From a virus: a stretch of 64,000 nucleotides of DNA. Made by a program: the position numbers and the translations under genes. Positions 1 to 64,000 of this stretch are shown here, piece by piece. The notes beneath the pieces were generated by a model. That model made no database searches. It was given only the letters and a program-made list of their open reading frames with translations, and was not told where the DNA came from. The first letter of the stretch is position 1, and every line of letters begins with the position of its first letter. The stretch spans positions 1-64,000 of IMG/VR virus record IMGVR_UViG_3300031963_000102, one strand, 5' to 3'.

Positions 1-9
1 GAAGGCAGA

Positions 10-432
10 GTGCAAATCGACGGAATGCAGATATTCCTTGGTGGTGCTGCGCTGAGAACGGATAACCAAACACCATCGCCTGACGTTCCCAGGAATGCCG
101 CTGGTTCGAATATAGAGGTATCTGTAGGGGGCGAGAACAACTTTGCCGGGGCAGAGCCTTACATCAAGTGGAGCGAGTACAAACGGGTTATAGAGGGCCT
201 TCAAGGACAGATAAACGCTCTGCACGATGCTTATTCTTCCTTAGTTGATGCTGTTGAGGCTGCTAGCAAGTCAAGCCTGTGTGTACCGTTTGGTTCAGAC
301 ACGGCATGGCAAGGTCTTACAACAGCAGCGAAAGCAGCGCAAGGCAAGTTGGGTCAAGACGTTCAGCAAAAGCGAAGGACCACCAACCAGTCTGTGTACA
401 AGTCAAGGTCAAGTAAGATATTCGGGCAGTGA
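10..432 (+). CDS. Small virion protein upstream of gp25-like gene, possibly 5' partial
   Basis: A GTG at 10 opens a 140-codon frame. The three codons before it are also open, so the real start may lie left of the window; an ATG at 25 is another choice. The protein has a short hydrophobic start (MQIFLGGAAL), a likely helix from about residue 52 beginning WSEYKRVIEGLQ, and a basic tail ending SKIFGQ. I recognise no domain. It lies just before a gp25-like baseplate gene in the same orientation, where hub or spike accessory proteins often sit in T4-like phages, so a baseplate role is inferred from position only. Confidence 0.6.
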   Translation: MQIDGMQIFLGGAALRTDNQTPSPDVPRNAAGSNIEVSVGGENNFAGAEPYIKWSEYKRVIEGLQGQINALHDAYSSLVDAVEAASKSSLCVPFGSDTAWQGLTTAAKAAQGKLGQDVQQKRRTTNQSVYKSRSSKIFGQ

Positions 433-445
433 GTGAGCAAGCACC

Positions 446-1186
446 ATGAGTCAAGATGCGATAGAACGTTCGATGGCAACTACCAGCTCCCAGGCTAGGT
501 CCGAAGCTGAGAATGCCATAAACAGCTCTGCGAATGCTATTCAGATAAACTCCATAGAGGGAGCTCTAAGCGGTATACCTGTTGTTGGTGCTCTAGCTGT
601 ACAGGTTGGTAATGCCTTGTATGCAGCGCTGAGCAGTCCACCACTTCCTGTTGACCCACAACGAAGGACCAGCCAGAACGATCCGATAAAGCTGTTTGCT
701 TTCGCTATCTTGATAGCGTTGGTGAAGTTCGTGTGGTGCTTCATCAAGTTGTTGTTGAACCCGCTGCCTATCGTTGGCATATTTTTCCCCCTGTGTGGTT
801 CTGCCGGAGACTCTGCCACAGAAGCTCTGTCTGATATGGATAGACAAGCACAAGACGCAGCTGCTAGCAGAGCTACAGCACAAGCTGAAGGTTTGCAGAG
901 GCTAGGAGCTGGAACACAGCTCAGCACACAACAACCAAACGAATCAGGTGGAGTTCAACAGGGCATATCCTTTGATGAGTTTGTTCGTCGAACAGCTGGA
1001 GTCTCGGGTGTTGGCCAACCGGAGCGTGTTGTGGGCAACCTAGGTTCCTCTGTTCTTGTTCCGCAGCCTGTACAGCCAACAACGGCGAATGCACCAACAA
1101 CCCCAGCACAGCGTGTCACTCCGGGTGTTGACGACGGCACCAACAACCAACAGCAACAAGACTTGAAGAAAGCTTTCGGGCTGTGA
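446..1186 (+). CDS. Ala/Gln-rich protein with hydrophobic segment, unknown
   Basis: Starts at ATG 446, 13 bases after the previous stop. The first 60 residues are rich in Ala, Ser and Asn. Residues about 83-117 form a long hydrophobic stretch (FAFAILIALVKFVWCFIKLL and beyond) that could be one or two membrane-spanning helices. The last 120 residues are a low-complexity Gln/Ala/Pro/Thr region ending in a run of glutamines. No known family is apparent. A hydrophobic segment inside a virion cassette could mean a tail protein that meets the host membrane, but this is a guess. Confidence 0.65.
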   Translation: MSQDAIERSMATTSSQARSEAENAINSSANAIQINSIEGALSGIPVVGALAVQVGNALYAALSSPPLPVDPQRRTSQNDPIKLFAFAILIALVKFVWCFIKLLLNPLPIVGIFFPLCGSAGDSATEALSDMDRQAQDAAASRATAQAEGLQRLGAGTQLSTQQPNESGGVQQGISFDEFVRRTAGVSGVGQPERVVGNLGSSVLVPQPVQPTTANAPTTPAQRVTPGVDDGTNNQQQQDLKKAFGL

Positions 1187-1206
1187 TTCATGGCTAGTTA
1201 TGCTGC

Positions 1207-1683
1207 ATGACTCGTAGTTTCAAGAGTGTTGGATTCACAGCAGCAGAAACCACAGCGCAGAACAACGCTGTGGCCAGAACACCTGTCCCTGTTGGCATCG
1301 TTACACCGTTGATGCCTGGGACAAGTGATGAGGGCTTGTTGGCCATGTCCTATGACGTTGGGATTCAGATGAAAAACAACTTGAGGGACTTGGTTATGAC
1401 CAACTGGGGAGAAAGGGTTATGCTCTACGACTATGGAGCAAACCTCCAGCCGCTTGTCACAGAGTATGAGAACGGAAAAGAAACGTTCGACGATGCTGTT
1501 GATGCACGAATTTGCGCAGCTGTTGGCAAGTGGATGCCTTATGTGGAGCTTGAGAACTTCGAAACTGCACAACTACCAGCAGACGAACCAGGTACAGGCA
1601 GCGTTGTTATCTACATCTACTACAGCATACCGAGAGCCCTTATTCCCACGACACTGCTTGAAGTAAGGTTCACGCTGTCCTGA
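1207..1683 (+). CDS. gp25-like baseplate wedge protein
   Basis: 158 residues. Residues about 61-77 carry LVMTNWGERVMLYDYG, followed by a Leu-Pro-rich helix. This is the signature of the GPW/gp25 family, whose members have an NLL-TxxGER-xxPxFG pattern. In T4, gp25 belongs to the inner baseplate wedge and contacts the sheath as part of the gp25-gp6-gp7 core bundle. The gp6-like gene follows 21 bases downstream, which supports the assignment. The N-terminal extension of about 45 residues is longer than in simple GPW proteins, which are near 130 residues. Confidence 0.85.
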   Translation: MTRSFKSVGFTAAETTAQNNAVARTPVPVGIVTPLMPGTSDEGLLAMSYDVGIQMKNNLRDLVMTNWGERVMLYDYGANLQPLVTEYENGKETFDDAVDARICAAVGKWMPYVELENFETAQLPADEPGTGSVVIYIYYSIPRALIPTTLLEVRFTLS

Positions 1684-1704
1684 CAGCACAGAAAGACCAT
1701 CACC

Positions 1705-3576
1705 ATGCCAATAGACACAAAAAGAGACATTCAACAAGCTACAAGGGCTAGGCGATACGTCAACAAGGACTTCGATTCCTTCAGGAGAGACCTTGAGGAG
1801 TACGCCAGAACGTTCTTTCCCGACAAGATTCAAGACTTCTCACCGAATGGGTTTGGTGGGCTGCTTGTTGAGTTGGCAAGCTATGTGGGTGACGTTCAGA
1901 GTTTTTATCTGGATCACCAGTTCGGAGAGCTAAACGCCGAAACAGCTGTTGAACCAAACAACCTTGAGAGGCTTCTCCGAAGCGCAGGCGTGCAAGTTGT
2001 CGGTGCAGCTCCTGCAGTCGTGGACACCACGTTCTACGTAAGAATTCCTGCAGCCTCTGCCAACAGCGCTCTTCCATATGACACGACCGCACTGCCCATA
2101 ATCAAACCTGGGACAACGGTCAACTCAAACAACGGCGTACAGTTCCAGCTTGTTGATGACGTAGACTTCACTGTAACCAAGAGTGATGGCACACCTTCGA
2201 ATGCTATTTCGTATGTGCTTGGAGACACAGACTCATCTGGAAACGCAGTAGACTATGTGTTCTCTTCGAAGGGAACTTGCTTGTCTTCAATCACTGTTAC
2301 GGAGACGTTCAGTGTTACAGGGTTCGAAGCTTTCAAGAGACACACACTAGAAAACAGAGATGTAACAGAGATTGTTTCAGTCACAGACAGTGATGGAAAC
2401 AACTACTACGAAGTTGAATTCCTGACACAAGACACTGTGTTCAAGTCCATCTCCAACAGAACAAGTTTGGCCGCAACACCTTCAGGACAACCATATGTTG
2501 ACAGTTCTCTGGAGATGCTTCCTGCCCCTTATCGTTTCTTCAAGACAACAAGCTTGTCGACAAGACTCACAACGCTGACGTTTGGTGGCGGTTCGGGAGA
2601 GACAATGGATGATGACCTTGTTCCAGACCCGAGCGAAGCAGCACTCCCACTGTACGGAAGAAGTAACTTCTCAAGGTTCTCGATTGATCCCAACAACCTG
2701 TTGAGAACGGGTACGCTTGGAGCTATAGCTCCTGACGTTACCATCACGGTCATCTACAGAACTGGCGGAGGTCTAAGCCACAACATTCCAGCGCAGAGCA
2801 TCTCGGAGATTGGAACCTTGGTTATGGAGTTCCCCAACTCTCCAACAGCCCTTGTTGCTTCGAACGTAAGAGCCACAGCCGATGCTAACAACAACACACC
2901 AGCTTCAGGTGGGGCCGATGCTCCAACGGTTGACGAACTGAGACTTCAAGTCCCAAGCGCTAGAAACGCACAGGCGAGAATCGTGAGCAAGGAAGACTTG
3001 CTTGCCAGAGTGTATTCCTTGCCTGCGAAGTTTGGAAGAGTGTACAGAGCATCGATCAGGAGCAACCCTGACAACCCCAACGCTGCCATGTTGTTTCTCC
3101 TGTGCAGGAACAGCGCAAGTGAACTGGTTATAGCTCCAGACTTGTTGAAGAAGAACCTTGCCGTGTACCTGAACCAGTACAGAATGATATCGGATGCCAT
3201 TGATATTCTGGACGGTAGAATCATCAACCTGCAGCTCAACTATGACATCACGGTTGACCCAACCTTCAACCGACAGCTTGTGTTGCAGAACGTTCAGTCC
3301 AAGCTCATCCAGTATTTCAACGTTGGCAACTTCCAGATGGAACAGCCCTTGGTACTTGATGACATCCGAAACATCATCTACAACAACGCCGGTGTGCTGT
3401 CTGTGAAGGGTCTGAGTGTAACCAACGTGACAGGGACAGTTGCAGACAGAGAGTATAGCACTGTTCGCTATGACGTGAGCACCAACATCATCAACAACTC
3501 TATTCTTATCCCGCCACCAGGAGGGATGTTTGAAGTGAAGTATCCCAACAGCGACATCATCGGAAGGGCTGGGTGA
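1705..3576 (+). CDS. gp6-like baseplate wedge protein (Baseplate_J type)
   Basis: 623 residues. The N-terminus (residues 10-75) has the wedge-dimer pattern with DSFRRDLEEYARTFFPDK and ELASYVGDVQSFYLDHQ. The C-terminal part has IVSKEDLLARVYSLPAKFG near residue 424 and LDGRIINLQLNYDITVDP near 500. Together these are typical of T4 gp6 and its jumbo-phage relatives. Two gp6 copies per wedge form the ring that holds the baseplate together. It follows the gp25-like gene, as expected for a contractile-tail baseplate operon. The central Ser/Thr-rich portion is diverged. Confidence 0.85.
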   Translation: MPIDTKRDIQQATRARRYVNKDFDSFRRDLEEYARTFFPDKIQDFSPNGFGGLLVELASYVGDVQSFYLDHQFGELNAETAVEPNNLERLLRSAGVQVVGAAPAVVDTTFYVRIPAASANSALPYDTTALPIIKPGTTVNSNNGVQFQLVDDVDFTVTKSDGTPSNAISYVLGDTDSSGNAVDYVFSSKGTCLSSITVTETFSVTGFEAFKRHTLENRDVTEIVSVTDSDGNNYYEVEFLTQDTVFKSISNRTSLAATPSGQPYVDSSLEMLPAPYRFFKTTSLSTRLTTLTFGGGSGETMDDDLVPDPSEAALPLYGRSNFSRFSIDPNNLLRTGTLGAIAPDVTITVIYRTGGGLSHNIPAQSISEIGTLVMEFPNSPTALVASNVRATADANNNTPASGGADAPTVDELRLQVPSARNAQARIVSKEDLLARVYSLPAKFGRVYRASIRSNPDNPNAAMLFLLCRNSASELVIAPDLLKKNLAVYLNQYRMISDAIDILDGRIINLQLNYDITVDPTFNRQLVLQNVQSKLIQYFNVGNFQMEQPLVLDDIRNIIYNNAGVLSVKGLSVTNVTGTVADREYSTVRYDVSTNIINNSILIPPPGGMFEVKYPNSDIIGRAG

Positions 3577-3582
3577 TAAGAC

Positions 3583-5202
3583 ATGTACCGTATTCTCAAG
3601 GCAGATAAAGACGCATACGTCACAAACAAACTTCTGTTCTCTTCAAGGCCAACCCTTAGTCGTTCAACCGATGCCAACGTGGGAGCTGCTGCAAGCCTAG
3701 ACCTGTACAAGCTCTACGATGAGACTGATGTACCGTCAGGTTCTTCTGGCGTTGAACTCACCAGAATGCTCATTCACTTCGACCTGTCACCACTGAGGGA
3801 ACTCACTGGTTCATACCTCAACTACAGCTCGTCATCCTTCAAGGCGTATATCTCTCTAAAAGACGTATACAGCGGCAAAACTGTCCCTTCGAACTTTACC
3901 ATTGTCGCTTACCCGGTTGCTAAGACTTGGGATGAAGGCCGGGGTATGGACGTGATTGGATACAGAGACCTTGACGTTGTGAACTGGTTTACGGCAAGCA
4001 TAAGCAACGGAGCCATAACCACATGGACAAGTGGGGGTATTGCTTATGCTGGAGACTTGTCGGGTTCTGCTACGGGCTCGTTTGACTACTTCAACACTTC
4101 GACCCTTCCAGCATACCCGTCTGGTGTAGGTTCCATTGCTCGATCACAGTCGTTTACTCTGGGAACCGAAGACCTGCTTATAGATGTGACACCAGTTGTT
4201 TCTGGTGTGCTAGCTGGGCTTATCCCGGACTACGGCTTCAGACTATCCTTCTCTGGCAGCCAGGAAACCGATGACGTTACCAGATTCGTCAAGAGGTTTG
4301 CTTCCAGACACACAAAGAACAGCACGAAGCACCCAAGGCTCATCGTCAAGTACGATGACAGTTTCTTCGACAACCAAGCAAGCCCGTACTTCGACTATTC
4401 CAACAAGATAGGACTGTACTACAACCCTTTCGGTGTAGCAACCAACTTCTTGTCAGGTAGCACTGTGGTGTCGGGCTCTGGCTCCATATTGCTCGAACTG
4501 ATAGCATCGAAGAGTGCGTACGTAACAGCAACGACCTATAGCTCAACACACCAGATGTCGATAAGCTATACCTCTGCTAGCTGGAACAGGTTTTCGTTTA
4601 CCGCCACAGGCTCCCAGGTGGCTTATGGCGGCTTCTATCAGTCAGGGTCGTACTACGCAGACGTGTACTTGAACTTCTCAACTGCTGGGCTTTCTGGGGT
4701 CTTGGACACGCAGTCTCAAGTCAAGTTCCTTCCTGTCTGGAAGTCTACTGATGGTACGGTCATATACACGACAGGAAGCTATCTCACGTTCAAGAGACTT
4801 CAAGGCAACGGCACGAGCATACCACAGCGAAACTACCTTGTGACTGTTCCCAACCTCAAGGACAGTTACATCAGCTCAGACGTTGCGAAGCTAAAGGTGT
4901 TGGTAACCGACTACGACCCAACCCTAGAATCGTACTTTATGCCCGGTACATCTGCGCCAAGAGTGTTTCCAACTATGTACTGGAGAGTGATTGATCCTTA
5001 CACCAAGGACATTCTCATTCCATTTGACATCGACGACAACGGAACAAGGATGAGCGCAGACGGCCAAGGAATGAACTTCAAGCTGTATATGTCGGACCTT
5101 CCACTAAACAGGCCACTGGAGCTTCAGTTCTTGATCAAGGAGTTCGGAAGCAGTTACCTCATCGAAAACCAGGGGTTCCTATTTAGGGTTGTGACCGTAT
5201 GA
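3583..5202 (+). CDS. Virion protein with DNRLRE-like beta-sandwich start
   Basis: 539 residues, starting 6 bases after the gp6-like stop. The first 150 residues read DAYVTNK, then a multi-strand stretch with LIHFDLS, then SFKAYISLKDVYSG. This resembles the DNRLRE-type beta-sandwich found in surface proteins (family resemblance by eye). The rest is rich in Ser, Tyr and Gly. The stop overlaps the next start (ATGA at 5199), so the two are translationally coupled. It is probably a peripheral baseplate or fibre-attachment component; the T4 counterpart is not clear. Confidence 0.65.
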   Translation: MYRILKADKDAYVTNKLLFSSRPTLSRSTDANVGAAASLDLYKLYDETDVPSGSSGVELTRMLIHFDLSPLRELTGSYLNYSSSSFKAYISLKDVYSGKTVPSNFTIVAYPVAKTWDEGRGMDVIGYRDLDVVNWFTASISNGAITTWTSGGIAYAGDLSGSATGSFDYFNTSTLPAYPSGVGSIARSQSFTLGTEDLLIDVTPVVSGVLAGLIPDYGFRLSFSGSQETDDVTRFVKRFASRHTKNSTKHPRLIVKYDDSFFDNQASPYFDYSNKIGLYYNPFGVATNFLSGSTVVSGSGSILLELIASKSAYVTATTYSSTHQMSISYTSASWNRFSFTATGSQVAYGGFYQSGSYYADVYLNFSTAGLSGVLDTQSQVKFLPVWKSTDGTVIYTTGSYLTFKRLQGNGTSIPQRNYLVTVPNLKDSYISSDVAKLKVLVTDYDPTLESYFMPGTSAPRVFPTMYWRVIDPYTKDILIPFDIDDNGTRMSADGQGMNFKLYMSDLPLNRPLELQFLIKEFGSSYLIENQGFLFRVVTV

Positions 5203-8200
5203 CCCTTACACCTTCTCAACGACTACTGCGTCTGAAGCCTTCGTTGTTCTCTACCACTGTTGTTCGTGGTTTGACCAACCCTGATGGTGGCTTGTCTTCT
5301 TTCACAGCAGAAGACGGACAGTTTGTTTCAACAACGGCCCTTGGTGAGACCGGCTCATACAGGTACGATCCTATTGGAACAGGCATCAAGTCAACTCAGC
5401 AGTTGAATACGGACTGGAGTCAGTTTGAGAACCATGTGTTCTTCAACAGCGCACAAGTCAAGGTCAACGCTGCTTTCAACAAGATAATCGACAGGTTTCC
5501 GTTTGACGGCACACGCAAGGAAAACGAGCTGTTCTATGATGGTTTGACTGGGTTCGAGAAGTACGTGCTTGACCAGTTCCCCAAAAACAAGGGCTACTTG
5601 TTCTTCTCTGGTTCGAACGCCGGAGACACGGCAACAAGAGGAACTTGGGTGACGGTAAAGGACGTGGCAGGCTCACAGTTCCCTTTCTTGACAAGGGAGC
5701 CTACAGGAGCCAACCGGTTGAATCCAACTTCCGGGTCTGTCACGTTTCAGTTTCAGATTTACACGCCAGCACAAGCTAACTCAAACCAGATAGTCCTTCA
5801 GAAGCTTCAGGATGTTGGTTCAAGCAACCAACATGGCTTCGGTTGTTTCTTGTCGTCGAGCACAAGCACGTCGACAGCACAGCTGAGTTTCTTCGTGTGC
5901 TCTGGTTCTGCTGCAAGCATGTCAGCGTCGATAACCTTGAACAAGGGTATGTGGACACCTGTCACTTTCACATGGGACAGGACCAGCGGTGTAAACCAAA
6001 TCCTAGGTTATGTGAGTGGGTCGCTTGTGGCGTCGAGCAGTCAGGTTGTCATAGGCAATCTCAACTTCGCCACAGCTTCCTTGTATATCGGAACAGGTAG
6101 CAACATAACAGCTCCAGTTTTCGTTCCTGTTACGACTTTCTCTGGTGCGCTCGACGAACTGAGATACTACAAGAGAACACTCACAACTGGTGAGATGGTT
6201 ACCAACCAGAGCTCATCAATCTATTCGGAACCAGACCTAGGTCTGTACTTCAAGTTCAATGAACCATCTGGCTCTGCGTCTTCTCTTGTTGTTGATAGTT
6301 CCGGACAAGGGATGCACGGCACACTCAACAGCTACGCACTCAACACTCTGCTTGTTAGGAACGTTGCAACCGGTTCGCTGTTTGGCTCTTCGCCCATGGC
6401 AAACGAAGACGTTAGGCTGTGTCCAGTTCTCTTCCCAGACCAGCCAGAAGTGCAAGCACTGAAGACAACCCTGTTGTCCGATGCTGAGAGCTATGACAAC
6501 GACAACCCGAACACCATAATCAAACTTGTTCCAAAGCAGTTCTTCTTGTACGGACAGCTGCTCAACAGCTTTCCAACAGAAGAGGGAAGCTTGAACACGC
6601 TAGAGTATGGTACTGAGCCCAACACAGTTAGCTTGGGAAGCACCCAGACCATCTTGAGTCTGCTGTACATGTGGGCTAGCTTCTTCGATGAAATCAAGTT
6701 GTACCTTGATGCGTTCTCTACCCTGAGACACGTTGACTATGACAGCACGGACACTGTTCCTGATGCCTTTCTGACTCAGTTGGCTGAGCACTACGGTTTC
6801 GAGTTGCCACCGCTGTTCATTGGTTCAACCATTGACCAGTTCGTCAACGGCAACAACGTCACTCCAACCATTGTGAACTCGGAGTATACCATGCAGTATC
6901 TCCAGAACCAAATCTGGAGACGTATTCTTATCAACGCCAACGACATCTTGAAGAGCAAGGGTACTGTGTACAGCATCAAGGCTCTTCTCAGGGCTGTTGG
7001 AATTGATGGTGACAACATCTTCAGGTTCAAGGAGTACGGTGGACCTGTTCAGCAGTCACTAACTGCCTTGAGAGAAACAAGGAATGAAGTTGGTGCAGCC
7101 TTGAACTTCAGAACCGGTGGATACTTTCAGTCCAGCTTCTTGTCAAGCAGCAGAGTTGAACCGGGACTGCCACAGCCGGTTGGCTCGTTCGTGTTTTCTG
7201 GTGGAAGGGCCATCGGAACAACCAACACCAACGATGCTCTTCTAACTTCTGGCTCATGGACTTATGAAGGCATTTACTCATGGCCCGGTACTGAGTCGAC
7301 CAGTTCCGTGCAGAGCCTTGTACGACTAGTCACAACAAGCTCTGCTAACACGGAGAACGTGATAGCTAACCTCTACGCCACTTCAGGTTCCGGTGTCACT
7401 CTGTACTTCCAACCCAACTTCGCTGTGGGTGCCAGCGCTCTTACCATGAGCATCACTGCGCCTCACATCATGGATGGGCAAGCCTGGAACGTTTCCTTCG
7501 GCAGAACTCGTGGAGATATGCAAGGAAACGTTTCCTCTTCGTACTTCTTGAGACTTGGAAGGAACAACCTTGGTACCATTGTTGAGGAGTACACCACTGG
7601 GAGTTACTACGACGACAACTGGAACGGGAACTACAACATGAACCTGCTGCAGATGACCTCTGCAAGCTACAGTGCTTCTGGTTCCTTTATCTCTATTGGT
7701 AGCGGCTCTGTGAACAAGATTCCTGTCAATGACAACTTCGTCAACAGTCACCCCTTGCAGACATTTGATGGCAGAGTTGCTCAAGTGAGGTTCTGGTCGA
7801 AGGCACTTACGGTTGACGAGTGGAGAGAACACGTACGTGACTACAAGTCTCTTGGTGTGTATGACCCAAGAGTGAACTTCAACTTCGACAACTACAGGTC
7901 AGGTTCATTCGAGAAGCTCAGAGCTGACTGGTCAATGGACCAACCAACAGTAACCACAAATGCTTCTGGCCAAATAACCCTGTTCGACTTCTCCCAGCAT
8001 GTTTTGCATGCAAGTGGTTCACGGTTCCCTGTGACCTCAAGCGTTGTTGTGCCACAGCGTTTCTACTACTCGTACATCTCACCGAACTACGACGAAGCCG
8101 TAACGAGCAACAAGGTGAGAGTTAGATCGTACCAGAACCTAGACAACGTTCTGAACGATGACAGCGCTTATTCTGTTGAAGCTCCTGTTTACGAGATAAC

Positions 8201-8648
8201 ACAAGAGCAGATTCCACAGGACAACGGCAAGTTCAGCATTGACTTCAGTGTTGTTGACGCTCTGAATCAAGACATGATGACAATGTTCTCCAGCCTTGAT
8301 GTGTTGAACGACATCCTTGGTTCGCCATCGATGATGTTTGGCGGTGACTATCCAGACCTTGAGAACTTGAGGAACATCTACTTCAACAGACTTACATCAA
8401 AGCTCAACCTCAAGGGCTACTTCGACTTCTATAACTGGTTCAACTCCAACATAGGCAAGTTCATCGAACAGCTCATTCCCAGGAAGACCAGATACAACGG
8501 AATCAACTATTCCATCCAACAACACATGTTGGAAAGGTCCAAGGTTGAGTATCACTTCGAGGATGCTTACGTTGAAGAAACTGGGCGCTCTAGAGGCAAG
8601 GAAATGCTGTTGCTACAGCTGTTCACAGGACTGTTGAGGAAATACTGA
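5199..8648 (+). CDS. Large baseplate protein with two LamG-like lectin domains and gp7-like core
   Basis: 1149 residues. Two concanavalin A/LamG-like modules are visible. The first ends with FSGALDELRYYKRTLTTGE near residue 316, the second with DGRVAQVRFWSKALTVDEW near 857. Between them, residues about 480-610 read as alpha-helical baseplate core, with QNQIWRRILINANDILKSKG and YSIKALLRAVGI. That pattern occurs in tail protein I and gp7-like wedge proteins. The C-terminal 250 residues are charged and helical, and include FIEQLIPRKTRYNGI. The likely role is a wedge component that displays sugar-binding domains on the baseplate periphery. Confidence 0.75.
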   Translation: MTLTPSQRLLRLKPSLFSTTVVRGLTNPDGGLSSFTAEDGQFVSTTALGETGSYRYDPIGTGIKSTQQLNTDWSQFENHVFFNSAQVKVNAAFNKIIDRFPFDGTRKENELFYDGLTGFEKYVLDQFPKNKGYLFFSGSNAGDTATRGTWVTVKDVAGSQFPFLTREPTGANRLNPTSGSVTFQFQIYTPAQANSNQIVLQKLQDVGSSNQHGFGCFLSSSTSTSTAQLSFFVCSGSAASMSASITLNKGMWTPVTFTWDRTSGVNQILGYVSGSLVASSSQVVIGNLNFATASLYIGTGSNITAPVFVPVTTFSGALDELRYYKRTLTTGEMVTNQSSSIYSEPDLGLYFKFNEPSGSASSLVVDSSGQGMHGTLNSYALNTLLVRNVATGSLFGSSPMANEDVRLCPVLFPDQPEVQALKTTLLSDAESYDNDNPNTIIKLVPKQFFLYGQLLNSFPTEEGSLNTLEYGTEPNTVSLGSTQTILSLLYMWASFFDEIKLYLDAFSTLRHVDYDSTDTVPDAFLTQLAEHYGFELPPLFIGSTIDQFVNGNNVTPTIVNSEYTMQYLQNQIWRRILINANDILKSKGTVYSIKALLRAVGIDGDNIFRFKEYGGPVQQSLTALRETRNEVGAALNFRTGGYFQSSFLSSSRVEPGLPQPVGSFVFSGGRAIGTTNTNDALLTSGSWTYEGIYSWPGTESTSSVQSLVRLVTTSSANTENVIANLYATSGSGVTLYFQPNFAVGASALTMSITAPHIMDGQAWNVSFGRTRGDMQGNVSSSYFLRLGRNNLGTIVEEYTTGSYYDDNWNGNYNMNLLQMTSASYSASGSFISIGSGSVNKIPVNDNFVNSHPLQTFDGRVAQVRFWSKALTVDEWREHVRDYKSLGVYDPRVNFNFDNYRSGSFEKLRADWSMDQPTVTTNASGQITLFDFSQHVLHASGSRFPVTSSVVVPQRFYYSYISPNYDEAVTSNKVRVRSYQNLDNVLNDDSAYSVEAPVYEITQEQIPQDNGKFSIDFSVVDALNQDMMTMFSSLDVLNDILGSPSMMFGGDYPDLENLRNIYFNRLTSKLNLKGYFDFYNWFNSNIGKFIEQLIPRKTRYNGINYSIQQHMLERSKVEYHFEDAYVEETGRSRGKEMLLLQLFTGLLRKY

Positions 8649-9661
8649 TGGCTTACTGGGTAACAACAACCGGTTCTTATAGACCGTTCAACGACAACCA
8701 GTTCTACTATGGGAAAGTCTATAGGCCCTCAGTAACAGGTGGTTTGGACACACGAGACATCAACAACTACAGGGAAGGCATAAACCTCCGAACCCTTGAT
8801 GACATCTTCACTTCCACACAGATGAAGGTTTCCTTTGCCGATGGAAACGGCGACCTGACCAACAGACCAAACGGCACGCTTACACACGAAATCACATTCA
8901 ACGTCCCTGGCCAAGCCGTAAGCCTAGTCCAGTACACCAACAACAACCTGCTCTATGACAACATCATTGGCGTAGAGGGTACATACTTGTCAGGTTCTAC
9001 TCGACTGCCCAAGACAGTTCAGTACCTAATCGACAGCGGCAGAATAGCCGACGGTACACTGAGTGGTTCTACCGTGTTTCCTGTCTATCTCAACGGTGGT
9101 CCACAGAACGAAGCAGAAGCCATTATAGAGCTGCTTCCGATTCCATGGAGGCTTCCTACCAACGAGCCTACAAGAGAGCTCTCCCGAGGCGTATACGCAG
9201 AGCTAGGGGCAGGTACACCAGGAGATGAAAGAGTCTACGGACTTCCTCAACTTGAGCAGCGAGTGTCTAGATATGAGCCTCTTGTTGTTAGACCATATCT
9301 TGAACAGGGTTCGCACACGCTTGTGGTTACAAGCAGTGTTGGTTCGGTTATCAAGGTGATAACGAGCAGGCCCAACGCTGTGCCAGGACCACAGTTCCAA
9401 CAGATAATCAGGCCATGGTTGGATGAAGATGACTCGGCATATCTACCGAAGCTTGTTGGTGCTGAAGACTTGTTGATGCTCAGTGCCAGCTTCAGTGGAA
9501 CAACAGGGCCGTACTGCAACTTCGGCTATCAGACCATAGGAACAGAGCTCCAGACAAGGGATATGAAGTCTTGTGCGGCAGGATTTAGCTATTATGGTCC
9601 AAATGCAAGCATATACGGTACCGATAGCATAGCCTTCGGAAACAGGATGAGAGGAAGCTGA
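8648..9661 (+). CDS. Virion protein, unknown
   Basis: 337 residues. The ATG overlaps the last base of the previous TGA (TGATG), implying coupled translation. It is rich in Gly, Ser, Thr and Asn with no clear helices, apart from a stretch around residues 130-190. The last 50 residues (SCAAGFSYYGPN onwards) have a short repeated look, with GTDSIAFGN near the end. No named domain is visible. Its position between baseplate genes suggests a structural component. Confidence 0.6.
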   Translation: MAYWVTTTGSYRPFNDNQFYYGKVYRPSVTGGLDTRDINNYREGINLRTLDDIFTSTQMKVSFADGNGDLTNRPNGTLTHEITFNVPGQAVSLVQYTNNNLLYDNIIGVEGTYLSGSTRLPKTVQYLIDSGRIADGTLSGSTVFPVYLNGGPQNEAEAIIELLPIPWRLPTNEPTRELSRGVYAELGAGTPGDERVYGLPQLEQRVSRYEPLVVRPYLEQGSHTLVVTSSVGSVIKVITSRPNAVPGPQFQQIIRPWLDEDDSAYLPKLVGAEDLLMLSASFSGTTGPYCNFGYQTIGTELQTRDMKSCAAGFSYYGPNASIYGTDSIAFGNRMRGS

Positions 9662-9664
9662 CAC

Positions 9665-11335
9665 ATGGCAAGAAGACTCAAGGGGACAAGACTCAGGGGA
9701 CTGCCTCCAGTTGTAGCTCTGGCTGAACGAGAGAACGCATCGGGTTCCTTTCCAACTGTTCGTAGGACTAGCTCTGACAACAGAACCGGGCAGTACAACA
9801 TTTTCTTCGATGACAAGAAGACACAGCAGTACGGAGTGAAGAGTGACAATGTGTTCTATCCCATTGTCCTAACCACACCATATCTGTCAGACAGCCTGAC
9901 TCCTGCCGCCAAACTTGACCTTGTGTCAACGAAGTCTATCACAACTTCGGGAGCGCTAGCAAGAAACGTATCAGACTCTTTTATCTCGTTCAACAGCCCA
10001 GGCCAGACTCTTCAACCATGGTTTGACATTGCCAACCCAGAGATGGAAGCGAAGCTTCTTGTGTCCAGCGCATTCTGGCTCACCGGCAGCACTGTCGAAG
10101 TGGCTGGCCAAGGGTTTCAGCAGCCGCTGTGGAGCAAGACAAAAGTTGAGATTGACATAACTCCAGCCGCCGTGCATTCGATGAGTCTGTGGCAGACAGC
10201 AAGCAACGGGTCTTATCCCATGTGCTACTGGAACCCAACAACGAAGATGTACGAGGGTATAGGGACAGGCAAGGGGATGGAAGCCAGCTATCCCAACAGT
10301 CTGACAGGACTCACTTCGTTCTTGCAAGAGCAGGTTATTGCTATCGGAGGTTCAACCGACAACGGCTTCGCTAGCGGAAATGCAAACGAAGCTGCCTTGT
10401 TCGGAAGACAGATATCGAACTTCGGCTTCCCCTTCCATCCAAAGTTTCAACCAACCGGTTCTCAACAAATCTCCATGGAGAACTATCTCTCTGAGCCGTT
10501 CCTTGTTGAGAAGATAGTGGTTGTGATGTCCGGTGCTCTGGATACCAGTCTGTACGACGTTACAGTGTTGGGCACGACAGCTATATGGTCCTTCTTCATG
10601 ACCAACACGAGAACCACTGTTCCTGGCAGAACAACCAAGCCTATGAGCGGGACGTTCTATAATGGCTCTGCAACCAACTACGTGACAAGTTCAACAACAT
10701 CGACAACCTACATGGATGTTGTTGACATAGCACAAATCAACTGGGCGACCGCTATTCAGGGGTTCGAGCCGTATGTGAACCGTGAGCTCACAGTTTCTCC
10801 TACCTTGTCCATCAACAACAGTTACTTCGTGGGACAGATGACGATATCGTCTTCAGTGAAGAGTGCTGTTGAGTTCACTGGTGCTTACACTGTGATGTCT
10901 GGTGTTACCAACGGTGGCACAGAACCAAGATATAGAGAGAACCTGCTGTCTTCAGGGCGCAACCAACTCATCGACAGCAACGGAAGAGACTGGCGCAACA
11001 CCTTCGAGAAGGCATCGCCAATCGCAGCCGTTGACATTGATGGTTTCGGTGTGACAACTTCGATTCCTTCATCGTATTCGAAGGTGAATCCGTATATCTT
11101 GTTGCCAACGGACAAGATAACTCTGGGCTGGCACAACCCACATCCCAAGTTGGGAGGAACCCTTGCTGGTGACCCATACTACTCCCTTATCAGGTTCTTT
11201 CCAACCGGTGTCAACAAGGTGATTCTGTACGGTTCTTCTCTACGCTACAACGAAGAGACAGGCCAGCTTGAAGAGTATCACGACACACTGAACCAGCTAC
11301 TTACTTCAGAAGCCATTCATGAAGTGATAGGCTAG
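9665..11335 (+). CDS. Virion structural protein, unknown
   Basis: 556 residues. A basic N-terminus (MARRLKGTRLRGLPP) precedes an extended Ser/Thr-rich beta-strand protein. Around residue 270, ENYLSEPFLVEKIVVVMSG resembles a strand motif seen in other large-phage tail proteins of unknown role. Near the C-terminus ITLGWHNPHPKLGG and VILYGSSLRYNEETGQ look like a folded beta domain. The next gene begins 14 bases downstream. I would group it with the following two genes as a baseplate or tail-fibre adaptor set. Confidence 0.6.
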   Translation: MARRLKGTRLRGLPPVVALAERENASGSFPTVRRTSSDNRTGQYNIFFDDKKTQQYGVKSDNVFYPIVLTTPYLSDSLTPAAKLDLVSTKSITTSGALARNVSDSFISFNSPGQTLQPWFDIANPEMEAKLLVSSAFWLTGSTVEVAGQGFQQPLWSKTKVEIDITPAAVHSMSLWQTASNGSYPMCYWNPTTKMYEGIGTGKGMEASYPNSLTGLTSFLQEQVIAIGGSTDNGFASGNANEAALFGRQISNFGFPFHPKFQPTGSQQISMENYLSEPFLVEKIVVVMSGALDTSLYDVTVLGTTAIWSFFMTNTRTTVPGRTTKPMSGTFYNGSATNYVTSSTTSTTYMDVVDIAQINWATAIQGFEPYVNRELTVSPTLSINNSYFVGQMTISSSVKSAVEFTGAYTVMSGVTNGGTEPRYRENLLSSGRNQLIDSNGRDWRNTFEKASPIAAVDIDGFGVTTSIPSSYSKVNPYILLPTDKITLGWHNPHPKLGGTLAGDPYYSLIRFFPTGVNKVILYGSSLRYNEETGQLEEYHDTLNQLLTSEAIHEVIG

Positions 11336-11348
11336 AGAACTACAACCC

Positions 11349-12524
11349 ATGCCAGAGTTCGATCTAGAAGACAGGTTCTCGTTCTACAAGGGAACCACCG
11401 ACAACTTGATTGTTGGCCCAGCAAAACCATCCATAGGTTCAAACACATGGCAACGTGGTGTTTCTGGCTCTGCTGTCTCGGGTTCTCAGGAGTTCAAGGC
11501 AAGTGTTCTAGCCAGCGACTACCTCTTCAAGACAACTAGACCATATGCAAGGTCTGGGAACGTGAAGTTCGTTCGTATAGCCAGTGCTACTCAGACCATT
11601 CGAGACAGCGTTCCTCCTAGCATCTTCGCACTGTACGTGACCGGCAGCATAGCAACTGCGACAGGATCCTTCATTGCGAACACAGGGTTGAACGAAGTCG
11701 GTCTTGAATGTCTGAAGCTTCTGTTCGCCAGTGATGGTCAGCCTGTGACAGCCAGCGGTGGAACTCAGATCAACAACACAGAGTGGACCTATAGCTTTCC
11801 ATTCGAGAAGAAGTACGAGAACGTTCCGTACTTCACAGACATGAACCTGCCAGTAGAGTCGGGCATAAAAGAAAACGTCAGCAACTTCACTCTCATTGGC
11901 AACACCCTCACCATGAGGATGGAACAGTTGGTTATAGGCACAACGGTTTCCGGTGTACTGTCTGGTGGTCACACAACCAGAATCTACTACTTCTACGACA
12001 GCAACGGGTACTACAAGGAAACACCAACGTCATTCCAGCAGACAGGGTTCACTGGTTCTTTTGCAAATCCACTTGAAGGTGCGAAGCTTGTGTTCGGAAT
12101 CAACCCTAAGCCGATGAGTTTCAACGACAGCCTGCAAGCAGTGCCAGACTTGACTAGATCGTACTGTACGGGCTCAACCATCGAAGGCTGGAGATACGGG
12201 CTCTTCAACGGCGTTCCAACCAACTTCACAGCTGTGTTCCGTAGAGACAAGTACGGACAGATACGAGACATGCTTGAGCCCAGGCTGTTCACCAAGACCT
12301 TCAACAACCCAGAAGTGGGTGGGCTGTTCGACGCAGAGGGTGGAATCAACTTCATATCTGCTAGCGCGCTGTCCGGTGAGTTCAACGAGTTTCTATCTGC
12401 TTCTGTATATGGCAGCACGGATGTCACCAACGCATACGTTGTGAATCCCTACGGCTCTGGCATATATGACAAGGAATACCGTGCCTCTCAACCCTGGCAC
12501 GATGACGACAGAAGGTTGAGGTAA
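11349..12524 (+). CDS. Virion structural protein, unknown
   Basis: 391 residues. It begins MPEFDLEDRFSFYKGT and runs as a beta-strand-rich, Gly/Ser/Thr-rich protein. Residues 180-235 include TRIYYFYDSNGYYKETP. The C-terminal segment has LEPRLFTKTFNNPEVG and ends in an acidic/basic tail, HDDDRRLR. The stop lies 4 bases before the next start. No named domain is seen. Confidence 0.6.
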   Translation: MPEFDLEDRFSFYKGTTDNLIVGPAKPSIGSNTWQRGVSGSAVSGSQEFKASVLASDYLFKTTRPYARSGNVKFVRIASATQTIRDSVPPSIFALYVTGSIATATGSFIANTGLNEVGLECLKLLFASDGQPVTASGGTQINNTEWTYSFPFEKKYENVPYFTDMNLPVESGIKENVSNFTLIGNTLTMRMEQLVIGTTVSGVLSGGHTTRIYYFYDSNGYYKETPTSFQQTGFTGSFANPLEGAKLVFGINPKPMSFNDSLQAVPDLTRSYCTGSTIEGWRYGLFNGVPTNFTAVFRRDKYGQIRDMLEPRLFTKTFNNPEVGGLFDAEGGINFISASALSGEFNEFLSASVYGSTDVTNAYVVNPYGSGIYDKEYRASQPWHDDDRRLR

Positions 12525-12527
12525 CAC

Positions 12528-13589
12528 ATGGGGATTCTGCAGCAGTCTCGCATAATGGATACCATCCTAACGGATGAGGGCAAGAGACAGATAGCAACGG
12601 GCAAGTTCAAGCCTGCTTTCTATTCCTTCAGTGATGCGGGCGCTGTGTACTCGGCAGCAGACATGTTCGTGTCAGGTACAGTTCCCAGTTCCAGCATCTC
12701 AACGCTCTTGTCTTTTGAAGCGGTGTCTCTTCCTCAAGACCAAGTGGCATATGAAGCAGATGACGCTGGAGCGTTGATGGTTCATGGCAACAACAATTAC
12801 TTCCAAGTGCCCGGTGGTGACACTGTGAGGGTTATAGGAGGCAGGCTCGTCAAGGGATGGGAGAACGGAGCAACAGAGGTTCTCTCTTCCTCTGCTGAGT
12901 TCTCTACGCTTGCCAACAGCGTACTCTCAGGCACCACCGACAACTTCAAGAGGCTGCTCATCCTGAAGAGTCCGGACTTGCTATATCCATCAAGGGATGA
13001 GTTCAAGCTGGCTGTCACTGGAGGTGTTGAGTTCAATGTTTCTGATGACACTCTTCTACCAGGAAACCTAACAGATGGTGTTCTTGAAGCTTCAGACAAC
13101 TTGTTCTCGGACAGAAGGGTTGGACATATTGACAACTTCAGCTTCTTGCCGCCAGTGAACAAGGGCAAGCTATCAAGTCCTATAGGCGATTACAACTCGG
13201 CAATCAACGGAAACAGACAGATTCAGACTTTTGAAGACTTGAGAGCTGAGTTCCAGAACGTTGTTGTTCAGTCCGGTAGTGTGCAGCTCAGAAGCTTGGT
13301 TCAGAACCACACAGTAAGGTTCAGCGAAACCACGTTGACCAACCGTGTGATGTCTCAAATGTTCGAAGTGTCGGCGGGCAAGCTAACGAAGCTTGACGTT
13401 GTTGACTTCGGAGTGTTTGTTGTCAGGAAGACTGACCCAGCACTGTTCCCCAACGCAGTGCCGCAGCCGTTGAACGTTGACCTTGTGAGCGCCACAACCA
13501 AAGTCCATGTGTTCTTCGTTGGCAAAGTGTTCTTGGATTCGACCAACAACCACAAGTTCATAAACATGTTCACACTTGTTTGGCAGTAG
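12528..13589 (+). CDS. Tail-associated protein with conserved ILTDEGKRQIA start
   Basis: 353 residues. The start MGILQQSRIMDTILTDEGKR, followed by QIATGKFKPAFYSFSDAG, matches a pattern in structural proteins of many T4-like phages (T-x-G-R/K-x-x-A-x-G-x-F followed by a strand). The gene at 21554 has the same start, so the two are paralogous at the N-terminus. The rest differs. There is no catalytic motif; I infer a tail or baseplate component. Confidence 0.65.
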   Translation: MGILQQSRIMDTILTDEGKRQIATGKFKPAFYSFSDAGAVYSAADMFVSGTVPSSSISTLLSFEAVSLPQDQVAYEADDAGALMVHGNNNYFQVPGGDTVRVIGGRLVKGWENGATEVLSSSAEFSTLANSVLSGTTDNFKRLLILKSPDLLYPSRDEFKLAVTGGVEFNVSDDTLLPGNLTDGVLEASDNLFSDRRVGHIDNFSFLPPVNKGKLSSPIGDYNSAINGNRQIQTFEDLRAEFQNVVVQSGSVQLRSLVQNHTVRFSETTLTNRVMSQMFEVSAGKLTKLDVVDFGVFVVRKTDPALFPNAVPQPLNVDLVSATTKVHVFFVGKVFLDSTNNHKFINMFTLVWQ

Positions 13590-13640
13590 TGTCTATTTCC
13601 CCTACATGCTCCAAGTCCATACGTATTCTAAGAACACCGT

Positions 13641-16061
13641 ATGGAACTCAAGCTGAACAAGTCCCAAGTCATTACCACACAAGATGAGCTCGCAACTCTT
13701 GAAGCGGAAAGTGGAGAACACTTCCACTATGGTTTCAAGTTGTTTGTAAACCGTTCACTTGTTGGGTCGCTGGTTGCAACAGAACTGGTCATCCGTACGT
13801 ACAAGACAGACCCAAAAGGTGATGTGTCCTTGTCAGCGTTTGAAGGACTAAAACCATCGAACCAAGCTCTCACGGTGTTGAACCTTGACACCAGGGGTCT
13901 CGTTAGGTCCATACAGGCCAGAGCGTCAAGAACAATGGCCGCCATAGCTTCTGGCAGAAAAGACGAGCTAGCAGTTCACCGCTTCTCAGTGCCGGGGCTC
14001 GTAGAAAAAGCTTCCTCTGGTGTTGGTTATACTTCCCTGCAGTCTTCAGCCCAACAAAACGGCACAGCTGTTTATGGTTCACTAAACAGAACTCCGACAG
14101 GCAACATGCAGGAGGACAGAACCTCAACCTTGTTGTCGGATGAGCTGCTGAAGGTATACAACATTGACCCAGCTTCTGTGCTGACAGCAAGATACAGCAC
14201 AGCTACGCCTGGGGAGGTTTATGGTGGCACCAGAGCGACAACGCCAACAACAAGTAATCTCCCAGAGCCTGCTGTACAGCTCGTTGAAAAGCTTGTGAGC
14301 ATGAACGGGCCTCAACAGTCGCAACAAGACTCAACCGCCAGCAGCGTAACAGCTTACAGTTTGAAGACCGCCGAAGTTGTTCCTGTAACCTTCAGCGTGT
14401 CTATTCCGAAGGGTGCTGTGGGTGAAGCTGACTTTTATGTGATGCTTACCGTATACGACAACGACAGCAACATCGTTCAAGAACTAGTACGCCAAGTGCA
14501 GCACACAAGACTGCTACAAGAGCATCGAGTTGTGAAGACAGCACCAACCTTGGGAGTTGTAATACTGGGCGAACAAGACAAGCATCTTGTGCAGCTACAG
14601 CAACAAGACCCTAATGGTGTTGGTGTCAGGCTTTACAAAACAGTGTTCAACGAAACAGTCAAACAAGCACCCAGACAGCTGCTTGTTGGAGACTATCTGC
14701 TAGCGCCAGGAGAAACCAAAACCGTTCTGCTGAGCTCTGGTGACATTGGAAAGGTTCTGTACAGGGCGCTGTCCTACGGCAAGAATCAACAACAGGGTGC
14801 TGGCTTCAATTCGGTTGTGTTGTGCTGCTATCCAAGCACAACCCTAACCTCAACTACGGAACAGAACCCTTTCGCTTACATCGATGCGAAGTACACGGTT
14901 GGGGGTTTGAACGTTGTTGTTGGTGATGTTCCCAATGACACGGCCTTTATCTCCCTGTTCAAGCTAAAGGAAGGTGTGGATGAGGCTGGCGTGCAGCTGG
15001 CAACGTTCTTCGTCGGAGGAATGGGAAACACAGCGAGATACAACTATCTGGACTCGGACCTTCAGACTTACGGGCAATACTCATACTGGTGCGAGCTCAC
15101 TGACATCAAGGGCATGCAACGTGTTGGTTCTGGACTTGTTGAGCTTGTTTACAGGCCCAAGCAACTGGACTATGCAACCGTAACAGTGACAGAGCCAACC
15201 ATAACCAACACACAGTCACCAAACACAAGCAAGCAGTTGTTTGATGTAGGTTTCCAGGTGCAGTATTCTATAACAGAAACACTTGAGGACAGCGTAAGGG
15301 CATTGTTGGCTAGCCAAGGTTTGACGGAGTTCTACGGCTCCGACATAACCAGAGAGAGACTTAGACAACTTCTTGTCACCAAGGTGGAGCTTCGAGACAA
15401 CGATTCAAACGACAAGCTGTTCATGGCTTTTACCGGCGATGACTACACGCAGAGCAACACCAAGTTCGGGCTGATAGACAAGCCTGGGTCTTACACGTTT
15501 GAGCTTACAACATATGTAAGGAACCCTGCAACCCTTCTAGAGAGTGTTGTCCTGACTGGTTCGTCAACAACAAGACAGAACGGTAGTCTGTCGCCTCCGA
15601 CTTACACTTACCAACCATACATAACAAACAACCCGTATGGACTTCAGAATGGGGTTCTGCCAAAATCAGATGGCGATGAGTTTGTGACACAACTGGGGCT
15701 GAATCAACTCGAACTCGGCAGCGTTACAAGCATAGACTATGTGGACGTGCAACTCACGCCACCACAGCCAACAATAATCAACCCAAGAACAGCACTGGTA
15801 AATTCCAAGACTGTAAAGCTTACGTGGTCTGTAAACGGAAACCAGGACGGCATCAGCCACTTCGTCGTGCGCAGACGCAACCACACAACCAACACAGTTG
15901 ACATCCTGGGTGCTGCTCATGGTATAAACCAACAGAACAACTACGTGTTCTATGACCAAATCAGGCCAACGGAAACAGGTGTGTTCTCGTACGTCTTGAC
16001 GCTTGTAGGGTTCGATTGGCTCGACAAGTCAGAAACAACAACTCCCGAGGTAACAGTATAA
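13641..16061 (+). CDS. Large tail protein with C-terminal fibronectin-III-like domain
   Basis: 806 residues, starting after a 51-base gap. The N-terminal 400 residues are beta-strand-rich with no named domain. The last 95 residues, beginning NSKTVKLTWSVNGNQDGISH and then FVVRRR, with a closing FSYVLTLVGFDW, have the FN3 strand order. The gene at 19699 carries a similar FN3-like tail. FN3 modules in phage tails usually mediate weak surface contacts. The stop codon overlaps the next start by one base (TAATG). Confidence 0.65.
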   Translation: MELKLNKSQVITTQDELATLEAESGEHFHYGFKLFVNRSLVGSLVATELVIRTYKTDPKGDVSLSAFEGLKPSNQALTVLNLDTRGLVRSIQARASRTMAAIASGRKDELAVHRFSVPGLVEKASSGVGYTSLQSSAQQNGTAVYGSLNRTPTGNMQEDRTSTLLSDELLKVYNIDPASVLTARYSTATPGEVYGGTRATTPTTSNLPEPAVQLVEKLVSMNGPQQSQQDSTASSVTAYSLKTAEVVPVTFSVSIPKGAVGEADFYVMLTVYDNDSNIVQELVRQVQHTRLLQEHRVVKTAPTLGVVILGEQDKHLVQLQQQDPNGVGVRLYKTVFNETVKQAPRQLLVGDYLLAPGETKTVLLSSGDIGKVLYRALSYGKNQQQGAGFNSVVLCCYPSTTLTSTTEQNPFAYIDAKYTVGGLNVVVGDVPNDTAFISLFKLKEGVDEAGVQLATFFVGGMGNTARYNYLDSDLQTYGQYSYWCELTDIKGMQRVGSGLVELVYRPKQLDYATVTVTEPTITNTQSPNTSKQLFDVGFQVQYSITETLEDSVRALLASQGLTEFYGSDITRERLRQLLVTKVELRDNDSNDKLFMAFTGDDYTQSNTKFGLIDKPGSYTFELTTYVRNPATLLESVVLTGSSTTRQNGSLSPPTYTYQPYITNNPYGLQNGVLPKSDGDEFVTQLGLNQLELGSVTSIDYVDVQLTPPQPTIINPRTALVNSKTVKLTWSVNGNQDGISHFVVRRRNHTTNTVDILGAAHGINQQNNYVFYDQIRPTETGVFSYVLTLVGFDWLDKSETTTPEVTV

Positions 16062-19000
16062 TGCCAGCATTTAGGAACAGTGTCCCGTTGAACTTCGGTA
16101 ATGTTGTGGTTCAACCAGTGCCATCTGCGTTGTCAACAGCGCCAGTATCCAACACAGCTGCCTCAACAGGTCTTGGGCTGTCTATAGCGACAACAACGGC
16201 GAACACACCCATTCCAGTCGCTCCCGTTGTTGGTACGTCAACCATTCAGTCAATAAGCAGCACACAGGGCAGTTTCCAGGCTGGAACGACTGTTGTTGCC
16301 AACACGTACTTGTCTCCTATTCGTGTGCTGGCCGGAATCTCTATTCCCTTCTTGCCTGCTCCTGTGGCTTTCACACCAAGACCGAACCCAGTTAGAAGGC
16401 TGACAGAGCAAGACGCACAAGAGGAAACTCTTTCGTTGGATACCTTCACGGTTCTCAACGGCACACCTGTTCAGACACTCAGTTCGCTGAGATGTGACAT
16501 TGTGTCCATGGTGAACTTCAATCCCGTGTGGGACCAGTCAGGGAAGAACCTCACACGCTACGGCACGTACCTAAACGACCTGAACCAGAGCAGCATGGTT
16601 CGAGACACCATGCGCAAGTTCATCATTGTAAACAAGGCGAGGGAGGACAGCCAACTACCCTCTGTTCTTGCTGCAATAGGAAACAGGATAGCTTCCGACT
16701 TGGAGAGCTCTAGGACAACCATGCAGCAGCTTGATGGTGTACTCCAGAAAGTTGCAGAGATAAACAGTGTGTTGGATGTGAAGACTCAGCTGAACAACAG
16801 CTACGTGTTCACAAACCCGTATTCTTCTCTTCCCAGGTTTTTCTCCTCGAAGATGCTGTTTTCCGAACAAGCGTACAACGTGTTCTCGGACACCAAGGTG
16901 CTATACCAGCTCTTGTTTGATGTGACCGGTATGCTTGACAAGTGTTCTTTCAACCTGCTTTCTGGATTCACGGACCATGACAGGACAGTGTTTGTTCAGA
17001 ACCCAAGAACGATCAAGAAGCAGACTGTGCAGGATGCAGTTACTCTTGACTTGACGTACGGAGACGAGTTGCGCTATAACTCTTCCGTTATCAGAGGCAA
17101 GTACGTTACGTCGTTTGTCACATATAACAGCATCACAACCACACTGCCGGGACAGCCAGCTGACAGGTTCAAGTTCATTGTGAACTTGCTAAGTCGTGAA
17201 CTCCGAGTCTCTCACGGGCTTGGAAGATACAGAATGCCAGAGTCAACCTTCTTCGGTTTTCGCAGCCAAGGAAACCCTTTCGACAACGTTGTGGGTTCTG
17301 TGCCTTCTGACATCTTCTCCGAGCCTGCAGGACAAAACAGCCTTGCAGCCTTGTTCTACTTGAGAACATCTGCGCAGAACGCCGTTGTTCTTCCGTTTGA
17401 GAACAGGCAGGTAGTGTCAGATAATGAAACCGTGTTTGTTCCTGGTAGTGCTTACTTCTCGGATAGCTTGTTGAAGGGTGACTTCAACACGTACAACGCT
17501 TACAGAGAACAGTTCTCTACAAGAGTCACGAACGCCAAGACCGTGTTCAACAGATTTCTACTGCAACAACCAACACAGCTAACGCAACTGGACTTGCTGA
17601 AAGTTGTTCTTGGGTTGTTCGAGCCTGCTGTCACGGGCATCAGGGCCATCAACAACGATCCAACGAACATTGCCAGCGTTGCTATGTTTGTTCTTGCTAG
17701 CTCGAATCCAATGGTAAAGTTTGAGCTCTACAAGTTCTTGTTGCTGTTGTGCCTGTATGACACACGAGCAACAGTGGCGCAGACAACAAACCAAGTGGAC
17801 AAGTTCAGAGAGCTGTTGCTTGGGGAACTTAGCGGTCAAACGATTCAGGGGTTCTCCTCAACCATCACAGAGGCTTCCATTCCGGGGTTGATTGCAACTC
17901 AGCTGGCAACTCTAAAGAACCTTGTCTTGGACAACTTGCCAGAAGACCAAAGCATTACTGCTGCACAAGACACGAACACAACAGCAGATGGCAGAGCACT
18001 TACACAGGCCATACAGCTCGGTAGAATAGTTCCGGAAGCTAGGCCGGAAGTATCCAACCCAAGCAACAACGTGGCACAGGTTCCAGTAAGGCACCTAGAA
18101 CAGTTGGCCGACAGCCTTAGAACACCAGGAAACTTGTTTCGTGCGGTTGTTCAGGCGGCTAAGGCCATGTTTGCTACTGCAGCCGGAGACGGTGATAGCC
18201 CTCATCATCTTGTTGAAGGCACTTCAGCTACAAGGATGAATGGTGTCACGCTGTCGAGTATGCTACAACTGTCGCTTGAATCGTTCGTTGCCTTGACGGA
18301 ACTGTATTTGGCACCAAACACAACCATTGCAGTGTCGGATGGGCAAGGAATCAAGACCAGAAACTCACAGATAGTTCAGGTTGGTTTCGTTGGAAACGTT
18401 TTGAACGCAATATCGGACAACCTGCAGAAGCTTGTTTCCGGTGCTGCTTATTCTGACTCCATCCTAGAAGACTTCGAGACGAAGCTAAAGGATGAGGACA
18501 CACAGATAACCAACGTTCTGATGTTCCTTGACAGGCTGAACCAACAGCTGAGCAACGTCGTTGCACCCTCTACCGAAGAGCTGCAAGTTGTTTTGGAACA
18601 ACGTAACGCCTCCGTGTCCACCACACTGGGAAGTACAAGAACTGCGAAGGGCATCCTCAAGGCCATCGAAGACAAGCAAGCTAGTGTAAACCCAACAGGG
18701 AACAAAACACTAGACTTTTATCTGCCTGCAGGTAAGGTTGTCTCGGACCAAGACTACGCTGCGTTGTTGGCGGCTACCAAGTCCAGCTTGTTTGTTGGAG
18801 GCAAGAAGAAGATTGCAACGGTCGGCATACCTGCAGGTTTCGTAAACGCTGCTCTAGGTGCTGGCCTGAACAAAAACGACTCATACACAGGCAAGCTCCA
18901 GGAAGCTGCCACAGATGTTGTCCGTGTGAACATGTTCAAGCTAGGAAAAAACGACGAAGGCGTGCTCTATAAACCACAGTCTTGGCTGTTCGACCTGTCC

Positions 19001-19702
19001 TTGTTTCCAAAAGGTTTCTCAAACACAGAGCTAAACGGGAACACAGCAACCATGGACAGCTTGCACGAACTGTTCCAGTTCTATGACTTCGATGAAGATG
19101 AACCATATTCTCAAACCACAGCTAAGACGGTAGGGTCTCTGTCGAACACAGACGTTTATTACAGCCAGTCTAGAGAGCGTCAAGTCCTAGCCTCAACAGT
19201 GACGAAGAACCTGCTAGTAAGCTTCCTGGTCAATCTGTATACCCATCTAGTGACAGGGCTGAACCTGTCGGAAGAAACGTTCATCAACTACACTCCCAGA
19301 GAGACGAGCAGGTTTACTAAAGAGCTTTTGGCCATGAGTAAGGGTGAAAGTTTTGAACCAACCATGGTAAAGCTCATGTCTCCGGAATATGGAGAGCTGT
19401 TGAGCAGGTTCTTGAGCAATCCTGACGAACTGAAGCTTATGCTAACCATGTGCAACGACATTCGGTCAACAGTGTTCAGAGGTAAGGAATACGACAGGGT
19501 TGTTCATGTGTTGTTCGATGCTGACAAGTTTCCTGTTGACGTGCTAGCGATGAATAGCACTGAAGAAGGCAGGGCGGCGCTTGGCTTGCTGCATAGCACT
19601 GGCATGCTGTATGAGGACAGCAGCACAGGCGAGACATATAGAGTTGGTACCGACTTCACTCTTGACCAGTATTTTATCACCGTGGAGCTAGAACAACAAT
19701 GA
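16061..19702 (+). CDS. Very large virion protein, unknown (1213 residues)
   Basis: I start the gene at ATG 16061, which overlaps the previous TAA as TAATG. A start 45 bases upstream is possible but would overlap the FN3 domain. The first 110 residues are low-complexity Thr/Ala/Val. The middle is largely helical, with patterns such as FLLQQPTQLTQLDLLKVVLG and ILEDFETKLKDEDTQITNV. The end is acidic and coupled to the next gene by ATGA. Size and helical character would suit a hub or tube-lumen protein, but I cannot assign it. Confidence 0.6.
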   Translation: MPAFRNSVPLNFGNVVVQPVPSALSTAPVSNTAASTGLGLSIATTTANTPIPVAPVVGTSTIQSISSTQGSFQAGTTVVANTYLSPIRVLAGISIPFLPAPVAFTPRPNPVRRLTEQDAQEETLSLDTFTVLNGTPVQTLSSLRCDIVSMVNFNPVWDQSGKNLTRYGTYLNDLNQSSMVRDTMRKFIIVNKAREDSQLPSVLAAIGNRIASDLESSRTTMQQLDGVLQKVAEINSVLDVKTQLNNSYVFTNPYSSLPRFFSSKMLFSEQAYNVFSDTKVLYQLLFDVTGMLDKCSFNLLSGFTDHDRTVFVQNPRTIKKQTVQDAVTLDLTYGDELRYNSSVIRGKYVTSFVTYNSITTTLPGQPADRFKFIVNLLSRELRVSHGLGRYRMPESTFFGFRSQGNPFDNVVGSVPSDIFSEPAGQNSLAALFYLRTSAQNAVVLPFENRQVVSDNETVFVPGSAYFSDSLLKGDFNTYNAYREQFSTRVTNAKTVFNRFLLQQPTQLTQLDLLKVVLGLFEPAVTGIRAINNDPTNIASVAMFVLASSNPMVKFELYKFLLLLCLYDTRATVAQTTNQVDKFRELLLGELSGQTIQGFSSTITEASIPGLIATQLATLKNLVLDNLPEDQSITAAQDTNTTADGRALTQAIQLGRIVPEARPEVSNPSNNVAQVPVRHLEQLADSLRTPGNLFRAVVQAAKAMFATAAGDGDSPHHLVEGTSATRMNGVTLSSMLQLSLESFVALTELYLAPNTTIAVSDGQGIKTRNSQIVQVGFVGNVLNAISDNLQKLVSGAAYSDSILEDFETKLKDEDTQITNVLMFLDRLNQQLSNVVAPSTEELQVVLEQRNASVSTTLGSTRTAKGILKAIEDKQASVNPTGNKTLDFYLPAGKVVSDQDYAALLAATKSSLFVGGKKKIATVGIPAGFVNAALGAGLNKNDSYTGKLQEAATDVVRVNMFKLGKNDEGVLYKPQSWLFDLSLFPKGFSNTELNGNTATMDSLHELFQFYDFDEDEPYSQTTAKTVGSLSNTDVYYSQSRERQVLASTVTKNLLVSFLVNLYTHLVTGLNLSEETFINYTPRETSRFTKELLAMSKGESFEPTMVKLMSPEYGELLSRFLSNPDELKLMLTMCNDIRSTVFRGKEYDRVVHVLFDADKFPVDVLAMNSTEEGRAALGLLHSTGMLYEDSSTGETYRVGTDFTLDQYFITVELEQQ

Positions 19703-21504
19703 CACTGGGAAGTTCTGTGCCGTCGCTGCCGGTCGCAGCTGTAGATGTGCCTGAGATATCGAGGTTCACGGCGACGTTTACCTACAACAGATTCACGCCA
19801 GACGAGCTAACGACCCCTGGAAAAAGGGTCACGTCACCATTTGGCACCGTGGAGTTCTCCAGAACGGTACCTAGGTTCATCACACTGAACTGGAACAAGG
19901 TTCATGTTAGTTCTACCGGCAAGCTCAACAAGCCAATGCTCGATATTCAGTTGAAAGACTATCCCAACTCCATCGTTGATGAAGAACTTCTTTCACTGAA
20001 GAACTACAGCTACTTTCAGCAGCAAGAGACAGAGCTTGTTGCTCAGACACAGGTGTATCTGGACAAGCTGTACAAGCAGCTGAACTACAACACAACAAAC
20101 GCTTCCTTGTCGGATGCCATTCGAGCTCTGCACGAATCCACGCCCGAAGGTGTCTCTGGAGAGTTCCTGTCTAAGTACCTGTCTGTTGCGCTCAGCAAAA
20201 CGCTGAAGATGCAAAGAAGAGATAACACAGCAACCAACTCCATAGAGCAACTCACAACCGTTGCACCGGTGTCGCACAAAGTGTTTGGTACCGTTCTTCA
20301 TGAGAAGTTGCTGAATGACACTCTTACACCCATAGACAAAGGGCTTACTTCCGGACTGCAGGGTACTTTTGACACGCAAGCCAGCGTGCGCCAGTACAGC
20401 AACAGGTTGAACGGCTCTCAGTACGACTTGACGCTAGCCGATCCTGTTGTTGTCTCTACAACAGAACAGACGGTTGACACAGGACTAGTATACCAGTCGA
20501 CAGGCTACACAATCGACAGATACAGAGTTGCATCAACAGGAGGTCTTGTTGACAAGACCACTTTCTATGTTGAGCTTCCTGACACTGTGGAGTTTATCGA
20601 CACAGAAGTGGTATACGGTCAGCGATACGTGTATGACATAAGGGTAGTCACGGCCATACAGACAATGAGCTTTAGCGCTGAAGAGAAAGTCAACGTAACA
20701 GCAACGTATCTTGTGGCAAGTAAGCCAGTCAGGCAATCCATAGAAACGGTTGACAACACACCAGCGGAACCACCAACGGACTTCTTCGTGCGCTGGGACT
20801 ATGGCTCAAGGAAACCTGTTCTCACCTGGAACTATCCCATTGACCCCCGAAGGCACATCAAGTATTTCCAAGTGTTCAGAAGGAAGAACGTAGGCAGACA
20901 GCGCCCAGTTCAACAGCCCTTCGAGCTTGTAAGGATGTACGATGTCAACGACCTTCAGAATGGTGAAGGTACGTACTACAGCAACAACGGAGAACTGTTC
21001 TCGTTTGTGCAGGGCGAAGGAAGCATCGACAGCAGCCTTGTTGTGAAGGTAAGCTCAACAAGAAACACGGAAGTCTTCACACCCACAAGCTATGTTGACG
21101 AAGAGTTCAACCCTGAAGACTACTACATTTACGCAGTAGCAGCAGTGGATGCTCACGGCATAACAACGAACCTGTCAAACCAAATAGGTGTCAAGTTCAA
21201 CGGGCAGAGAAACACCATAGACCGTGTTGACATATCTCAGCCAAATGCCCCCAAGCCATATCCGAACCTGTATATCAACCGTGATACTTTTATCGATACA
21301 ATGAAGACCGAAGGTTATAGTCAAGTCACTGTTGTGTTCAACCCAGAATACTTGACTCTTCACAACGCTAGCGGAGACAACATGAACTTGCTAGCTATGG
21401 GTCCGGACAACTTCTACCGGCTACAACTCATCAACACGGACCTTCAAGAAGATGCCATGGTGGATATCAAGATAACAGACAACAGAACGAACCCAACAAG
21501 GTAA
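19699..21504 (+). CDS. Tail protein with fibronectin-III-like domain
   Basis: 601 residues, coupled to the previous gene (ATGA). Residues about 365-495 form an FN3-like module: RKPVLTWNYPIDPRRHIKYF, then QVFRRKN, closing with DYYIYAVAAVDAHGITTNLS. It resembles the module ending the protein at 13641. The C-terminal 100 residues include FIDTMKTEGYSQVTVVFNP. A surface-exposed tail component is likely; the precise part of the virion is unknown. Confidence 0.65.
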   Translation: MTLGSSVPSLPVAAVDVPEISRFTATFTYNRFTPDELTTPGKRVTSPFGTVEFSRTVPRFITLNWNKVHVSSTGKLNKPMLDIQLKDYPNSIVDEELLSLKNYSYFQQQETELVAQTQVYLDKLYKQLNYNTTNASLSDAIRALHESTPEGVSGEFLSKYLSVALSKTLKMQRRDNTATNSIEQLTTVAPVSHKVFGTVLHEKLLNDTLTPIDKGLTSGLQGTFDTQASVRQYSNRLNGSQYDLTLADPVVVSTTEQTVDTGLVYQSTGYTIDRYRVASTGGLVDKTTFYVELPDTVEFIDTEVVYGQRYVYDIRVVTAIQTMSFSAEEKVNVTATYLVASKPVRQSIETVDNTPAEPPTDFFVRWDYGSRKPVLTWNYPIDPRRHIKYFQVFRRKNVGRQRPVQQPFELVRMYDVNDLQNGEGTYYSNNGELFSFVQGEGSIDSSLVVKVSSTRNTEVFTPTSYVDEEFNPEDYYIYAVAAVDAHGITTNLSNQIGVKFNGQRNTIDRVDISQPNAPKPYPNLYINRDTFIDTMKTEGYSQVTVVFNPEYLTLHNASGDNMNLLAMGPDNFYRLQLINTDLQEDAMVDIKITDNRTNPTR

Positions 21505-21553
21505 GAACTGGTTTTGCTACAAGAGCTAGTTACACAGAGAAGAAAGACGGATT

Positions 21554-22255
21554 ATGGGATTCCTACAACCTGACACCTCAAACATATTCATGGATGCGAT
21601 TGTGACCGACCTTGGCAGGCAGAAGCTAGCTCAAGGTACCTTCAACATCGTGAAGTTTGCTCTGGGCGACGATGAAGTTGACTACGGCATGATTACTCGG
21701 TATGGAAGGACCGTTGGTTCAGAACGCATTGAAAAGAACACACCTGTGTTTGAAGCTGTCATGAACAACAAGCTTGCCTTGGTGCATCCGTTGGTTTCTA
21801 TCCCAGACCCAAACCGATATACCATGCCGAAGCTGTCCATAACAGCAACATCAGGCTTGACAGGAACAACCCTTGCTCTTGGCACAGGAGCAACCAACAA
21901 GCAGACGGTCATCATTCAACAGACTCTTACTGGCGGCGAACAAATCCCACAAGAGCTTGTTGACAATCAGTTCATGGTCACATGTGACGACAGGTTCCTG
22001 AGAATCATCGGAAGCACACCAACCGTGGACAGAAACCGTCAAGCCAGTTACATCGTGACAAGAGATGGTTCCTTGAGCTCGCAAGGTGGTTCAACTGTGA
22101 GCGTGCCTGTGAACGCCAAGGCAATCACTGACGCACAGTTCTTGATGTTCGGGCAGCCAACAGACAAGACGGTTATCAGAACTGTCGTTCGTGTAACTGG
22201 CATGAGCACAGGTACAGTTGTTGAGTTCGTAGCACAAATCACCAAGAACGCCTGA
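21554..22255 (+). CDS. Tail-associated protein, paralogous start to 12528 gene
   Basis: 233 residues. The start MGFLQPDTSNIFMDAIVTDL, then GRQKLAQGTFNIVKFALGDD, is the same conserved module as in the gene at 12528. It is more typical here because it continues with EVDYG. Proteins with this start occur repeatedly in tail regions of T4-like phages. The remainder is a short beta-rich domain with ITATSGLTGTTLALG. The 49-base leader contains GAAGAAAGACGGA before the ATG as a possible ribosome binding site. Confidence 0.65.
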   Translation: MGFLQPDTSNIFMDAIVTDLGRQKLAQGTFNIVKFALGDDEVDYGMITRYGRTVGSERIEKNTPVFEAVMNNKLALVHPLVSIPDPNRYTMPKLSITATSGLTGTTLALGTGATNKQTVIIQQTLTGGEQIPQELVDNQFMVTCDDRFLRIIGSTPTVDRNRQASYIVTRDGSLSSQGGSTVSVPVNAKAITDAQFLMFGQPTDKTVIRTVVRVTGMSTGTVVEFVAQITKNA

Positions 22256-22294
22256 GTTCTCGGAACTAAGCACTAAAAAGAGGAAACACACAGC

Positions 22295-23476
22295 ATGGCA
22301 ACATTTCAGTTCTTCGACCTTCAAACAGACAAGCGTGTCCAGGGAGACGTGCTGGAACAGGTTCTTGACGTTATCGGCAATGATGTGTCGAGCTCAACTT
22401 CAAGGAGAAAGGCCCTTGTGTGGGTTACTGGTTCAGGCACAGGAACCGGTGTCACCTCTTCGTACGTGCAGACGGTGTTCGACCAGGACTACACCCTGCA
22501 GACGGCCAACCCTGTGTTCGACATCACGGTTGGACTGCACACAAGCTCACTTCTTGTTTCCAGGACAACAACCTCTTACGACAGCACGAACGACCAATAC
22601 TACTTCCCATCGTCCTCGATGATGATGAGGGAGAAGATTGACCTTTATCGCACGTTCTCCCAACAGCTGCTTGGTTCGAAGAACAAGGCGTTCACATTTA
22701 TCTCTGGTGCGTTGAACGGTACCGAGATCAAGGAAGCCGTGTTCGTGAGCTTCAAGAGACTGTTCTTCCGTGATCAGCTCAAGAGAGAGACGTTCGCTCT
22801 CAGGATGTTCTATAGCGGCTCTGCATACACAGCATCGCTCATCGCTCCTGGAACCAACGAGAAAATCTACACAGACCTTGGTTCCACATCGAATGTGAAC
22901 TACAGCTTCCCCGGTGGTTCCGTTGGCACCCTTGTCGACACAGCAACAACCAGCTCTGTTGGACTCGTGTGGCACGATCAGGGTATCATCATCCTAGATG
23001 CCTCTAGAGTGTTCGATGCCACACAGAGCATCAACGGCACAATCAAGAGCATCACAACAACAGCACAGCCCTTCTCGGGTTCGCTGTTGTCAAGTTCTGT
23101 CTATGGATACAACAGCCTGTTCTACAGCGCATCGGTTGACGACATTCTGGATCACTTGTGTTCGACAAGGTTCACAGGCTCGGATGCAACGGTCATGGCT
23201 TTCGCCAACCAGACCAACATCAACTCGACTGTGTACTTCTGCAGACTTGCTGCAGACAGGTTCAACTACAGCAGCAACCCAACCTACACAGACAGCAACG
23301 GCAGGATTGTGGTGATTGATCCAGGACAAGAGGATATTCAGCGAGGCTTCACCTTCTTCACAACGATCGGGTTGTACGACGCAGACAACAACCTGTTGGC
23401 AGTGGGAAAGACATCAAGGCCCGTGTTCAAGTCTGTTCAAAGGGACTATCCGATCAAAGTTCGTCTAGACGTGTGA
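22295..23476 (+). CDS. Virion structural protein, unknown
   Basis: 393 residues with an AAGAGGAAAC ribosome binding site before the ATG. The N-terminus MATFQFFDLQTDKRVQGDVL is followed by a Thr/Ser/Gly-rich beta region. Helical residues around 110-145 include MMMREKIDLYRTFSQQLLG. The last 60 residues (GRIVVIDPGQEDIQRGF, then VRLDV at the end) look like a compact beta domain. It lies one base before the next gene. Confidence 0.6.
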   Translation: MATFQFFDLQTDKRVQGDVLEQVLDVIGNDVSSSTSRRKALVWVTGSGTGTGVTSSYVQTVFDQDYTLQTANPVFDITVGLHTSSLLVSRTTTSYDSTNDQYYFPSSSMMMREKIDLYRTFSQQLLGSKNKAFTFISGALNGTEIKEAVFVSFKRLFFRDQLKRETFALRMFYSGSAYTASLIAPGTNEKIYTDLGSTSNVNYSFPGGSVGTLVDTATTSSVGLVWHDQGIIILDASRVFDATQSINGTIKSITTTAQPFSGSLLSSSVYGYNSLFYSASVDDILDHLCSTRFTGSDATVMAFANQTNINSTVYFCRLAADRFNYSSNPTYTDSNGRIVVIDPGQEDIQRGFTFFTTIGLYDADNNLLAVGKTSRPVFKSVQRDYPIKVRLDV

Positions 23477-23477
23477 T

Positions 23478-25907
23478 ATGTCAATCCAGAGGTTCGATCC
23501 AGAAGACATTGAAGTATTCTCTATTGAGACAGCTCCCAGAACAGTTTTTGTTTCTGGTAGCTGGGGTACGTCTGGTTCTGCCTACATCTATCCCAGGCGT
23601 TCAACAGCCATAAAAGAGTACGATGTCAACTGGACCGTTGCTGAAGGCACACCGTCTGGTGCTTTTGCTCAGATCAACAACCTTGATGACGTTCTGAACC
23701 TTGCAAGACTGTCGCCGTCAACAACCGACAAGACTTCGTACATGAGGGAGTACCTCAACCGTGTTGGTTCACAACCTCAGAATTTGAGGAACGCTCAGAA
23801 GAAGAACATCGAGCGTTCAACTCCAGGAGTCAACCTTGATTCTGACATGACAAGGAAGTTCACCATCACGAATGCAGTGATGCCGTACTACGCCAACTTC
23901 GGAACGAACTACAACTTCGGATTCACCAATTACAACTGCCTGAACTTCTTCACAGCAAGCTCTGTGCCTTCCAACACAGCCCTGCTGTATCCGATGTCAA
24001 GCTCTGCTGGTGCAGCAGGTAGCATTGTTACGGCTTCGTATATTCCTTCTGGAGCGTTCAGCTTCGACTTCTGGATCAATCCCAAGTACACGACCGATAG
24101 TTCAGCTGCACAGTTCAAGGCTGGAACCCTGTTTCATGTTTCTGGGGCTTACGCTCTCAGCTTGATATCAGGTTCTTCAAGAGACACCAATGGTTTCGTC
24201 AACGGCTATAGACTGCTTCTGCAGCTGAGCTCAAGCACCACAACCAAGCCGTCCGCTATCAACCCCGCATCTCTTGCAGGGAACTCTTTCGTTTCCTCAG
24301 ACAATGCACTGTCCAGAAACACATGGCATCATGTGACTGTCAGATGGGGAACGAACAGCTATAACTTCGGTAGCGGAAGCTTCCTTGTTGATGGCGTTGA
24401 AGCTGGAACGTTCTACGTTCCTTCAGCCTCAATAGCCCCAAGGTATGAGTCCGGGGTTGCTAACCCTGATATGCTGTGTGTTGGGAACTTCTTCGAAGGA
24501 CCGAACGCTGGTGCTTCCTTGTCTGCTTATTTCTTCTCTGAAGCTGCACAGACAAGATATGGTGTGCCTGTCACCGGTTCTGCCTTCATCTCAAGCACGA
24601 CTCAGGATGAACCAACTTCATATGCACTAGAGCATCCACTGAACGCTGAAGTGCATGAGCTCAAGCTCTATGAGCGGTTCCTTCCTGATGGTGAAGTGCT
24701 TTCGAGAAGCGCTGCTGGTGCTTCGCTGTCTGATACTACCTTGTTGTTCTATGTTCCACCTCTGTTCACGAGAGAGTCTCCGTCAAGAAGCGTTGATACC
24801 AACGGTGGAGTTGGTGGAGTCCTTGCTCATCCCTTCCAAGCGGTAGACGGGACAACAACTCATCCGTTCAACGTAGACCTTAGCTTCGACACAGGTGGAC
24901 ACTACATCAACCTGGAGAACTATTCAAGGGAATTTGTTCAGGGCAACTATCCTAGGCTTATCAACCTGACCGGCTCAGCTATAACGGGGAACTCTAGACA
25001 GCTGACCGCCAATGGTTTCCTGTATGCCTCTGGATCGAATAGAAAGGCATCTCTAACCGTTCTGCCATGTGACAACGGACAGTTCGTGCCAAGTTACTAT
25101 GAGCTCCTCAGAACGCTCAATACGAGCTCGTTCATAACAGATAAAGGCAACACGGCTCTCAACCTTGTCACACTCAAGAACATGTACTCACTGGATAGCA
25201 TATATGACCTTGTGCCTCCTGTGAGTGGTTCTGATACCCTGAACACCGAAGGTTCTGGAAGTACCAGCATCATTGCTGCACTCTCCGGCTTCGACAGCAC
25301 CAGTTCTTTCGGTACACTCAACCCTCAACGCACACCAACCATCCTGCAACGTACACAAGAGAACGGTTCCCTCCAGACCGTCATGTTCAACGCAAGTAGC
25401 TTGTTCTACGGCAACAGGATAAAGCCAGGAACGCTGTCCATAACTGATTGCAATATATCCAACAGTGCTGGAAAAGTTGGCATGACCCTCCGAGATGATG
25501 GATACGGTTCTCTCTACAGAGCAGATGGCACAGGTAGCCACGCAACATGGAACTCCGTAGGTAACGTGTTCTATGACAACGGTATCGTTCTCCTCAAGAA
25601 CCCAAGCCTGTACTTCTTCGGTGAGACAGGTTTCTCTTGTTCCTTCCAAGGCGAACGTAACATCCATGTCCTCAAGTTGGATATGTACGCCAACCCTCTT
25701 GAACTTGTTAGCTCAAGCAATCCCAGCTGGTCTTCAGCCCTGAGCGCCAGCTTGAACACGTCTGACTTCGATAACCGATATGTCTACATCACAGACCTGT
25801 ATGTGCATGACGATAACCTCAACGTCATCATGAAGACCAAGATGGCTCAACCGGTACTGAAGAGAACGGGTGAGAAGCTGAAGTTCTCTACCAAGCTGGA
25901 CTGGTAA
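23478..25907 (+). CDS. Tail protein with LamG-like lectin domain
   Basis: 809 residues. Residues about 190-420 form a concanavalin A/LamG-like module: FDFWINPKYT, then NTWHHVTVRWG, then GSFLVDGVEAG, closing with LNAEVHELKLYERFLPDGE. This order of strands is typical for lectin-like domains that bind polysaccharide. The remainder is beta-rich. The C-terminus has LYVHDDNLNVIMKTKMAQPV, resembling the ending of the 22295 protein (VGKTSRPVFKSV), so the two may share a C-terminal attachment fold. It is the last gene of the first virion block. Confidence 0.7.
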   Translation: MSIQRFDPEDIEVFSIETAPRTVFVSGSWGTSGSAYIYPRRSTAIKEYDVNWTVAEGTPSGAFAQINNLDDVLNLARLSPSTTDKTSYMREYLNRVGSQPQNLRNAQKKNIERSTPGVNLDSDMTRKFTITNAVMPYYANFGTNYNFGFTNYNCLNFFTASSVPSNTALLYPMSSSAGAAGSIVTASYIPSGAFSFDFWINPKYTTDSSAAQFKAGTLFHVSGAYALSLISGSSRDTNGFVNGYRLLLQLSSSTTTKPSAINPASLAGNSFVSSDNALSRNTWHHVTVRWGTNSYNFGSGSFLVDGVEAGTFYVPSASIAPRYESGVANPDMLCVGNFFEGPNAGASLSAYFFSEAAQTRYGVPVTGSAFISSTTQDEPTSYALEHPLNAEVHELKLYERFLPDGEVLSRSAAGASLSDTTLLFYVPPLFTRESPSRSVDTNGGVGGVLAHPFQAVDGTTTHPFNVDLSFDTGGHYINLENYSREFVQGNYPRLINLTGSAITGNSRQLTANGFLYASGSNRKASLTVLPCDNGQFVPSYYELLRTLNTSSFITDKGNTALNLVTLKNMYSLDSIYDLVPPVSGSDTLNTEGSGSTSIIAALSGFDSTSSFGTLNPQRTPTILQRTQENGSLQTVMFNASSLFYGNRIKPGTLSITDCNISNSAGKVGMTLRDDGYGSLYRADGTGSHATWNSVGNVFYDNGIVLLKNPSLYFFGETGFSCSFQGERNIHVLKLDMYANPLELVSSSNPSWSSALSASLNTSDFDNRYVYITDLYVHDDNLNVIMKTKMAQPVLKRTGEKLKFSTKLDW

Positions 25908-25983
25908 CCTTCAGCTATCCCTACTCTCTATAACCCTACTACTATTCCCATTATCTGTTACTATCCCAACCCCCTGAGAGTAC

Positions 25984-26009
25984 CTCTCTGGTAATGTTCC
26001 ACTGGCTAG
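25984..26009 (+). repeat. 26-bp dispersed inverted repeat, copy 1
   Basis: The 26 bases CTCTCTGGTAATGTTCCACT plus GGCTAG occur here and, inverted, at 51791-51816. A looser match extends upstream through a CCAACCCC block. Both copies lie just after the last gene of a virion block. Here the element precedes the nuclease gene, with a GGAGAG ribosome binding site 12 bases farther on. It may be a regulatory or recombination site; the function is unknown. Confidence 0.7.
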
Positions 26010-26031
26010 GTAGAATACAGGAGAGAATCAT

Positions 26032-26517
26032 ATGACCCGTACTACAACAGTGACACGTAAGCGAAGGATAAAGGGTATAAAGGGTAGGAAGCGTAGGAGG
26101 AAGAAGCACTACCACACAGGAACACACCACTCACCCAAGTGTGCTACTCCTGTTGAGTACCGTTCAGGTTGGGAGAAGACGGTTGCTAAGTACCTTGACA
26201 ACGATGCTTCGGTTGACAGGTACGAATATGAGAGCATCACCATCCCTTATGTGGTAAGAGGGAAAAACCGTTTATACTACCCAGACTTCCTGATATGGTA
26301 CAAGGGACAACCTGGACCTGTGCTTGTCGAAGTAAAGCGGCAAGACAAGCTCACGGACCCTGTTGTCATAGCAAAAGCGAAAGCAGCACGAGAATGGGCA
26401 CAGAAGAACGGAGCAACATATCAGATATGGACGGACAAGCTGATTCAGAGCATAACTCTGCTGCTGGAAGCACAAGCAGTGTCGAAGAAGCAAAGTCAGG
26501 CGAAGGGGAACCCCTAA
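26032..26517 (+). CDS. gp4-like head-completion protein / TnsA-like PD-(D/E)xK nuclease
   Basis: 161 residues. After a very basic N-terminus (RRIKGIKGRKRRRKKH) comes YRSGWEKTVAKYLDND, then ESITIPYVV, RLYYPDFLIWY and VLVEVK. The putative active site is E48, D85, E100 and K102, a PD-(D/E)xK arrangement. The pattern and size match T4 gp4 (gp50/4) head-completion proteins, which are related to TnsA-type nucleases. These finish the packaged head before tail joining. It has an AGGAGAG ribosome binding site and heads a new gene block after the virion genes. A DNA-repair nuclease role is the alternative. Confidence 0.75.
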   Translation: MTRTTTVTRKRRIKGIKGRKRRRKKHYHTGTHHSPKCATPVEYRSGWEKTVAKYLDNDASVDRYEYESITIPYVVRGKNRLYYPDFLIWYKGQPGPVLVEVKRQDKLTDPVVIAKAKAAREWAQKNGATYQIWTDKLIQSITLLLEAQAVSKKQSQAKGNP

Positions 26518-26759
26518 CTGTAGGGCAACTCTACACAGCGAGAACCATAGACTTTCGAAACTGTTCCTTTTCAGGTTTTGGATGGACACCAGGACCAAAT
26601 GGCTTCGAAGAAATTGTGCAGTCCGTAGTCCTGTTGTCGATGTACCGTGACACGTATGTCACTCCAATCGACAGCTACATGGCGTGGCACTGTCAGTGTC
26701 TAAAGTCCGACGGAACAACAGGCGTGTTTATGGCATCGGATCTCTATGCAAACCGATAG
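26427..26759 (+). CDS. PGKLYR-family small protein (LTVGQLYTAR type)
   Basis: The recognisable domain starts with LTVGQLYTARTIDF at about 26510 and ends GTTGVFMASDLYANR. The only ATG close upstream is at 26427, inside the nuclease gene, which gives about 30 extra N-terminal residues. No GTG or TTG is available between. The start is therefore uncertain and may use a rarer codon. It overlaps the following gene by 14 bases. Confidence 0.5.
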   Translation: MDGQADSEHNSAAGSTSSVEEAKSGEGEPLTVGQLYTARTIDFRNCSFSGFGWTPGPNGFEEIVQSVVLLSMYRDTYVTPIDSYMAWHCQCLKSDGTTGVFMASDLYANR

Positions 26760-26952
26760 TAACACAGTTCTGAAGCCTGGAGACTTGTGTTATTTCTCCG
26801 GGAATGTTGGAGTGCCATGCGTATATTTGGGCATTGCTACGGTTCCTCTGTTTCTTGGAATGGACCATACTTTCCTGGACGAACACGGACACGTTTGTTA
26901 CACGGTTTATGGAAACCTAAAACCATGGAAGGATGATGTGGCTCAGTGTTGA
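26746..26952 (+). CDS. PGKLYR-family small protein (LKPGDLCYFSG type)
   Basis: 68 residues. LKPGDLCYFSG near the start, PCVYLG in the middle and GNLKPWKDD near the end place it beside the next gene, which has LKPGELCYW, PCVYLG and LLRPWKK. The two are clear sister copies. It overlaps both neighbours, which implies coupled translation. Confidence 0.65.
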   Translation: MQTDSNTVLKPGDLCYFSGNVGVPCVYLGIATVPLFLGMDHTFLDEHGHVCYTVYGNLKPWKDDVAQC

Positions 26953-27116
26953 AACCAGGAGAACTGTGTTACTGGGTTCCATACCCATATGAACCCTGTG
27001 TCTATCTAGGTTTGACAGCAGATGGCTGTAGACACAGGTTCTTTATGGAAGGCATCGTGTGTGTGACTTCCGACTTCAGATTGTTGAGACCATGGAAGAA
27101 AATAACAACAACTTGA
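26946..27116 (+). CDS. PGKLYR-family small protein, 56 residues
   Basis: The GTG at 26946 precedes LKPGELCYWVPYPYEPCVYL and overlaps the end of the previous gene by 7 bases. The protein ends RLLRPWKKITTT. At 56 residues it is one of the shortest intact members. The body shares PCVYLG and a PWK ending with its upstream neighbour, so this is a tandem duplication. Confidence 0.65.
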   Translation: MLKPGELCYWVPYPYEPCVYLGLTADGCRHRFFMEGIVCVTSDFRLLRPWKKITTT

Positions 27117-27286
27117 CTCTGAAACCAGGAGACTTGTTCCTTGACACGGTTGGGGACTTGGTGATGATTCTGATTGTCAATGAACACCACATTCGATACT
27201 GTGCAATCGGTGACATTGGCACTCACAGATATTGGATCACAACGGTGCAAGTCATAGCTGCATTCTGGAAGAAGGTATCCGAATGA
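27092..27286 (+). CDS. PGKLYR-family small protein (LKPGDLFLD type)
   Basis: I choose ATG 27092 (MEENNNNLTLKPGDLFLD), which overlaps the previous gene by 25 bases; a start at 27059 is also open. The core VGDLVMILIVNEHHIRY fits the family's central strand. The end is AAFWKKVSE, in place of the usual DWEEV. It overlaps the next ATG by 4 bases (ATGA). Confidence 0.65.
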   Translation: MEENNNNLTLKPGDLFLDTVGDLVMILIVNEHHIRYCAIGDIGTHRYWITTVQVIAAFWKKVSE

Positions 27287-27462
27287 AAGGGAAAGACATA
27301 AAGCCGGGAGAACTGTACAGAACCAAGGCAGGATTCTTGCGCTTTATCCTTTCTGTCGAACCGGCGAAGTCAGGAACACACTTCATCTTCTTTATGGAAG
27401 CTGATGGAGAGACATACTGGGTTGGTTGTGTCGCAGCTAGCGACTGGACCAAGCTCTCATGA
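27283..27462 (+). CDS. PGKLYR-family small protein (IKPGELYRTK type)
   Basis: 59 residues from ATG 27283. MKGKDIKPGELYRTKAG is followed by FLRFILSVEPAK, then EADGETYWVGC, and ends SDWTKLS. This is a minimal, complete example of the family pattern. It is coupled by ATGA to its upstream neighbour and by ATGA to the next short ORF. Confidence 0.7.
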   Translation: MKGKDIKPGELYRTKAGFLRFILSVEPAKSGTHFIFFMEADGETYWVGCVAASDWTKLS

Positions 27463-27581
27463 CACATACCGCCAGAACGCTCTATACGGTTATCTACGGC
27501 GTTGCAACAACAACGTCATACAAGCTTAGGTTCGAGACAAGGGAAGCCTCTAATAAGGCTTGCAGGAAGACAGAAGGGTAA
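27459..27581 (+). CDS. Short coupled ORF, 40 residues, unknown
   Basis: An ATG at 27459 overlaps the previous TGA (ATGA) and opens 40 codons: MTHTARTLYTVIYGVATTT, then SYKLRFETREASNKACRKTEG. It ends 5 bases before the RuvC-like gene. The sequence suggests a beta-strand followed by a basic helix. It fills the gap exactly with coupled ends, which supports translation, but there is no homology evidence. Confidence 0.45.
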   Translation: MTHTARTLYTVIYGVATTTSYKLRFETREASNKACRKTEG

Positions 27582-27586
27582 TCTAG

Positions 27587-28159
27587 ATGACAACAACAGC
27601 AGGCACCATCATTCTCGGTCTTGACATAAGCACATCGGTTGTTGGTGTGTGTTTGCTGGATGCTTCAACTGGAGTTCTTGTTGACCTTCAGCCCATAAGG
27701 CTTACAAGTTCGAAGCTGCTTACTATGTGGGACAAGGCTGATGCTGCTATAGCTGGCATCAAATCCATAGTAGGACAGCATACAGTGATGAAGGTGTATG
27801 TGGAAGCAAACGCCAAGATGTTCTCTGTAGGATTCTCCAGCGCTGACACCTTGATGACTCTTGCCAAGTTCAACGGCATTGTGTCTTATCTGTGTCACAA
27901 GGCATTCGCTGCTCCCATAGTCGATGTCAACGTGTCTTCGGCAAGGAAAGCTGTGGGATTCAAGAACACCAAAACAGACAAGAGACCTGTGAAAGAGAAA
28001 GTGTTCGAGTTCGTAACAACGCTTCATCCAGAGTTTCCATGGAAGAAGCATGTTGCGAAGACCGGAAAGTCACAAGGGCAAGAAGTGTTCGATTCAGACA
28101 TGAAGGACTGCTCGGACGCTTGGGTCATTGCAGCGGGCGGCAAGAACCTGTGCTTGTGA
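27587..28159 (+). CDS. RuvC-like Holliday junction resolvase
   Basis: 190 residues with an RNase H-like fold pattern. IILGLDISTSVVGV holds the first acidic residue (D13), KVYVEAN the second (E73), and DMKDCSDAWVIAA holds a D164/D167 pair near the C-terminus. This matches the four-acidic layout of RuvC/YqgF-type resolvases in phages and poxviruses. It should cut branched DNA made during replication and recombination before packaging. The gene lies after a head-completion nuclease and before a paralogous trio, not in a replication cluster. Confidence 0.75.
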   Translation: MTTTAGTIILGLDISTSVVGVCLLDASTGVLVDLQPIRLTSSKLLTMWDKADAAIAGIKSIVGQHTVMKVYVEANAKMFSVGFSSADTLMTLAKFNGIVSYLCHKAFAAPIVDVNVSSARKAVGFKNTKTDKRPVKEKVFEFVTTLHPEFPWKKHVAKTGKSQGQEVFDSDMKDCSDAWVIAAGGKNLCL

Positions 28160-28162
28160 CGG

Positions 28163-28184
28163 TCTAGTTATCAGGCATGAATGA
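28163..28184 (+). repeat. Conserved leader and start context, copy 1
   Basis: TCTAGTTATCAGGC followed by the start ATGAATGA is identical at 29704-29725, in front of the second gene of the trio. No Shine-Dalgarno sequence other than CAGG is present. This is a shared translation or regulatory context kept after gene duplication. Confidence 0.6.
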
Positions 28185-29697
28185 CAAGCTACGTTCTCAG
28201 CTGAGAACCATCATCCTTGCTGAGATAACAAAGTATCAGAAAGTAATGGGACAAGAGTTTCCTCGTTGGAAAGACCAGCTTGCGAAGCATGTCGACCAAG
28301 GAAACTTCGTGACTTTCACGGACATACCTGAGTTGAGCTTGAACCCTGTAAACAGCTATAGCACACCAACAGGCATCTACTGCTACGAACTAGCGACAGG
28401 TAAGATGTCAGGTTTCGGTACAACCAGACCATATGCTATCGTGTTCAGACCAAAGCCAGGGTTGAACATTCTGAAGCTCGGGGAATACTCGGAAGCACAG
28501 TTCGATGCTGACGCCAAGAAGTTGGAGACAGCTTTCACAGATGAAGACCTAGGTCCAACAGGGCCAACAAGACGCATGTACAAGCGCATGGCTTCCGAGA
28601 ATCCAGGAAGAGCGATATGGCATTTGACCGAATCATACTCTGAAAAGATACAACACGACAAGTATTACAAGTCATTGAACAATCCACGCAAGACTACTCC
28701 GGATGTTAGGAACGTGCCTCAGTCTGGAGAGAACGAGTGGACAAAGCTTTTTCTGAACGTGTTGGGATACCATGGAGTTATTGACCCAGGACTGTCCATC
28801 ATTCACGAGAACGAACCAGCACAAGCTGTGTTTTGGCACGCAGGGCTGCTTCAAGTTGTTGAATTTGTTCAGAAGAGCAGGAAGGGCTGGTCAGCCGACC
28901 ACCAGAACGAAAAGAACCCAACCCAGCAGAACCTCACGGCTTTCAAACAAGCCATAAATAGCGGAACAGTTGAAGGGTTGACATGGCCCGAGTTGTTGCC
29001 GTTCGACAACAAAACAGTCAAGAACGTCAACTTCAAGCACAGCGTGTTCACACCGAAGTCTATGGCTGGCTCAACCTTCGAGAACGTGTCCTTCATCGAC
29101 ACGGCGTTCTGGGCGTTCGGCTCGAAGGGTGCAGAGAACTGCACATTCAAGAATGTCAGAGCGGCATCAAGCGATCCGGATTCCTTCTTGAAGTTCTTGG
29201 GAAGACAAATAACCAACTGCACCTTCATTGATGTGCATGCGACTGGGTTTGCTCCGGGCAAGATCGTTGGGTCCAAGATAACCAACATGTCATTCTCAAA
29301 CGTCGCCAGTCCCAGGTCGGATGTTGTGACTTACGGTCTAGACACTATCAACGGTTTGCTGTTCTCCAAGTGTTTGTCCTCGAAGTTGAGGATGCAGTTC
29401 TCGGAAGGCTTAGCGAAGAACGTTGTGTTTGAAGGGTGCGAGCTCGGAGAGCTCTACATTTCTGAACAAGGGTTGTTCGACGCAGCGTTCAAGGACACCA
29501 CAATCAAGAACGTGTACTTGCACGGAGAACTACAGCTCAACAACGTTGACTTCACAGGGTTGAAGGTGTTGGGTAAGTTCTCTATGATTGTTGGAAACGA
29601 CTCGGTCATCAACAACGTCAAGCTCACAAGAGAGCTCTATGACAAGTTGGAAGCGGCAGAACCTATCAAGGCTAGACTCACCGTTGTTGATGGATGA
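28177..29697 (+). CDS. Trio protein 1: unknown N-terminal domain plus pentapeptide-like beta-helix
   Basis: 506 residues. Residues 11-70 include IILAEITKYQKVMG and LNPVNSYSTPTGIYCY. Residues about 84-95 read YAIVFRPKPGLN. Near 196-215, YHGVIDPGLSIIHENEPAQA is followed by VF. From about residue 270, short FxxxxF/Nxx repeats (TFENVSFIDTAF, NCTFKNVRA, NCTFIDVHA) form a pentapeptide-like right-handed helix to about 450. The GYxGVxD...EPxQAVF arrangement recalls the last strands of ADP-ribosyltransferase-fold domains, but no catalytic triad is certain. Two paralogs follow in tandem. Confidence 0.6.
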   Translation: MNDKLRSQLRTIILAEITKYQKVMGQEFPRWKDQLAKHVDQGNFVTFTDIPELSLNPVNSYSTPTGIYCYELATGKMSGFGTTRPYAIVFRPKPGLNILKLGEYSEAQFDADAKKLETAFTDEDLGPTGPTRRMYKRMASENPGRAIWHLTESYSEKIQHDKYYKSLNNPRKTTPDVRNVPQSGENEWTKLFLNVLGYHGVIDPGLSIIHENEPAQAVFWHAGLLQVVEFVQKSRKGWSADHQNEKNPTQQNLTAFKQAINSGTVEGLTWPELLPFDNKTVKNVNFKHSVFTPKSMAGSTFENVSFIDTAFWAFGSKGAENCTFKNVRAASSDPDSFLKFLGRQITNCTFIDVHATGFAPGKIVGSKITNMSFSNVASPRSDVVTYGLDTINGLLFSKCLSSKLRMQFSEGLAKNVVFEGCELGELYISEQGLFDAAFKDTTIKNVYLHGELQLNNVDFTGLKVLGKFSMIVGNDSVINNVKLTRELYDKLEAAEPIKARLTVVDG

Positions 29698-29703
29698 CAG
29701 AGC

Positions 29704-29725
29704 TCTAGTTATCAGGCATGAATGA
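29704..29725 (+). repeat. Conserved leader and start context, copy 2
   Basis: The same 22 bases as at 28163-28184, ending in ATGAATGA at the start of the second trio gene. Identity outside the coding region suggests recent duplication including the leader, or selection on it. Confidence 0.6.
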
Positions 29726-31307
29726 ATCTCAACGCCTTCAACTGAAGGCCATCATACTTGCTGAAATCAACAAGTACCAGAGGGTCACGGGTCAACGGTT
29801 TCCTCGCTGGAAGACCAAACTCAACCAGTACGTTGACAAGGGATACTTTGTCACGTTCACCTCTGTTCCAGAACTCAGTTTGAATCCTGTCAACGACTAC
29901 AACACTCCAACAGGCATCTACAGCTATCAGTTGGCAACAGGAAACAAAGTTGCTGACTTCGCAACGAACAGACAGTATGCTATCGTGTTCAAGCCGAAAC
30001 CAGGGTTGAACCTGTTGAACCTTCAGAAGTACAACCTAGGACAGTACGATGCTGACAAGCAGAAGCTGTTGAAGCTTTTGCCCGATCCAATGGTTGCTGG
30101 GTTCATTGAGGAAGCAGAAGAGAATGCCAAGGTTCAGAGCTACGGCGGTTATCTCTGGTACGTTACTCGTGCGATAGCCAACCAGCTAGAAAAGCACAAG
30201 GAAACCGCCAGAAGGAACAACACGGGCGAGATGTCGGTAAAGGACAAGAAAAAGGCTGTGTGGAATGACACTTCTCATTTGCAGCGTGTCATTCCGATAG
30301 ATGCGGCGAACGAGTGGACAAAGATACTCCGAAACACTCTGGGATACCATGGGGTAATCGATGAAGGTGACGGAATCATTCACTCGCACGAACCCGCTCA
30401 AGCCGTGTTCTGGGAGTCCAGGTACCTTGCCACAGTCGAGATGATTGAGAAGGAAAAGACCGAGTGGAGCCCAGACACACACTATGAACAGAACGACACC
30501 GAAGAGACACTAACAGCCTTCCGAATGCAGCTGAAGGCCGGAACAGTTGAAGGTCTCACATGGCCTTCGGACATACCATTCAAGGGCAAGACTTTGAAGA
30601 ACGTGACTCTTCGAAACGCTGCGTTCAGGCCGTCAACGATGGAAGGTGCTACTGTGCAGAACGTAAGGTTCATGAACAGTAAGTTCGGAGTTGCCAACGC
30701 CTACGAAGGCTTGTACAAGGCTACACTGAGCAACGTGTCCGTTCAACTCGACAAGGCATCGTCTTCCAACCCGATGCTCGGGGACAGGGTGGATACATGC
30801 AAGCTAGAAAACATCCATGGCAAAGGGACAGCTCCCATGGGTAGGATATATCAAACAACCATCAACAACTTGTCTGTTGAAGACTTCTATCTACAATCCC
30901 GATTGATCTGCACGCTTCACAAGTGCAACGTCGACGGGTACATGATGAAGGGATGTAGCTCCATGTCCTATAACTTGGAGTTCGAGGCGTCCACAATAGA
31001 AAACCTTGTGATAGACGACTGCAAGCTTGGAACGGTACACTTTGACACGTCGTACCTTACCGACGCAGTGTTCAAGGACACAAGGCTCGACTTCTTGGTG
31101 CTGGTAGCTACTAATCTTACCAATGTCGACCTGACAGGACTAACAGTAATTCATGCGCTTCGTGCTTTGCGCTATAATGCCGCATCAGTTGCCAAAATCC
31201 ACAACGTCAAGGTCACAAGAGAACTGTTCAACAAGATAGACGGTCCCGAAGAGTTCAAGAGCAAGCTTACCGTCGTCGATGCTCCTGCCACTTCGCCTGC
31301 AGTCTAG
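29718..31307 (+). CDS. Trio protein 2: unknown N-terminal domain plus pentapeptide-like beta-helix
   Basis: 529 residues. It is clearly paralogous to the previous gene: ILAEINKYQRVTGQRFPRW, LNPVNDYNTPTGIYSYQL, YAIVFKPKPGLN, YHGVIDEGDGIIHSHEPAQA. The beta-helix repeats run from about residue 290 (TLKNVTLRNAAF, TVQNVRFMNSKF, TIENLVIDDCKL). The linker between the halves has a charged insertion around residues 160-200. The stop lies 41 bases before the third copy. Confidence 0.6.
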   Translation: MNESQRLQLKAIILAEINKYQRVTGQRFPRWKTKLNQYVDKGYFVTFTSVPELSLNPVNDYNTPTGIYSYQLATGNKVADFATNRQYAIVFKPKPGLNLLNLQKYNLGQYDADKQKLLKLLPDPMVAGFIEEAEENAKVQSYGGYLWYVTRAIANQLEKHKETARRNNTGEMSVKDKKKAVWNDTSHLQRVIPIDAANEWTKILRNTLGYHGVIDEGDGIIHSHEPAQAVFWESRYLATVEMIEKEKTEWSPDTHYEQNDTEETLTAFRMQLKAGTVEGLTWPSDIPFKGKTLKNVTLRNAAFRPSTMEGATVQNVRFMNSKFGVANAYEGLYKATLSNVSVQLDKASSSNPMLGDRVDTCKLENIHGKGTAPMGRIYQTTINNLSVEDFYLQSRLICTLHKCNVDGYMMKGCSSMSYNLEFEASTIENLVIDDCKLGTVHFDTSYLTDAVFKDTRLDFLVLVATNLTNVDLTGLTVIHALRALRYNAASVAKIHNVKVTRELFNKIDGPEEFKSKLTVVDAPATSPAV

Positions 31308-31348
31308 GATACCCGTTCCTGCCCCTATACGCCCCAACAGAGCCATCC

Positions 31349-33013
31349 ATGAACAAGAACAACCTAACCCTCAAGCAAGCACTGAAGTCGATTGTACTGG
31401 CAGAGATAACCCGCTACAAGAAAGAGATGGGAGTGCAGCCACCGAACTGGTCAGCAAGACTGAATGTCTATGCCAACCAGCCCGGATACTTCATGACCTT
31501 CGTTTCCATTCCGAAGCTGGGCATCAACCCTGTGAACACGTATGGAACTCCTACCGGCATCTACGCTTACCCTATCCTTCAAGGAACGGACAGCGATTTT
31601 GCCAGAGAGAAGAAGTACGTCATCGTGTTCAAGCCCAAACCAGGAGTGAAGCTGTTGAGTATGCAGGAGTACACAGAAGAACAGCTGACGGCTGACATCA
31701 ACACACTCTGGAGCAAGTATGCCAAGGTGTTCTCGGAAGAAATGGCTATGCCAAGCATTTCTCATGTGCTGGCCAGAGCAAAAAAGGATGCAATTGTTGT
31801 GGCCAAGAAGGCTCAGAGCATAAGCTATCTGTGGTTCGTGACAAGGTGGTTGGCCATCTCAACGAACAAGCTCAAGTACGGCAAGAAAGCAAAAGAGAAG
31901 GCGGGAAGCGATGACGGCTGGAACGACAACTGGCAAGAAGAGAACCCAAGGAAGATTGAAGCCGTAGCTCCAAACGAGTGGGCAAGAATACTTCGTAATG
32001 ACTTGGGCTATCAGGGTGTTGTTGACATGGGCTATGGATTGATTCATGAGAGCGAACGCTATCAAGCCGTGTTCTTCTCTGCATCTACCCTGGACACTGT
32101 TGAGCTCATTCAGAAGCCGTCAGAAGAGGACAAGCCAGGAACGCCAACATACATCGTTCCTGGCGAAGAAACGAAGCAGCTTCACGCCATGGTTGCCGCA
32201 GGACAAGACTTGAAGGAATTCCCTGTAAACTTCAAGGTGAGCGTCCAGAACTTCTCAGGCAAGACCCTGAAGGGGCTCACAACCACAGATAAAGATGGCT
32301 TTATCTACGGCAACACGTTCCAGGGTTCGAGCCTTGTTGGTTGGAGATTCAAGAGCGGAACCTTCGCCGCCAACAACCTGCGAAGCGCCAAACTCAAGAA
32401 CGTAATCTTCGGTGGCCAGGAACAAGGTCAGGGCATGAAGCTCTACAGAAACAAGTTCATCAACACAACGATGGATGGTATATCTCTTCATCACGTCAAC
32501 GTGAACTCTGACACGTATGGAGGCTCTGCTATATCCAACTTGGGCGTTATGGGTTCGTACTTTTCAAACGCCAACATCAGAGGTGCAAAAATCAACAGCT
32601 TCACCGTAAGCGAAACAACCTTCGGTGCTTGCGACATTGAGTTGTCAACATTTAGCAACGGTGAGTTCTTTACTTGCCAGTTCAGAGATATGTCGGCAGG
32701 CTCAACACATGATGCAACCAACGGCATCAACTGCTCGGACGTAAAGTTCAAAAACACCAGCTTTGGCGACTGCTACTTCAGATTCTTGTCGGCAACGAAC
32801 GTTGTGTTCGAAGGGTGTATTTTCAGTGGAGGCAGCCTTGTGTTCAACGGCGACGTGTCAACCGTCAAGCTCTCGAACGTTGCTTTTATCAACAAAGTGT
32901 CAATGCACCAAGACACATACGACAAGCTGTTGGCTAACAATCCCGAGCTGGAAGAGGCTAAGGCCGAGAAGGGCATTGTAACGTACAGCCTAAAGGCTAA
33001 AGCAACTGGTTGA
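31349..33013 (+). CDS. Trio protein 3: unknown N-terminal domain plus pentapeptide-like beta-helix
   Basis: 554 residues, the most diverged of the three. It keeps IVLAEITRYKKEMG, INPVNTYGTPTGIYAYPI, YVIVFKPKPGVK and GVVDMGYGLIHESERYQAVF. Here the EPxQ position reads ERYQ. The helix part has KLKNVIFGG, DVKFKNTSFGDCYF and NVVFEGCIFSGG. The leader differs from the other two genes. Its 3' end overlaps the 3' end of the convergent minus-strand gene by 17 bases, leaving no room for a terminator between the two units. Confidence 0.6.
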   Translation: MNKNNLTLKQALKSIVLAEITRYKKEMGVQPPNWSARLNVYANQPGYFMTFVSIPKLGINPVNTYGTPTGIYAYPILQGTDSDFAREKKYVIVFKPKPGVKLLSMQEYTEEQLTADINTLWSKYAKVFSEEMAMPSISHVLARAKKDAIVVAKKAQSISYLWFVTRWLAISTNKLKYGKKAKEKAGSDDGWNDNWQEENPRKIEAVAPNEWARILRNDLGYQGVVDMGYGLIHESERYQAVFFSASTLDTVELIQKPSEEDKPGTPTYIVPGEETKQLHAMVAAGQDLKEFPVNFKVSVQNFSGKTLKGLTTTDKDGFIYGNTFQGSSLVGWRFKSGTFAANNLRSAKLKNVIFGGQEQGQGMKLYRNKFINTTMDGISLHHVNVNSDTYGGSAISNLGVMGSYFSNANIRGAKINSFTVSETTFGACDIELSTFSNGEFFTCQFRDMSAGSTHDATNGINCSDVKFKNTSFGDCYFRFLSATNVVFEGCIFSGGSLVFNGDVSTVKLSNVAFINKVSMHQDTYDKLLANNPELEEAKAEKGIVTYSLKAKATG

Positions 33014-33722
33014 GAGAGTCTTCGAAGCCAACCTTCTTGCTGAACCTGCTCTCTTCAATGACTCCTGGCAAGTAGAACCCTGTGATGGCAACAGGACCGA
33101 AGCTCATCACTTCGTACTCTTTCCAGCCTTCTGTTTCGTTCTCGTGCCCCAACAGCACAGCAAGAGATGGGTTGCCAAAGAGCTTGTTGCTCTTGTTTGA
33201 AGTCTCGGCGGTGAAGATAACAGGAACAACGCCGGTAATAGGGGCGTTCTGCTTGTATGCATACACTCTGGCAAACTCAACAGCAACTTTCGGAGACGTA
33301 GTCCAACTCTGAATGGGAGAGCCTGCTTCGCCTTTCGGCGTCAACTTACCAACCAGGGAAACCTTTCTTGGTTGTGACCTGTTCTCAGAAGCATACCAGT
33401 CATCCAGAGACGGAACACCTGCCTTCTCTAGCATGGGTGCCAGCTGAGCAACATCAATACGTATGCCCCTGTAGATAACGACACCTTCAGGTGGTCCCAG
33501 AAACCTCTTGTAGTTGCCTAGCTTTACTTGTTTCAGAATGTCTGGTACCTGTTGGACCAACGGCATGTCACGACGAGAGCTGTTGTAGTGGCCATCCAAG
33601 GCCGTATACAAGTCATCTTCTTTCTTCGTGTTCGGTTCATCCGGAAGGCCCTCTTCCTTTCGAACAGGAGCAAACAGGTATTGCCCGAAGATATCATCTG
33701 GTTTTGCTTCCGGAGATGTCAT
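32997..33722 (-). CDS. ADP-ribosyltransferase 3 of 3 (R-S-ExE type)
   Basis: 241 residues. The arginine-specific ADP-ribosyltransferase triad is visible: VVIYRG with R85, SWTTSPKVAVEFA with T142/S143, and KEYEVMSFG with E202-x-E204. T4 Alt, ModA and ModB belong to this class and modify host RNA polymerase and other proteins with NAD. The N-terminus PEAKPDDIFGQYLF is shared with the next two genes. The start overlaps the upstream gene's stop (ATGA). It is the last gene of the long minus-strand unit. Confidence 0.75.
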   Translation of the reverse strand: MTSPEAKPDDIFGQYLFAPVRKEEGLPDEPNTKKEDDLYTALDGHYNSSRRDMPLVQQVPDILKQVKLGNYKRFLGPPEGVVIYRGIRIDVAQLAPMLEKAGVPSLDDWYASENRSQPRKVSLVGKLTPKGEAGSPIQSWTTSPKVAVEFARVYAYKQNAPITGVVPVIFTAETSNKSNKLFGNPSLAVLLGHENETEGWKEYEVMSFGPVAITGFYLPGVIEESRFSKKVGFEDSLNQLL

Positions 33723-34420
33723 TCTAGCCCCAGCACTCTCAAGTCAGAAACATCGAACTTGTACATGCTATAGCCGCCAGCGTTGACAACGGGAGCTATC
33801 ACAATCTTGTCGTAGATGACCGTTCCGTAGCTCAGCGTTTCTCTTTCGTCATCGATGTCTGGGTTCAGTGTGTCGTATACCTTCGGATTCCCGAGGAACA
33901 TGTTCCCTCGCCTCGCAGGGTTAGCAATGAACAACACAGGAATAGTGTCGCTTGACCAAGCTGTCCAACCTGAGAACGTAATAGCGATTTCCGGACTCAT
34001 GGACCAACCCTGAAGAGGAGACTTCACAGGTTCCATCTTGCCCGGACCAACGATGATTCGTGCTGGTGTTTCATCTCCTGTCAGCTTGAACTGTTGTTGC
34101 AGCGTAGGCAGCTTCTTCTTTTTCAGCAAGGCGTCAATCTTCGTCCTGCCAATGTTCAAGCCTCTGTATACCATCATCTTGGGTGGAGCCAACAGGGGCT
34201 TGTACTTCCCAGCTTTCAACAACGCAAACAACTCAGGCATCCGTTTCGCCAACGCCGGTTTCTTGTTGTCTTCGTAGTATTCAATGAAGTCGCCGCCAAC
34301 ACTGTCTTCTTCAGCCGTGTTGTCTTCCACAGCCTTGATGTCCTTCCTGTCATTTGCAAACAGGTATTGACCGAAGATGTCGGTCGGTAACGCTTCTGGT
34401 TTTGGTGTTGTCTTTGCCAT
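33719..34420 (-). CDS. ADP-ribosyltransferase 2 of 3 (R-S-ExE type)
   Basis: 233 residues. Motifs: MMVYRGLNI (R86), LQGWSMSPEIAITFS (S140/S142) and DERETLSYGTV (E192-x-E194). The N-terminus carries LPTDIFGQYLFANDRK, matching its two neighbours. An acidic linker (VEDNTAEEDSVGGD) separates this tag from the catalytic domain. The aligned triad in all three copies suggests each is active rather than decaying. Confidence 0.75.
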   Translation of the reverse strand: MAKTTPKPEALPTDIFGQYLFANDRKDIKAVEDNTAEEDSVGGDFIEYYEDNKKPALAKRMPELFALLKAGKYKPLLAPPKMMVYRGLNIGRTKIDALLKKKKLPTLQQQFKLTGDETPARIIVGPGKMEPVKSPLQGWSMSPEIAITFSGWTAWSSDTIPVLFIANPARRGNMFLGNPKVYDTLNPDIDDERETLSYGTVIYDKIVIAPVVNAGGYSMYKFDVSDLRVLGLE

Positions 34421-34436
34421 GATGACTGTGTTTCCT

Positions 34437-35144
34437 TCAGAGTTGCTGGGCTAGCTTTACGAGCTCATCTGTATCCATTGATGAAAAATTAGCAAAACTC
34501 GGCTCGTAGACGTACGTTCGAGGCAACAGAAACCCGTCAATCTCAACGTTCCCATAGCTCAAGACTTCTTGCTCATTTGCAACGGCGGGAGAAATCGTTT
34601 TTGTGAGCACAGGGTTTCCGAAGAACTGGTTTCCTTGTGCGTTGGTTCTAGCAACGAAGATAACTGGCGTGCGATCTCGCCCGCTCTGCGGGATTCCCAC
34701 GCCCGAGCTAAACGTCATCGCTATACCCATGGAAAGTGTCCAACCCTGAATCAATGATGTCGTTGGTCTTAGTTTCCCTGGAATGTCGATGGCCATGTAC
34801 TTTTTTGCTTGTCCGGAATTCCTGTACTGGTCAATGGTCTTGTACCCGTACTTGACCAGAATCTTGTCAAGCATGGACTTCTGAACATTGAGCCCTCTGT
34901 AGACGATAGCATCAGGAGGAGCCAGCAGCGCTTGATAGTTCCCGGCTTCGATTTGCTTGAGAACATCCGGAACCATGGCCTGAACTTGAAGCTTGCTGTT
35001 GTTTTCGTAATAGTTCTTCAAGGCATCCCTTAGTTTCCATTCCGGCTCTGTGTCCAGTTCCTTCACCTTGCTGAGCTCTCGACGGTTTCTCGGAAACAAA
35101 TACTGTCCGAAGATGTCATCTGGTTTTGCTTCTGGAGTTGGCAT
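34437..35144 (-). CDS. ADP-ribosyltransferase 1 of 3 (R-S-ExE type)
   Basis: 235 residues. Motifs: AIVYRGLNV (R83), IQGWTLSMGIAMTFS (T136/S138) and NEQEVLSYGNVEI (E181-x-E183). The start is MPTPEAKPDDIFGQYLFPRN, nearly identical to the 32997 gene (PEAKPDDIFGQYLF). It follows the ParB-like gene by 15 bases and precedes the second copy by 16 bases, so the three form one operon. Confidence 0.75.
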   Translation of the reverse strand: MPTPEAKPDDIFGQYLFPRNRRELSKVKELDTEPEWKLRDALKNYYENNSKLQVQAMVPDVLKQIEAGNYQALLAPPDAIVYRGLNVQKSMLDKILVKYGYKTIDQYRNSGQAKKYMAIDIPGKLRPTTSLIQGWTLSMGIAMTFSSGVGIPQSGRDRTPVIFVARTNAQGNQFFGNPVLTKTISPAVANEQEVLSYGNVEIDGFLLPRTYVYEPSFANFSSMDTDELVKLAQQL

Positions 35145-35159
35145 GATGTCCCAGCTTTC

Positions 35160-35837
35160 TCACTTCACTGCTTTTGTGACTTTTTGAACGAAGCCACCAA
35201 GAGACTGGTTGAATGCCTGAAGCATGTTGATGTCTTGCTTTCTGCGCAGTGCCTTAGCAAGAGCACGAAGGGACTCAATGGTCTGGTCAGCTTCTTTCGT
35301 CGCTTGATCCAACTTCGCTGAGTTGTGCATCTCAACATCCCCACGATCGTAGTCCTCTTTCAACGCTTCCGCAACACACTCTTGAATGAGCTTGACGAGT
35401 TCAGACTTCTTCATGTTCAACTCCTGTAGTCCTTTTTGTTTTAGCTCCCATGTGGGCACACGAAGCCCGAGAGCATTAGCTATATTCACACGGCCTCTGC
35501 CGTCACCGATGGTTGTTATGTCTGAGGTGGTGACAACAACAACAGGAGGAATGGATCCTTGTGCAATCCATTGTGCTGCTCGCTGAGCCCACGCCTTTCC
35601 TCTGAAGGTATTCAAGGCGTTCAACTTTTCTGTTGTGTCCATACCTTCGAAGCCAGCTGAATCCAAGTCCAACCACGCATCAATGTCATCGTATTGACGG
35701 AGGTCATCCACCGACAGAACACCAAGAAAGCTCAGGTTGAAATCTCTTAGGGCTAACGGCTGGTCGCTGAAGTCAGAAACGTGTTCGATAGCATCTTGCA
35801 AATCACGAGCTGACGGTTTTTGTGTGTCATCGCTCAT
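35160..35837 (-). CDS. ParB-like domain protein
   Basis: 225 residues. IPPVVVVTTSDITTIGDGRG at residues 96-114, then RVNIANALGLRVPTWEL, matches the ParB/sulfiredoxin-like fold: a strand, then GDGRxRxxxAxxLG, then a VPxxEL strand. The C-terminal 100 residues are helical and charged, and may mediate oligomer or partner binding. Such domains occur in phage nucleases, ATPases and modification-related proteins, so no single function follows. It is coupled to the Dps-like gene upstream (ATGA at 35834-35837). Confidence 0.65.
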   Translation of the reverse strand: MSDDTQKPSARDLQDAIEHVSDFSDQPLALRDFNLSFLGVLSVDDLRQYDDIDAWLDLDSAGFEGMDTTEKLNALNTFRGKAWAQRAAQWIAQGSIPPVVVVTTSDITTIGDGRGRVNIANALGLRVPTWELKQKGLQELNMKKSELVKLIQECVAEALKEDYDRGDVEMHNSAKLDQATKEADQTIESLRALAKALRRKQDINMLQAFNQSLGGFVQKVTKAVK

Positions 35838-36370
35838 TGCTCTTTCCCTGTTGTAGCTGCCACCTTCGACTTCCGCTGTTGAACGACGGCTTGCTGCAGC
35901 AGGTACACATGGCTCTCGTGTGTATCGAGGATTCCAGCTATCATGTTCTCAAGTCCTGGAGACTTGTTCCCAAGGGAACCAACCAGTTCTTTTCCTAGTT
36001 CGAGGTATACCTTCTCTGCAAGCAGAGATACCACGAGATAGGACAGTCCAGGCTTGGTTACCTTTTCCATGAACTTCTTGACAGCTGCTACCCTTGCGAA
36101 GTAGTTGGTGAGTTTCGGATCGTTGGACAGTCCGATGAGCTTCTCTCCAACAAGGTCAACCTCTGGAGCTATTCCCTCATATAGCCTCTGAAACAGAAGG
36201 TGGTTGCCATAAAACTCATGACCGGCTGTCTGCCAGTGATGGCTGTGATGGATCATCTGGAGTGCCTCTGTAACGGCCAAGAAGGCGGCAAGAGGCGACC
36301 ATTCAGAGTTGCCAAACAGTTGGGAGCATTCCTTCAGTGAAGGCGCTGCAGAGTGTCCTGGGGTGTGCAT
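35834..36370 (-). CDS. Dps/ferritin-like protein
   Basis: 178 residues. HHWQTAGHEFYGNHLLFQRL followed by YEGIAPEVDLVGEK is the Dps ferroxidase helix pair. Aligned with E. coli Dps, the ligands are H45, H57, D72 and E76, but the fifth position is Q61 where Dps has Asp. Helical stretches continue to about residue 160. Dps proteins bind iron at dimer interfaces, remove peroxide and can coat DNA. Packing or protecting phage DNA during oxidative stress is an inference. The Gln substitution may weaken iron oxidation. Confidence 0.65.
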   Translation of the reverse strand: MHTPGHSAAPSLKECSQLFGNSEWSPLAAFLAVTEALQMIHHSHHWQTAGHEFYGNHLLFQRLYEGIAPEVDLVGEKLIGLSNDPKLTNYFARVAAVKKFMEKVTKPGLSYLVVSLLAEKVYLELGKELVGSLGNKSPGLENMIAGILDTHESHVYLLQQAVVQQRKSKVAATTGKEQ

Positions 36371-36397
36371 GTCATATAGATATGCACAGACGAAGCC

Positions 36398-36931
36398 TTA
36401 TAGTTCTTGGGACTGAAGGTGAGCAGCACGATTCATCCATGCTTGCACAACGAAGCCAAGTTCAAGGCCAAACATAACAGCATTGAAGATTGCTCCCATG
36501 TGTTCCTTCACTTTCTTCATGTGAATGACGGGCTTGTTCTTCTGGGTTGTGTCGTTTATCATGGACACGATTGCAGATGTAAGCAGCAGGTATTCATCGA
36601 GCTCAATGTCGTGTGCCACAAGACGTTCTCTGATTTCCCTTGCTGGCTTGAACACGTCAACACCGATGTGAATGACAGGAGCCAGAGGCTTGTCTTCAAC
36701 AGCGTTGTCATTCTCCGGCTTGTTGCCGCCAAGCTTCTTTATCCCTTTCACCTTGTTGGAAGGAACAGGCTTGCCTTCAAGGACAGCTCTCGAAGCTGTC
36801 AAGTCTTTTGAGATGCTGGAGATGCACTCGATGTGTTGGTTGAGTTCATGTAGGCTCATCTTGGAAAGCTCTGTGATGAACTTACGAGTGTGCGTTGCTG
36901 CCTTGAGCAGTTCTGTCGTCTTGTCGTCCAT
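36398..36931 (-). CDS. Unknown helical protein
   Basis: 177 residues in two helical halves: residues 1-55 (LLKAATHTRKFITELSKMS onwards), then a Lys/Asn-rich linker, then residues 95-170 with REIRERLVAHDIELDEYLLL and AIFNAVMFGLELGFVVQAW. No named family is recognised. It lies between the Dps-like gene and a small basic protein in the same unit. Confidence 0.55.
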   Translation of the reverse strand: MDDKTTELLKAATHTRKFITELSKMSLHELNQHIECISSISKDLTASRAVLEGKPVPSNKVKGIKKLGGNKPENDNAVEDKPLAPVIHIGVDVFKPAREIRERLVAHDIELDEYLLLTSAIVSMINDTTQKNKPVIHMKKVKEHMGAIFNAVMFGLELGFVVQAWMNRAAHLQSQEL

Positions 36932-36952
36932 GGTACCTTGTTGGGTGCGGGT

Positions 36953-37273
36953 TCAGTCTCGAATAAGACCAGATTGGCGTAGTGCCTTGTCCTGGCTAGA
37001 TTCTAGCATAGTCTTTACCCACTGTGGAGTGTTTTCTTTTATCTGTAACATCACCACAGCGCCCCCAACAACAGCTGCGTGGTTGTTCGCATCTTCCCTC
37101 CACCGATATACGCTGCGCACCTTTGTGCCTTCAAGAACCAGAAAGACTTCATCGCCCTTCGGTTGAGGCTGCCCATAACTTCGGTACTGCGTTGGGGACA
37201 CGGTTCTGTTGTCGTTGCTCGGTCGATGGTGATATCGTCCGCTGTTGTTTCGTTTTGAGTCGTTGTTCGTCAT
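36953..37273 (-). CDS. Unknown small protein with basic, disordered start
   Basis: 106 residues. The first 40 are rich in Asn, Arg, His and Pro (MTNNDSKRNNSGRYHHRP) and are probably disordered. Residues 40-75 contain EVFLVLEGTKVRSVYRW and AAVVGGAVVMLQI, a beta-rich core. The start lies 8 bases after the upstream family gene's stop. No family assignment is possible. Confidence 0.5.
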   Translation of the reverse strand: MTNNDSKRNNSGRYHHRPSNDNRTVSPTQYRSYGQPQPKGDEVFLVLEGTKVRSVYRWREDANNHAAVVGGAVVMLQIKENTPQWVKTMLESSQDKALRQSGLIRD

Positions 37274-37281
37274 TTATGATT

Positions 37282-37605
37282 CTATGTGTTGGTTTCCGAA
37301 GTGGAATGCACTTGCTCAACCCGCAAGCCGGGTGTGACAATAATCAGACCAGTATGGCCCGCTGGCAAAAGCACTTCCATGAACGTTGTCGATGCGTCGG
37401 AAGGATTCGAAACGCCGCCAAGATATCCCGTTCTGTATGACACAAGCACAAGAACATCTCCAGGTTCGAACATCCCAACGGTTGTGCCCATCCATGACTT
37501 CACAGCCCATATGGGTGCCGCATGCCCGACGTTCCTAACTAGCTGTCCAGGTACAGGACTGCCAGCTGTAGGAGGCTCTGCATATGGAAGCGTGGAGGTT
37601 GTCAT
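37282..37605 (-). CDS. Distant PGKLYR-family protein, 107 residues
   Basis: I start at ATG 37605, the first Met that keeps the domain and avoids overlap. After a Pro-rich start, VPGQLVRNVG matches the family's first motif and GDVLVLVSYRTG the central strand. A second strand pair (TFMEVLLPAGHTGLIIVTP) follows, but the DWEEV end is replaced by an acidic tail. It closes the family array in the direction of transcription. Confidence 0.55.
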   Translation of the reverse strand: MTTSTLPYAEPPTAGSPVPGQLVRNVGHAAPIWAVKSWMGTTVGMFEPGDVLVLVSYRTGYLGGVSNPSDASTTFMEVLLPAGHTGLIIVTPGLRVEQVHSTSETNT

Positions 37606-37642
37606 GGTCTTATGTGTATACTGTGTAGGTAGATTATGTCGT

Positions 37643-37858
37643 TTATCCATCATTATCTGTCTCAACCTCTTCCCATACTCGACGGTCGAAGCCCCAGCAA
37701 GACCAGTATACGCCGTCGTGTCCCAAAAATGAATAGTGGTCGACGCCCACTTCTGGGCGGTACGCCACGATAAAGCGAAGTATGCTTCGATTATCGACAA
37801 AAGCGTACAGCTTCCCAAGCTTCAGCGGTTCCTTATTCACGGAGCTCCTCCCATTCAT
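37643..37858 (-). CDS. PGKLYR-family small protein (LKLGKLYAFV type)
   Basis: 71 residues from ATG 37858, overlapping the upstream gene by 26 bases. Pattern: EPLKLGKLYAFVDNRS, ILRFIVAYRPE, GHDGVYWS, ending RRVWEEVETDNDG. The PG of the first motif is LG here. A start at 37936 is open but would swallow most of the neighbour. Confidence 0.65.
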   Translation of the reverse strand: MNGRSSVNKEPLKLGKLYAFVDNRSILRFIVAYRPEVGVDHYSFLGHDGVYWSCWGFDRRVWEEVETDNDG

Positions 37859-38042
37859 CAACGTACAGAACGCTCTTATGAATGGTTCCAGCGCTGGTTT
37901 GCAAGTACACACACGGACAAGCAAAACCGCCGCCATGTACGCTCAGAACTACTAGTGCAGCCTCGGGATACATTCTGCTCCTGTATAGCTTTCCAGGCTG
38001 AAGCCCACCTTCACGCCGAACCATCATGACACCTTCCGCCAT
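37833..38042 (-). CDS. PGKLYR-family small protein (LQPGKLYRSR type)
   Basis: 69 residues. GGLQPGKLYRSRMYPE is a perfect N-terminal motif, followed by AALVVLSVHG and the ending VDEWEELRE. The first Met is at 38042 with two in-frame Mets six residues in, so the exact start is uncertain by up to 18 bases. Confidence 0.7.
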   Translation of the reverse strand: MAEGVMMVRREGGLQPGKLYRSRMYPEAALVVLSVHGGGFACPCVYLQTSAGTIHKSVLYVDEWEELRE

Positions 38043-38067
38043 TCACCATGGTACATGAACTTGTCGT

Positions 38068-38274
38068 TCACAGTTCCTCCCAGTCGTCATACCACAAGAA
38101 CAACTCATATACTTCGCCCATGTTGTCGACAACCCGGCAGTCCGAGTATGTCGGAGCTACCTGATTCACTCTCAACATCAGAAAGAGTTTGCCTATTCTA
38201 TCTCGTGCCGATGGAGCTTCCTGCTTTATCCTGTACAGCTTGCCTGGAATGTAACGTTTGACATTTGCCTTCAT
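38068..38274 (-). CDS. PGKLYR-family small protein (YIPGKLYRIK type)
   Basis: 68 residues from ATG 38274, two bases after the upstream stop. KRYIPGKLYRIKQEAP, then LFLMLRVNQV, DNMGEVYELFLW and the ending YDDWEEL. It has a slightly basic N-terminus (MKANVKR). Confidence 0.7.
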   Translation of the reverse strand: MKANVKRYIPGKLYRIKQEAPSARDRIGKLFLMLRVNQVAPTYSDCRVVDNMGEVYELFLWYDDWEEL

Positions 38275-38276
38275 GG

Positions 38277-38501
38277 CTATTCCTCGACTTCTGCCCAACT
38301 GAAGTCATACAGGAAGAACGAACACACGTTTCCCCAGGCATCCAAAAACTCACAATAGGTTCTGCAACTTATGTCGTGGTCTACTGGACTCTGCCATGCG
38401 GGGTCATGGCTTATCACACATAGAACAAGAATCGGATAGTCTCCCATATGAACACTTGGTTTCGTAAACCGGTAAAGCTTTCCTGGAACGAACCGACTCA
38501 T
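38277..38501 (-). CDS. PGKLYR-family small protein (FVPGKLYRFT type)
   Basis: 74 residues, coupled by ATGA to the gene upstream. MSRFVPGKLYRFTKPS, then YPILVLCVISHD, then a longer loop with CRTYCEFLDAWGNVCSFF and the ending YDFSWAEVEE. Three Cys fall in the C-terminal half. Confidence 0.7.
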   Translation of the reverse strand: MSRFVPGKLYRFTKPSVHMGDYPILVLCVISHDPAWQSPVDHDISCRTYCEFLDAWGNVCSFFLYDFSWAEVEE

Positions 38502-38695
38502 GTTGGTAGCTCCGTCCAGTCTTCAAGCCACATGGATATGGAAGCGATTCTGCCGCTTGGACCAATAGTGAGACACCGGTGATTTTCGTTGTCAACACTA
38601 CCACACAACACTTTCAGAACCATGACGAACGCTGGCGTCGTGTAGCCCACCGGCTTATAGAGCTTGCCAGGAACAAACGTTGTAAACGCTTTCAT
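38498..38695 (-). CDS. PGKLYR-family small protein (FVPGKLYKPV type)
   Basis: 65 residues from ATG 38695 (ATGA overlap). MKAFTTFVPGKLYKPVGY, AFVMVLKVLCG, then IGPSGRIASISMW and the ending LEDWTELPT. This is close to the family consensus. Confidence 0.7.
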   Translation of the reverse strand: MKAFTTFVPGKLYKPVGYTTPAFVMVLKVLCGSVDNENHRCLTIGPSGRIASISMWLEDWTELPT

Positions 38696-38874
38696 GGGTT
38701 TATCTCTTTCCAGTCTGCAGCCCACATGACGCTCTCGACGATTCTGCCGCTATTAGTGACAACAAGGCAGCGGAAACGCTCAACCCCCGCCTCTAGCACC
38801 TGCAGAACCATGGCAGAGTAGGTGTTCGAATATCGATACAGCCTACCAGGAACAAAATGTGTTACCATTCTCAT
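38692..38874 (-). CDS. PGKLYR-family small protein (FVPGRLYRYS type)
   Basis: 60 residues from ATG 38874, overlapping the upstream stop as ATGA. MRMVTHFVPGRLYRYSNT, AMVLQVLEAG, TNSGRIVESVMW, then ADWKEINP. It closely parallels the next gene downstream (IASISMW against IVESVMW), suggesting sister copies. Confidence 0.7.
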   Translation of the reverse strand: MRMVTHFVPGRLYRYSNTYSAMVLQVLEAGVERFRCLVVTNSGRIVESVMWAADWKEINP

Positions 38875-39113
38875 TTGAGTTCCTGCCAATCGGCGCACAA
38901 GATTGTCCAATCGTCATGCCACATTGTTATGGTGCTCACACCGCCGGTTTCTGGGCAAAAGGTTTTGCAACCTGCAGTGTAGATGCTGGGGCCAATATTA
39001 TGAGTTATTCCATCGATGGACAACAGCAGGCGTACGCTCTTGAGCAAGCTATGTTGGTAAAGCCTGCCAGGAACAAGAAAGCCCTGATGATGCAGCTGCG
39101 TGTGGTTTTGCAC
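38871..39113 (-). CDS. PGKLYR-family small protein (LVPGRLYQHS type)
   Basis: 80 residues from a GTG at 39113, 8 bases after the upstream stop. QGFLVPGRLYQHSLLKS, VRLLLSIDG, PETGGVSTITMW, HDDWTILCADWQELK. The ending contains two DW motifs (HDDW and ADWQEL), as if the terminal strand had been duplicated. Confidence 0.65.
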   Translation of the reverse strand: MQNHTQLHHQGFLVPGRLYQHSLLKSVRLLLSIDGITHNIGPSIYTAGCKTFCPETGGVSTITMWHDDWTILCADWQELK

Positions 39114-39121
39114 TTGTCCTG

Positions 39122-39325
39122 CTACTTTTCTGATTCGAGTTCAACCCAATATTTTGGAGTCAATACAATCCTACGCTCTATCAGCCCGGTACAGCTCAAC
39201 ACCGTTACTTCAACATCAACGCCATAGCGGCTAGGGTCTGAGTCCACCTGAACAACAAAGATAAGATATCCAGGGTTGGTTCTTGGCTGATACAACCTTC
39301 CAGGCTTGAAGGTCATGTTCTTCAT
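39122..39325 (-). CDS. PGKLYR-family small protein (FKPGRLYQPR type)
   Basis: 67 residues from ATG 39325 (ATGA with the upstream stop). MKNMTFKPGRLYQPRTNP, LIFVVQVDSD, CTGLIERRIVL and the ending KYWVELESEK, where the usual D of DWE is Y. Confidence 0.7.
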   Translation of the reverse strand: MKNMTFKPGRLYQPRTNPGYLIFVVQVDSDPSRYGVDVEVTVLSCTGLIERRIVLTPKYWVELESEK

Positions 39326-39519
39326 GGTGTTTCCAGCTCTTCCCACTCGTCATCGCTCCAGATTGGCTGGGGCACAACTCTTCCAATACTGGGAAAGAAT
39401 GCCAGCACCGACTTCACGCCGTTGCTGTCGGCCTGAAGAATCTCAATCATCATGAAAACCGCCAGCTTGTTGTTTTTGCACTGGTACATCTTACCCACTT
39501 CGAAAGCCTTGACGCTCAT
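39322..39519 (-). CDS. PGKLYR-family small protein (FEVGKMYQCK type)
   Basis: 65 residues from ATG 39519, preceded by a GAGGGAA ribosome binding site. AFEVGKMYQCKNNK, AVFMMIEILQ, PSIGRVVPQPIW and the ending DDEWEELETP. It has the FEVGK variant shared with several genes at 46-47 kb. Confidence 0.7.
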   Translation of the reverse strand: MSVKAFEVGKMYQCKNNKLAVFMMIEILQADSNGVKSVLAFFPSIGRVVPQPIWSDDEWEELETP

Positions 39520-39526
39520 GGTTCCC

Positions 39527-39733
39527 TCACAGCTTCTTCCAGCGCGCATCCTCAACATACAGGTCTAGAGTTTCGCATTCTCCTGTGGTCAGCAATACCT
39601 TGCAGCGTTGGTAAGCGTATGTTGACTTAGGAGGATACTGGTAAGGCGGAAGCACTTCTAGAATCATGATGGGCGAACGTCCTGGCAGGAGGCCCTCTTT
39701 GTGGTAAAGTTTGCCTACTTCGAAGTAATTCAC
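39527..39733 (-). CDS. PGKLYR-family small protein (FEVGKLYHKE type)
   Basis: 68 residues from a GTG at 39733 overlapping the upstream stop (GTGA). NYFEVGKLYHKEGLLPG, PIMILEVLPPYQYPP, TTGECETLDLY, ending DARWKKL. The Pro-rich YQYPP loop recurs in the 41865 gene (HQYPPG). Confidence 0.7.
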   Translation of the reverse strand: MNYFEVGKLYHKEGLLPGRSPIMILEVLPPYQYPPKSTYAYQRCKVLLTTGECETLDLYVEDARWKKL

Positions 39734-39933
39734 AGCTCCTCCATGTCCTCCAAGTCAGAGCACCATATCGATATACGCTCAACGATGCCACGGCTGGGAA
39801 AGAACGCATGACAGCCATTGACATATGGCTTGTTTAGACTGTCATGACCTGCCAGCGCACCCAGCGATATGAGAACGAAACAGATGGAATGGTTGTTTTT
39901 GCTCCTGTAGAGCTTCCCTGGTTCTAGCTTCAC
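39730..39933 (-). CDS. PGKLYR-family small protein, first of a sub-operon
   Basis: 67 residues from a GTG at 39933. KLEPGKLYRSKNNHS, CFVLISLGA, PSRGIVERISIW, ending DLEDMEEL. It is the first gene after a strong promoter at 39945-39973. The predicted transcript starts only about 5 bases upstream of the GTG, so there is almost no leader. Confidence 0.7.
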   Translation of the reverse strand: MKLEPGKLYRSKNNHSICFVLISLGALAGHDSLNKPYVNGCHAFFPSRGIVERISIWCSDLEDMEEL

Positions 39934-39944
39934 GTTCTGTGTCT

Positions 39945-39973
39945 AGTATATCAGCTGCAGCCGTGATTATCAA
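39945..39973 (-). promoter_or_regulatory. Promoter TTGATA-17-TATACT, near-leaderless
   Basis: On the minus strand TTGATA (39973-39968), a 17-base spacer and TATACT (39950-39945) precede the GTG at 39933. The block GAAATAATGG lies directly upstream of the -35. It matches the recurring promoter class of this window. Confidence 0.7.
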
Positions 39974-39981
39974 CCATTATT

Positions 39982-40242
39982 TCATGAGCAAACAACCAAC
40001 TTGAACACGCTGCTGAGTTCGTGCTCGTAATATCCCCACGTTCGAACAACACCATCACTTTCAAGGAAGTAGTATATGTTGCAACCAAGGCTGCTCTTCC
40101 ATGGTTCCGAACGCAAGTATACTGAAAACACTTGTGCGTCTGTGTTCCAGTACAGCTTTCCAGGCACAAGCGTATGTCCATGTTGAATACGGACTATTCG
40201 AACACCTGGAGCTGTGTGTGCTGTCTTCGAAGACTTCTTCAT
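39982..40242 (-). CDS. PGKLYR-family small protein with N-terminal extension
   Basis: 86 residues from ATG 40242 (ATGA). About 30 residues (MKKSSKTAHTAPGVRIVRIQ) precede LVPGKLYWNTDAQ. The core VFSVYLRSEPW and LESDGVVRTWGYY follow. The end LSSVFKLVVCS lacks the DWE motif. The promoter of the next gene begins only 8 bases after its stop. Confidence 0.65.
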   Translation of the reverse strand: MKKSSKTAHTAPGVRIVRIQHGHTLVPGKLYWNTDAQVFSVYLRSEPWKSSLGCNIYYFLESDGVVRTWGYYEHELSSVFKLVVCS

Positions 40243-40445
40243 GAGATGAGCAACCAGTTCTGAGGAACCATGATTTCTAGTTTTGTCGTTCCATCTGTGG
40301 CTAGGAAACGGACACACTCAACAACTATAGTTTCTGGTGGGAGACTTACCTCTAGAATGAATATGGTTTCTCCACTCGGGTTGTTTTCTCCAAGATAGTT
40401 TTCTCGGTAAAGCCTCCCTGGAATGAACGTTGGTTTTCTTCTCAC
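40239..40445 (-). CDS. PGKLYR-family small protein (FIPGRLYREN type)
   Basis: 68 residues from a GTG at 40445 that overlaps the upstream TGA (GTGA). RKPTFIPGRLYRENYLG, TIFILEVSLPPE, LATDGTTKLEIM, ending VPQNWLLIS. The ending is hydrophobic rather than acidic. Confidence 0.7.
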   Translation of the reverse strand: MRRKPTFIPGRLYRENYLGENNPSGETIFILEVSLPPETIVVECVRFLATDGTTKLEIMVPQNWLLIS

Positions 40446-40672
40446 GGTATCTCTGCTTCCACCCAGTGCTCTGGGTATGCTACGTACGGATAGACACCAG
40501 GGCCACCCTGGAGCTCATCAATGGTCAACACTTGCATGAAGTATCTTGCCGAGTAAGGGTCATACTTTGCCGCCGTTACGTTCTCTATGGTGATGGGAAC
40601 AATCAGCCTGCATGCCATTCCTGGCAGAATGCACCGGTAAAGCTTACCCACAACAAATGATTCGATGCTCAT
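40442..40672 (-). CDS. PGKLYR-family small protein (FVVGKLYRCI type)
   Basis: 76 residues, coupled by ATGA. MSIESFVVGKLYRCILPG, CRLIVPITIENV, then a longer region YFMQVLTIDELQGGPG and the ending YPEHWVEAEIP. The DG turn is expanded to GGPGVYP. Confidence 0.65.
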   Translation of the reverse strand: MSIESFVVGKLYRCILPGMACRLIVPITIENVTAAKYDPYSARYFMQVLTIDELQGGPGVYPYVAYPEHWVEAEIP

Positions 40673-40911
40673 AGTTCGACCCAGTCTTCGAGGTAAAGTT
40701 GCAGTGCAAATATTTCCCCGTACTGGTTTATGACTTCAACCACACGCCATCCTCGGTTACTAGGGAACGGATCGTCACTCTTACTCACACTCAAAACGCA
40801 CACAACCCATTCATAACGCACTGACTCGTACAGCTTCCCTGGGATGAACTCTTTGGCGATGCTTGTGTGTATGTTTGTGTGTTCATGTGATTCGTCTCCA
40901 CAGAGTTTCAT
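40669..40911 (-). CDS. PGKLYR-family small protein with His-rich start
   Basis: 80 residues from ATG 40911. The start MKLCGDESHEHTNIHTS carries three His and a Cys before EFIPGKLYESVRYE. Then VVCVLSVSKSD, INQYGEIFALQLY and LEDWVEL. The N-terminus overlaps the upstream gene by 29 bases, so a later start is possible. Confidence 0.65.
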   Translation of the reverse strand: MKLCGDESHEHTNIHTSIAKEFIPGKLYESVRYEWVVCVLSVSKSDDPFPSNRGWRVVEVINQYGEIFALQLYLEDWVEL

Positions 40912-41068
40912 AAGCAAATGCTCTTTGTGCTGTGCTTCCATCTTCCCACAGTATATCCACATATGCCCCATTCGGGGAATCGGACGGCCCACTCTTCAGA
41001 ACAAACATTACAAAAGGCTGTCCACTTATGGGCACATACACATGTCCTGGAATGAACTTCGTCTTCAT
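40883..41068 (-). CDS. PGKLYR-family small protein (FIPGHVYVPI type)
   Basis: 61 residues, coupled by ATGA. The first eight residues MKTKFIPG are identical to the next gene upstream at 41065. Then FVMFVLKSGPSD, LWEDGSTAQRAF, ending YETLWRRIT. The shared start in an otherwise different protein suggests gene conversion or a recent duplication with fast divergence. Confidence 0.7.
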   Translation of the reverse strand: MKTKFIPGHVYVPISGQPFVMFVLKSGPSDSPNGAYVDILWEDGSTAQRAFAYETLWRRIT

Positions 41069-41256
41069 ACAACCTCAACCCATATCAAGTTGGTAAGAGC
41101 AACCCCACGTTCGATCGTAGCGTCGCTAGTACAACAGATAACATCAACCTCGGTAGAGCCGTCGTCATACTGACATTCAACCCTTAGCACGAGAATCATG
41201 AATTCCTCTTCATCCTTCGGGTGATACAACCGTCCTGGAATGAACTTCGTCTTCAT
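41065..41256 (-). CDS. PGKLYR-family small protein (IPGRLYHPKDEEEF type)
   Basis: 63 residues. It is a recent duplicate of the 41253 gene: RLYHPKDEEEFMILVLRV against QLYHPKDEDEFLILVLRV, both with TEVDVI, and endings LTNLIWVEVV and LTNLLWVEVV. DNA identity is also high across the pair. ATGA couples it to both neighbours. Confidence 0.75.
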   Translation of the reverse strand: MKTKFIPGRLYHPKDEEEFMILVLRVECQYDDGSTEVDVICCTSDATIERGVALTNLIWVEVV

Positions 41257-41444
41257 ACAACCTCAACCCATAACAAGTTGGTAAGAGAAACACCCCATTC
41301 GACGTAAGCGTCGGAACAGTAGATAACATCAACCTCGGTTGTGCCAGAGTCATCTTCGGGAGAAACCACTCTGAGCACAAGAATCAGAAATTCATCTTCA
41401 TCCTTCGGGTGATACAACTGACCTGGAACGAACTGAGTTGTCAT
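41253..41444 (-). CDS. PGKLYR-family small protein (VPGQLYHPKDEDEF type)
   Basis: 63 residues from ATG 41444 (ATGA). FVPGQLYHPKDEDEFLILVL, then RVVSPEDDSGTTEVDVI and GVSLTNLLWVEVV. It is the sister of the following gene; the changes cluster in the loop after the central strand and around the DG turn. Confidence 0.75.
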   Translation of the reverse strand: MTTQFVPGQLYHPKDEDEFLILVLRVVSPEDDSGTTEVDVIYCSDAYVEWGVSLTNLLWVEVV

Positions 41445-41659
41445 ACAACAAACTCCCACTGTGCCGGATTCACCGAACAACGAATTTCAATCTTGCCGTT
41501 AGCTAGCAACACATCGGCGTAAACTAGTCTCGCCCGCCGTGGCTGTGGCGTTCCATCCACAGCGAGGACAAATATTCTGAAGCCACCAGTTTCGGGGCAC
41601 TCACCTTCCTGTGGCGTCAATCGGTATATATGTCCTGGAACGAGTTGATTCGTCTTCAT
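41441..41659 (-). CDS. PGKLYR-family small protein (LVPGHIYRLT type)
   Basis: 72 residues from ATG 41659 (ATGA). TNQLVPGHIYRLTPQEG, FRIFVLAVDGTPQ, LLANGKIEIRC, ending PAQWEFVV. It has the GHIY variant shared with its upstream neighbour. Confidence 0.7.
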   Translation of the reverse strand: MKTNQLVPGHIYRLTPQEGECPETGGFRIFVLAVDGTPQPRRARLVYADVLLANGKIEIRCSVNPAQWEFVV

Positions 41660-41868
41660 ACTACTAGTCTCCACAAGCATATTGAAAGCCTTGCTCTGTG
41701 TTCTATTCCGCCGTGCTCTCGCAGTACGTCAACAACAGCTAATCCGTTGTCGTCGACGGGCGAAAGTACCCGGAGAATGAAGACCCTAACAGGCTGCACG
41801 AAGATGTTCGACGAGAACAGCGTGTATATGTGTCCTGGAGTGAACTCTTCTGGTATGCCACGCATCAT
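41656..41868 (-). CDS. PGKLYR-family small protein (FTPGHIYTLF type)
   Basis: 70 residues, coupled by ATGA. MMRGIPEEFTPGHIYTLF, RVFILRVLSPVDD, LREHGGIEHRARL, ending CLWRLVV. Its RVLSPVDDNG resembles RVVSPEDDSG in the 41253 gene. Confidence 0.7.
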   Translation of the reverse strand: MMRGIPEEFTPGHIYTLFSSNIFVQPVRVFILRVLSPVDDNGLAVVDVLREHGGIEHRARLSICLWRLVV

Positions 41869-42083
41869 CCTTCTACCTCTTCCCAGTCTTCATAGAACAG
41901 TGGCTCTTCGTCCTGAACTCCATCGCTTCCAAGAAACGTGACAACTGCATGCGAAGCGCTACCGGGCGGATACTGATGCTTGCTTACACCGAGCACGTAT
42001 ATCATCACCCACGTTTCGAAGTAGTCTTGAAGACGCCCAGGCATTATCTTGTAGAGTTTTCCTGGAACGAACTCGGTGACCAT
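41865..42083 (-). CDS. PGKLYR-family small protein (FVPGKLYKIM type)
   Basis: 72 residues starting 2 bases after the upstream stop. MVTEFVPGKLYKIMPGRL, WVMIYVLGVSKHQYPPG, FLGSDGVQDEEPLF, YEDWEEVEG. This is one of the best consensus endings. Confidence 0.7.
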   Translation of the reverse strand: MVTEFVPGKLYKIMPGRLQDYFETWVMIYVLGVSKHQYPPGSASHAVVTFLGSDGVQDEEPLFYEDWEEVEG

Positions 42084-42085
42084 GG

Positions 42086-42316
42086 CTACACTGGCTTCCA
42101 GTAGAAGTTCGTGATGTAATGTCTGAGAACATGACGAATCGTGCCGTCTGGCAACAGAACCTTCCGGTAGTTGGAATCAGCTAGCTCTAGAACATAAACA
42201 GAATGGAGAACCACGAGTCTGTTGGGTTCGCTAAACTGTGGATGAATCACAAGAAGCTGAATTCCGGATTCAACAATCGCTGTGTGCAGCCCTTTGTTGC
42301 ATTCTTCGTCGCTCAT
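42086..42316 (-). CDS. Divergent PGKLYR-family protein without the first motif
   Basis: 76 residues. It starts MSDEECNKGLHTAIVESG and lacks PGKLY, but SVYVLELADSNYRKVLLPDG matches the central and DG strands. The ending is FYWKPV. It lies inside the array, coupled by ATGA, so it is probably a member whose first strand has diverged. Confidence 0.55.
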   Translation of the reverse strand: MSDEECNKGLHTAIVESGIQLLVIHPQFSEPNRLVVLHSVYVLELADSNYRKVLLPDGTIRHVLRHYITNFYWKPV

Positions 42317-42528
42317 GACTCGCTCAACTCATTCCACATGCATCGCCTAATATACACCGTCTTGACAAGACCTTGTGCAACCAGGAGGTACCTACACTGG
42401 TATTGTATGTGTTCGGGGTTTGACGTATCCCTTGGTGTGTAAACATGCAAAACGTTCAGAACGAAGATAACAACGTCGTGATTCCTGAGCTTGTAGAGTT
42501 TCCCCGGAACAAACTGTTCTATGGCCAT
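42313..42528 (-). CDS. PGKLYR-family small protein (FVPGKLYKLR type)
   Basis: 71 residues. MAIEQFVPGKLYKLRNHD, VVIFVLNVLHVYTP, CRYLLVAQGLVKTVYI and the ending CMWNELSES. It overlaps the upstream gene by 10 bases. Confidence 0.7.
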   Translation of the reverse strand: MAIEQFVPGKLYKLRNHDVVIFVLNVLHVYTPRDTSNPEHIQYQCRYLLVAQGLVKTVYIRRCMWNELSES

Positions 42529-42713
42529 AGGTCAGAAATCCGAATCCACTGCCAGCCAAAGTGGGTGGTGGAGTATGTTTTTCCGTTCTCGTCCAGGACA
42601 TCATACCCTCCCAGGGCATTGAACGACAGAATCATTCGAATTTGTGATGTGTTGTAGCTGTTCTGATAGACAGCACCAACAACAAGGAAATCTTTCACGT
42701 CGAATCCTTTCAC
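42519..42713 (-). CDS. PGKLYR-family small protein (LVVGAVYQNS type)
   Basis: 64 residues from a GTG at 42713, forming a GTGA overlap with the upstream stop. A longer frame is open but runs into the neighbour. KGFDVKDFLVVGAVYQNS, IRMILSFNALG, LDENGKTYSTTHF, ending WIRISDLWP. Both ends are diverged. Confidence 0.6.
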   Translation of the reverse strand: MKGFDVKDFLVVGAVYQNSYNTSQIRMILSFNALGGYDVLDENGKTYSTTHFGWQWIRISDLWP

Positions 42714-42907
42714 GTCGCAAGCTCTTCCCAGAACTTCCGGACCATTTGTATCTTCATCATCTCGCCCTTGTCGTTGATAACCCAGCACATCGGCAGCCCA
42801 GGATTGGAGTATGCAGGGATTATCTCCAGCACAAGGACCGTCCAGGGAAACTCGGTGTTGCCGTAGAGCTTCCCAACCTCGATGCCGGAGTGAGACTGAA
42901 CCTTCAT
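42710..42907 (-). CDS. PGKLYR-family small protein, leaderless start
   Basis: 65 residues from ATG 42907: MKVQSHSGIEVGKLYGNTEF, VLVLEIIPAYS, NDKGEMMKIQM, KFWEELAT. The promoter -10 TATACT ends 6 bases before this ATG, so the predicted transcript begins at the start codon. A GTG at 42913 is also open but would lie within the promoter. Confidence 0.7.
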   Translation of the reverse strand: MKVQSHSGIEVGKLYGNTEFPWTVLVLEIIPAYSNPGLPMCWVINDKGEMMKIQMVRKFWEELAT

Positions 42908-42913
42908 GAACAC

Positions 42914-42942
42914 AGTATATCAGTTGTGGGGGCGAATATCAA
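42914..42942 (-). promoter_or_regulatory. Promoter TTGATA-17-TATACT, leaderless
   Basis: On the minus strand, TTGATA (42942-42937), a 17-base spacer and TATACT (42919-42914), then GTGTTC and the ATG at 42907. The block GGAATAATGG touches the -35. It is the best example of the recurring class. Confidence 0.75.
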
Positions 42943-42945
42943 CCA

Positions 42946-43194
42946 TTATTCCACCTTGACCCAAACCAGCGGGTGTATTTCCCAAACCCAACCCACTCGT
43001 CCATCAGGAAGTAGAACCTTCGGTGACACACGTCTCCCATTGCTGATATAGGAACACTCCAGCAGAAACAGCTGTTTTATCAACACAACTTCCTCCGAGT
43101 AGGGTTTCGAAAGGCTGAAGGACACATGAGTATTCCGGCCACCTGCCAGCGTCATGTAGGTTGAGCGAACCACATACAAGCCGGGAGTCAACAC
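42946..43194 (-). CDS. PGKLYR-family protein with long variable loop (LTPGLYVVRS)
   Basis: 82 residues from a GTG at 43194 with a GGAGG ribosome binding site 4-5 bases upstream. LTPGLYVVRSTYM opens the protein, LIKQLFLLECSYIS forms the centre, and VLLPDGRVGWVWEI the DG turn. It ends PLVWVKVE. The first motif is compressed to PGLY. Confidence 0.6.
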   Translation of the reverse strand: MLTPGLYVVRSTYMTLAGGRNTHVSFSLSKPYSEEVVLIKQLFLLECSYISNGRRVSPKVLLPDGRVGWVWEIHPLVWVKVE

Positions 43195-43202
43195 AATGCC
43201 TC

Positions 43203-43424
43203 CTACTCTGCCTTGTCCCAGTCAACGTAATACAAGGCCATTCTGGTCACGTTGCCTAGGTGTGTAATGACGCAGCAAACGCTATAGTTTGCTGCGTGGT
43301 CCCTGGCGTTGCTGGTTTTTTCTACGGACAACACCATCAGCTTGTTGTGGGTAGGCAGTACGTGAACAGAACCTATGTTGTTCGTCTTGTACAGCTTCCC
43401 AGATTCGAACCTCTCGTCCTTCAT
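43203..43424 (-). CDS. PGKLYR-family small protein (FESGKLYKTN type)
   Basis: 73 residues from ATG 43424, 4 bases after the upstream stop. MKDERFESGKLYKTNNIG, KLMVLSVEKTSN, THLGNVTRMALY, YVDWDKAE. Two Cys precede the turn (SVCCVI). Confidence 0.7.
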   Translation of the reverse strand: MKDERFESGKLYKTNNIGSVHVLPTHNKLMVLSVEKTSNARDHAANYSVCCVITHLGNVTRMALYYVDWDKAE

Positions 43425-43428
43425 GAAC

Positions 43429-43641
43429 TCATGTCTCCTGCACAACAGTATAACAGTTCAGGACGTTGTTCATGAGGGTAATGACTTCTTCACCGCAATC
43501 GTCCAACAGAACAGCCGCCATCAACGAACTCGGTGATCTACGACCGATACGAGCGCGCAGAAACACGTAGAGCTTCTTGTTGTCGTTGTTCCTGATAAGC
43601 ATACCAGGCTGTATCCCTTGCATTCTCGGTCGCATGCTCAC
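43429..43641 (-). CDS. PGKLYR-family small protein (IQPGMLIRNN type)
   Basis: 70 residues from a GTG at 43641 overlapping the upstream TGA (GTGA); ATG 43635 is an alternative. MQGIQPGMLIRNNDNKKL is the GMLIR variant that dominates the plus-strand genes at 56-57 kb. Then VFLRARIGRR, LDDCGEEVITLM, and an ending VVQET without DWE. Confidence 0.65.
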   Translation of the reverse strand: MSMRPRMQGIQPGMLIRNNDNKKLYVFLRARIGRRSPSSLMAAVLLDDCGEEVITLMNNVLNCYTVVQET

Positions 43642-43892
43642 TGGTCCTTCACTCGCTTGCACTGGTGTAAGTTCATGAGGTATGGAGAAATCTGGCCGTC
43701 AGAATCCATCACCTTACACGTATAGGTCGTGTACTTCAGCAAAGTGTGAAGCTCTTCCCAGTGCCTTGGGATGTCATCCAAAACCTTCAAGATGATGAAC
43801 AGTTCTCGGGACTGCACCACAGTGCCGTTAGGACCGATTGTAGAGCCTCTCCATTCCCACAACTCTCCGGGTATGGGTGCTTGCTTACTCAT
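43638..43892 (-). CDS. PGKLYR-family small protein (PIPGELWEWRG type)
   Basis: 84 residues. MSKQAPIPGELWEWRGST, LFIILKVLDDI, VMDSDGQISPYLM, ending CKRVKDQ. The GELWxW variant is shared only with its upstream neighbour, so the pair is a local duplication. Confidence 0.65.
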   Translation of the reverse strand: MSKQAPIPGELWEWRGSTIGPNGTVVQSRELFIILKVLDDIPRHWEELHTLLKYTTYTCKVMDSDGQISPYLMNLHQCKRVKDQ

Positions 43893-44115
43893 TCTGTTCC
43901 CTCACCGCTTCGGAAACAAGACTACAACAGCCGATCCCGGTACCAACTTCTATGGAGAAAACTCCAACCCTGCCTGCGAGTGTGAGGATTTTGCACCGAT
44001 AGCGGCCCCATTCTTCCACCTTCAATTCCAAGACAAGAAAGATGAAGGTGGTTTCGCCGTCTTCATCTTCGAACCATTTCCACAGTTCTCCTGGTTCTGG
44101 CTTCGTGGCACTCAT
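43885..44115 (-). CDS. PGKLYR-family small protein (PEPGELWKWFE type)
   Basis: 76 residues, coupled by ATGA to the lipoprotein gene upstream. MSATKPEPGELWKWFEDED, TFIFLVLELKVEE, LAGRVGVFSIEV, ending LVSEAVREQNE. Coupling to the lipoprotein shows that the latter is transcribed with the array. Confidence 0.65.
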   Translation of the reverse strand: MSATKPEPGELWKWFEDEDGETTFIFLVLELKVEEWGRYRCKILTLAGRVGVFSIEVGTGIGCCSLVSEAVREQNE

Positions 44116-45065
44116 CGCCCAAACACTTCAACTTCCGCAAGGTTGAGCACTCGGTCATCAGCTCCGAGCCTTCCCATTCTCAGGAGATTGATTCGAACAT
44201 ATCGAGCAGTTCCAGAGACTTCGTGAGTGCTGGGATACACAGGAGGGTCGACGTTTTCCGCAACCCTGGTCCACACCACACCATCAAGCGACACTTCGAC
44301 AACATAGTTCTCGTTGGAATATGAGAACCGCAAGGGACGGACAGGCCAGCCAACACGGTTCCACACGTTGACCCTTGTGATGGTTCTCTCGGAGCCTAGG
44401 TCAACACGAACCCAGGGAGCAATATCATCTCCACCCCGAGCCGTCTCGATCCAGTTGGTTCGAACACCATCGAACGCAAGGTTTGCAGGGTACAGATCAA
44501 ACGTTCCACCGTTGCAAGTCACGTCCGGACGAGCACTTTCCGAACACGAGCTCAGCAAGGCCGGTCTTCCTCGGCTCAACAGCACCGAAGCAGGAGTTGC
44601 ATCGACCGCAACCACATCGGGAGAAGCATCCGAAGAAGCTTCCGGCGCTGCATCCACAACAGCAACCGAGCCTTCGTCGGTTGCCACATCCGTTGCAGCG
44701 TCACGGCCACCTTCAGCAGCAGCCTCCACATCGAACACAGAGGCGTCAGGAGAGGAAGCGTCGCCAGCGTCGACCATCGCATCGACAACATCGACGGAAG
44801 CCTCTGCCGTGTCTCCTGGAACGTCCTGAGCGGTGTCTTGAGTCACCACGTCAGCAGGAACGGGAGTGCCGGTGTCGGGAGCAGCTTCGGGCGAAGCATC
44901 CCGAACGACGGGAACGCTGGTCTCGTTGCCACCGTCGGCAACAACGGGAGCGCTGTCTTGATCGATGGTTGGGCGAGCATCCTCGAAAGGCGGTTCCATC
45001 TCTGTGCCACAACCCACCATGAGGGCCGTGAGAACCAGGAAAGAAAAGCGAGTTCGGAGGTTCAT
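44112..45065 (-). CDS. Lipoprotein with Asp/Ala-rich linker and discoidin (F5/8 type C) domain
   Basis: 317 residues. MNLRTRFSFLVLTALMVGC is a lipoprotein signal with Cys19 as the likely lipidated residue. Residues about 25-165 are an Asp/Ala/Val/Pro linker (DASPEAAPDTG and similar), probably extended. Residues about 168-316 form a discoidin-like galactose-binding fold: LAFDGVRTNWIETA, PWVRVDLGSERTITRVNVWN, VVEVSLDGVVWTRV, ARYVRINLLRMG, LAEVEVFG. Such proteins are typical of Myxococcota cell surfaces. The gene is visibly more GC-rich than its neighbours, suggesting acquisition from a host. A surface role such as superinfection exclusion or adhesion is inference. Confidence 0.75.
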   Translation of the reverse strand: MNLRTRFSFLVLTALMVGCGTEMEPPFEDARPTIDQDSAPVVADGGNETSVPVVRDASPEAAPDTGTPVPADVVTQDTAQDVPGDTAEASVDVVDAMVDAGDASSPDASVFDVEAAAEGGRDAATDVATDEGSVAVVDAAPEASSDASPDVVAVDATPASVLLSRGRPALLSSCSESARPDVTCNGGTFDLYPANLAFDGVRTNWIETARGGDDIAPWVRVDLGSERTITRVNVWNRVGWPVRPLRFSYSNENYVVEVSLDGVVWTRVAENVDPPVYPSTHEVSGTARYVRINLLRMGRLGADDRVLNLAEVEVFGR

Positions 45066-45115
45066 GTCTGTGTTTCCTTTTGGACTGTGTTCTTCTGTGT
45101 CTCAGCTACAGATAC

Positions 45116-45144
45116 AGTATACCAAAACCGGCCTGCAAACACAA
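45116..45144 (-). promoter_or_regulatory. Promoter TTGTGT-17-TATACT with long leader
   Basis: On the minus strand, GAATATTCC touches TTGTGT (45144-45139), followed by a 17-base spacer and TATACT (45121-45116). Unlike the leaderless examples, about 45 bases separate the predicted start of transcription from the lipoprotein ATG, and an AAAGGAAA ribosome binding site is present. Confidence 0.65.
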
Positions 45145-45159
45145 GGAATATTCTATCTG

Positions 45160-45372
45160 CTAGATTCCAGGCAGAACCTCATCGAACTCATTGTAATGCA
45201 CCAACCACCAAGCCCTTCTGCCGGTTCCGTCCACGTAATGCAGCCATACTTTATCTATGTTCGGTCCATCGTCGTAAAACCCATCATGAGGAGGCTCTGT
45301 TGCAAGTAGGAACACAACCAAGCTTGTTTCCTTGTGCTGATAGAGTTTCCCTGGAACGAAAGAGTTAGCCAT
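45160..45372 (-). CDS. PGKLYR-family small protein (FVPGKLYQHK type)
   Basis: 70 residues. MANSFVPGKLYQHKETS, LVVFLLATEPPHDG, HYVDGTGRRAWWLV, ending NEFDEVLPGI. It overlaps the upstream gene by 8 bases. Its stop is followed by the lipoprotein promoter. Confidence 0.7.
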   Translation of the reverse strand: MANSFVPGKLYQHKETSLVVFLLATEPPHDGFYDDGPNIDKVWLHYVDGTGRRAWWLVHYNEFDEVLPGI

Positions 45373-45580
45373 CGAGTTTCTTCCAGTAATCGTTTCTCAG
45401 AATGTTGTCGAAGACATAGCCATCCTGGCTGAGAACCCGAATCCCAGTTTCGCAAGTGTAACCGTTATAGGGGCGGGTAACCTCAAGAACAAGTATTCTT
45501 ATGAAAGGTATTTGGTGATGCACGTACAAGCACCCAGGCTCGAACATGTCGATGATATAGCTTGACTTGCTGTTATTCAC
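45365..45580 (-). CDS. PGKLYR-family small protein (FEPGCLYVHH type)
   Basis: 71 residues if the GTG at 45580 is used, which overlaps the upstream TAA by 8 bases. An ATG at 45547 (MFEPGCLYVHH) would give 60. Then RILVLEVTRPYNG, LSQDGYVFDNIL and NDYWKKLDG. Confidence 0.65.
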   Translation of the reverse strand: MNNSKSSYIIDMFEPGCLYVHHQIPFIRILVLEVTRPYNGYTCETGIRVLSQDGYVFDNILRNDYWKKLDG

Positions 45581-45812
45581 TGCATTCTTCCCAGTTGTGT
45601 GCATAGGCGGTGTATTTGCTGACGTGGCCCAGATGGTCCATGACCCTCAGCGTGTACGCAACAGCTCCGAATTCAAGGCTGCCGCTCGTTGCAACGTGAG
45701 TGCTGAGCACTTCCAAAACAAAAAAGAAGTGCTGCGAAACAAACTCTCGTCTATAAAGCTTTCCCGCCTCAAACTTATCAGCTCGACGCTTTCTGTTATT
45801 CACCGACTTCAA
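45573..45812 (-). CDS. PGKLYR-family small protein (FEAGKLYRRE type)
   Basis: 79 residues. MKSVNNRKRRADKFEAGKLY has a basic start. Then FFFVLEVLSTHV, MDHLGHVSKYTAY and HNWEECSE. The WEECSE ending is identical to that of the 46007 gene. It overlaps the upstream gene by 17 bases. Confidence 0.7.
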   Translation of the reverse strand: MKSVNNRKRRADKFEAGKLYRREFVSQHFFFVLEVLSTHVATSGSLEFGAVAYTLRVMDHLGHVSKYTAYAHNWEECSE

Positions 45813-46014
45813 CCCAGTCTTTCATGGCTAGCGCTCTGTAGAACATCCGTCCATCAGATGCTAGCACCTTCACTGTAGCACACCAATCTCCATTTCCCGC
45901 CCAGTATTCGTAATCGAACCCATAAACGTAGATAATCTCGGTGTCCCATACGGGAGTGACACTCAGATACAGTTTTCCTGGAATGAACTTAGAGACTGGC
46001 TTGCCTTTACTCAC
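45796..46014 (-). CDS. PGKLYR-family small protein (FIPGKLYLSV type)
   Basis: 72 residues from a GTG at 46014 overlapping the upstream TAA by 8 bases, the same arrangement as at 45580. PVSKFIPGKLYLSVTPV, IIYVYGFDYEYW, LASDGRMFYRAL, MKDWVEVGE. Confidence 0.65.
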   Translation of the reverse strand: MSKGKPVSKFIPGKLYLSVTPVWDTEIIYVYGFDYEYWAGNGDWCATVKVLASDGRMFYRALAMKDWVEVGE

Positions 46015-46228
46015 TGCACTCCTCCCACTCTGCACAGTACACTGTCCATAGTTGTATGCGACCACTAGCATCCAACACTCGAATGGTTGTGTGCTGGTGG
46101 TGATGCCATTCTATCCCCAAGACCATGCCTACAGAACGCTGTGGCAGTCTAGACCATGGACGAACGCACCTATACAACTTTCCTACTTGAAAAACCGGTG
46201 ACTGTTGTTGTTTGCTGTTCGGGTCCAT
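46007..46228 (-). CDS. PGKLYR-family small protein (FQVGKLYRCV type)
   Basis: 73 residues from ATG 46228. MDPNSKQQQSPVFQVGKLYR, then GMVLGIEWHHHQ, LDASGRIQLWTVY, AEWEECSE. The 61 bases between the upstream stop and this start hold the remnant ORF at 46231-46290. Confidence 0.7.
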   Translation of the reverse strand: MDPNSKQQQSPVFQVGKLYRCVRPWSRLPQRSVGMVLGIEWHHHQHTTIRVLDASGRIQLWTVYCAEWEECSE

Positions 46229-46230
46229 GA

Positions 46231-46290
46231 CTATGCCACTTCTATCCAACTTGATGGCCTGAAGAGCTTTCCTGGCTGGAGCTCTTCCAT
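46231..46290 (-). pseudogene. 19-codon remnant of a PGKLYR-family gene
   Basis: An ATG overlapping the upstream TGA (TGATG at 46290) opens MEELQPGKLFRPSSWIEVA and a stop. It keeps the first motif (QPGKLFR) and the last (WIEV) and lacks everything between. This is what an in-frame internal deletion of a family member would leave. Its coupled start means it may still be translated. Confidence 0.55.
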
Positions 46291-46487
46291 CACTCCACCA
46301 ACATCCAGTCGCTATGTAAAACAGTTCCAGTGTGGAAAACACCATAGCAATCTATGCAACGTACAAGGGTTGTGAGCCGTCCGTCGCTCCGAAGACTGCT
46401 AACATGCGCAGAGAGAATGATAATAAGCTCACCACCATCTGAGAGTTTCTTGTAGAGCTTTCCTGCCTCGAACTGTTCAACATTCAT
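46290..46487 (-). CDS. PGKLYR-family small protein (FEAGKLYKKL type)
   Basis: 65 residues from ATG 46487 (ATGA). MNVEQFEAGKLYKKLSDG, LIIILSAHVSSL, IDCYGVFHTGTVL, HSDWMLVE. The stop overlaps the ATG of the 19-codon remnant. Confidence 0.7.
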   Translation of the reverse strand: MNVEQFEAGKLYKKLSDGGELIIILSAHVSSLRSDGRLTTLVRCIDCYGVFHTGTVLHSDWMLVE

Positions 46488-46705
46488 GACGTTTCCACAA
46501 GCTCCCAGTTGTGCAATGTCAAGTAAGACCAACGGACAGTGCTATCTGGCAGGACTACCTGGGCCATCCAAACTGAGCTATCTTGATATGTTCGTGTGTC
46601 CACCGCCAAAACCATGTAGATGACATGACCCGTGTTCTTGTACACGTCATGGTTATCGATAACCAGTCTGTAAAGCTTTCCTACCTCAAACCGTTCAACG
46701 CTCAT
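46484..46705 (-). CDS. PGKLYR-family small protein (FEVGKLYRLV type)
   Basis: 73 residues from ATG 46705 (ATGA). MSVERFEVGKLYRLVIDN, VIYMVLAVDTRTYQ, VLPDSTVRWSYL, LHNWELVETS. MSVERF and MNVEQF of its downstream neighbour are near-identical starts. Confidence 0.7.
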   Translation of the reverse strand: MSVERFEVGKLYRLVIDNHDVYKNTGHVIYMVLAVDTRTYQDSSVWMAQVVLPDSTVRWSYLTLHNWELVETS

Positions 46706-46914
46706 TTTGCTACTCTCCAGTGCATCCTGTCGAAGTAAGCTTCCTCCACTGTGCCATCCTCCCAGAGAACTCGACAGAGCCAATATGTTCTGGTTCCATC
46801 GTTGTAACTTGACAACGCCTCCAGAAGCACAAACAGCCCGGTCCTGTAACCTCCCCTAACAGTTGGTTCAGACTTGTATGCGCTCCCAACCTTGAAAGGG
46901 CACGACTTGCTCAT
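46702..46914 (-). CDS. PGKLYR-family small protein (FKVGSAYKSE type)
   Basis: 70 residues from ATG 46914 (ATGA). MSKSCPFKVGSAYKSEPT, LFVLLEALSSYND, LWEDGTVEEAYF, MHWRVAK. The CPF start is shared with the upstream gene. Confidence 0.65.
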   Translation of the reverse strand: MSKSCPFKVGSAYKSEPTVRGGYRTGLFVLLEALSSYNDGTRTYWLCRVLWEDGTVEEAYFDRMHWRVAK

Positions 46915-47102
46915 TCCAGTGCCATCCAATAAGGTGCCATCATATACCGGCGCTGCACAACACACTCCTCATCCAGAAGGTGACAGTCCCACGCTACACC
47001 TAAGCCGAACTCGATGTAGTTCGTGTTCACAGACAACACCAAAACAACTTGTTTGTTGTTTGTGTACAGTTTTCCCTCTTCGAAAGGGCACTCGACACTC
47101 AT
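46911..47102 (-). CDS. PGKLYR-family small protein (FEEGKLYTNN type)
   Basis: 63 residues, coupled by ATGA. MSVECPFEEGKLYTNNKQ, VVLVLSVNTNYIE, LLDEECVVQRRYM, APYWMALE. The DG turn is replaced by DEEC. Confidence 0.65.
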   Translation of the reverse strand: MSVECPFEEGKLYTNNKQVVLVLSVNTNYIEFGLGVAWDCHLLDEECVVQRRYMMAPYWMALE

Positions 47103-47290
47103 GATAGTTTCTCAAAGGCAGCTTTTCGGAGTGCCCAGTTCTTCACTTCGCCATCTTGATGCAGAAACACCACAGCGCTGTGAGTTTCGTCATTTTCATA
47201 GTCGTGTTCCTGAATCTCCAGAACGAACACAACAGCTCCGTTGTAGATGGAACGATACGCTTGCCCGACTTCGAACTTTTCAACTGCCAC
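47099..47290 (-). CDS. PGKLYR-family small protein (FEVGQAYRSI type)
   Basis: 63 residues from a GTG at 47290, overlapping the upstream gene by 11 bases. AVEKFEVGQAYRSIYNG, AVVFVLEIQEHDY, LHQDGEVKNWAL, KAAFEKLS. No in-frame ATG is available near the domain start. Confidence 0.65.
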   Translation of the reverse strand: MAVEKFEVGQAYRSIYNGAVVFVLEIQEHDYENDETHSAVVFLHQDGEVKNWALRKAAFEKLS

Positions 47291-47471
47291 TGACAATCTC
47301 CCAGCGGTCTGAAACAATTCCTATCGTGTGAACTTCAGCATCCGGGTATATCACGACGCATGTACGCCCTGATATGGCCCCGTCAAACACATATGATTGG
47401 TGGTGTATCTTCAACAACACAACTGTGAGCCCCGGCACAGCCTTGCACCGCAAAAGGTCTCCTGGCTTCAT
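47280..47471 (-). CDS. PGKLYR-family small protein (MKPGDLLRCK type)
   Basis: 63 residues, coupled by ATGA. The first motif begins at residue 2 (MKPGDLLRCKAVPG), the shortest N-terminus in the array. Then LTVVLLKIHHQS, IYPDAEVHTIGIV, DRWEIVSGS. Confidence 0.7.
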   Translation of the reverse strand: MKPGDLLRCKAVPGLTVVLLKIHHQSYVFDGAISGRTCVVIYPDAEVHTIGIVSDRWEIVSGS

Positions 47472-47791
47472 GTTGGTTCACAACGCACCCAACGAGCGTT
47501 TCGAAGAATCATGGATTTAGGCTTGTTGGTTGCCATGTCGTCAACATCGCAAGCAATCACTTCTGTGACTTGCTTATAGCCATACTTGTCGTGAGATGGC
47601 ACGGTTTCGTATAGGTCGTAGTAGCCGTTGTTGCCACCGCCGTCCCACCTACTATACTTGACCGACGAGCGTAGGTCGTGGTTTGTTGCCTTCACTTCCA
47701 CAACGAAGATGATGGTACCAGCCAGTATGTTTCTGGTTTCGCTGGCAACACAGCGATAGATTTTTCCAGCTTCAAACTCAGTGTACATCAT
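47468..47791 (-). CDS. PGKLYR-family protein with large internal loop, 107 residues
   Basis: MMYTEFEAGKIYRCVASE and TIIFVVEVKATNHDL match the family. About 35 residues rich in Gly, Tyr and Asp (YSRWDGGGNNGYYDLYE) are inserted before the last strands (MILRNARWVRCEPT). It is the first family gene after the amidoligase in transcription order. The 101 bases before it show no convincing promoter. Confidence 0.6.
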   Translation of the reverse strand: MMYTEFEAGKIYRCVASETRNILAGTIIFVVEVKATNHDLRSSVKYSRWDGGGNNGYYDLYETVPSHDKYGYKQVTEVIACDVDDMATNKPKSMILRNARWVRCEPT

Positions 47792-47892
47792 AGTGTCATG
47801 CCGTCAGTAGTTGCAGTACAAGAACAACAGGGTTTCGATTCTGACTCTCTTGGCTTTTCTGTACTTGTAGCGTTCGAGTGCTCTTCTGGATG

Positions 47893-48936
47893 TCACGGGT
47901 TCAACTCCTGGATACGTTCTGCATAGAACGATTGAAGGGGTTCAGAGATTCCTCTCCACATGCTGTCTTTCGGCATCAAGGTTTGTCCTGGCTGCCCGAT
48001 GTTGTCAACGTCGATATGCTGCCCTCTTCTTGCACGCTTTCCAACCATGAGCACAGGGGCGCAAGGCTTGGCGTTGGAAAGCGCCCGCAAGTGCTTCAAC
48101 ACCGTTGACTCGGCGAGTTGGCAGCGCTCCGCACACAACCGCACGTTGATGATGGCCATGAGCGGCTGCTCGTTGATGTAGTTGATGACCCCAGCCATTC
48201 CGGGCGTTGCACGAAGAGAAGGCTTCACCTTCTTGTGCTTCTTGGGCTGCTTGACTTTCGAAGCTTCCACGAACTGAGTCACGAACAGAACCCAGTTGAT
48301 GATGGTCTGGGAGTTGATGGTGCCTTGGTGCTGGCGAAACTCGATGGTCCCGTGTGTGTGCAGGGATTGCAAGTTCACCTTGAAGTATCGGTAATTGTCG
48401 GCGCTGTATGACGAACGCCTTGGGATAAGCTCTTCTTTGGTCTCGGCTTCCGGATTCCAGATAAGCGTGCCGAGCGCTTGACAGAACTCGTTTACGTCAC
48501 CCCTTCTGTTGGGTGTGAACATCTTGTCGATCTTGTCTTCGAACTCTTCGTAACGGCGGAAAACTCTCTTCACGTCTTCAACCGTGAGTTCGCTGGCATC
48601 CACATGCACATGGAAACCACAGGTAGGGTTCACCCTGCATCCAAGGGCCTGCAAGGCGAGAGCAATCCTACGAACGGTCTTGATGTCTTCAGGGTTGGTA
48701 GTGTCCAGAATGGGGGACACAAGCTCGTAGTCATAGAACTGGTCAGACACGTAGTCGGTTGGGTCAGCATCGGGCTCATAGTTGATTGAGCCGTCTTCGG
48801 TAAGCCTCCAATAAGGCTTAGCCTTGCACTTGGGCTCGCCAGGACGAACATCGAAGCCTTGCGCCTTCAATGCGTTGCATAGCTGTGCGTTATGCAGCCT
48901 GTCCGAGTAGAACTCCAGTTCGATGCCGAATCTCAT
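47893..48936 (-). CDS. Putative amidoligase (Amidoligase_2-like) with C-terminal helix-turn-helix-like part
   Basis: 347 residues from ATG 48936. MRFGIELEFYS opens the domain, CGFHVHVDAS lies at residues 106-115, and TIEFRQHQGTINSQTIINW follows after residue 200. These are the motifs of the putative amidoligase family, related to glutamine synthetase and glutamate-cysteine ligase, which join amines to carboxylates using ATP. The last 100 residues contain MAIINVRLCAERCQLAESTV and LKHLRALSNA, resembling a winged-helix element. The -10 of its promoter lies 6 bases before the ATG, so the mRNA should be leaderless. The substrate is unknown. Confidence 0.7.
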   Translation of the reverse strand: MRFGIELEFYSDRLHNAQLCNALKAQGFDVRPGEPKCKAKPYWRLTEDGSINYEPDADPTDYVSDQFYDYELVSPILDTTNPEDIKTVRRIALALQALGCRVNPTCGFHVHVDASELTVEDVKRVFRRYEEFEDKIDKMFTPNRRGDVNEFCQALGTLIWNPEAETKEELIPRRSSYSADNYRYFKVNLQSLHTHGTIEFRQHQGTINSQTIINWVLFVTQFVEASKVKQPKKHKKVKPSLRATPGMAGVINYINEQPLMAIINVRLCAERCQLAESTVLKHLRALSNAKPCAPVLMVGKRARRGQHIDVDNIGQPGQTLMPKDSMWRGISEPLQSFYAERIQELNP

Positions 48937-48942
48937 GCAACC

Positions 48943-48971
48943 AGTATACCATCGCAGCTCAGCAATTTCAA
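48943..48971 (-). promoter_or_regulatory. Promoter TTGAAA-17-TATACT, leaderless
   Basis: On the minus strand, GGAATAACCG touches TTGAAA (48971-48966), then 17 bases, then TATACT (48948-48943), GGTTGC and the amidoligase ATG at 48936. The 6-base gap equals that at 42907. Confidence 0.75.
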
Positions 48972-48994
48972 CGGTTATTCCGTGTGCAAGAACC

Positions 48995-49270
48995 CTATGG
49001 ATTATCGCAGGGGTCAGCACTAACAGGCTTGAGGATGCACTCAACGTTCTCCCAGTCCCATACATCCAAGTAACCAATGAACGCATTCGCCGTCAACAGC
49101 CTCACGGTGCTATAACGGATGCCCGTTTCAACAACAACGTGCTCTAGAAGAAGCACTTGTTCTCCAACGCCAACCCACACTCTACACTCGTCCAAGACGT
49201 TCCCGCTGGTTCTGTACAGGCTTATACCTTGGGTTGTTTCACACAGTGTGCCGCTGGATATCATGAGCAT
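48995..49270 (-). CDS. PGKLYR-family protein, leaderless, divergent from virion gene
   Basis: 91 residues from ATG 49270. QGISLYRTSGNVLDE, then EQVLLLEHVVVE, LLTANAFIGYLDV and WDWENVECILKP follow the family order. The longer open frame to 49483 runs antisense through the plus-strand gene at 49287 and is rejected. The predicted -10 (TATAAC) ends 6 bases before the ATG. Confidence 0.65.
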   Translation of the reverse strand: MLMISSGTLCETTQGISLYRTSGNVLDECRVWVGVGEQVLLLEHVVVETGIRYSTVRLLTANAFIGYLDVWDWENVECILKPVSADPCDNP

Positions 49271-49276
49271 TTGATA

Positions 49277-49306
49277 GTTATACAGCATGGCTGTTCCCAA
49301 CGTCAA
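49277..49306 (-). promoter_or_regulatory. Promoter TTGACG-18-TATAAC inside opposing gene
   Basis: On the minus strand, TTGACG (49306-49301), 18 bases, then TATAAC (49282-49277), TATCAA and ATG at 49270. Most of it lies within the first codons of the plus-strand gene at 49287. The upstream AT block is not conserved, so this is a weaker match to the class. Confidence 0.5.
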
Positions 49307-49769
49307 AACCACAGTAAAAAGCATTGGCGTTGTAGAAGCGCCGGACAACGAAAACGAATCCCCAACGCTGTTCGTTGTCGAGGTTGGGTCAAGGTTCGAG
49401 AACGCTGCAACGTTCAATGGTGTGTCAACCTTCAACGGCAACGCAACGTTCAATGCTGCTTCAGTGTTCAGTGGGAGCATCAACGGTCGGTTGAGTCCTG
49501 TGTTCTTGACAGGGAGTTATAGCATCCCTTCGGGTTCCGTCAACAACTACGTGTACTTCGTGTCAGCTTCAAGCACCACAACAATAACACTGAGTTCTGG
49601 CAGTCATGGAGACCACTGCTATATCAAGAGGATTGATGGCAGCGGGAACACGTTGACGCTTTCTGGTGCTGCAGGGTACTTGATTGACAGGCAGACAACG
49701 CAACCAATAAACACAGAGAACACCAGCGTTCATGTGTCGTTCTTCGCTGGAGGATGGTGGATCATATGA
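49287..49769 (+). CDS. Fibre-like virion protein
   Basis: 160 residues. Residues 37-60 have a short repeat (ATFNGVSTFNGNATFNAAS) typical of the start of phage fibre or tail-tip proteins. The second half (TTITLSSGSHGDHCYIKRID and VHVSFFAGGWW) resembles a receptor-binding beta-sandwich domain. The stop overlaps the next start at 49766 (ATGA). It lies far from the other virion genes, behind the minus-strand array. Confidence 0.65.
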   Translation: MAVPNVKTTVKSIGVVEAPDNENESPTLFVVEVGSRFENAATFNGVSTFNGNATFNAASVFSGSINGRLSPVFLTGSYSIPSGSVNNYVYFVSASSTTTITLSSGSHGDHCYIKRIDGSGNTLTLSGAAGYLIDRQTTQPINTENTSVHVSFFAGGWWII

Positions 49770-51757
49770 CGTACATAGCAAATAAAGTGGGTCCAACCGA
49801 AGCTTCGGCATCCCTGTCGGTTATCGGCACAATCAAGTTCGACACAGGGAACACCAACACTGGCTCACTCACGGCCAACACAGCATGGACAGGCAGCTGG
49901 ACAGACACAGCGGGATACGCACAGATTGTCACGTCCTTCAAGGCCGATCAAGTTGGTAAGTTCAGGATGCAGTTCTCCACAGACTCCAGCACTGTTGACC
50001 GTGATATTGGACCATATGTGCTGGCGGCAAATACTGACTCTCCACAGCCGCTTGTTCCCATCCGAAGGTACTACCGGGCCTTGTTCGAGAACAGCTCTAG
50101 TAATGCCTCCACGCTCCGTATAGAGACTGTTCTGAGACACACTCCAGGCTTGTTCCAGACAAGGGTCACAGACACGGTAACCAACCTAAGCACAACCACG
50201 CTCAACCGTTCTGTGCTGTTCGGTTCAGAAGACAATGGTGTGACGTACAACAACGTGGGTGTTGATGAAGACAAGCACCTGCGCATAGCCATACCAGAGA
50301 CAGCCTTCAATGAGATGTTGGTTGGAAGTCTAACGCCCGTTATTCAGATAGCAGCTCCATATGGACTGTTGTCAACAGATGTTGAGACATTCACTTCAGG
50401 CAGCAGCTCAACAGCCACAGCCAGCGGAAGCATGTTCAACTGCACGGTGGGAACCGGTGTTGGAGACTACTCTGTTATTCGTTCGAAGAGACTGTTGTCG
50501 TACAAGGCCGGGAATGGTATTCGTGGAAGACTAACCGCCATGTTTCCTTCTGGTCCTGTTGCCAACTCTCTTCAAGCTGCAGGTATGTTCACCAACCTTG
50601 ACGGGTTGTTCTTCGGGTATAACGGCGACGGTTTTGGTATCACAAGGCGTATTGCTGGTGCTTGCAAGATTGTCCGTCTGACGCTTACAAACGGGGCAAC
50701 AGCGAGCGAGACACTCACCGTCAAGCTCAATGACATCAACTACTCAGTGGCCGTTGTGTCGGGTACCTCGGGCTCTGTAGCTAATCAAATAGCTGCTTCG
50801 TCTTCTGTGTTCACAGCATGGAGCGGTTCAAATGGTCCAACCTCGAACCTTGCTTCGCTAACCTTCGTGCAAGCAACACCAGCACAAGCTACAGGTGTGT
50901 TCTCAATAACCTCAACGGGAACAACAACTGGCTCTTTCACTGTGCTATCAGAGGGAGCGGCCAACAACAACACCAGCGGCTATGTCTCGCAGAGCTCTTG
51001 GAACGTTGACAGGATGGACGGAACATACACGGCATACAACCCTTCAGGTATGTTGCTTGACCCAACCAAGCTGAACATATATGAAATCGTGTACCCCTAC
51101 CTCGGAGCAGGAACTATCCAGTTCCGTATCATGACGAACAGCGGAAGCTTCACAACCGTTCACAAGATCGAATATCCCAACAACAACACAATCCCTTCTC
51201 AACAGAACCCATGCTTCAGGTTGGGTTGGTTCGCTGCTTCACTCGGAAGCACAACAGCCATGACTGTCAAGGGCGCAAGTGCTGGTGGGTTCATTGAAGG
51301 TGAAGAGAAGAGCCTTCGCAACCCATATGCCATTGACACTACCTTTACAGCAACGACCTCAGAGCAAGTAGCACTGGCCATACGTGTTCGTTCGGAATTC
51401 CAGGGCAAAAACTGTCTTCGTGAAGTCCTTGGTTCTCTGTTGTCGTGCGCAACGGAAACGGCCAACAGAGTCGTTCGTGTGAGGATCTACAGCAACCCAT
51501 CTCTTGCTGGTTCTCCTGTGTGGCAGTACGTTGACCAAAACAACAGCTGTGTGGAGTATGCCTCAACTGCAGGCGTAACCATCGCAGCTGGAAGTAGAAT
51601 CCTTGCAAGCATCTCTGTTCCTTCAGGAGCTCCTGGCTCTATTGACCTTGAGAAGCTCGACATGAGAGTACCACCAGGACAACTGATGGTCATATCCGTG
51701 CAGGCTGCCTCTAACACGGCTGTGTGCGTAATATCGAAGAACTGGGTTGAGCTGTAA
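49766..51757 (+). CDS. Large fibre or tail surface protein
   Basis: 663 residues from ATG 49766, the coupled start; an ATG four codons earlier is possible. It is rich in Thr, Ser, Asn and Val with beta-strand spacing throughout. Residues about 50-130 (FKADQVGKFRMQFSTD and PIRRYYRALFEN) and 500-660 (QVALAIRVRSEFQGKNCLRE) look like separate beta domains. No named motif is seen. Pairing with the fibre-like gene suggests a host-binding structure. Confidence 0.6.
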   Translation: MTYIANKVGPTEASASLSVIGTIKFDTGNTNTGSLTANTAWTGSWTDTAGYAQIVTSFKADQVGKFRMQFSTDSSTVDRDIGPYVLAANTDSPQPLVPIRRYYRALFENSSSNASTLRIETVLRHTPGLFQTRVTDTVTNLSTTTLNRSVLFGSEDNGVTYNNVGVDEDKHLRIAIPETAFNEMLVGSLTPVIQIAAPYGLLSTDVETFTSGSSSTATASGSMFNCTVGTGVGDYSVIRSKRLLSYKAGNGIRGRLTAMFPSGPVANSLQAAGMFTNLDGLFFGYNGDGFGITRRIAGACKIVRLTLTNGATASETLTVKLNDINYSVAVVSGTSGSVANQIAASSSVFTAWSGSNGPTSNLASLTFVQATPAQATGVFSITSTGTTTGSFTVLSEGAANNNTSGYVSQSSWNVDRMDGTYTAYNPSGMLLDPTKLNIYEIVYPYLGAGTIQFRIMTNSGSFTTVHKIEYPNNNTIPSQQNPCFRLGWFAASLGSTTAMTVKGASAGGFIEGEEKSLRNPYAIDTTFTATTSEQVALAIRVRSEFQGKNCLREVLGSLLSCATETANRVVRVRIYSNPSLAGSPVWQYVDQNNSCVEYASTAGVTIAAGSRILASISVPSGAPGSIDLEKLDMRVPPGQLMVISVQAASNTAVCVISKNWVEL

Positions 51758-51790
51758 TAGGCACCCTTGTTGGTTCATCCTGGGAATCTG

Positions 51791-51816
51791 CTAGCCAGTG
51801 GAACATTACCAGAGAG
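51791..51816 (-). repeat. 26-bp dispersed inverted repeat, copy 2
   Basis: On the minus strand this is identical over 26 bases to 25984-26009, again with an upstream CCAACCCC block. The copy follows the last gene of the second virion block but points back into it. The two copies flank a 25.8-kb segment in inverted orientation. Confidence 0.7.
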
Positions 51817-51872
51817 GGGTTTGCTGAGGGGTTGGGGTAAGGTAATATAAGAGCACTCATAGCGCATATACC

Positions 51873-51901
51873 TTGATTATAGAGGGAAGGTATGGTAGAG
51901 T
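51873..51901 (+). promoter_or_regulatory. Promoter TTGATT-17-TAGAGT, leaderless
   Basis: TTGATT (51873-51878), 17 bases, TAGAGT (51896-51901), TGCTCT, then ATG at 51908. CATATACC precedes the -35. The -10 is weaker than in the minus-strand copies but the geometry is the same. Confidence 0.6.
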
Positions 51902-51907
51902 TGCTCT

Positions 51908-52315
51908 ATGAGTTCAACGTCAAGCACAGAACAGCATGAATCATCAGGAGGCATCTCCATGCAATCGGATGAAAGCCTACAAGAGATTATGAAGAGGTAT
52001 CGGTCTTTACACGGGAAGCTGTATGACCTTACGGGTAGGAAGCTGGTATACCTTTACCAAAGCCAAGGCAACTCTCTGTCAAGTACGTACCATGGAACAT
52101 ATCCAATCGCCGGAGCATACGGCGAGGGACTTGTTGTGCTTGTGCGTACCGAGTTGGTTTCTGTTACTACTGGAGGCTACGTTGTTGGGATGGTCTTCCT
52201 GGACTCGAACGGACATCTAACACATTCGTTTATAGTACCCCACTCTTCGTATCTGCTTGACAAGCTTGAAGTGTGCGTTCATGGGGAAGCACTAGAATCA
52301 TGCATGATATCATGA
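51908..52315 (+). CDS. Long PGKLYR-family protein, 135 residues
   Basis: After about 32 Ser/Gln/Glu-rich residues, HGKLYDLTGRKLVYLY matches the first motif. GEGLVVLVRTELV is the central strand and LDSNGHLTHSFIV the turn. The end (LDKLEVCVHGEALESC) lacks DWE. It is the first gene of the right-hand plus-strand region, behind a leaderless promoter, and is coupled to the next gene by ATGA. Confidence 0.6.
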   Translation: MSSTSSTEQHESSGGISMQSDESLQEIMKRYRSLHGKLYDLTGRKLVYLYQSQGNSLSSTYHGTYPIAGAYGEGLVVLVRTELVSVTTGGYVVGMVFLDSNGHLTHSFIVPHSSYLLDKLEVCVHGEALESCMIS

Positions 52316-52674
52316 CGGCTGGAGCAGAAACGATACCTCTTGGTTGGAAGGGGTCTTATTACGCCAACATTCAGAAGTATGTTGTGGGACAGCCTGTGAG
52401 GTTGGAAGTATGCAGTGCGTACAAGGCCCATGAGTGTTTGTTGCATGCTCTCGCATGGAGAACGGAGGTACTGCATCTGACCCGTGCTCACGGGCGCTAT
52501 CTCTTGTTGAATGCTGGAGTGTACTTGGTTGTGGACGTTCATCCTGTGGAGAAACTAACCAGTGATGATGGGATGTACCGAGTGACGTTGCTGAGCGGTT
52601 CTGGGGAATTGTATTACCGGTTCATGACCGGCTGGGAGTTGAACGTTTCGAACGTTGTGAAAGATAATCCTTGA
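52312..52674 (+). CDS. Long divergent PGKLYR-family protein, 120 residues
   Basis: Starts at ATG 52312 overlapping the previous TGA; an in-frame ATG 12 bases earlier is possible. The first half (MTAGAETIPLGWKGSYY) lacks PGKLY. The second half AGVYLVVDVHPVEKL, then YRVTLLSGSGELYYRFM and TGWELNVS, matches the family's central and last strands. Its stop overlaps the -35 of the next promoter. Confidence 0.55.
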   Translation: MTAGAETIPLGWKGSYYANIQKYVVGQPVRLEVCSAYKAHECLLHALAWRTEVLHLTRAHGRYLLLNAGVYLVVDVHPVEKLTSDDGMYRVTLLSGSGELYYRFMTGWELNVSNVVKDNP

Positions 52675-52699
52675 CTTCAGGATATTCCAGCGGTAAAAC
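52671..52699 (+). promoter_or_regulatory. Promoter TTGACT-17-TAAAAC, leaderless
   Basis: AAGATAATCC touches TTGACT (52671-52676), then 17 bases, then TAAAAC (52694-52699), ATATCC and ATG at 52706. The -35 overlaps the upstream stop codon. The 6-base gap to the ATG reproduces the leaderless class. Confidence 0.6.
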
Positions 52700-52705
52700 A
52701 TATCC

Positions 52706-52798
52706 ATGGCACTGATACCTTTGATGATTCTGGTGTTCTGCACGATCATTCTGGTTCGGAAGGATCTTGCCGTTGAACCTTTCTACACCCGCCACTAG
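52706..52798 (+). CDS. 30-residue membrane protein, leaderless
   Basis: ATG 52706 lies 6 bases after a -10. It encodes MALIPLMILVFCTIILV followed by RKDLAVEPFYTRH and a TAG: one hydrophobic helix with a basic, soluble tail. It ends 13 bases before the next membrane protein gene. Small single-helix proteins of this type often act as membrane regulators or toxins, but nothing here shows which. Confidence 0.55.
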   Translation: MALIPLMILVFCTIILVRKDLAVEPFYTRH

Positions 52799-52811
52799 GA
52801 GACACTCTCAC

Positions 52812-53318
52812 ATGACCGACCATCCGTTTGCAAGGCCACAAGCATCGCTTCGAACGTTCTTTCTGTTGTACCTTCCTCAATTGTTGAAGTTCTGGAAGCT
52901 GTGGGTTGCTGCGTTTACGAGACAGCCCTTCAAGATGAGACTAGATGACAAGGGCACGGTCTTCTTGCTTTCCGGTGTTGACTTGCTGTTGGAAGCGGTC
53001 ATCAACACGATGTATGTGTTTGTGCTTGCCGACATGGCAGCTGCGTTGTATTCAGGAGCGTGGTGGGTGTTGATTGTTGGCCCGCTTGTTGTTATCTCGA
53101 CGTTGAGAGTCCAGTTCAAGGACTATGAGGATGCTCTAGAGTTCGCATACCGTCAGTACGTGAGCAGCTCTGTGGTGAAACCAACGCTCATGACAACGAA
53201 AGAGGCAGAAGAGATTCATACTGTTGTGTGTCCTCCAGGGTATTGGGTCAGTCATACTTACCCAGCAGCAGAACAGCTTCCACCAGAAGACAGTTCTACG
53301 CCCGAACCCAAGGAGTAA
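52812..53318 (+). CDS. Membrane protein, unknown
   Basis: 168 residues from ATG 52812 with an AGGAGA ribosome binding site. Residues about 50-110 contain two hydrophobic helices (LEAVINTMYVFVLADMAAAL and WWVLIVGPLVVISTL), preceded by an amphipathic Phe/Leu/Trp stretch (FFLLYLPQLLKFWKLWV). The C-terminal 50 residues are soluble and end in a Pro/Glu tail. I recognise no family. Confidence 0.6.
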   Translation: MTDHPFARPQASLRTFFLLYLPQLLKFWKLWVAAFTRQPFKMRLDDKGTVFLLSGVDLLLEAVINTMYVFVLADMAAALYSGAWWVLIVGPLVVISTLRVQFKDYEDALEFAYRQYVSSSVVKPTLMTTKEAEEIHTVVCPPGYWVSHTYPAAEQLPPEDSSTPEPKE

Positions 53319-53324
53319 TACATC

Positions 53325-53576
53325 ATGTCACACAAGGGTATAGCGGCACACTACAAGTGTGCCCGTTGTTCGAACAAGTTCTCTATCGAGGCAGGCAGCT
53401 TCCACAACCCAAGGTGTACCTTGTGCGAAAGCGTGTATGTGGAATGGCTGAACTTCGAGCAGTATGTGAAGCAGTGGGGTCCAAGCAACCTTCCAGGAGT
53501 TCACAAGAACACCTTCATCACAGTTCAACCAACGCTAATGTCTGATGGGAATATCGCAGATAGAAAGCATTCCTGA
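53325..53576 (+). CDS. Small zinc-ribbon protein
   Basis: 83 residues. YKCARCSNKFS with Cys12/Cys15 and RCTLCES with Cys31/Cys34 form a four-Cys zinc ribbon. The rest (YVEWLNFEQYVKQWG) is helical. Such small ribbons bind DNA, RNA or a protein partner; the target is unknown. Its 3' end overlaps the 3' end of the convergent HNH gene by 42 bases. Confidence 0.65.
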   Translation: MSHKGIAAHYKCARCSNKFSIEAGSFHNPRCTLCESVYVEWLNFEQYVKQWGPSNLPGVHKNTFITVQPTLMSDGNIADRKHS

Positions 53577-53864
53577 GTCAAACTCCCAGTGACAGTTCCT
53601 GCACAGCACAAGGACGTTGTCTGGATGGTTTACTTCTTTCACCGCTGTCTCTAGAGGGAACTCACAGATGGCTTGCAAGTGAGCCAACTCAACATGTTTG
53701 TCATAGCCACAGTTCTGGCAAGGAAGCGAACACAACCTCTTGTTCCACTGTCTGTTTAGCTCTCTCACTTTGTCTCCAACAGACTTAGGTCTTAGAGAAC
53801 CCTTCAGTCTAAGACTGTACTCCAGCGATGATAGAGTCATGTGTTCGTAGTCTTGCCGCTTCAT
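53535..53864 (-). CDS. HNH endonuclease
   Basis: 109 residues from the likely start at ATG 53864; the frame is open to 53945. LPCQNCGYDKHVELAHLQ, then a loop, then NHPDNVLVLCRNCHWEFDSG gives a zinc site of two CxxC pairs and the HNH core (H62, N83, H92). It is an isolated gene on the opposite strand to its neighbours, the layout of a mobile homing-type nuclease. No intron or split gene is visible nearby. Confidence 0.7.
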   Translation of the reverse strand: MKRQDYEHMTLSSLEYSLRLKGSLRPKSVGDKVRELNRQWNKRLCSLPCQNCGYDKHVELAHLQAICEFPLETAVKEVNHPDNVLVLCRNCHWEFDSGMLSICDIPIRH

Positions 53865-53892
53865 GATGACATCTACATAACACCAGAGAACA

Positions 53893-54234
53893 ATGAAGTC
53901 TAAGAGTTCAAGTCCCAAGAAGCAGAAGAACAGATACACTCTCATTGTGTGTTCTCACGTTGTTACCGAACAACACGACCCGCTGCTGTATCGATATGCT
54001 TCAACATACACACAAGCACAGCAGGTTGTGAAAGAACACGGAATCCCACAGACCTTCGTGTTTGACTGGGTTGATGACGAACTCGTGAAGTTCGTTCTGT
54101 GGCTGGCGGCAGAACACCTTGATGGAAGGATAAAGGGCAACCCACCTTCAACATGGTCGTTCAACGGCAACAACACACCAACAACACAGAAGGCGGCCAA
54201 ACGCTTGGAAGCGTGGATTTCTCTCGTGTCTTGA
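53893..54234 (+). CDS. Unknown small protein
   Basis: 113 residues. After a basic start (MKSKSSSPKKQKNRYTLIV) it reads YASTYTQAQQVVKEHG and VFDWVDDELVKFVLWLAAEH, then a Pro/Asn loop and a C-terminal helix KAAKRLEAWISLVS. The start lies 28 bases from the divergent HNH start. No family is recognised. Confidence 0.5.
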   Translation: MKSKSSSPKKQKNRYTLIVCSHVVTEQHDPLLYRYASTYTQAQQVVKEHGIPQTFVFDWVDDELVKFVLWLAAEHLDGRIKGNPPSTWSFNGNNTPTTQKAAKRLEAWISLVS

Positions 54235-54262
54235 TAGCTATGAAGCAGAGGCTTCGTATATC

Positions 54263-54556
54263 TTGAAGTTCGGAAAGCTTCACACGCTGAAAGAAAGTGC
54301 TCTCCTGTGGTCTGGCATGCCCACAACAGAATCCTTCAGTGGCTACGATATCATTCTTGCCCTTGAAACAGGCACTCTTCTGCTCGTTCTTGAAAAACAT
54401 CTCGGCGTGCATGAAGATATGTGGTTTAGAGTTGTCACTCCCGATGCTATAGTAGGGTTCGTTTACTCGCCTATATGGCATAGCGAACTCACAGTGTTCG
54501 AAGAACTAGGAGAACAACAAACCAATGACAACCACAACAACACAGAACCCACATGA
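54263..54556 (+). CDS. PGKLYR-family protein, 97 residues
   Basis: The only usable start is a TTG at 54263, directly before KFGKLHTLKESALLWSG. Then GTLLLVLEKHLGVHED, VTPDAIVGFVYS, and VFEELG. A promoter-like TTGATA lies at 54231 but its -10 is poor. The last 32 bases overlap the thymidylate synthase start. Confidence 0.6.
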   Translation: MKFGKLHTLKESALLWSGMPTTESFSGYDIILALETGTLLLVLEKHLGVHEDMWFRVVTPDAIVGFVYSPIWHSELTVFEELGEQQTNDNHNNTEPT

Positions 54557-55526
54557 CGCAGAATATCTAAAGCTCCTGGAAGACGTTCTAGAGAACGGAG
54601 AGTATCAGACGACCAGAGCTGTGCTCAAGTCAACAGGACGCCCTGTTGGAGCGTATACGGTCTTTGGGAGGCAATCTAGATTCAATCTCAGGAAGGGCTT
54701 TCCTATCCTGACAACCAAGCAAGTTCCATTCCGACTTGTGGCTTCCGAACTCTTATGGTTCCTTTCTGGAAGCAGCGATGTGAAGAAGCTGCAAGAACAG
54801 AACAACCACATCTGGGATGAATGGGCCACAAAAGAACAGTGTGCGAAGTTCGGAAGGGAAGAGGGAGACCTTGGACCCGTCTATGGCCCGTTGTGGAGGA
54901 AGTGGGATACAGGCAAACCACAATACAGAAATCCTCAAAACTTTGTCTTCGAGCCAGGAAGCGCAACGCTTGTAACTGACATGACAGAAGAAGAAGTTGA
55001 AAGGTTGGAAAAATCCAATGAATTCATGCAGTCGCCATGGACAATCGACCAAATCGCCAACGTTATTCAGCAGATAAAGACCAGTCCAACATCGAGGAGA
55101 CTGATTGTCTCGGGCTGGAATCCTGCAACCTGCGATAAGGTCAGTCTTCCTCCATGCCACACGATGTTCCAGTTCAAGGTAACACACGACAACACAAGGT
55201 TGAGCTGTCAGCTGTATCAGAGGAGCGGGGATATTTTCCTAGGAATTCCGTTCAACATAGCGAGCTATGCCTTGCTGACGCACATGGTTGCTCAGGCAGC
55301 AGGTCTTGAAGTTGGAGAGTTCATTCACACCTTCGGAGACCTGCACGTTTATGAAAACCATGTCGAGCAAGCAAAAGAACAGTTGAGCAGAGCATCATCA
55401 TCATTCTCGCCGCCAACACTCGTGCTTGACCCAACCATCAAGAACATTGACGACTTCAAGCTGGAACACTTGAAACTCCAGGACTATCAATCACACCCAG
55501 CAATCAAGGGAGAAGTAGCAGTATGA
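54525..55526 (+). CDS. thyA: Thymidylate synthase
   Basis: 333 residues. It converts dUMP and methylenetetrahydrofolate to dTMP for phage DNA synthesis. Visible motifs are GDLGPVYGPLWRKW, SRRLIVSGWNP, the catalytic Cys211 in LPPCHTMFQF, and QRSGDIFLGIPFNIASYALL with Asn244. Asn at that position favours a uracil substrate over dCMP; a dUMP hydroxymethylase cannot be fully excluded. Residues about 140-175 hold an insertion relative to E. coli ThyA. It stands among small unknown genes, not in a nucleotide-metabolism cluster, and is coupled to the next ORF by ATGA. Confidence 0.85.
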   Translation: MTTTTTQNPHDAEYLKLLEDVLENGEYQTTRAVLKSTGRPVGAYTVFGRQSRFNLRKGFPILTTKQVPFRLVASELLWFLSGSSDVKKLQEQNNHIWDEWATKEQCAKFGREEGDLGPVYGPLWRKWDTGKPQYRNPQNFVFEPGSATLVTDMTEEEVERLEKSNEFMQSPWTIDQIANVIQQIKTSPTSRRLIVSGWNPATCDKVSLPPCHTMFQFKVTHDNTRLSCQLYQRSGDIFLGIPFNIASYALLTHMVAQAAGLEVGEFIHTFGDLHVYENHVEQAKEQLSRASSSFSPPTLVLDPTIKNIDDFKLEHLKLQDYQSHPAIKGEVAV

Positions 55527-55810
55527 AACCAGAATATCTCAAGCTGTTTGACTTTCTAATGGAAATTATGCTCCAAGAGTGTGGAGATGGCGACGCTTGG
55601 GTGTACTGCAAATATACCGACGTTGATGATATGGCGGCTGCATTCGAGAAGTACCTTGCAGAAAACATAAGACCCCATAATTTGAGCCGCTATCCTTCAC
55701 GGAAAGAAGGTGAATACCTGTTTTCCGATGGTTGCAACGAAAATGTCGTGTTCACGAAACACTTGGACGACCCTTGTCCTACTTGGGTGTCAGTGAAGGT
55801 TGTGTTGTGA
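55523..55810 (+). CDS. Unknown small acidic protein
   Basis: 95 residues, coupled to the thymidylate synthase stop by ATGA. MKPEYLKLFDFLMEIMLQEC forms a helix, then DVDDMAAAFEKYLAENI a second. The end has SDGCNENVVF and CPTWVSVKVVL. It may be a partner of the upstream enzyme, but there is no motif to support that. Confidence 0.5.
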   Translation: MKPEYLKLFDFLMEIMLQECGDGDAWVYCKYTDVDDMAAAFEKYLAENIRPHNLSRYPSRKEGEYLFSDGCNENVVFTKHLDDPCPTWVSVKVVL

Positions 55811-55843
55811 CAAATGCACGAGTAGCGGTCTAGCAAATATTCC

Positions 55844-55872
55844 TTGGCTTCGAATATTCTCCATGGTAAGGT
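55844..55872 (+). promoter_or_regulatory. Promoter TTGGCT-17-TAAGGT with leader
   Basis: CAAATATTCC touches TTGGCT (55844-55849), then 17 bases, then TAAGGT (55867-55872). The next gene starts 49 bases farther, after an AGGAAGAG ribosome binding site. This is a leadered variant with a weak -10. Confidence 0.5.
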
Positions 55873-55920
55873 GATTGCAGTCAACGCAACTCCTAACTCA
55901 GGAAGAGACACACACAAGCG

Positions 55921-56196
55921 ATGTCAAGCACACTAACTAACAAGCTCAGAGCTCTGAAGGCCATGTATCAACTGGCAAGAACAGCCTTGGTTGCACCAGA
56001 ACAGAAGCCGCTGGCAGAACCAAAGTCAACGGATCAGTGTTGGGTTTCCGATTGCGAAGACTGTCAAAAGCTCCGGAGACCATGCTGTTCTTATCATGAC
56101 TTGCCTTGTCATGAGTGCAGAGCACAAGCGAAGCCGTGTTCGTACGTGTACGGTTGTTCAACCCTTGCAGACAAGGACTGCGGAGAGCCTCAGTGA
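55921..56196 (+). CDS. Cys-rich small protein
   Basis: 91 residues. A helical start (TLTNKLRALKAMYQLARTAL) is followed by ten Cys in 50 residues: CWVSDCEDCQ, CCSYH, CHEC, and CSYVYGC. The spacing suggests two zinc sites. It is coupled (GTGA) to the first of five family genes that also end in Cys clusters, which hints at a shared metal-related role. Confidence 0.6.
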   Translation: MSSTLTNKLRALKAMYQLARTALVAPEQKPLAEPKSTDQCWVSDCEDCQKLRRPCCSYHDLPCHECRAQAKPCSYVYGCSTLADKDCGEPQ

Positions 56197-56447
56197 CTCA
56201 ACGTGCCAAGAAGGCCGTCAAACCCGGAATGCTCATAATCCATCACAAGTGGGCAGAAAAGGGTTACGTTCCTGTGTTTGTGTTGTCGGCCAAGGCATAT
56301 GACAGTGCGCATGGGCCTACAGTTGCAACCTATGAAGGCCATAGCTGTGATTTCTGGACGTACCAGCTATACGTTGATAAAACCGGTACCATTCATATCA
56401 GGGACGCTTACTGGTGCAGTTGTTGCCTCGATGTGTTGGGTGAGTAA
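56193..56447 (+). CDS. PGKLYR-family protein with CSCC tail, 1 of 5
   Basis: 84 residues from a GTG at 56193 overlapping the previous TGA (GTGA). KAVKPGMLIIHHKWAEK, VPVFVLSAKAYDS, VDKTGTIHIRDAY, then WCSCCLDVLGE. The usual DWEEV ending is replaced by a Cys cluster followed by a short strand. Confidence 0.7.
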   Translation: MTQRAKKAVKPGMLIIHHKWAEKGYVPVFVLSAKAYDSAHGPTVATYEGHSCDFWTYQLYVDKTGTIHIRDAYWCSCCLDVLGE

Positions 56448-56450
56448 GTC

Positions 56451-56672
56451 ATGAATGCAAAGAAGAACATCACTCCTGGAATGCTTGTACGCTTGATAAC
56501 TGGCAGACACGATGTCAAAAACATGGTGCTGTTCGTTGTGGAAGCACACCCTTTTGTATGCATCGATGCAGCACCTCATAGCCCCGATGTGGAAATTGTA
56601 GTCGTTCGTCCAGATGGTACAGCAATAGGTGGGAACGCTTGTTCTTGTTGCATCGAAGTGTTGAATGACTAA
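56451..56672 (+). CDS. PGKLYR-family protein with CSCC tail, 2 of 5
   Basis: 73 residues. KNITPGMLVRLITGRHD, MVLFVVEAHPFV, VRPDGTAIGGNA, CSCCIEVLND. It starts 3 bases after the previous stop. Confidence 0.7.
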   Translation: MNAKKNITPGMLVRLITGRHDVKNMVLFVVEAHPFVCIDAAPHSPDVEIVVVRPDGTAIGGNACSCCIEVLND

Positions 56673-56675
56673 GTC

Positions 56676-56909
56676 ATGAAGAAGCTGAAGCAGAACATCC
56701 AACCAGGAATGCTTATACGTCATCGTACGCAGGATCCGACCGTTCTGCCGACCGTTCTGCTTGTCTTGGAGATTGTGCCCCGACGGCACCATGCGGCCCA
56801 CCGCCTACACGACTGTGACGCACTCATACATTACATGTATGCTGGGGAAGACGTCACCAGCCTCGATGATGGCTACATCTGCACCTGCTGCTACGAAGTG
56901 TTGAGGTAG
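56676..56909 (+). CDS. PGKLYR-family protein with CTCC tail, 3 of 5
   Basis: 77 residues. KQNIQPGMLIRHRTQDP, VLLVLEIVPRRHHAAH, then HYMYAGEDVTSLDDGYICTC and CYEVLR. It is a near duplicate of the next gene (YMYAGDDGVN and YICTCCYEVL). The His-rich loop adds possible metal ligands. Confidence 0.7.
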   Translation: MKKLKQNIQPGMLIRHRTQDPTVLPTVLLVLEIVPRRHHAAHRLHDCDALIHYMYAGEDVTSLDDGYICTCCYEVLR

Positions 56910-56915
56910 TAAAGA

Positions 56916-57140
56916 ATGGACATGAAACAGAACCTCAAAGCAGGGATGCTTATACGCCACCGTGTGTATCGCCACCTGTCCGTTTTGCTTCTTGTGAAGA
57001 TTGAGAATCGACGAAACCATTCGTCCCAACACCCACACACCGCCGATGCTTGGGTCCAATACATGTACGCTGGGGACGATGGAGTGAACATCTACGACAG
57101 TTACATCTGCACCTGTTGCTATGAAGTGTTGAGCGAGTAA
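56916..57140 (+). CDS. PGKLYR-family protein with CTCC tail, 4 of 5
   Basis: 74 residues. MKQNLKAGMLIRHRVYRH, VLLLVKIENRRNHSSQH, YMYAGDDGVNIYDS, YICTCCYEVLSE. It is a recent tandem duplicate of the preceding gene. Confidence 0.7.
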   Translation: MDMKQNLKAGMLIRHRVYRHLSVLLLVKIENRRNHSSQHPHTADAWVQYMYAGDDGVNIYDSYICTCCYEVLSE

Positions 57141-57145
57141 ATAAG

Positions 57146-57370
57146 ATGAAAAGAAAACCGAGTTTCAAGCCTGGAATGCTTGTCCGATACATTGGAAGAA
57201 CGCCGACTTCGATTACAGGCATGCTTCTAGAAGTAAGAGACTACATTGCCGACGACTACTCGTCCAAACACTTCTCGGACGTATACGTGCATATCCTTGA
57301 CCGTAACGGTAACGTGCTTGATGGCTGCTCATGTTCTTGTTCTAGTTGCTGGGAAACTGTAGCAGAATAA
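57146..57370 (+). CDS. PGKLYR-family protein with Cys tail, 5 of 5
   Basis: 74 residues. KPSFKPGMLVRYIGRTP, GMLLEVRDYIADD, LDRNGNVLDGCSCSCSSCWE. The tail is expanded to four Cys (CSCSCSSC). The last residues are WETVAE, midway between the Cys-tailed and the normal endings. Confidence 0.7.
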   Translation: MKRKPSFKPGMLVRYIGRTPTSITGMLLEVRDYIADDYSSKHFSDVYVHILDRNGNVLDGCSCSCSSCWETVAE

Positions 57371-57374
57371 CAAC

Positions 57375-57632
57375 ATGAAAAAAGACTTCGTTGTAACACC
57401 AGGAATGGTGCTCAGGGTTCGCAGGAAACCCTACTACAGAGCCTTGATGTTCGACGCCAATGGTACACATATCAGGCGTTTGGATGACGGCGAATTGGTC
57501 ACCGTTCTTCGGTATGTCGAGCGTGGCAGGGCACAGAGCCATATAGCTGTGATTGCCAGCGATTGTTCTGTTGGTTTTCTGTGGTGGGAACGAGAAGCTT
57601 TCGAAGCGTCGGAATATTCCTTGACACCCTAA
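57375..57632 (+). CDS. PGKLYR-family small protein (VTPGMVLRVR type)
   Basis: 85 residues. DFVVTPGMVLRVRRKPYY, RALMFDANG, GELVTVLRYVERG, ASDCSVGFLWW, ending REAFEASEYSLTP. A loop of about 15 residues between the first motif and the central strand is typical of members from here to the right edge. Confidence 0.65.
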   Translation: MKKDFVVTPGMVLRVRRKPYYRALMFDANGTHIRRLDDGELVTVLRYVERGRAQSHIAVIASDCSVGFLWWEREAFEASEYSLTP

Positions 57633-57649
57633 ATCCTGACTGATAGGAT
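57621..57649 (+). promoter_or_regulatory. Promoter TTGACA-17-TAGGAT, leaderless
   Basis: GGAATATTCC touches TTGACA (57621-57626, a perfect -35), then 17 bases, then TAGGAT (57644-57649), GCTAGC and ATG at 57656. The -35 overlaps the last codons of the upstream gene. Confidence 0.7.
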
Positions 57650-57655
57650 GCTAGC

Positions 57656-57940
57656 ATGGAATACACTGGAGCTCTGAAGCTGGGCGCTCTGTACAGACGG
57701 ACCGGTCGAGACAGCTTGCTGTTGTTCGATTATGCGTCCAACCTGAACCAACAAGAAAATCACTTGCAATGTAGCCTAAGACAAAAGCTTTCGCACGGCA
57801 CTGTTGTGGTGGTTTTCTATGTGGAGGAAGTGAGTGGTTCAAACTCGTTCAAGGTGTCGTTGCTGTTGCCTGACGGCACGCTTGGAACGTTGTGGCAAAC
57901 CTACCTCAAGAGAGACGACTGGGAACAGGTTGGAGAATAG
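57656..57940 (+). CDS. PGKLYR-family protein, LFDY subgroup 1 of 3, leaderless
   Basis: 94 residues. GALKLGALYRRTGRDS is followed by LLLFDYASNLNQQ, an insert shared with the genes at 58204 and 58493. Then VVVVFYVEEVSG, LLPDGTLGTLWQ, and RDDWEQVGE. The ATG follows the -10 by 6 bases. Confidence 0.7.
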   Translation: MEYTGALKLGALYRRTGRDSLLLFDYASNLNQQENHLQCSLRQKLSHGTVVVVFYVEEVSGSNSFKVSLLLPDGTLGTLWQTYLKRDDWEQVGE

Positions 57941-57943
57941 CTG

Positions 57944-58207
57944 GTGAAAACCTCAGAGTTACAGCCCGGTTCGATGTATCGATACACTGGCCCGATCAGT
58001 TTCATTCATACAATACGCACACAGTCAATACCCACGTCTATAAGTGCCGTAGTTAGCGCAGGAGAGTTCGGAACACTTCACAAGGGTGATGTTGTGCTGG
58101 TTCTGGAGCTTCAAGCGACTGAACTGGTCGGAGTGAGAATTCTCAGTGCGGAAGGAATCTCGTCTTGGGTGTGGCATGAGTGTGACTGGGAGCAAGTATC
58201 GACATGA
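57944..58207 (+). CDS. PGKLYR-family small protein (LQPGSMYRYT type)
   Basis: 87 residues from a GTG at 57944 with GGAG upstream. SELQPGSMYRYTGPIS, then a Ser/Ile/Thr-rich loop, GDVVLVLELQATEL, LSAEGISSWVW, ECDWEQVST. This is a very clear central-strand and ending pair. Confidence 0.7.
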   Translation: MKTSELQPGSMYRYTGPISFIHTIRTQSIPTSISAVVSAGEFGTLHKGDVVLVLELQATELVGVRILSAEGISSWVWHECDWEQVST

Positions 58208-58488
58208 TTACAAGCTTCGTTCCGGGGAAACTATACAAGCTAAACGACGATGGAATAACCCTTTTTGACTTCTACGTCAACATGAACAAGACCGCCACTG
58301 TGCTTGAATGCATGTTGAAACGCAGGATACGGAAAACAGAAGTGGTTGCGTGTGTCCGAGTAGAACCGGTTACAAACCATGATGGGGAAATATATGACAA
58401 GTTGTCATTCCTGCTGGGAGATGGTGTGCTTGGAACGCTGTGGAACTTGGGACAGGTTTGTTACTTGTTTGAAGAAGTAGAGGAGTAA
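58204..58488 (+). CDS. PGKLYR-family protein, LFDY subgroup 2 of 3
   Basis: 94 residues, coupled by ATGA. FVPGKLYKLNDDGITLFDFY, VNMNKTATVLECMLKRR, VVACVRVEPVTN, LLGDGVLGTLWNLG, LFEEVEE. It shares GTLWN/GTLWQ with the 57656 gene. Confidence 0.7.
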   Translation: MITSFVPGKLYKLNDDGITLFDFYVNMNKTATVLECMLKRRIRKTEVVACVRVEPVTNHDGEIYDKLSFLLGDGVLGTLWNLGQVCYLFEEVEE

Positions 58489-58492
58489 GACA

Positions 58493-58795
58493 ATGACGGA
58501 CATACAACTAGTTCCGATGGTTTTCCCTGTTGTGGGAAAGTTGTATCGATACAAGCGTGGCGGCACTGCGCTGTTTGACTATGTTTCAAACCAAAACAGT
58601 ACCATGAGGCATGCTCTAAGCAACCCACTTGATTACAGTCCGGCTCCGGGTGACATTGTGCTGTGTGTGAGGCTTGCAACGGAAGAGAGTGTATTTGGCG
58701 CAGAAACTCGTGTGTCGTTTTTGTGTGGGAATGGTGTGTGGGGAACACGGTGGGTAAACTCTGACTTTTTCCAAATCTACGAGTTAGTGGAATGA
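58493..58795 (+). CDS. PGKLYR-family protein, LFDY subgroup 3 of 3
   Basis: 100 residues. FPVVGKLYRYKRGGTALFDY, VSNQNSTMRHAL, GDIVLCVRLATEE, CGNGVWGTRWVN, ending IYELVE. The LFDYxSNxN element is best preserved between this gene and the one at 57656. Confidence 0.7.
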   Translation: MTDIQLVPMVFPVVGKLYRYKRGGTALFDYVSNQNSTMRHALSNPLDYSPAPGDIVLCVRLATEESVFGAETRVSFLCGNGVWGTRWVNSDFFQIYELVE

Positions 58796-58798
58796 TTC

Positions 58799-59053
58799 AT
58801 GAAACACGTTCCCTTTCTGGAGTTGCAACCTGGGATGGTTCTTCGGTTTTTGCCCGACCATATTCGGAGAAACTACTGGCGCTATGATGGCGAACAGAAG
58901 TTCGCAGAGTGCCGCCCGTATAAGGGCGAGCTAGTTGTTGTTATGCCACAAACGAGAAGTCTAGGCGGCAGCCAGATTTGTGTCATCAGCAGTCATTGCA
59001 TCCCGGTTCGAGTCGACTACTACAGCTTCGAATGGGAACTGGCAGAGGAGTAA
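58799..59053 (+). CDS. PGKLYR-family small protein (LQPGMVLRFL type)
   Basis: 84 residues. FLELQPGMVLRFLPDHIR, GELVVVMPQTRSLGG, SSHCIPVRVDY, FEWELAEE. It starts 3 bases after the previous stop. Confidence 0.7.
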   Translation: MKHVPFLELQPGMVLRFLPDHIRRNYWRYDGEQKFAECRPYKGELVVVMPQTRSLGGSQICVISSHCIPVRVDYYSFEWELAEE

Positions 59054-59059
59054 GGCGCT

Positions 59060-59299
59060 ATGGATCCACGAGACTGCACGATCGGTTCGCTCTTGGTCCG
59101 CACGGAATGGTACACAAGGTATCTCCGAGTTGAAACCGACTATATGTCTGACCAACTGCTAGAAGTTTGGAAAAACGACGTGGTGATGATTCTTCGGTTC
59201 TCAGATGAAGACTGCACCAGCAACACACTTGTGCTTCATCACTCGGGCGTTGTGGGCTGGATATCGTTCTACTCCGAAGAGTGGAGAAAGCTGAGCTAG
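59060..59299 (+). CDS. PGKLYR-family small protein (CTIGSLLVRT type)
   Basis: 79 residues. RDCTIGSLLVRTEWYTR, NDVVMILRFSDED, HHSGVVGWISFY, SEEWRKLS. The first motif is diverged to IGSLLVR, but strand order and ending fit. Confidence 0.65.
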   Translation: MDPRDCTIGSLLVRTEWYTRYLRVETDYMSDQLLEVWKNDVVMILRFSDEDCTSNTLVLHHSGVVGWISFYSEEWRKLS

Positions 59300-59301
59300 T
59301 C

Positions 59302-59538
59302 ATGACATATTCGTTGATTCCGCCAGAAACGCTGATTCCCGGAAAGCTTCTGAAGTACAAGACAAACAAAACGACGTTTCTCTTTGGGACGACCTTCCCA
59401 GGAGGTTACAGGCACGTTTGCGCCGGTGAAGTTTTCTTACTCGTTCGCCTTGAAGGTTACTCGATTGAGTTGCTGTCACCTGACGGCCACATGGGCTATA
59501 TGGGATGGGATTCACGGTGCTGGGAGATTATTCCTTGA
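59302..59538 (+). CDS. PGKLYR-family small protein (LIPGKLLKYK type)
   Basis: 78 residues from ATG 59302, 2 bases after the previous stop. PPETLIPGKLLKYKTNKT, GEVFLLVRLEGYS, LSPDGHMGYMGW, SRCWEIIP. Confidence 0.7.
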   Translation: MTYSLIPPETLIPGKLLKYKTNKTTFLFGTTFPGGYRHVCAGEVFLLVRLEGYSIELLSPDGHMGYMGWDSRCWEIIP

Positions 59539-59554
59539 AATAGACCACGCCAAC

Positions 59555-59583
59555 TGCTATACTGTGGTCTATGAGCAAAGGTC
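59555..59583 (+). promoter_or_regulatory. Promoter TTGAAA-17-TATACT region, leaderless (-35 at 59535-59540, -10 at 59558-59563)
   Basis: AGATTATTCC touches TTGAAA (59535-59540), then 17 bases, then TATACT (59558-59563), GTGGTCT and ATG at 59571. The -35 overlaps the upstream stop codon. The gap to the ATG is 7 bases. Coordinates given here centre on the -10 and start codon. Confidence 0.7.
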
Positions 59584-59813
59584 CGTCAACTCCTGAGCCT
59601 GGAACAGTGCTGCGCTACGTGTACAGTGACCTGTACTCAACCTATGTGCATTTGCTAGCAAACTCACGACCGGTTTACAGTGGTGAACTTGTCTTTGTTT
59701 TGGCGGGGGTTTATAACAATGACAAGAGTGTGTTGTGCAAGTGTGCTCTGGCCGACGGAACTGTTGGGTCATTCTGGTATGACGCTTCCGAATGGGAAAA
59801 AATTGAGCAATGA
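59571..59813 (+). CDS. PGKLYR-family small protein, leaderless (PEPGTVLRYV type)
   Basis: 80 residues. STPEPGTVLRYVYSDLYS, GELVFVLAGVYNND, LADGTVGSFWYD, SEWEKIEQ. This is a model member: all four family elements are intact, and it reads like a small SH3-type barrel. Confidence 0.75.
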   Translation: MSKGPSTPEPGTVLRYVYSDLYSTYVHLLANSRPVYSGELVFVLAGVYNNDKSVLCKCALADGTVGSFWYDASEWEKIEQ

Positions 59814-60052
59814 ACGAGCACATGGTTGAGTCTGTTGTTGGCACGCTCATGCGTCGAACAGAAGAATGTACAAGAACCCTTCGAGCAGGGCCGTCACACT
59901 ATTACAAGGGAGATGTGGTTGTGAGACAAGGTGATGTTGTTATGCTTGTAGGCAACCCACACGTACTTTCCAGATATGTTCGAGTCGTGCATGCGTCTGG
60001 AGCTGTTGGGTATGTGTATTTCGCTGCTAACGAATGGGAGTTGGTACCATGA
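59810..60052 (+). CDS. PGKLYR-family small protein (SVVGTLMRRT type)
   Basis: 80 residues, coupled by ATGA. VESVVGTLMRRTEECTR, GDVVMLVGNPHVLSR, HASGAVGYVYFA, NEWELVP. The first motif lacks Pro. Confidence 0.7.
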   Translation: MNEHMVESVVGTLMRRTEECTRTLRAGPSHYYKGDVVVRQGDVVMLVGNPHVLSRYVRVVHASGAVGYVYFAANEWELVP

Positions 60053-60333
60053 ACAGAATGCCGTTGAAGCGAGCCATGACCGTCCAGGCAGGCACCGTGC
60101 TCGTGCTTGTGGTTCCATACAGCCTCACGTTTTTCTCGCATCGTGCATTGTACGGCCAGGACTACAAAGACAGGAATCGACGAATACACAGTAAAGACAC
60201 GGTGGTTCTGCTGGAAGAACACCGGTTCGAAAGTACAGCGCCCATCATGCCGACACGAGTTCATGTGCTTCATCAGTCGGGTGATATGGGGTTCATCGTG
60301 CTAAGCCCAAACGAATGGGAGATGATCCAGTGA
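60049..60333 (+). CDS. PGKLYR-family small protein (VQAGTVLVLV type)
   Basis: 94 residues from ATG 60049 (ATGA). AMTVQAGTVLVLVVPYS, then a basic loop (YKDRNRRIHSKDT), VVLLEEHRFEST, HQSGDMGFIVLS, NEWEMIQ. Confidence 0.7.
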   Translation: MNRMPLKRAMTVQAGTVLVLVVPYSLTFFSHRALYGQDYKDRNRRIHSKDTVVLLEEHRFESTAPIMPTRVHVLHQSGDMGFIVLSPNEWEMIQ

Positions 60334-60644
60334 GCGAACAACTTCAAGACATAACGGCAAAACTTGACATGCAAAAGCTTTGTCAGGGCGACATGATTCA
60401 GAACTCCCACCAGCAATATAGCTGGCCATTGCATGAAGTTGACCCAACGTCACACAATGGCGAATATCTTCTGCAAATGAGAAACACGGAGCTAGCTCGA
60501 CCTGGAGACGTGGTATTGTTGTTGCGTAAGTTTTTTTATGCGACCCGCACCCGAGAATCAGACATGTGGTATGTTCTGACATGCCATGGAGATGTCGGCA
60601 TCATGCATGTGAACCCAAACTGGTGGAAGCTGGTGGAGTCATGA
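60330..60644 (+). CDS. PGKLYR-family protein (LCQGDMIQNS type)
   Basis: 104 residues from a GTG at 60330 overlapping the previous TGA (GTGA). About 20 leading residues, then QKLCQGDMIQNSHQQYS, GDVVLLLRKFFYATRT, TCHGDVGIMHVN, NWWKLVES. Confidence 0.65.
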   Translation: MSEQLQDITAKLDMQKLCQGDMIQNSHQQYSWPLHEVDPTSHNGEYLLQMRNTELARPGDVVLLLRKFFYATRTRESDMWYVLTCHGDVGIMHVNPNWWKLVES

Positions 60645-60892
60645 AGGAATTCAAGCCTGGAGACTTGGTGGTAAAGACAGCCGAGAACTCACAATGGCTA
60701 TGGACCATAGATGGTCACAACACACTGTCCCAGGAAAGATTGCAAGCAGGCGTCGTAGCACTCTTGTTGTCGAAGATGGACAGCAGTGATTCCCCAGCGA
60801 GCCTGTATGATTGGTTGTGCCTGACTTCAACGGGTATTGTCGGGGTAATTGCTGTAAGATATGATTGTTGGAAGGCAGCGTCTTCGACATGA
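60641..60892 (+). CDS. PGKLYR-family small protein (FKPGDLVVKT type)
   Basis: 83 residues from ATG 60641 (ATGA). MKEFKPGDLVVKTAENSQ, GVVALLLSKMDSSD, TSTGIVGVIAV, DCWKAASST. Confidence 0.7.
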   Translation: MKEFKPGDLVVKTAENSQWLWTIDGHNTLSQERLQAGVVALLLSKMDSSDSPASLYDWLCLTSTGIVGVIAVRYDCWKAASST

Positions 60893-61215
60893 GCAATGAT
60901 CCACCGGCACGGTTCCAGCCCGGAAAGTTGCTGGCACGAAGCAGGAAGTTTCCTGGAAGGCTTCGTTACGTTCACAACGTGTCGGAATCACCCGGAGCAT
61001 TCAGTTCAGCGCCTCTGTTTGAAGGCGATGTTGTTTTTGTCATCGGTGATGCCAGAGCGTATGAAGGCAGGAATGGAGATGGCGTGTATGGCAGCTATCG
61101 AGCAACCATTCTGTTTCCTGAGACTGGAACTGTAGGCGAAGTGAACATGTATCTGGAAGAGTGGGACGACGTACCGTCGGAATGCCTGGATATATCCACG
61201 CAGAATAATGGTTGA
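60889..61215 (+). CDS. PGKLYR-family protein with extended tail (FQPGKLLARS type)
   Basis: 108 residues from ATG 60889 (ATGA). PARFQPGKLLARSRKFPG, GDVVFVIGDARAYEG, FPETGTVGEVNMY, EEWDDVPSECLD. The last 12 codons overlap the upstream element and -35 of the next promoter. Confidence 0.7.
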   Translation: MSNDPPARFQPGKLLARSRKFPGRLRYVHNVSESPGAFSSAPLFEGDVVFVIGDARAYEGRNGDGVYGSYRATILFPETGTVGEVNMYLEEWDDVPSECLDISTQNNG

Positions 61216-61240
61216 GATTCAGCCCTGTCCATGGTATTCT
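61212..61240 (+). promoter_or_regulatory. Promoter TTGAGA-17-TATTCT, leaderless
   Basis: CAGAATAATGG touches TTGAGA (61212-61217), then 17 bases, then TATTCT (61235-61240), AGTAAC and ATG at 61247. The upstream block matches that at 42907 on the other strand. Confidence 0.7.
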
Positions 61241-61246
61241 AGTAAC

Positions 61247-61549
61247 ATGAAGAGCGAAACGGAAGACGGGTCGGTGGACTTCTCGATGTTCGAGAGCGAC
61301 CCTGTGTTTCATGAGAGGCTCGAACAGTCTCGGGAAGACACCCTCAAGGCGATGGAAGCCATGGAGCAAGAGCCCGTTCGTTGCTGGAGCCTCTTCTGCT
61401 CGAAGACCATCCTGAAGGGTGAAGCCGTGCAGGCTGAAGGTTCAACCATGCTTACGGATCATCGATTCTTCTGCTCGAAGGATTGTGTTCATCGCTGGGA
61501 AGAACACATGCAGGATGTGTCCGAAGACTTTTCCGCCGACTACGAGTGA
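61247..61549 (+). CDS. Small zinc-finger-like protein, leaderless
   Basis: 100 residues from ATG 61247. The acidic, helical first half (FHERLEQSREDTLKAMEAME) is followed by CWSLFC and FFCSKDCVHRWEEH. This CxxxC plus CxxxC and His set recalls MYM/TRASH-like zinc fingers, which mediate protein contacts. It is not a PGKLYR-family member although it lies among them. Confidence 0.6.
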   Translation: MKSETEDGSVDFSMFESDPVFHERLEQSREDTLKAMEAMEQEPVRCWSLFCSKTILKGEAVQAEGSTMLTDHRFFCSKDCVHRWEEHMQDVSEDFSADYE

Positions 61550-61577
61550 CATAACTAACCCTGAAAGGGTGAGCGTC

Positions 61578-61862
61578 ATGTCCGGTTCAACCATCAACAA
61601 GCTGATCGACAAGGGCATCAACAGGCTGTTGGATCGAAGGATTGCGAAGGCTGTTGTTTCTCCGTCGTTTTCGGTCGTCAACCTCATGGTTGGGTTCAGC
61701 GTGCTTGCGGCAGCGGACTATGTTCGCTGGAGAATCGGCGAAAGTCAGTCTATGGTTCCCCTCGATATGGCCATCGAAACAACCGTAACGAAGGTGCTCG
61801 ATACCGCTGACGTTGTGCGCATGACCGTCAACAAGGTCGTAAGCCGACCGAAAGGCCAGTAA
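61578..61862 (+). CDS. Unknown small protein with hydrophobic helix
   Basis: 94 residues from ATG 61578; a GTG at 61569 is also possible. A basic amphipathic start (INKLIDKGINRLLDRRIAKA) is followed by FSVVNLMVGFSVLAAADYV, a likely membrane-associated helix, and a helical tail TVTKVLDTADVVRMTVNKV. No family is recognised. Confidence 0.55.
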   Translation: MSGSTINKLIDKGINRLLDRRIAKAVVSPSFSVVNLMVGFSVLAAADYVRWRIGESQSMVPLDMAIETTVTKVLDTADVVRMTVNKVVSRPKGQ

Positions 61863-61863
61863 C

Positions 61864-62184
61864 ATGTCAGTTATGGACATCGAACGGGCAAAGAACAAGT
61901 ACGAGGGCAAGCTGCTCCGGAAGGTTCGGCTCGACAACAACAGGATTCCACTTGTTACCCTTTGGCTCACGGAGCGCAACCAAAAACTTTGGAACTCCGG
62001 CGCTCTGGCAATTGAACCGAGCGATCTAGAAGAGGTTGACGAAATCTACACAGATGAAATTGTTCTGTGTTTGTCCATCTGTGATAAAAACGGCAATTGC
62101 AACATGGCATGTGTGAGTCCTAGGGGACAACGAGGCTTTGCAACATTCTCCGGTCTCATGTGGGAAGTGGTGAAAGGCCAGTAA
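61864..62184 (+). CDS. PGKLYR-family protein, tandem duplicate A
   Basis: 106 residues. The first 29 residues (MSVMDIERAKNKYEGKLLRK then VRLDNNRIP) are nearly identical to the next gene. Then TDEIVLCLSICDKNGN, SPRGQRGFATF and LMWEVVKGQ. It carries about 16 extra residues (NSGALAIEPSDLEE) absent from the duplicate. Confidence 0.7.
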   Translation: MSVMDIERAKNKYEGKLLRKVRLDNNRIPLVTLWLTERNQKLWNSGALAIEPSDLEEVDEIYTDEIVLCLSICDKNGNCNMACVSPRGQRGFATFSGLMWEVVKGQ

Positions 62185-62185
62185 C

Positions 62186-62464
62186 ATGTCAGTCATGGAT
62201 ATCGAGCGGGCAAAGAACAAGTACGAAGGCAAGATGCTTCGAAAGGTTCGGCTCGACAACAACAGAATTCCGTTTATCAGGCTCTTTAGTACAGACTCCC
62301 TTGACGATGAGCTTGACCGAATCAACACAGGTGAAATTGTTCTGAGCTTGTCCATCTCTGATATCAGAGGATACTGGCACATGGAGTGTGTGAGTCCCGG
62401 TGGACGAAGAGGCTTCATGGGGTTTTCTACCTTCATGTGGGAAGTGGTGGAAGAGTCATGCTGA
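62186..62464 (+). CDS. PGKLYR-family protein, tandem duplicate B
   Basis: 92 residues. It starts MSVMDIERAKNKYEGKMLRK, and the preceding bases GGCCAGTAACATGTCA are the same as before copy A, so the duplication included the junction. Then TGEIVLSLSISDIRGY, SPGGRRGFMGF, FMWEVVEESC. The first motif is YEGKMLRKV. Confidence 0.7.
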   Translation: MSVMDIERAKNKYEGKMLRKVRLDNNRIPFIRLFSTDSLDDELDRINTGEIVLSLSISDIRGYWHMECVSPGGRRGFMGFSTFMWEVVEESC

Positions 62465-62727
62465 CCGACACATGCCCCGAGTGCGTTGGAAAGCTGTTGA
62501 AGCACCTGTCTTTTTCTAGAAACGCATACGCACAACTGCTGTTCGATGGCGTCAGGCACAAGCAAAGCGGGATGTACCTCGGCCATATCCCGCCACACGG
62601 AGTTGTTGTCTGTTTGGGTTTTGTTGGAGATATCTCCGGATCCTTCATGAAGGTCATGACCGCCAATGGCAGCGTGGGTTATGTGCATTTCGATGCAAGC
62701 GACTGGGAGTTGGTGGAAAGACAATGA
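62458..62727 (+). CDS. PGKLYR-family protein with altered start
   Basis: 89 residues from ATG 62458, overlapping the previous gene by 7 bases. The start MLTDTCPECVGKLLKHLSF has a CPEC pair and VGKLL in place of PGKLY. Then GVVVCLGFVGDIS, TANGSVGYVHFD, SDWELVERQ. Confidence 0.65.
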   Translation: MLTDTCPECVGKLLKHLSFSRNAYAQLLFDGVRHKQSGMYLGHIPPHGVVVCLGFVGDISGSFMKVMTANGSVGYVHFDASDWELVERQ

Positions 62728-63044
62728 AGCCAGAACCGAAACACAGGAGATTGGAGCCCGGTAAGCTATACAGAACCAATCGGCTTCTTGGCCTGCGCTC
62801 AAAGCTTGTGCTTGATAGCCGTCTCGGCATTTATCGCCTTACGGGCGATCTCATCCAACACCATGAAGACGGCGTCGTTTTCCTCCTGGATATTATCAAA
62901 CTCAACGCCAAAAACCACAAGGGCGGCGAGCAGTATTTCTTGAGACTGCTTGGTCCGACCGGTAGAGTCTGGTACTGTCAACATGCTTACCCTGGCACAC
63001 AAGCTTCCCGTGGCTTCGATGACTGTTGGGACGAAGTGCAATGA
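62724..63044 (+). CDS. PGKLYR-family protein (LEPGKLYRTN type), 106 residues
   Basis: Coupled by ATGA. PKHRRLEPGKLYRTNRLLG, DGVVFLLDIIKLNAK, LGPTGRVWYCQH, then a loop and DDCWDEVQ. It is a full-length member with long loops. Confidence 0.7.
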   Translation: MKPEPKHRRLEPGKLYRTNRLLGLRSKLVLDSRLGIYRLTGDLIQHHEDGVVFLLDIIKLNAKNHKGGEQYFLRLLGPTGRVWYCQHAYPGTQASRGFDDCWDEVQ

Positions 63045-63298
63045 CGGTAAAGTGGGCGACAGAACCTCGGCGTTTGAAGCCTGGACAGCTCGTGTGTTTC
63101 TTCGGCGAGTTCACATTCAATCCTGACTTCTGGGCATCAGATGACCCGACCATGTACAAGACGCATCGATGTGCTCGACCAAGGGAATTGTTCCTGGTTC
63201 TCTCCACAAGAGGAACGGCGCGCTTTCAGGTTGTCGATTCCCAGGGTGTCGTGGGCTTTCTTTCGTATGCGCTTTGGGATTGGAAGGTAATCACATGA
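63041..63298 (+). CDS. PGKLYR-family small protein (LKPGQLVCFF type)
   Basis: 85 residues from ATG 63041 (ATGA). PRRLKPGQLVCFFGEFTF, RELFLVLSTRGTARF, DSQGVVGFLSY, WDWKVIT. It shares the FLVL strand and VIT/VVT ending with the next two genes. Confidence 0.7.
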   Translation: MTVKWATEPRRLKPGQLVCFFGEFTFNPDFWASDDPTMYKTHRCARPRELFLVLSTRGTARFQVVDSQGVVGFLSYALWDWKVIT

Positions 63299-63519
63299 CA
63301 ACACCGCTCAAACCCGGAGCTCTTGTGGAAGCTTCCACCCAGTTTTTTGGCATGCTGTTCTATCCACTAGCGCCCGGTTCGTCGGATCGGGTGGTTGTAA
63401 CTGGCGAACTGTTCTTGGTTCTGCAGATTCGTGTCAATGGGGATTTGTGCGTTATTGATTCAAAAGGCGTTTCGGGCTTTCTTGCATCTGAAGCCTTGTG
63501 TTGGAGGGTGGTCACATGA
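63295..63519 (+). CDS. PGKLYR-family small protein (LKPGALVEAS type)
   Basis: 74 residues from ATG 63295 (ATGA). MTTPLKPGALVEASTQFF, GELFLVLQIRVNGD, DSKGVSGFLAS, LCWRVVT. The start ATGACAACACCG is repeated at 63776, showing a recent duplication across one intervening gene. Confidence 0.7.
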   Translation: MTTPLKPGALVEASTQFFGMLFYPLAPGSSDRVVVTGELFLVLQIRVNGDLCVIDSKGVSGFLASEALCWRVVT

Positions 63520-63779
63520 CAATCACATTCATGCCTGGGCAGCTTTTGCGGCGAAGCTCCCACGACGATGAGCTCGAATTGGAGTTCTGGCACTCAGATG
63601 ACCGGAACGATTGGAGAAGCCATGGCACCGTTCGACATGGCGACATTGTGTATGTTGTGGGACAGAGTTGCAGAACCACTCATGAATTTAGGCCCATGCC
63701 ACTTATGCAAATCATCGATATCAACGGAAAGGTCGGGTTCGTTTCGAACAGCTCTCAACACTGGACAGTCATCACATGA
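63516..63779 (+). CDS. PGKLYR-family small protein (FMPGQLLRRS type)
   Basis: 87 residues from ATG 63516 (ATGA). MTITFMPGQLLRRSSHDD, GDIVYVVGQSCRTTHE, DINGKVGFVSN, SQHWTVIT. The acidic loop (HDDELELEFWHSDDRND) is distinctive. Confidence 0.7.
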   Translation: MTITFMPGQLLRRSSHDDELELEFWHSDDRNDWRSHGTVRHGDIVYVVGQSCRTTHEFRPMPLMQIIDINGKVGFVSNSSQHWTVIT

Positions 63780-64000
63780 CAACACCGTTCAAACCTGGCA
63801 CTCTTGTGAAAGCCACGGAGCGTGCTGGCGGCAGTTCATTCTGGAAGACACCAAACATCAACGATCCCCGTAGACACGGAAGAGTTCGAGCTGGTGACGT
63901 GTTCTTGGTTCTGGAGGACGTTTCCAGCGGCGACCTGTTGCATGTTGTTGACCGAGCTGGTAATGTTGGGTTTGTTCCCGATTCTGCTGGCGGAGGGAGC
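63776..64000 (+). CDS. PGKLYR-family small protein, cut by right edge
   Basis: Starts at ATG 63776 (ATGA). MTTPFKPGTLVKATERAG, GDVFLVLEDVSSGD, DRAGNVGFVPDS, and the reading frame runs off the window at 64000. The array therefore continues to the right. Its start is nearly identical to the gene at 63295. Confidence 0.65.
   Translation, partial: MTTPFKPGTLVKATERAGGSSFWKTPNINDPRRHGRVRAGDVFLVLEDVSSGDLLHVVDRAGNVGFVPDSAGGGS

Follow-up and report, generated by a model that had tools for sequence, protein, structure and literature searches.

Leaderless middle and late genes, virion genes included, are a feature of Thermus phages. The middle promoters of phage T4 involve sigma70, AsiA and a MotA box which substitutes for the -35 element, and the mRNAs are leadered (in part, PMC7403470). 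Leaderless mRNAs accompanied by changes in IF2 and IF3 have been described for phiYS40, a large Thermus myovirus (PMC3594737), and the middle and late promoters of the Thermus phage P23-45 are of the extended -10 type (PMC7403470). In many bacteria, leaderless genes carry a TANNNT signal some 12 bp ahead of the start codon (Zheng et al. 2011, PMC3160421), and this signal is also found at the leaderless genes of Deinococcus-Thermus (PMC12340547).

The DNA considered here, the window, spans positions 1-64000 of an IMG/VR virus record of 69,731 bases; both strands and the 5.7 kb past the window end were read. This 69.7-kb contig contains 11 copies of one promoter family, which consists of a nine-base box, TTGANA, 17 bp, and an extended -10 element (TGn plus TANNNT). 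The family resembles phiYS40 and P23-45 in that leaderless phage transcripts would form a defined class and the -10 is extended. Two differences from the Thermus systems are that the class is missing from the structural block and that each promoter includes a box, a -35 element and a fixed 17-bp spacer; contigs of this lineage are unrelated to Thermus phages and are not Thermus-like. As in the bacterial leaderless genes, the first T of TANNNT lies exactly 12 bp before the ATG in seven of the 11 copies (13 bp in one more), but the bacterial signals are cellular and in Deinococcus often depend little on other elements, whereas here a full viral unit of box, -35, TGn and -10 is repeated. The likeness to T4 middle promoters is a repeated composite upstream element which, with the -10, would define a pre-late class. 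The -35 is not replaced by a T4-like MotA box: a TTGANA -35 is present and the consensus holds no TGCTTTA-type box. UP-element-assisted sigma70 promoters also have an A/T-rich element adjoining the -35, but the putatively UP-like box of the window ends in a conserved S-S at the -35 and has an invariant TA at -41/-40.

Architecture of the promoter family

The 11 copies and one doubtful site are listed below. Scores are from a matrix that spans the box to the -10 and excludes the ATG; GKLY denotes a family of small paralogs described in the last section.

39933..39982, minus strand: promoter AAATAATGG-TTGATA-17-TATACT; predicted +1 at 39938, 5-nt leader, GTG start at 39933; 38.2 bits
42907..42951, minus strand: promoter GAATAATGG-TTGATA-17-TATACT-6-ATG; predicted leaderless start of GKLY-family gene 42710-42907; 39.7 bits
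45065..45153, minus strand: promoter GAATATTCC-TTGTGT-17-TATACT; predicted +1 at 45109, 44-nt leader; 36.6 bits
48936..48980, minus strand: promoter GAATAACCG-TTGAAA-17-TATACT-6-ATG; predicted leaderless start of Amidoligase_2 gene 47893-48936; 35.7 bits
49270..49306, minus strand: doubtful site, TTGACG-18-TATAAC-6-ATG; no box, TG out of register
51864..51910, plus strand: promoter GCATATACC-TTGATT-17-TAGAGT-6-ATG (51908); 29.6 bits
52662..52708, plus strand: weakest copy, AGATAATCC-TTGACT-17-TAAAAC-6-ATG (52706), 30-codon ORF, T of TGn missing; 24.6 bits, leave-one-out rank 4
55835..55921, plus strand: promoter AAATATTCC-TTGGCT-17-TAAGGT; predicted +1 at 55879, 42-nt leader, ATG at 55921; 30.4 bits
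57612..57658, plus strand: promoter GAATATTCC-TTGACA-17-TAGGAT-6-ATG (57656); GKLY-type gene; 32.0 bits
59526..59573, plus strand: promoter GATTATTCC-TTGAAA-17-TATACT-7-ATG (59571); GKLY-type gene; 34.1 bits
61203..61249, plus strand: promoter GAATAATGG-TTGAGA-17-TATTCT-6-ATG (61247); 100-aa protein with a weak zf-FCS match; 36.5 bits
66131-66166, plus strand: eleventh copy, past the window end; ATG at 66166; found by matrix and pattern

A preliminary description of the window had proposed a recurring promoter at eight sites where an ATG follows the -10 directly and at three with a longer gap. The proposal was borne out more strongly than it was put, as seven of the eight sites and all three longer-gap sites (with leaders of 5, 44 and 42 nt) belong to one family. 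These 10 of the 11 listed sites align without gaps as a single element (box, TTGANA-like -35, 17 bp, TANNNT), and in each of them the nine-base box is joined directly to the -35. Other details required revision. The spacer, given as 17-18 bp, has a constant length of 17 bp across the 11 members; 49270, the only site with 18 bp, is doubtful on account of that spacer, its TTGACG and TATAAC hexamers and the lack of a box. A -10 is present in all copies but is better described as TANNNT than as TATACT. The gap of 6-7 bases to the ATG holds at most of the listed sites, with 7 at 59571, although the ATG at 51908 competes with an in-frame ATG at 51959 which is preceded by a GGAGG Shine-Dalgarno sequence and constitutes an alternative start.

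The sigma70-type arrangement TTGANA-17-TANNNT is found in 11 of the 11 copies. The TTG of the -35 and the box T at -41 and A at -40 are invariant, and the T, A and final T of the -10 are kept in 10 copies. Two features had been overlooked, namely the TGn of the extended -10 (T in 10 of the 11, G in all) and the initiator, with a pyrimidine at -1 in every copy and a purine at the predicted +1 in 10. Since Y(-1)R(+1) is also present at the leadered copies, it points to the predicted transcription start without reliance on the ATG. The ATG lies on the predicted RNA start in eight of the 11 copies (one with the 7-base gap), and the other three have leaders.

A matrix scan of the complete record separated the 11 sites (24.6-39.7 bits) well from the background, where the next position scored 16.5 bits; the maximum over 60 dinucleotide shuffles was 16.3, so the equal frequency at random positions that the preliminary description had named as counting against the motif was not seen. 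In leave-one-out scoring 10 of the 11 sites outscored every non-training position, and a separate, independent count of pattern matches found 10, compared with 0 in the reversed control. The window sites had been picked partly by their ATG, which would favor a chance motif chosen by eye. The copy at 66131 lies beyond the window and was not seen when the sites were picked, and therefore serves as a blind confirmation; sites in independent relatives (see below) were found without using the ATG, which removes the selection bias. Based on the shuffles, the leave-one-out test, the blind site and the relatives, a chance origin was rejected, its likelihood being vanishingly small.

The 11 sites head two arrays of small overlapping genes, one on the minus strand (33-49.3 kb) and one on the plus strand (51.9-69.7 kb), where genes were called with the authors' own simple caller and intergenic gaps are short (23-58 nt). 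Within the operons, small genes are preceded by clear Shine-Dalgarno sequences (median -5.05 kcal/mol versus -2.5 for random), whereas those of promoter-first genes equal random in strength (P 0.87) and are weaker than those of other small genes (P 0.002). The predicted 44-nt leader that begins at 45109 has an AAGGA Shine-Dalgarno sequence ahead of the gene at 44112-45065 on the minus strand.

The sole perfect TTGACA-17-TATAAT in the contig is at position 7563 of L024 (record 67563, plus strand), inside the DNA ligase gene and upstream of the next small-gene array; it has no box in register and no ATG at +1.

Conservation of the start-codon phase in relatives

A search with the baseplate wedge protein identified more than 200 relatives. 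Those whose baseplate protein is 71-73% identical include G027 (260,466 bases) and G019 (122,895 bases), both incomplete contigs, which are syntenic with the window over the structural block and have the same promoter plan. An iterated matrix that ignored the ATG found 64 sites in the relatives versus 0.8 in shuffles. Their consensus is an A/T-rich box ending in CC, TTTAGA, WWWTC, TGn, TATTCT and a strong Y(-1) A(+1). The -10 is thus extended in these 64 sites (T of TGn in 100%, G in 98%) as it is in the window genome. The promoter class was absent from relatives found through a head protein (31-34% identity).

The ATG is exactly at +1 in 39 of the 64 sites, with none one base to either side (P about 4e-52). 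Only 10% of these 39 genes have a strong Shine-Dalgarno sequence (-4 or better), against 13% at random, while the 16 leadered copies (12-53 nt) serve as a positive control, with a Shine-Dalgarno sequence in 94%. The proposal that the start codon sits at the transcription start is therefore supported, since Shine-Dalgarno sequences are missing exactly where the ATG occupies this offset, both here and in the window genome. The choice between the two states is conserved, being the same in nine of 10 ortholog groups; the exception is a MnmA-like gene, which lacks a leader in G027 and has one in G019. Orthologs of the amidoligase gene in both relatives have the same promoter and the same start, and would be leaderless in all three viruses.

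It is conceivable that tight packing just happens to bring an ATG to +1, the true starts being downstream codons led by Shine-Dalgarno sequences, and the short intergenic gaps and the GGAGG-led ATG downstream of 51908 fit this idea. Packing would scatter the ATGs around +1, however, and they are confined to it. Catalytic domains begin within a few residues of these ATGs (Amidoligase_2 at residue 2, Metallophos and tRNA_Me_trans at residue 3), and the N-termini of most ortholog pairs align from residues 1-3. These observations make incidental placement highly improbable. The ORFs that start at the +1 ATGs in relatives have a median of 121 codons versus 16 for random ATGs, and in most cases an in-frame stop, usually a TAG or TGA belonging to the promoter itself, lies 6-42 nt upstream.

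Across the viral collection, a strict form of the relatives' pattern matched 16 stretches with an ATG at +1 versus two with a 3-nt shift, one of which is ATGATG. Contigs G050-G054 had been selected by a match with the 6-base gap, and their gap counts were excluded as independent evidence. A degenerate pattern run against all viral contigs and bacterial genomes matched mostly unrelated canonical promoters, the bacterial matches falling mostly in Clostridia, and such matches were rejected as a means to identify the host.

In unrelated contigs (L422-L537, with five matches in L479 and four in L482), canonical TTGACA-TATAAT promoters repeat an ATG at +1, and AATAATGC is often found ahead of the -35. 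Among other canonical promoters, 32 of 147 have the 6-base gap in contigs listed by that gap versus seven of 111 in contigs listed by a gap of 9, so leaderless promoters characterize some phages but not all. Judged from such sequences, arrays of leaderless promoters may be widespread among environmental phages.

Proposed recognition of the promoter and translation of the transcripts

The best reading, with a probability of roughly 0.82, is that the family is a sigma70-type, non-late promoter class which yields leaderless mRNAs. An A/T-rich box fused to the -35, the extended -10 and the fixed 17-bp spacer would make up a sigma70-type promoter. A sigma70-type holoenzyme would bind it and start transcription 7 nt after the -10 at the Y(-1)R(+1) initiator. 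In most copies +1 would be the A of the ATG of the first gene, which makes the mRNA leaderless at its 5' gene; that gene would be translated by 70S-type initiation at the 5'-terminal AUG, while later genes of the operon and genes that follow a 12-53 nt leader would use Shine-Dalgarno sequences. Both promoter recognition and leaderless translation are assumed to be within the capacity of the host, whichever bacterium that is. The leadered genes of the class and the plausible leadered start downstream of 51908 count against this reading.

The class is presumably transcribed by host RNA polymerase, perhaps aided by a phage factor. Searches of six records for a Sigma70_r4 or an RNA polymerase Rpb2_6 domain gave no match, which makes the host holoenzyme the simplest assumption. 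Alternatively, and possibly, though we hold this tentatively, a phage activator or an appropriated sigma factor, comparable to T4 MotA/AsiA, reads the box and -35 region, and the element is a middle promoter rather than a plain host promoter. The TTTAGA of the relatives is a poor match to sigma70 and, together with the conserved WWWTC and strict TGn, resembles activator-plus-extended -10 promoters and leaves room for such a factor. Canonical TTGACA/TATAAT pairs are nearly absent (one in the window contig, none in 383 kb of two relatives), and the extended -10 class of P23-45 offers a precedent. On the other hand, the -35 of the window is close to TTGACA, the box is A/T-rich with a register that drifts between viruses, as would that of an UP-like element, and no activator gene and no relative of MotA or AsiA was assigned among the genes examined, nor was there a Sigma70_r4 match in the six records.

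The box could instead be an operator or stoperator of a phage repressor that overlaps ordinary promoters, a suggestion prompted by the palindrome GGAATATTCC, which is perfect at some sites. The palindrome is not conserved, however, as other copies have GAATAATGG or ATAATCC and the relatives retain only an A/T-rich version. Every copy is phase-locked to the -35 and -10, and a scan of the contig found no free-standing box plus TTG without a -10. The operator reading was rejected on these grounds and is improbable.

Genes served by the promoter class

No copy was found by the matrix scan in the structural block of the window (1-33 kb), and the regions that contain the syntenic block in G027 (52.4-101.7 kb) and G019 (42.1-99.5 kb) are likewise empty, in agreement with the earlier remark that structural genes lack the signature. 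A search of the structural block for a second promoter class found no clear motif. Promoter-driven genes overall include those for DNA polymerase III alpha, ligase, amidoligase, tRNAs and small paralogs. Apart from the amidoligase gene, the genes predicted to be leaderless in G027 include those for DNA polymerase III alpha, an RNase T-type exonuclease, an ATP-dependent DNA ligase, a GGACT protein and a calcineurin-like phosphatase, and two promoter copies in the relatives precede tRNA genes. The DNA ligase is 62% identical in G027 by tblastn; a pattern scan of viral contigs for the ligase matched no relatives and missed the G027 gene. The G027 polymerase gene (150763, minus strand), predicted to be leaderless itself, encodes a bacterial-type enzyme with PHP, NTPase and finger domains, and an apparent ortholog is found in G054 at about 16109 (minus strand).

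This content of replication enzymes, tRNAs and small non-virion genes fits the proposal that the promoter defines one temporal class. Judged by these genes and by its absence from the structural block, the class probably marks transcription before the late stage (early or middle). As it also serves leadered genes, leaderlessness is a sub-design within the class and not its definition.

At least 59 tandem paralogs of 60-110 aa (F-x-P-G-K-L-Y ... V-L ... G-x-V ... W), the GKLY family, extend from window 37643-64000 to record 69547 and fill most of the non-structural half; two relatives contain 11-14 more. An alignment of 39 members has a mean identity of 17%, and the motif was absent (0) from the reversed-sequence control. 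None of the 39 matched a PHROG, and those tried against Pfam gave no significant match. A confident AlphaFold model (pLDDT 90) predicts a five-stranded fold, whose best matches in the PDB were mostly SH3/Tudor-like barrels, none of them significant.

Among these paralogs, under its own leadered promoter, lies the gene at 44112-45065 (minus strand) for a putative lipoprotein with a GCGTE lipobox, a D/A/P-rich linker and a C-terminal F5/8 type C domain. It resembles myxobacterial lipoproteins, possibly a hint of the host and no more. Three other tandem paralogs (506, 529 and 554 aa) lie at 28177-33013 on the plus strand, facing three tandem 'DIFGQYLF' proteins (241, 233 and 235 aa) at 32997-35144 on the minus strand.

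Leaderless phage mRNAs in Thermus phages and TANNNT-led leaderless genes in bacteria are known already. The new finding is a full promoter that recurs in an uncultured large myovirus lineage, with a conserved choice between leaderless and Shine-Dalgarno starts and exclusion from the structural block. The class was not reported in the literature searched, in which subscription papers were thinly covered. A further idea, which we consider unlikely, is that the lineage encodes a dedicated transcription factor for the promoter and biases host translation in favor of initiation at a 5'-terminal AUG, so that a conserved pre-late regulon that includes DNA polymerase III alpha would run on leaderless mRNAs, with Shine-Dalgarno-led genes of the same class and late genes handled separately.

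Across a wide group of uncultured large myoviruses, the promoter provides a sequence-only marker of a putatively non-late regulon, and it establishes start codons which Shine-Dalgarno-dependent gene finders may miss. One promoter class carries two mutually exclusive 5'-end designs that are conserved gene by gene. The reason why a phage would express its DNA polymerase and ligase from leaderless mRNAs also becomes open to test.
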